12,871 bases of DNA from positions 1 to 12,871 of the forward strand of contig CANJNU010000002.1 in assembly GCA_947475645.1 (NCBI GenBank), written 5' to 3'. The translations under genes were made by a program, and so were the position numbers. Under the pieces are notes generated by a model. It was not told where the DNA came from and did no database searches. It saw nothing but the letters and a program-made list of their open reading frames with translations. Within the stretch, counting starts at the first letter, position 1, and every line of letters begins with the position of its first letter. The DNA comes from Bacteriovoracaceae bacterium (GTDB lineage Bacteria; Bdellovibrionota; UBA1018). This document shows positions 1-12,871 of the stretch, in pieces.

Positions 1-94
1 CGATCTCTTTGGGAAGCTCCTCAAACGTCTGCTTCAAAGTTCGCTCGGCATTATAGGCCGGCATCACGACAATAACTTTTCGACCATGAATCAT
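1..94 (-). CDS. Family 2 glycosyltransferase, N-terminal fragment (runs off window)
   Basis: Only the first 31 codons are present; the gene continues past base 1. The start reads MIHGRKVIVVMPAYNAERTL and is followed by KQTFEELPKEI. A short beta strand of V/I residues, then PAYNAE..L, is the classic opening of the GT-A fold of family 2 glycosyltransferases (nucleotide-sugar binding strand, as in polyisoprenyl-phosphate hexosyltransferases and many polysaccharide transferases). The acceptor and sugar cannot be judged from this much sequence. ATG at 94 is preferred; an internal ATG lies inside the conserved strand and would remove it. No good Shine-Dalgarno sequence precedes the start. The gene follows gpsA on the same strand after 50 bases and could be the last member of that operon or have its own promoter. 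Confidence 0.75.
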   Translation of the reverse strand, partial: MIHGRKVIVVMPAYNAERTLKQTFEELPKEI

Positions 95-144
95 GCCAAA
101 ACTTTAACAGAATGGGTCGAAAATACCCCCATTTTTTTCGTCCG

Positions 145-1191
145 CTATTCGCGATTCACAGGAATTTGCATCAACTGATTGAGCACTTCCTGGACCTGAA
201 CTCCTTGATCCATCATTCGATATACACCCTCGGTAATGGGCATAGAGATTCCCCGCTCTTGGGCAAACTTCCAAACACTGCGGGTAGTTCGAACCCCCTC
301 AGCAGTTTGCCCCAGCTCTTCTATAATTTTCTCTAACGAAACACCCTGGGCCAACTGAAAGCCCACCCGATAATTTCGACTTAAAACACTTGAACAGGTG
401 GCCATCAAATCACCCATGCCGGCTAATCCCAAAAAGGTCGACTCTTTCGCCCCCATCGCTACACCGAAGCGAACCATTTCGGCCAAACCTCGAGTCAATA
501 ACATTGACCGCGCATTCCAACCCAATTTCATTGCATCGAGAGAACCGGCGGCGATGGCGAGAACATTTTTCAAAGTTCCTGCCCACTCTAATCCGATCAC
601 GTCGCTGGCTCCATAAACTCTGAATCGCTCAGACGAAAAGAGAGCCATTCCGGACTCCACCACTTCATCAAAATGTGATGCAACCACGGTAGCCGCTGGT
701 TCACCTCTCGCAATCTCAGCTGCCAAATTAGGGCCGCTAATTACACCAATTCGGCGACACGGAAGCTCTTCATGAAGAATCTCAGAGACCCTCATCAGCG
801 AGCCCTCCTCAACCCCTTTTGTGGCATGAATCAAAATTTCATGACCCTTAAAAAACTTAGCCAATTGCTTGGCCTGAGATCGACAAACGCTCGAGGGCAG
901 CGCCCAAATCACCACGTCAGCGCCCTCCAGCGCTCGTTCAACGTCAGTCACAGCATGCACACGCTCGTGCAGAACCATGTCAGGAAAATAGCTTGAATTC
1001 GAACGAGTCGAGTTCACCCCTCGAACCTTATCCTCATTTCGCATCCAAAGACGCACTTCCCGACAGCGAGGCGCCGCTTGTTGCGCCAGCACGGTGCCCC
1101 AACTGCCACCCCCCACCACTGCTACTTTTGAATTACGCCAAAAATCCTTTTGAGTCATGCTCTCCTGGCTTTCTGCGGGGACCTTTTTCAT
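145..1191 (-). CDS. gpsA: NAD(P)-dependent glycerol-3-phosphate dehydrogenase
   Basis: Cytoplasmic enzyme that reduces dihydroxyacetone phosphate to sn-glycerol-3-phosphate, the backbone of membrane phospholipids. The 348-residue product has the Rossmann motif VGGGSWG near residues 26-32, HATKG near 122-126 with a conserved Lys, SGPNLAAEIA near 152-161, LEWAGTLKNV near 201-210 with the catalytic Lys, GMGDLMATCSS...SRNYRVG near 259-277, and EGVRTTRSV...GISMPIT near 298-320. All family landmarks are intact. The ATG at 1191 has AGGTGA eight bases upstream (1200-1205). A second ATG at 1158 (337 residues, closer to the usual length) has AGGAGAG just before it, so either or both may be used. The gene overlaps the 3' end of plsB by 59 bases (26 with the later start), which implies translational coupling with the enzyme that uses its product. 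Confidence 0.96.
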   Translation of the reverse strand: MKKVPAESQESMTQKDFWRNSKVAVVGGGSWGTVLAQQAAPRCREVRLWMRNEDKVRGVNSTRSNSSYFPDMVLHERVHAVTDVERALEGADVVIWALPSSVCRSQAKQLAKFFKGHEILIHATKGVEEGSLMRVSEILHEELPCRRIGVISGPNLAAEIARGEPAATVVASHFDEVVESGMALFSSERFRVYGASDVIGLEWAGTLKNVLAIAAGSLDAMKLGWNARSMLLTRGLAEMVRFGVAMGAKESTFLGLAGMGDLMATCSSVLSRNYRVGFQLAQGVSLEKIIEELGQTAEGVRTTRSVWKFAQERGISMPITEGVYRMMDQGVQVQEVLNQLMQIPVNRE

Positions 1192-2947
1192 CGATCAACT
1201 CACCTAACCCGTAACCTGTAAGTCGATTTCGATAATAATAAAGAAGATTCATATCCTCGGTCCAAATTACACCATCCTGAACCTTGGCTACCGAAGAATC
1301 ATGCAACAATCCTAATTGCATAATCCCATCTGACACCCATTTTTCGAGAGACCAGTTCATGATCTCATGAGCAACATACAACTCACCTCGATCACTCATC
1401 TTCATTACACGGCGATGAATCTCGTGCGCTGCCGACAAAAACTCAGAGTAAGGTAAAGTTCTTTGCGCTAAAGAAAGTCGTAATAATCGATATAAATCAA
1501 GGTCTGGATAATGTTTCCTGAGAATGCTCATCATTGTGTAGGCTACCAAAGTGGAAGTCATCACTGTATTTTCACGATGAAAGCGATCAATTAAAGTCTC
1601 GCCCAATTGTCGAGTGTACTCGCGATCACGTTGAGGCGAGTGGCAGAGTTGTCCTCGCGTGGTCAGCCACCGGGTAGGATCAACGGTGGTTCCGTTTGGA
1701 CCAATAGAACGGCCCTCTTCGTCCACCAGGTTTCCAAAAATATCGAGCGGCTTACCAATTCTTACCGTAATTCCTGTGCTCGAGGAGAACGCATTCCAGA
1801 AAAAGTTAAGCGCCTTAGCACTCGTCCACGAGTCATCCTCTTCAAAATTAATGAAACGACTTTTTCCCGCCTCGACCAGATAATCCTCGATCAGCGAGCT
1901 TGCCTCCAAAACAAAATGGTAACTCATCACCATGGGCACAACGTAAACATTGGGTTGCGGTTTACCCGCAAGTCGATTGTCGATCTCGGCTTCCAAGCCG
2001 GTACCCAAAAGTCCCAATTTCACTTTACTTTCAATTGCACCATTCCGAACTCTTCCTCCCCCTGGGAAAAAGATCGAATGAATCCCTTCCCGCAGGATTC
2101 GCGTGGAGTAGTTCTTCAGCACATGCTTATAAATCGTATTACTTTTAGTGCGATCTACCGTGTAAGCACCCAAGTGATTCATAAAAAAACTAAGTGCCGG
2201 ATTTGAAAATAGATTTAGTCCAGCGCCATAAGCAAACGGAGGAAGCTGCATGAGATAAATAATGTAACCGATGAGTACGCTATCAATATTGCTCTGATGC
2301 GTTGGGACGAGTAAAATCGTACCCTTCTTTGCCAATTTCTGAAGATGCGGAACTTCACCGACAATTGCTAGTCGGCTTTGCAACGATTCGGTCATCCCCC
2401 AGGGTAAAATCCTGCGAACACTGGCCGCATTGAGAAGCCAGCTGAATGCCCAAGGTACGGCTCGAATTGCCAACCAATAAATTCGAGGGTCGAAATTACC
2501 ACCAATTTCTTTCGAGTAATGTGAAAGAACCTGCTCCAAGAGCTTCATTCGCTCAACTTCGGCTGCTGGTCTCAACATTCCAGCCTGAATCTGATCCCAC
2601 AGTTTTCGATCGCCCTGTTTACGGCTCTGCGTGAAAAAATTAGGCTTAAATCGCTTCAGCCTCACCCGCTCGCCATGAAGCGCATCGCCTAAGAGCACCT
2701 CAAGGGAGGACGGATCCTTCACTAACTCCTTTTTTGTCCGATCAACGACATCCTGAAGAATTAAGGAACGTGTATCGTTCAACCGAGCCAGCTGCCCCCC
2801 TTCGATAGGGAGCTGTTCAAAACGAACTGACGGGTGACTTCCTGTACGACCCGAGGCTAAAGTTGTAGCGCCGTCGTTCGAGTTCGAGTTCGAGTTCGAG
2901 TTCGAGTTCGAATCAGAATTGGGCTGTGAATTCTCGTCAAGAGTCAT
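1133..2947 (-). CDS. plsB: Glycerol-3-phosphate 1-O-acyltransferase
   Basis: Membrane-associated enzyme that transfers an acyl chain to position 1 of sn-glycerol-3-phosphate, the first step of phospholipid synthesis. The 604-residue product has the acyltransferase blocks in order: THQSNID near 216-222 (catalytic HX4D), GAYTVDRTKSN near 260-270 (substrate-binding block II), FFPGGGRVRNG near 293-303 (block III), and YVVPMVMSY near 335-343 (block IV). It is shorter than the E. coli enzyme (about 807 residues). Block III is unusual: E. coli has EGGRSR, here PGGGRVR, so the conserved Glu is Pro and a Ser is Val. The N-terminus, about residues 8-40, is low-complexity and Ser/Asn-rich because of a hexanucleotide repeat. 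An in-frame TTG at 2953 could give two more residues, but ATG at 2947 is preferred. Its ribosome site is weak, so coupling to thiN (stop 22 bases upstream) is likely. gpsA overlaps its end. Confidence 0.92.
   Translation of the reverse strand: MTLDENSQPNSDSNSNSNSNSNSNDGATTLASGRTGSHPSVRFEQLPIEGGQLARLNDTRSLILQDVVDRTKKELVKDPSSLEVLLGDALHGERVRLKRFKPNFFTQSRKQGDRKLWDQIQAGMLRPAAEVERMKLLEQVLSHYSKEIGGNFDPRIYWLAIRAVPWAFSWLLNAASVRRILPWGMTESLQSRLAIVGEVPHLQKLAKKGTILLVPTHQSNIDSVLIGYIIYLMQLPPFAYGAGLNLFSNPALSFFMNHLGAYTVDRTKSNTIYKHVLKNYSTRILREGIHSIFFPGGGRVRNGAIESKVKLGLLGTGLEAEIDNRLAGKPQPNVYVVPMVMSYHFVLEASSLIEDYLVEAGKSRFINFEEDDSWTSAKALNFFWNAFSSSTGITVRIGKPLDIFGNLVDEEGRSIGPNGTTVDPTRWLTTRGQLCHSPQRDREYTRQLGETLIDRFHRENTVMTSTLVAYTMMSILRKHYPDLDLYRLLRLSLAQRTLPYSEFLSAAHEIHRRVMKMSDRGELYVAHEIMNWSLEKWVSDGIMQLGLLHDSSVAKVQDGVIWTEDMNLLYYYRNRLTGYGLGELIDEKGPRRKPGEHDSKGFLA
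2876..2911 (-). repeat. Hexanucleotide tandem repeat, six copies, coding (Ser-Asn)6
   Basis: Six perfect consecutive copies of GTTCGA on the plus strand (TCGAAC on the coding strand), in frame in the 5' part of plsB, each coding for Ser-Asn. The unit is a multiple of three, so a change in copy number lengthens or shortens the N-terminal tail without breaking the frame. Flanking Ser/Asn codons (NSD before, ND after) look like eroded units. Confidence 0.97.
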
Positions 2948-2969
2948 ACGCAAAAATCATAACCCAATT

Positions 2970-3641
2970 CTACTCTGTGGCAGGCAATAAAACGAGCAGT
3001 CGACCTTTTTTCAGCGAAACTAAGCAAGTTCCTGCTTTCGCCTCATTACTTAGACCAGACGAACCCTTCAGTGTTGCCTTCGTACGCAAGCCAAGCGGAA
3101 ACCGAACACCCCTTACCGTCACTCCTGTTACACTTTCACTCAGAGCAAAAAGGGAGATCAATCGACCTGCTTTCATGAGCTGCTTCCATTGCGATATTCT
3201 CTCCGACAAAAAGAAGTAATCTCCGTCAGTGCCATGAGCAGAAACGTGCAGAAAACCTTTTCCAGAAAAATGAGCAAGATCTTGAAGCACCGCTAGATGA
3301 TGATCAGCTCTGCCACCAGTCACACCAAATGCATAGAGGTGCGTAACCTTGCGCCAGAGCGCCGATTGAACAGCAAAATAAAAATCGCTCCGATCCTTAT
3401 TTCGAGGAAGATCGACCACGGCCTGAGCGCTCTCCAAAAGCTCAGATCGACTGAATACCCAACTGTCAGCATCTCCAACCCACCAATCAGCGCGAAGCCC
3501 TAATCGAAGACAAGTTTCCAGGCCCCCATCAACTGCAATCAGTAGATCTCGCCCGGATACGAACTTAGCAAGTCGAAAACCGCGCTTCAACTGCTGAAGA
3601 TCTACAGAGGGAGACGCGCCAATTAAGAACGCTCTTACCAC
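2970..3641 (-). CDS. thiN: Thiamine pyrophosphokinase family protein
   Basis: Predicted to transfer pyrophosphate from ATP to thiamine, giving thiamine diphosphate. The 223-residue product has the family signatures: AVDGG near 36-40, GDADS near 56-60 (usually GDLDS or GDFDS, metal and ATP binding), NKDRSD near 81-86 (family pattern DQDxTD), GVTGGRADH near 106-114, and SNEA near 198-201 in the C-terminal thiamine-binding domain. The start is GTG at 3641, three bases after the valS stop, with AAGGA about eight bases upstream inside the end of valS, so it is translationally coupled to valS. The Asp and Gly residues of the ATP site are kept; some positions are substituted, so activity on thiamine itself is inferred from family rather than certain. 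No thiamine riboswitch is visible, and none could fit in the three-base gap. Confidence 0.88.
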   Translation of the reverse strand: MVRAFLIGASPSVDLQQLKRGFRLAKFVSGRDLLIAVDGGLETCLRLGLRADWWVGDADSWVFSRSELLESAQAVVDLPRNKDRSDFYFAVQSALWRKVTHLYAFGVTGGRADHHLAVLQDLAHFSGKGFLHVSAHGTDGDYFFLSERISQWKQLMKAGRLISLFALSESVTGVTVRGVRFPLGLRTKATLKGSSGLSNEAKAGTCLVSLKKGRLLVLLPATE

Positions 3642-3644
3642 CGA

Positions 3645-6506
3645 TCAGTCCTTCAACTTGGAAAGCCTCTGAATCTGCGCCTCCAACTCGGTTCGCTTCT
3701 TAATGAGATCGAACCTGCGACCTTTTTCTTGACTTACCAACGTTTGAGGAGCTTTGGCAATAAAGCTTTCCTTTGAAAGCTTGGCATCAATAAAGCTAAT
3801 ATCGGCATTCAATCTATCAATCTCTTTCACCACGCGCTTGGACTCTTCTTCAACGTTGACGAGTCCTTTCAGTGCAATTCGAAGCTCAATCGGAGGCGAG
3901 GAAATAGGAATAACGGCCTCGATCTCGTTCGGATCCATCTCATGCGGCTCGATCTTACGGATCTCTGAAAGTTTAGCCAAATGACAAATGATCTCATCAT
4001 GCATCCGAATAAATGCGTCACTTGCGGGTGACTGCGTGGTGTAGCGAACTAAAAAACCTAAACGAGCAGAAATATTATTTTCGCCTCGGAAGTTTCTCAG
4101 TGCTTCAACCATCACTTTAATCGTTCCGATCGTACGCTCAGCTTCGAGCGACTTAAACTGCTGCAAAGCCGTCGGATAGGCCTGAAGCATCAGTGTTTGA
4201 ATCGGAGCCAAACCCGCTTTCTCACGCGCGGTGGTTGTCACAGGTTTTTTCCAAGGAAGGGTCTGCCAGAGCTCCTCTGTGACATAAGGCATAAAAGGAT
4301 GAAGGAGACGCAAGATACCTTCAAGAACATGCCGATAAGTATAAATAACCTGAATCCGAATCGGTCCATCTTCCATAATCGGTAACTTAATCAACTCAAT
4401 GTACCAGTCACAGAATTCATGCCACACAAAATCATGGAGAATTCGGGCCGCCTCGTTCACTTCGAACTTCTCTAACGCGGCGTTTACGCTCACTACCACG
4501 TCCTGAAGTTGCGAAAGAATCCACTGGTTTTGGGGAATAAGCTCGTAATCTCGCTGCATCAGCCAATGTCCTGCACCTTTTTCGGGATCAGGAATGGGCA
4601 ACCGCGGAGTACCTTCGGCATCTTGCTCTTCGAAGTGCATGTGAAAAAACTTCACGGCATTCCAGAGCTTATTCGCAAACGCGTGATAACCTTCCACGCG
4701 ATCCATCGAGAGCTTAATATCACGCCCCTGGCCTGCCATTGCCGCCAAACAGAAGCGTAATGGATCAGCCCCCTGCTCACCGATTACGTTAAGTGGATCA
4801 ATGACGTTACCGCGCGTTTTCGACATCTTCTCGCCCTTTTCGTCACGAACCATAGCGTGCAAAAAGACCTTTTTAAAGGGAACGTCCCCCATAAAATGCA
4901 TACCCATCATAATCATCCGGGCAACCCAGAAGAAGATAATGTCGAATCCGGTTTCCATCACAGAATTAGGATAAAAGGTTTCAAGCGCCTTCGTTTTTTC
5001 AGGCCAACCCAAGGTTGAAAACGGCCAAAGCGCAGAACTAAACCAAGTATCCAAAACATCTTCATCTTGCTCAAGCTTCACACTCGAGCACTCATTGCAT
5101 TTTTCCGGCGCAGTACGCGACACCGTCACATGACCTTGATCGCAATACCATGCAGGAATTTGATGCCCCCACCAGAGCTGCCGAGAGATACACCAGTCTC
5201 GAATATTTCTCATCCATTCGAAGTAGGTCTTCTCCCAAATCTTCGGAACAAATTCAATTCTTCCCGTCTCAACCGCCTCGATCGCAGGTTTGGCCAAGGT
5301 TTCAATTTTTACAAACCATTGTTTTGATATCATTGGCTCTGCTACAGCATCACACCGCTGACAAAGGCCCACCCGATTCGTATGGTCTTCGATATTTACA
5401 AGAGCACCCTGCTCCGTCAGATCTACCAAAATCTTTTCACGCGCTTCACTCATTTTACCCTGAGGAGCGACGTACTTAAGCCAATTATAGGGACCGGCAG
5501 CCTCAGTGAGCGTACCATCCTTCCCCATCACTTGAATAATTTCAAGGTTGTGCCGTTTGCCCAACTCGGAGTCATTAAAATCATGCGCTGGAGTAACTTT
5601 CAACGCACCACTCCCAAATTCGCGATCGACATACTCATCTTGAATTAAAGGAATCTTACGTCCCACCAAGGGCACAACAGCAAATTTGCCTTTCAGGGGC
5701 GCGTACCGCTCGTCTTCGGGATGAACCGCGATCGCAGAATCCCCCAGTAATGTTTCGGGACGGGTCGTAGCAATCACCACACTGGCATCCGAACCATCCG
5801 GATTTTTTACTCGATCGCCCGCTTCATCGACGATCACGTAAGCGATATGCCAAAGATTTCCCTTGCGATCCGTCGGGATCACTTCAAGGTCGCTCAACGC
5901 CGTTTGACACCGGGGGCACCAGTTGATGATTCGCTCTCCCCGATAAATGAGGCCGTCTTCATAAAGACGAACAAAAACTTCACGCACCGAGTGAGAAAGC
6001 CCCTCATCCATAGTAAAACGCTCACGCTTCCAATCAAGCGACGACCCCAAGCGCTTCAACTGTTCAGTAATCTGAGTGCCGTTCTCCTCTTTCCACTTCC
6101 AGATCCGTTTTAAGAACTCATCACGCCCCAGATCGTGACGAGTCAAAGGCTTCCCAGTCGGACCCTTCCCCTCTTTAGCGATCTGCTTCTCAACCACCAT
6201 CTGGGTTGCAATGCCCGCATGATCAGTTCCCGGAAGCCAAAGCGTATTCTCGCCCTTCATTCTGTGCCATCGAATCAAGATGTCTTGAATCGTATTCGTC
6301 AGAGCATGCCCCATATGTAAAACCCCAGTCACATTGGGCGGCGGAATCATAATGCTGTAGGCTTTTTGCCCGGGTGCAGACTCGTCCGAGGCCTCGAAGC
6401 ATCCATTTTCTTCCCAAAATCGATAAATACTCATCTCAAACTGAAAAGGCTCATAGCTCTTTCCTTGAGGACGAGGGGGCATAGAAATAAATGCTTTCAC
6501 AGTCAT
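3645..6506 (-). CDS. valS: Valine--tRNA ligase
   Basis: Cytoplasmic class I aminoacyl-tRNA synthetase that charges tRNA-Val. The 953-residue product is full length. It has PPPNVTGVLHMGHAL near 55-69 with the HIGH motif as HMGH (64-67), and KMSKT near 560-564 as the KMSKS loop. The editing domain lies near 200-420, with TTRPETLLGD near 247-256, where mischarged Thr is hydrolysed. Cys pairs (CPRC near 197-200, CQRC near 382-385, CNEC near 470-473) are possible zinc ligands. The anticodon-binding helical domain is followed by a charged C-terminal coiled coil (about 885-953) typical of ValRS. ATG at 6506 is preferred because the reading frame begins there with a weak GAGAG about eleven bases upstream. 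It lies 36 bases after slyD and three bases before thiN. The short leader has no room for a T-box. Confidence 0.98.
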   Translation of the reverse strand: MTVKAFISMPPRPQGKSYEPFQFEMSIYRFWEENGCFEASDESAPGQKAYSIMIPPPNVTGVLHMGHALTNTIQDILIRWHRMKGENTLWLPGTDHAGIATQMVVEKQIAKEGKGPTGKPLTRHDLGRDEFLKRIWKWKEENGTQITEQLKRLGSSLDWKRERFTMDEGLSHSVREVFVRLYEDGLIYRGERIINWCPRCQTALSDLEVIPTDRKGNLWHIAYVIVDEAGDRVKNPDGSDASVVIATTRPETLLGDSAIAVHPEDERYAPLKGKFAVVPLVGRKIPLIQDEYVDREFGSGALKVTPAHDFNDSELGKRHNLEIIQVMGKDGTLTEAAGPYNWLKYVAPQGKMSEAREKILVDLTEQGALVNIEDHTNRVGLCQRCDAVAEPMISKQWFVKIETLAKPAIEAVETGRIEFVPKIWEKTYFEWMRNIRDWCISRQLWWGHQIPAWYCDQGHVTVSRTAPEKCNECSSVKLEQDEDVLDTWFSSALWPFSTLGWPEKTKALETFYPNSVMETGFDIIFFWVARMIMMGMHFMGDVPFKKVFLHAMVRDEKGEKMSKTRGNVIDPLNVIGEQGADPLRFCLAAMAGQGRDIKLSMDRVEGYHAFANKLWNAVKFFHMHFEEQDAEGTPRLPIPDPEKGAGHWLMQRDYELIPQNQWILSQLQDVVVSVNAALEKFEVNEAARILHDFVWHEFCDWYIELIKLPIMEDGPIRIQVIYTYRHVLEGILRLLHPFMPYVTEELWQTLPWKKPVTTTAREKAGLAPIQTLMLQAYPTALQQFKSLEAERTIGTIKVMVEALRNFRGENNISARLGFLVRYTTQSPASDAFIRMHDEIICHLAKLSEIRKIEPHEMDPNEIEAVIPISSPPIELRIALKGLVNVEEESKRVVKEIDRLNADISFIDAKLSKESFIAKAPQTLVSQEKGRRFDLIKKRTELEAQIQRLSKLKD

Positions 6507-6534
6507 GGATGTAGATCTCTCTAAAATAGATAAG

Positions 6535-6570
6535 AAAAAAAACTAGTGGTGGTGGTGCCCGTCCTCACCA
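6535..6570 (-). terminator. Possible weak intrinsic terminator at end of slyD
   Basis: Directly after the slyD stop codon the transcript has a run of eight U (plus-strand A at 6535-6542). Upstream, UGGUG (from 6570-6566) can pair with CACCA formed by the run of four His codons, in several registers, giving only a five-base-pair stem. The stem is short and, depending on register, 4 to 10 bases from the U tract, so at best this would terminate partially and lower valS transcription from upstream. Confidence 0.2.
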
Positions 6571-7049
6571 TGGGCATGACCGTGCTTCACCTCTTCGGAG
6601 GTCGCATCGCGAAGCGACAAAACCTCGACAAAGAAATGAAGCTCAACGCCAGCCAGCGGGTGATTTCCATTAATATGAACTTGTTCACCTTCCAAAGCTT
6701 CGACCCTAAATACCGCGCCACTTCCTTCGGGGGTCGCCGCTTCGAACTCCATCCCCATTTCAAGCTGAACATTCTTCGGAAACTGTGCACGCGCAACAAT
6801 CAATTTCAAGTTCGGATCGATTTCGCCGTAACCCTCCGAGGCCGAAACACGCACCTCTTTTTTATCGCCTGGGTTCAAGCCAACGAGGGCGACCTCAAGA
6901 CCAGGTACAATCTGATGCGCTCCATGTAAATAAGTAAACGGAGTAGTAGAATCGGCTTGATCCAGAACTTCACTTTCCGCGTTTTTTAACGTGTATGCTA
7001 AGTTCACCACTTTACCGTCTGCGATGCCTGCAGTTGCTACTTTTGACAT
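6543..7049 (-). CDS. slyD: FKBP-type peptidyl-prolyl isomerase with His-rich tail (SlyD)
   Basis: Cytoplasmic prolyl isomerase and folding chaperone; in E. coli SlyD also supplies nickel to hydrogenase. The 168-residue product has the split FKBP domain: YLHG near 40-43, IVPGLEVAL near 47-55, and EGYGEIDPNL near 72-81, then the insert-in-flap chaperone domain (about 76-122), then GNHPLAGVELHFFVEV near 128-143, which closes the FKBP fold. The tail VKHGHAHGEDGHHHH holds seven His within the last 13 residues and no Cys; it is shorter than the E. coli tail, which has more His plus several Cys. Metal binding by the tail is inferred. ATG at 7049 has a good GAGGA four to five bases upstream. A run of eight U follows the stop codon, and valS starts 36 bases later. 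Confidence 0.95.
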   Translation of the reverse strand: MSKVATAGIADGKVVNLAYTLKNAESEVLDQADSTTPFTYLHGAHQIVPGLEVALVGLNPGDKKEVRVSASEGYGEIDPNLKLIVARAQFPKNVQLEMGMEFEAATPEGSGAVFRVEALEGEQVHINGNHPLAGVELHFFVEVLSLRDATSEEVKHGHAHGEDGHHHH

Positions 7050-7203
7050 GAAATCCTCGTTTTTCTCGATTTTACTTTCGTTACTTGTGGTGAATCGATC
7101 CGGCCGTTTCTGTCAACTCAGGCCAGTCAATTACCGCAGTTAATGTTGCACAATAAGCAACGATTCTGCACCATAACGCAATGCGCGTGTTAAAAATCTT
7201 TAC
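7050..7203. other. Intergenic region upstream of slyD
   Basis: The longest gap in the window (154 bases), between the GT-C gene end and slyD. Read towards slyD it holds a perfect TTGACA (7116-7111), but the hexamer 17 bases on is TCACCA, a poor -10. Nearer the gene, TAAAAT (7074-7069) is a good -10 match but its upstream -35 is weak (TCGATT, 18-base spacer). Either could drive slyD and the genes behind it; neither is convincing alone. A small inverted repeat, GTTGC-seven bases-GCAAC (7145-7161), has no U tract after it, so no clear terminator for the GT-C gene is seen. Confidence 0.35.
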
Positions 7204-8265
7204 TCACCGGGTAGAATAAATCGAATAAACTTCTTCAGTAAGCACAGGTCGCGCGGACTCGAAAACCCTCTGTCGCCACGCACATCCTTCGGGCGGCACC
7301 CTCCCCCTGAATCGCCCAAAGTAGACTTGTTGATTTGGAAACAACTCGCCCACTCGACTGCCCCATTCACGGCACCACTGAGAAATCGTTCCCCGATTGT
7401 CCGCCAATGAGAAAAAAGGATACGCTAAAAATCTATGCCTTCGCGCAGAAAACAGGGGGGCATCAAGAACTCCTGAAACCGGAAAATAGATCGCCTCTTC
7501 CCAATCCTCGTCTGCCAATACAATTAAAACGGAGCGTTCACTTTTAAACTGCGACTTAAAAATGTGCGAAACCTCACCCGATCCAGATAAGTCAAACTCA
7601 GGAATAACCTGCCACGGCTTCCAGCTCGAAATCCATCGTAGACTCGCAAAAAACATCAATACAACGGGAATACCAACCCAGAGCGAGCGTCTTAATTTCG
7701 GCTGTCCATCGATTACAAAAGCGAGCCAAGTTACATAAATCAAACCAGCATGACGCAACGAGGCATGATAAACTCCTCCCATGACATAAAGAGGTGAGGA
7801 CACAACCCAAAGGAATCTTCGAACCGGAAAACTCAATCTCGATAACGGAATCATGAGTCCTATTAAAACTACGAGCGCAGACCAAGTTTTCCAGGGATGA
7901 GCGTTCCACTGAAAAGAACCCGTCCAACCATCCACACCAAGCATTCCATGGGCCATGGCTCGAATGGCAGCATCACCTTGAAACGCAAAGACCGAGCCCA
8001 CCCCCCCTCCAAAACTCGAATCGGCTGGAGGTCGCTGACACCATAGCGATAATCCCAGAAAAACTACAACCCAGGCTCCTTTTCTTAGCTCCTTCGTCCA
8101 GGAGCCGCCCTTTTTCAGCCGGTCATAAACCCAAAGCGAATAAAATGCTGCAGCAATTCCGGTAAAATAAAGATGAACCCAGGAGAGCAGAATCAAAGCC
8201 AGTCGAGCCAAATTCCATGCCCGCATCTGCCTGAACTTCAGAAACGCCAGTAAAAAAAAACACAC
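7204..8265 (-). CDS. Predicted GT-C membrane glycosyltransferase, 3' part after frameshift
   Basis: This frame carries the rest of the protein begun at 8689. Opened by a nominal GTG at 8265, it gives 353 residues, but it has no ribosome site there and begins mid-protein inside a membrane helix (FFLLAFLKF). About six to eight hydrophobic segments follow, for example LALILLSWVHLYFTGIAAAF, GAWVVVFLGLSLW, WSALVVLIGLMIPL, LWVVSSPLYVMGGVY, and SLWVGIPVVLMFFASLRW. A soluble C-terminal region of about 120 residues closes the protein. Joined to the upstream frame by removing one T from the nine-T run, the product is a continuous 494-residue polytopic protein. The long intact 3' frame with normal codon use argues that the gene was under selection until recently or still is. 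Confidence 0.72.
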   Translation of the reverse strand: MCFFLLAFLKFRQMRAWNLARLALILLSWVHLYFTGIAAAFYSLWVYDRLKKGGSWTKELRKGAWVVVFLGLSLWCQRPPADSSFGGGVGSVFAFQGDAAIRAMAHGMLGVDGWTGSFQWNAHPWKTWSALVVLIGLMIPLSRLSFPVRRFLWVVSSPLYVMGGVYHASLRHAGLIYVTWLAFVIDGQPKLRRSLWVGIPVVLMFFASLRWISSWKPWQVIPEFDLSGSGEVSHIFKSQFKSERSVLIVLADEDWEEAIYFPVSGVLDAPLFSARRHRFLAYPFFSLADNRGTISQWCREWGSRVGELFPNQQVYFGRFRGRVPPEGCAWRQRVFESARPVLTEEVYSIYSTR

Positions 8266-8689
8266 CTAATGCATAGCAGCGAGAAACCACGCCGTACTCA
8301 AAAAAGAATAAAATACCAAATATAATCAAGTACTTAAGTGGTCTTTTAAGTTGAAAACCAAAAAGAATCATCGCCGCGGAAGCAACCGAAAATACTGCCG
8401 TGAGCGACTGAAAAACCCATTTCTCGGACGAGCCCGTAATCTCATAAAGAATGCGCAAAAGAACGTAAAGGAGAGGCGGCTGACGCTCGTACCTGATCGC
8501 ATTAAAAAATTCAGACACAGTTCTTGTATGAATCGAAACCAGCCAACTTTGCCACTCGTCACGCCAGGGTACATGCTGTTTGAGACATAAAATAAAAAAG
8601 CTCATCCAAACCAAGAAAACAACCCAGTCCAATCGTGACGGATTGGACTCATTTTTTTTAGGCAGGACGCTAAAGATAGACTTGTTCAT
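8123..8689 (-). CDS. Predicted GT-C membrane glycosyltransferase, 5' part before frameshift
   Basis: N-terminal part of a polytopic membrane protein resembling lipid-linked-sugar glycosyltransferases (PMT/ArnT-like GT-C fold). The first helix (about 21-37) is followed by PWRDEWQSWL near 41-50, where the Asp-Glu pair in the first outer loop matches the catalytic position of GT-C enzymes. RQPPLLYVLLRILY near 69-82 matches the usual PPL-Y segment, and EYGVVSRCYALGVFF near 131-145 matches a later conserved loop. Past about residue 146 this frame stops being hydrophobic and ends at 8123 after about 40 nonsense residues. The true continuation is in the other frame (7204-8265). ATG at 8689 has GGAG nine bases upstream; a TTG at 8725 would overlap rmlB and is less likely. 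Acceptor and donor are unknown; the rmlB neighbour suggests surface polysaccharide or lipid modification. Confidence 0.7.
   Translation of the reverse strand: MNKSIFSVLPKKNESNPSRLDWVVFLVWMSFFILCLKQHVPWRDEWQSWLVSIHTRTVSEFFNAIRYERQPPLLYVLLRILYEITGSSEKWVFQSLTAVFSVASAAMILFGFQLKRPLKYLIIFGILFFFEYGVVSRCYALGVFFFTGVSEVQADAGMEFGSTGFDSALLGSSLFYRNCCSILFALGL
8252..8260 (-). repeat. Nine-base homopolymer at frameshift (U9 in mRNA)
   Basis: Plus-strand A9, read as U9 in the GT-C mRNA, directly after the codons for CYALGV. Removing one base (or adding two) joins the two halves of the protein in one frame. Tracts of this length are known sites of replication slippage (phase variation), polymerase slippage during transcription, and sequencing errors. 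Confidence 0.95.
8652..8659 (-). repeat. Eight-base homopolymer near start of GT-C gene (A8 in mRNA)
   Basis: Plus-strand T8, read as A8 in the mRNA and coding Lys-Lys-Asn near residues 11-13 of the GT-C protein. It is the second long homopolymer in the same gene. As given, the frame is open through it; a one-base slip would stop translation soon after the start. Confidence 0.95.
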
Positions 8690-8716
8690 GCGTCGTAGCT
8701 CCAGTAGGTAGTAAAG

Positions 8717-9772
8717 ATGCTGCAAAATAATAACGAGAGCAAGACTTACTTAGTCACCGGCGCTGCAGGATTCATCGCAAGCACCTTCGTACGGCAACTC
8801 ACGCAACAGGGCCACCGGGTCGTGGTTCTCGACGCCCTAACTTATGCAGGCCATCGAGAGAACTTAGAAGCGATTCCAGGCCCTGGCAAACTCGATCTCG
8901 TTATAGGAAACATCTGCGACTCAAACCGAGTGCCTCAGCTCCTCAAAGAATACCCCTTCGATGCTGTACTTAACTTCGCTGCAGAATCTCACGTCGATCG
9001 ATCGATTACAGGGCCACAGTCATTCATCGAAACCAACATTCTAGGAACCTTTAATTTGCTTCAATGTACCCTTGCCTACTGGCAAGGATTAGAGGGCAGA
9101 AAAAAGAAAGACTTTCGCTATCTTCAAGTCTCGACTGATGAAGTTTACGGATCACTGGGACCGACAGGAAAATTTCACGAAGCACTTCCTTATCAACCCA
9201 ACTCGCCCTACTCGGCATCCAAAGCTGCCGCCGATCATTTAGTGCGGGCCTGGCACCATACCTATAATCTCCCTACTCTCACCACCAACTGCTCGAATAA
9301 CTATGGCCCCCGGCAGTTTCCTGAAAAACTCATTCCCCACATGATTCTCTGTGCACTTCAAGGTAAGCCGCTCCCCGTTTACGGAGACGGTGGCAACGTG
9401 CGCGACTGGATTCACGTCGAAGACCACTGTCGAGGAATCGAGCTTGCTCTGAACAAAGGTACCCCCGGCGGCACCTACTGCTTTGGTGGAAACTCCGAGC
9501 GAGACAACCTCAGTGTAGTTAAAGCAATTTGCCAGCAGCTGGATGCGATTCGTCCCCGATCGGATGGAACATCGTATTCACAACAAATTACCTTTGTAAA
9601 AGACCGATTGGGTCACGATCGCCGCTACGCTATCGACGACACACTTGCACAGAAAGAACTTGGATTTACTCGAAACTACAATTCGTTCGAAGAAGGTCTT
9701 CGGGCTACACTGCACTGGTACCTGGATCATACGCCCTGGATCACCGCAGTTACCTCTCACGCAAAAACATAA
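8717..9772 (+). CDS. rmlB: dTDP-glucose 4,6-dehydratase
   Basis: Second enzyme of dTDP-L-rhamnose synthesis: converts dTDP-D-glucose to dTDP-4-keto-6-deoxy-D-glucose with bound NAD. The 351-residue SDR-family product has VTGAAGFIAS near 13-22 (dinucleotide binding), NFAAESHVDRSI near 86-97, STDEVYG near 139-145 (Thr-Asp-Glu catalytic triad), and YSASK near 165-169 (catalytic Tyr and Lys). NNYGPRQFPEKLIP and DGGNVRDWIHVEDH follow, all typical of RmlB. ATG at 8717 has AGG about eight bases upstream (within TAGGTAG). The gene diverges from the GT-C gene with only 27 bases between the start codons, so its promoter must reach into that gene; I saw no strong one. It heads the rmlBADC operon; rmlA follows after 27 bases. 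Confidence 0.97.
   Translation: MLQNNNESKTYLVTGAAGFIASTFVRQLTQQGHRVVVLDALTYAGHRENLEAIPGPGKLDLVIGNICDSNRVPQLLKEYPFDAVLNFAAESHVDRSITGPQSFIETNILGTFNLLQCTLAYWQGLEGRKKKDFRYLQVSTDEVYGSLGPTGKFHEALPYQPNSPYSASKAAADHLVRAWHHTYNLPTLTTNCSNNYGPRQFPEKLIPHMILCALQGKPLPVYGDGGNVRDWIHVEDHCRGIELALNKGTPGGTYCFGGNSERDNLSVVKAICQQLDAIRPRSDGTSYSQQITFVKDRLGHDRRYAIDDTLAQKELGFTRNYNSFEEGLRATLHWYLDHTPWITAVTSHAKT
8727..8757 (-). promoter_or_regulatory. Candidate promoter for the GT-C gene, inside rmlB
   Basis: Read on the minus strand, TATTAT (8732-8727) matches the -10 consensus at five of six bases. Upstream at 18-19 bases is TGACTA/GTGACT, a partial -35 with a long spacer. Transcription would start near 8720, about 30 bases before the ATG at 8689, and the promoter would sit within the first 14 codons of rmlB. 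Weak on sequence alone. Confidence 0.25.
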
Positions 9773-9799
9773 CCACTGACCACGATGGGGACCTCTACA

Positions 9800-10681
9800 A
9801 TGAAGGGTATTATACTAGCTGGGGGAAGTGGAACTCGCCTCTACCCACTTACAAAGACGATTAGTAAACAACTTCTTCCCGTTTACGACAAACCTACCAT
9901 CTATTATCCACTTTCCACGCTCATGCTTGCAGGGATTCGCGAAATCTTGGTCATCAGTACACCCAGAGATCTTCCTATGATCGAAGCACTCTTGGGCGAC
10001 GGATCGCAAATCGGGATCAAACTCTCCTACAAGGTTCAAGAGAAACCTGAAGGAATCGCGCAAGCTTTCCTTTTGGGCGAGAACTTTTTGCAAAATAGTG
10101 CCTGCTGCCTGATCTTAGGCGATAACATCTTCTACGGCCACGAACTCGCCAAGCTCGTAGAAGATGCCACGACCATGGAGACCGGCGCGCGGGTTTTTGC
10201 ATACCACGTGAAGGACCCCGATCGATATGGGGTCGTTGAATTCGATGCTCATGAAAAAGCGATTTCTATCGAAGAGAAACCCAAAAATCCAAAATCCTCT
10301 TGGGCGGTGACTGGACTTTATTTCTACGACAAAAATGTAGTAGCTTATACTCGAGCACTTAAACCCTCCGCTCGTGGCGAACTCGAGATTACCGATCTCA
10401 ACCAAACTTATCTAACAAAGAGCCAACTCAGTGTCTCCAAAATGGGTCGTGGCATCGCTTGGCTCGACAGCGGAACCTATGATTCACTCCTTGAGGCCTC
10501 GCAATTCGTTCAGACCCTCGAACGCCGGCAAGGTCTAAAAGTGGCCTGCCTCGAAGAAATTGCCTACCTCAAAGAGTTCATTTCAGGCGATCAACTCCTT
10601 GCACTTGCCGACCAGTACAAGAATAGCGATTACGGAAACTATTTGCGCCGAGTTCGTGATGAAAACCCTCGAAAATCTTAA
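9800..10681 (+). CDS. rmlA: Glucose-1-phosphate thymidylyltransferase
   Basis: First enzyme of the pathway: joins glucose-1-phosphate and dTTP to give dTDP-glucose. The 293-residue product has [13 protein letters not shown] near 6-18 (nucleotide binding loop), [20 protein letters not shown] near 22-41, LGDNIFYG near 106-113 (metal-binding Asp), GVVEFD near 144-149, EEKPKNPKS near 158-166, and [15 protein letters not shown] further on. These match RmlA along the whole length. ATG at 9800 is chosen because it puts [13 protein letters not shown] at the family's usual start and has GGGG about nine bases upstream. An ATG at 9785 would add five residues (MGTST) with no support. The gene follows rmlB after 27 bases, and its last 23 bases overlap rmlD. 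Confidence 0.97.
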
Positions 10682-11573
10682 AATTCTGATCTTTGGCAGC
10701 CAAGGACAACTCGGAAAAAGCCTTATCCACGCCTGCAAAGCCCGCGGAATCCAAACTCTGGCGTGCGACCGAAGCCAGGGAAATTTAGAGAATCCAGAGG
10801 AGATTTTTAGACTCATCGTCAAGGAGAGGCCTGGAGTCGTTTTCAATGCCGCAGCCTACACACAGGTCGATCGTGCCGAGACGGAAAGAGACCTCGCACT
10901 TACCATTAACGCCAAATCTCCACAAAAGATGGCTCAAGCTTGCGTAGAGGTAGGCGCACCCCTGATCCACTTCTCGACCGATTATGTTTACTCAGGCACA
11001 GGTGAACGCCCTTGGACCGAAGAAGACACGATTCAACCTTCCAATTTTTACGGACACACGAAGGCTCTCGGTGATCAGTGGATTACAGAGGCACACGAGT
11101 GTAAATTTCTTATTTTCAGAACTTCATGGGTTTATCACGCCGAAGGTAAAAACTTTTTTCAATCGATGCTTAAACTCGGACGAGAAAAGGAAACCCTTCG
11201 CATCGTTTGCGACCAAATAGGGTCCCCTACCTACGCCCCTTTTCTCGCCCAGACCGCACTGAATTCACTCGAAAAGGCTTTGAATTTACCCCAATTCCCA
11301 TCGGGGATCTATCACGCATCGAACTCTGGCTTCACGTCTTGGGCTGGATTTGCAGAAGAAATTTTTGCACAAGCGAAGAAGGCAGGAACTCCTCTTCAAA
11401 TTCAGACGCTCGTCAGAGTTCCGAGCTCTGAATACCCAACCCCTGCCAAGCGTCCTCTTAACTCAAGGTTTAACCTGACAAAGCTTGAGGCCTCCTTTGG
11501 AATTCACCCCCCGGATTGGAAGGAAAGTCTTCGCGACTGTTTCCTCGACTATTCACGATTGGAAAAATTATGA
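10659..11573 (+). CDS. rmlD: dTDP-4-dehydrorhamnose reductase
   Basis: Last enzyme of the pathway: reduces dTDP-4-keto-L-rhamnose to dTDP-L-rhamnose with NAD(P)H. The 304-residue SDR-family product has [11 protein letters not shown] near 12-22 (cofactor binding), [14 protein letters not shown] near 61-74, [12 protein letters not shown] near 104-115 (Thr-Asp-Tyr region), YGHTK near 131-135 (catalytic Tyr and Lys), and FRTSWVY near 153-159. The frame is open further upstream to 10560, but those residues lie inside rmlA and do not resemble RmlD, so the ATG at 10659 is used. It overlaps rmlA by 23 bases. No strong ribosome site is seen, which suggests coupled translation. The stop overlaps the rmlC start as ATGA. 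Confidence 0.96.
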
Positions 11574-12118
11574 AAGTTCACTCATTAGAGCTCAACGGCC
11601 TTAAGCTCATTGAACTTAAAGTTCACGGAGACTCGCGCGGCTTTTTTGTAGAGCGCTTTAACGAGCGAGAATTTCAAACCCACGGACTACCCACTCACTT
11701 CGCGCAGGACAACCACTCCAGATCGGCCCACGGTATTCTCAGAGGCCTTCACTACCAAACCAACCCTGCACAAGGGAAACTCGTCGGCGTGACTCGTGGA
11801 AAAATTTGGGACGTCGCAGTAGACATTCGGAGAGATTCTTCTACCTTTGGAAAGCATTTCGCAGTGGAGTTGAGCGACGAAAACGGACTGATGATGTGGG
11901 TGCCCGCAGGATTTGCTCACGGATTCTGCGTTACCAGCGACTCCACAACAGACGTTCTCTACAAGGTAGACACGCTTTATAGCCCTCAAACCGAAGGCGG
12001 AATTGCCTGGAACGATCCAGAGCTGGAAATCACTTGGCCCGTTTCACACCCGAGCCTTTCGGCTCGGGATCAGAAACAGACTTCATTTGCAGATTACTGT
12101 AAGCATCCAGCCTTTTAA
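11570..12118 (+). CDS. rmlC: dTDP-4-dehydrorhamnose 3,5-epimerase
   Basis: Third enzyme of the pathway: epimerises carbons 3 and 5 of dTDP-4-keto-6-deoxyglucose to the L-rhamno form. The 182-residue cupin has GDSRGFFVERF near 20-30, RGLHYQ near 58-63 (catalytic His at 61), GKIWDVAVDIRRDSSTFGKH near 77-96 (Asp partner), WVPAGFAHGF near 110-119, and the active-site Tyr in DVLYKVD near 128-134. The length is normal. ATG at 11570 overlaps the rmlD stop by four bases, with GGA about seven bases upstream; an upstream ATG at 11516 lies in rmlD and adds unrelated residues. It ends one base from the convergent transaldolase gene, and a strong hairpin lies within its last 70 bases. Confidence 0.97.
   Translation: MKVHSLELNGLKLIELKVHGDSRGFFVERFNEREFQTHGLPTHFAQDNHSRSAHGILRGLHYQTNPAQGKLVGVTRGKIWDVAVDIRRDSSTFGKHFAVELSDENGLMMWVPAGFAHGFCVTSDSTTDVLYKVDTLYSPQTEGGIAWNDPELEITWPVSHPSLSARDQKQTSFADYCKHPAF
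12049..12068. terminator. Perfect 8-bp hairpin at convergent rmlC/transaldolase ends
   Basis: CCCGAGCC-TTTC-GGCTCGGG is a perfect GC-rich inverted repeat inside the rmlC codons for HPSLSARD. On the minus-strand transcript its loop is GAAA, a stable GNRA tetraloop, and it falls about 50 bases past the transaldolase stop. It sits ahead of the rmlC stop on the plus strand. Neither side is followed by a proper U run, so it is not a canonical intrinsic terminator. It could pause polymerase, protect a 3' end, or end the transaldolase transcript. Confidence 0.4.
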
Positions 12119-12119
12119 A

Positions 12120-12845
12120 TCAGGATGAGAGCTTAAATCCGGCACTCTCAGAGTCAGACTTAAACGCCTTTACGGTGTCTAAGCTCATTTCAGTCAGATC
12201 TTTACCAAAGGCCGGTAGCTTTTTAATAATGTCGAACGGCACCGTGATAATTTGACAGCCTACCCGATCGGCCTGAACCACGTTAAATGCCTCACGGGTA
12301 CTTGCCCAAAGTAACTCGATTTTTCGATCGTGCGATTCACAAATTTCCCGACACGCCTCCATTAGGGGCATAGGATCACGTCCAGTATCAGCAACTCTAC
12401 CCGCAAACACAGAAAGAACCGATGGCGCTCCTCCCTTCAAAACTGCACACGCCGTAAGAGCTTGAGGAATCGTAAATACAGCAGTTACATTTAACTGAGT
12501 ACCCGCCTGTGAGAGTTCGCGAATCAACGGAGCAGAGGACTCGCCCTTTGAATTCGTAATCGGGATCTTGACGTAGACATTTTTTCCCCAGGTTCGAATT
12601 TCTTCTGCCTGTCGCTTCATTTCAGTGAAGTCATCTGCAAATACTTCAAAAGAAATAGGCTTCTCACGAATACTCGCTAAGATTTCTTTACAAAATAAAC
12701 GATAATCCTGAACTCCTGCTTTTTTCATCAGGCTTGGGTTGGTTGTCAAACCACTAATCAATGGATTATCATTCATCTCCAGCATGGAGGCCTTGTCAGC
12801 CCCATCCGAGTAAATCTTCACTTTAAGTCCCTTAAGAATACTCAT
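12120..12845 (-). CDS. tal: Transaldolase family protein (class I aldolase)
   Basis: Predicted cytoplasmic Schiff-base aldolase that moves or cleaves a dihydroxyacetone unit of sugar phosphates, as transaldolase does in the pentose phosphate pathway. The 241-residue product has GLTTNPSL near 32-39, VFADDF near 68-73, VYVKIPIT near 90-97 with the Schiff-base Lys at 93, LNVTAVFT near 118-125, SVFAGRVADTGRDP in the middle, and ELLWASTREAFNVV with GCQIITVP near the end. All are typical of the short transaldolase (TalC/FSA-like) group. Length lies between fructose-6-phosphate aldolase (about 220) and long transaldolases (about 315), so the exact substrate is uncertain. ATG at 12845 has AAGGA about seven bases upstream. 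It converges on rmlC with one base between stops. The 26 bases upstream contain stop codons in all three frames, so no gene overlaps its start. Confidence 0.88.
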   Translation of the reverse strand: MSILKGLKVKIYSDGADKASMLEMNDNPLISGLTTNPSLMKKAGVQDYRLFCKEILASIREKPISFEVFADDFTEMKRQAEEIRTWGKNVYVKIPITNSKGESSAPLIRELSQAGTQLNVTAVFTIPQALTACAVLKGGAPSVLSVFAGRVADTGRDPMPLMEACREICESHDRKIELLWASTREAFNVVQADRVGCQIITVPFDIIKKLPAFGKDLTEMSLDTVKAFKSDSESAGFKLSS

Positions 12846-12871
12846 ACTTGTTCCTTATCTTTCATCGTCTA

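Follow-up and report, generated by a model that had tools for sequence, protein, structure and literature searches.

Contingency genes carrying homopolymer tracts are known from Neisseria, Campylobacter and Bordetella, and the locus described here likewise combines a tract at which the reading frame changes with a gene likely to act on surface sugars. Unlike in those genes, a single tract length is seen, in one sequence, the tract does not lie near the gene start and the other long tracts of its genome are found in housekeeping genes. A literature search on Bdellovibrio and phase variation returned nothing on contingency loci in this group among the matches listed. Frameshifts at tracts have also been described in Blochmannia, where, according to the available portion of the report, the affected genes may be corrected by transcriptional slippage (PMC3017870). 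As far as that portion describes them, those genes too are otherwise undamaged and change frame once, within an A/T run, but those genomes are AT-rich with more than 100 coding tracts of nine or more, whereas the genome analysed here has 50 % GC and few such tracts.

The stretch of DNA analysed (the window) is the entire contig 2, 12,871 bases in length, of a 57 % complete draft genome whose 243 contigs add up to 1.30 Mb. Among named sequences, its valyl-tRNA synthetase is closest to those of environmental drafts, at 65 % identity under the label Bacteriovorax stolpii and 60 % under Proteobacteria; the closest named relative of the split gene considered below is labelled Oligoflexia bacterium. 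These labels suggest a Bdellovibrio-like lineage from the environment. For the species itself a protein search matched only the window's own fragment, and the genus is represented by one genome among those searched. In L007 (904-6892, minus strand), which among named sequences is nearest to the valS region, several long glycosyltransferase-looking membrane proteins lie beside valS in place of the split gene. An Rfam search of the window matched no known RNA element. The features relevant to the locus are as follows.

7204..8250, minus strand, downstream half of the putative GT-C gene, 348 codons plus stop, without a further stop
8001..8007, minus strand, G7 tract in the downstream half, in frame with relatives and absent from the initial annotation
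8252..8260, minus strand, T9 tract, site of the frame change, on which the homology gap falls
8262..8689, minus strand, upstream half of the putative GT-C gene with the first transmembrane helix and the HVPWRDE and RYER-PP motifs; its frame continues to a stop at 8123
8652..8659, minus strand, A8 tract in N-terminal codons 11-13, identical with the T-tail of a terminator-like hairpin on the plus strand
8626..8649, plus strand, hairpin with a perfect 9-bp stem and a 6-base loop, followed by CA and T8, pointing towards rfbB
8717..12118, plus strand, divergent dTDP-rhamnose-type operon, from Pfam matches
8717-9772, plus strand, rfbB-like
9785-10681, plus strand, rfbA-like
10560-11573, plus strand, rfbD-like ORF
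11516-12118, plus strand, rfbC-like ORF

Read on the minus strand, the upstream frame extends from a stop at 8752-8750 to a TGA at 8125-8123 and has its ATG at 8689. A TAG at 8268-8266 and a TGA at 7206-7204 bound the open downstream frame, and the third frame is shut on either side of T9 (8300-8298 and 8240-8238). Alignments confirmed that one protein is divided between 8689-8262 and 8250-7204, with the frame changing at T9: both pieces align end to end with unbroken relatives and do not overlap, the upstream one corresponding to their first third and the gap falling on the tract. The upstream piece ends in ...SRCYALG in the alignment and the downstream piece starts with LAFLKF..., T9 filling the space between them, so that the meeting of two frames at 8252-8260 (U9) recorded in the initial annotation is borne out. 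The end-to-end alignments rule out two separate neighbouring ORFs. The position of the shift is limited by the TAG at 8268 upstream and by homology that resumes directly after T9, which occupies codons 144-146, away from the start of the gene. The downstream half has 35 % identity to the relative in genome G002 (E 2.2e-53) and comprises the C-terminal domain together with most of the membrane domain, while the conserved WRDE and RYER-PP motifs lie in the upstream half. T9 itself rests on a single consensus sequence from a fragmented draft genome.

The family of the split gene had no match to Pfam or NCBIfam profiles or in a sequence search of the PDB, and by these searches it is a rare, small family outside those that Pfam and NCBIfam name. 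An AlphaFold2 model of the relative P0002, rather than of the window protein, has a GT-C fold (pLDDT 84.7, pTM 0.87) with ArnT, OST, PMT and ALG12 as best structural matches, the structural alignments listed first having 8-15 % identity. Residues D26 and E27 of P0002, directly after helix 1, are invariant in 7 relatives, and the acidic residues of this first outer loop (WRDE) are also found in the window's upstream half; we take the conserved D/E of the first outer loop in GT-C proteins to have a catalytic role. The split gene probably encodes a membrane glycosyltransferase of GT-C fold that would transfer a sugar from a polyprenyl-phosphate carrier to a cell-surface molecule. Its predicted fold is that of the ArnT, PMT, ALG and OST enzymes but, as no curated GT-C profile matched, it is best described as a GT-C-fold protein and not as a member of a named family. 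The alignments and the relative's predicted structure together support the earlier description of a GT-C-type protein divided at T9. Within its own genome (57 % complete) no GT2 partner gene was found at E 1e-30.

Matches to the gene were found in 8 of 368 genomes of the phylum, and the gene is broken only in the genome of the window. None of the seven other genomes has a stop inside the match, four of these matches being near full length and three partial and weak; the database relatives P0002-P0009 are called proteins, among which broken versions would be under-seen. The codons that match T9 carry T7 in G002, G7 in G028 and G032, and no tract in G306, the 7-base tracts all being in frame. 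Under synonymous shuffling the chance of a tract of seven or more at this place is 9 % in G002, 11 % in G028, 7 % in G032 and 17 % in G306, and because G028 and G032 share a genus they amount with G002 to about two independent cases. We regard these tracts as a weak, after-the-fact hint in the aligned sequences that the place may be tract-prone, and as the main support left for a switch.

The sugar-nucleotide (rml/rfb) operon said to adjoin the split gene is indeed present, with four Pfam-supported ORFs (GDP_Man_Dehyd/Epimerase, NTP_transferase, RmlD_sub_bind and dTDP_sugar_isom). The start codons of rfbB and of the divergent glycosyltransferase gene are separated by 27 bases (8690-8716), so that one promoter at least has to lie partly within the neighbouring gene; a consensus scan did not find a promoter-like site near either start. 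The A8 tract noted at 8652-8659 in the same gene exists when the minus strand is read, but the same letters form the T-tail of the hairpin on the other strand, and hairpin plus T8 (8626-8659) lie about 60 bases before the rfbB start at 8717, within the start of the glycosyltransferase gene. A stem of nine or more ending within 3 bases occurred at 0.027 % of random positions (200,000 trials), and of 277 runs of T7+ in 120 contigs, counted over both strands, 9 had a stem of eight or more, this hairpin included. The stretch folds somewhat better than its shuffles (z -1.92, 5/200), and terminator-like sites as a class showed no significant enrichment in 7000-9000 (5 found versus 2.8, sd 1.9, in shuffles). 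The hairpin may be a candidate attenuator or terminator ahead of the rhamnose operon, and its T-tail would explain A8 better than a contingency tract, as which A8 had been read.

The tract census covered 140 of the 243 contigs (919,149 bases, 50 % GC) and returned 95 tracts of eight or more, namely 54 A/T tracts of eight, 17 A/T tracts of nine or more, 15 G/C tracts of eight and 9 G/C tracts of nine or more. The final script flagged a junction of two frames at one of these 95, the T9 of the window. By a strict rule 43 tracts lay inside one open frame, a count that includes the window's T9, scored 'intact' because the upstream frame continues past it, and so leaves 42 others; the same rule missed genes with T9 on L116 and L201, both of which were read by eye and then checked with Pfam. 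In-frame T9 tracts occur in a signal peptidase gene (Peptidase_S26) and, near its start, in a gene for a solute-binding protein (SBP_bac_5), and in-frame G9 tracts in a quinolinate phosphoribosyltransferase gene (QRPTase) and an Hsp70 gene near the edge of a contig. Many genes thus contain in-frame tracts of eight or more, which argues that the assembly is not generally faulty at tracts, makes an assembly-wide homopolymer problem unlikely and means that long tracts do not mark switch genes in this genome; the earlier proposal that they do is not supported, since the assembly has them in frame in its housekeeping genes as well. Among A/T runs of nine or more, the window's T9 is the only one found well within the body of a conserved gene; the two further coding T9 tracts are near gene starts.

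We took 504 ORFs with a length of 150 codons or more, drawn from 120 contigs, and compared their tract frequencies with synonymous-codon shuffles. T9 or longer was observed three times, the window tract included, versus 7.0 (sd 2.2) in shuffles, and A9 or longer not at all versus 7.1; A8 was observed 10 times versus 20.5 and T8 7 times versus 15.9. G9 or longer was slightly commoner than expected (4 versus 1.4). T9 is rare in the coding sequence of this genome, yet not beyond chance, and long A/T tracts are avoided there, as they are in many bacteria according to the part of the genomic survey available (PMC1088944). Depletion of A9 and T9 is as expected if such tracts slip. Two tracts of eight or more occurred in three genes, compared with 4.8 (sd 2.2) after shuffling; the count leaves out the window gene, whose tracts fall in two ORFs and which would raise it to four. 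With two-tract genes at chance level, two tracts in one gene mean little, and the pair in the window gene no longer serves as the mark of a contingency gene that it was thought to be. Nor is poly-G9 a signature of this genome, some being found in all 20 genomes searched.

A cruder earlier test flagged 49 tracts of six or more as frame changes. Of the five that reached eight or more, one was the window's T9; the others, two T8 tracts in L194, a G8 in L102 and a T9 in L089, we read as gene edges or non-coding sequence. They lie in weak or single ORFs or close to the end of an ORF, and the final script left them unflagged. Irrespective of tracts, 255 same-strand ORF pairs, normal neighbours included, were candidates for a frame switch, and in none of five high-ranked pairs tested with Pfam did one domain span both frames. 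Two of these five may still be frame breaks: a possible one at G6 in L192 (438-1761, plus strand) has a downstream frame matching FMN_dh 193-345 of 350 and an unmatched upstream frame, and one without a tract in L158 (4282-4775, minus strand) has a downstream piece with only the last third of an SCPU domain. In L087 (11022-13193, plus strand) a single frame contains ParA/MinD-type and T2SSE ATPase domains with a G9 between them at 11874-11882, and in L112 (2178-3821, plus strand) a G10 at 2277-2286 lies near the start of a frame for an FAD/NAD-binding oxidoreductase.

We consider the chances about even that a single recent slippage frameshift has left the gene otherwise undamaged and OFF in the assembled allele. 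A replication slip in the sampled lineage would have altered a run of T coding for Phe, giving T9 and placing the halves in different frames; neither half is likely to function alone, as the conserved DE lies upstream and most of the membrane domain downstream. That the gene is OFF by a slip and otherwise sound is indicated by the absence of any other stop in the 348 downstream codons and by the unbroken relatives, and the OFF state through a slippage-type frame change is in this sense supported. We infer that the slip occurred in vivo, recently and in principle reversibly, so that a later slip could restore the ON state; an evolved switch is not needed. It is rather unlikely, though a possibility of some weight, that T9 alone is a consensus or assembly error and the gene is intact in the living population. 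The break sits exactly on the one such A/T run well inside a conserved gene body, in a fragmented draft with both halves otherwise undamaged, all of which speaks for an error, but the 42 other tracts in frame by the strict rule, the further ones read by eye and the lack of a general excess of frame breaks at tracts speak against it. Of the sequencing or assembly error first suggested, the assembly-wide form is unlikely, and an error confined to T9 is the form that keeps some weight.

An evolved contingency locus, in which the tract is kept and changes in its length switch a surface sugar modification ON and OFF, is unlikely. Such a locus would be consistent with a frame-changing tract in a likely surface-glycan gene beside a rhamnose-type operon, and with 7-base tracts at the matching codons in three of four relatives, each with a 7-11 % chance. 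These tracts were however noticed after the fact, represent about two independent cases, differ in base and are only 7 long and in frame, and against a switch stand also the depletion rather than enrichment of T9 and A9 in coding sequence, nine-base tracts in housekeeping genes, the position at codons 144-146 and the failure of the protein search to find a second sequence of the species. The fuller version, a phase-variable GT-C gene of an uncultured, Bdellovibrio-like bacterium in which homopolymers arise again and again in the codons after the conserved SR.Y..G motif (T9 in the window gene, T7 or G7 in its relatives) and toggle the surface sugar, is doubtful to a slightly greater degree. Programmed ribosomal frameshifting at T9 is hardly credible, since the slippery run of UUU codons that invites it would have to support a +1 shift; the U-UUU-UUA heptamer serves -1 frameshifting and is out of phase here, the relatives have one frame and structure directly after T9 is at chance level (z 0.34). 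Transcriptional slippage that restores the frame in some mRNAs and gives low-level function is very improbable. It would suit an A/T run of about nine at the junction and the depletion of A9 and T9 in this genome, and in the available text of the survey selection against slippage becomes visible at nine A/T across many genomes of bacteria, and disrupted ORFs that carry such tracts have been described (PMC1088944). Passage from the upstream to the downstream frame, however, needs one U lost or two gained, and as slippage in runs typically adds one base in E. coli and Buchnera, according to the portion of that study at hand (PMC5574713), a rescue would require a rarer event; a one-base gain leads into the third frame, closed at 8240-8238. 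Nor is the break common to the relatives whose DNA was compared: of the seven other genomes with a match, three of them partial, none has an internal stop.

Should the tract vary in cells, a little-known lineage from the environment would have a surface gene of the contingency type. The locus is also a worked case of a tempting homopolymer pattern tested against its own genome: long tracts there mostly keep the frame and occur in housekeeping genes, and a tract by itself therefore says little for a switch. The gene belongs to a small family of predicted GT-C fold that Pfam and NCBIfam leave unnamed.
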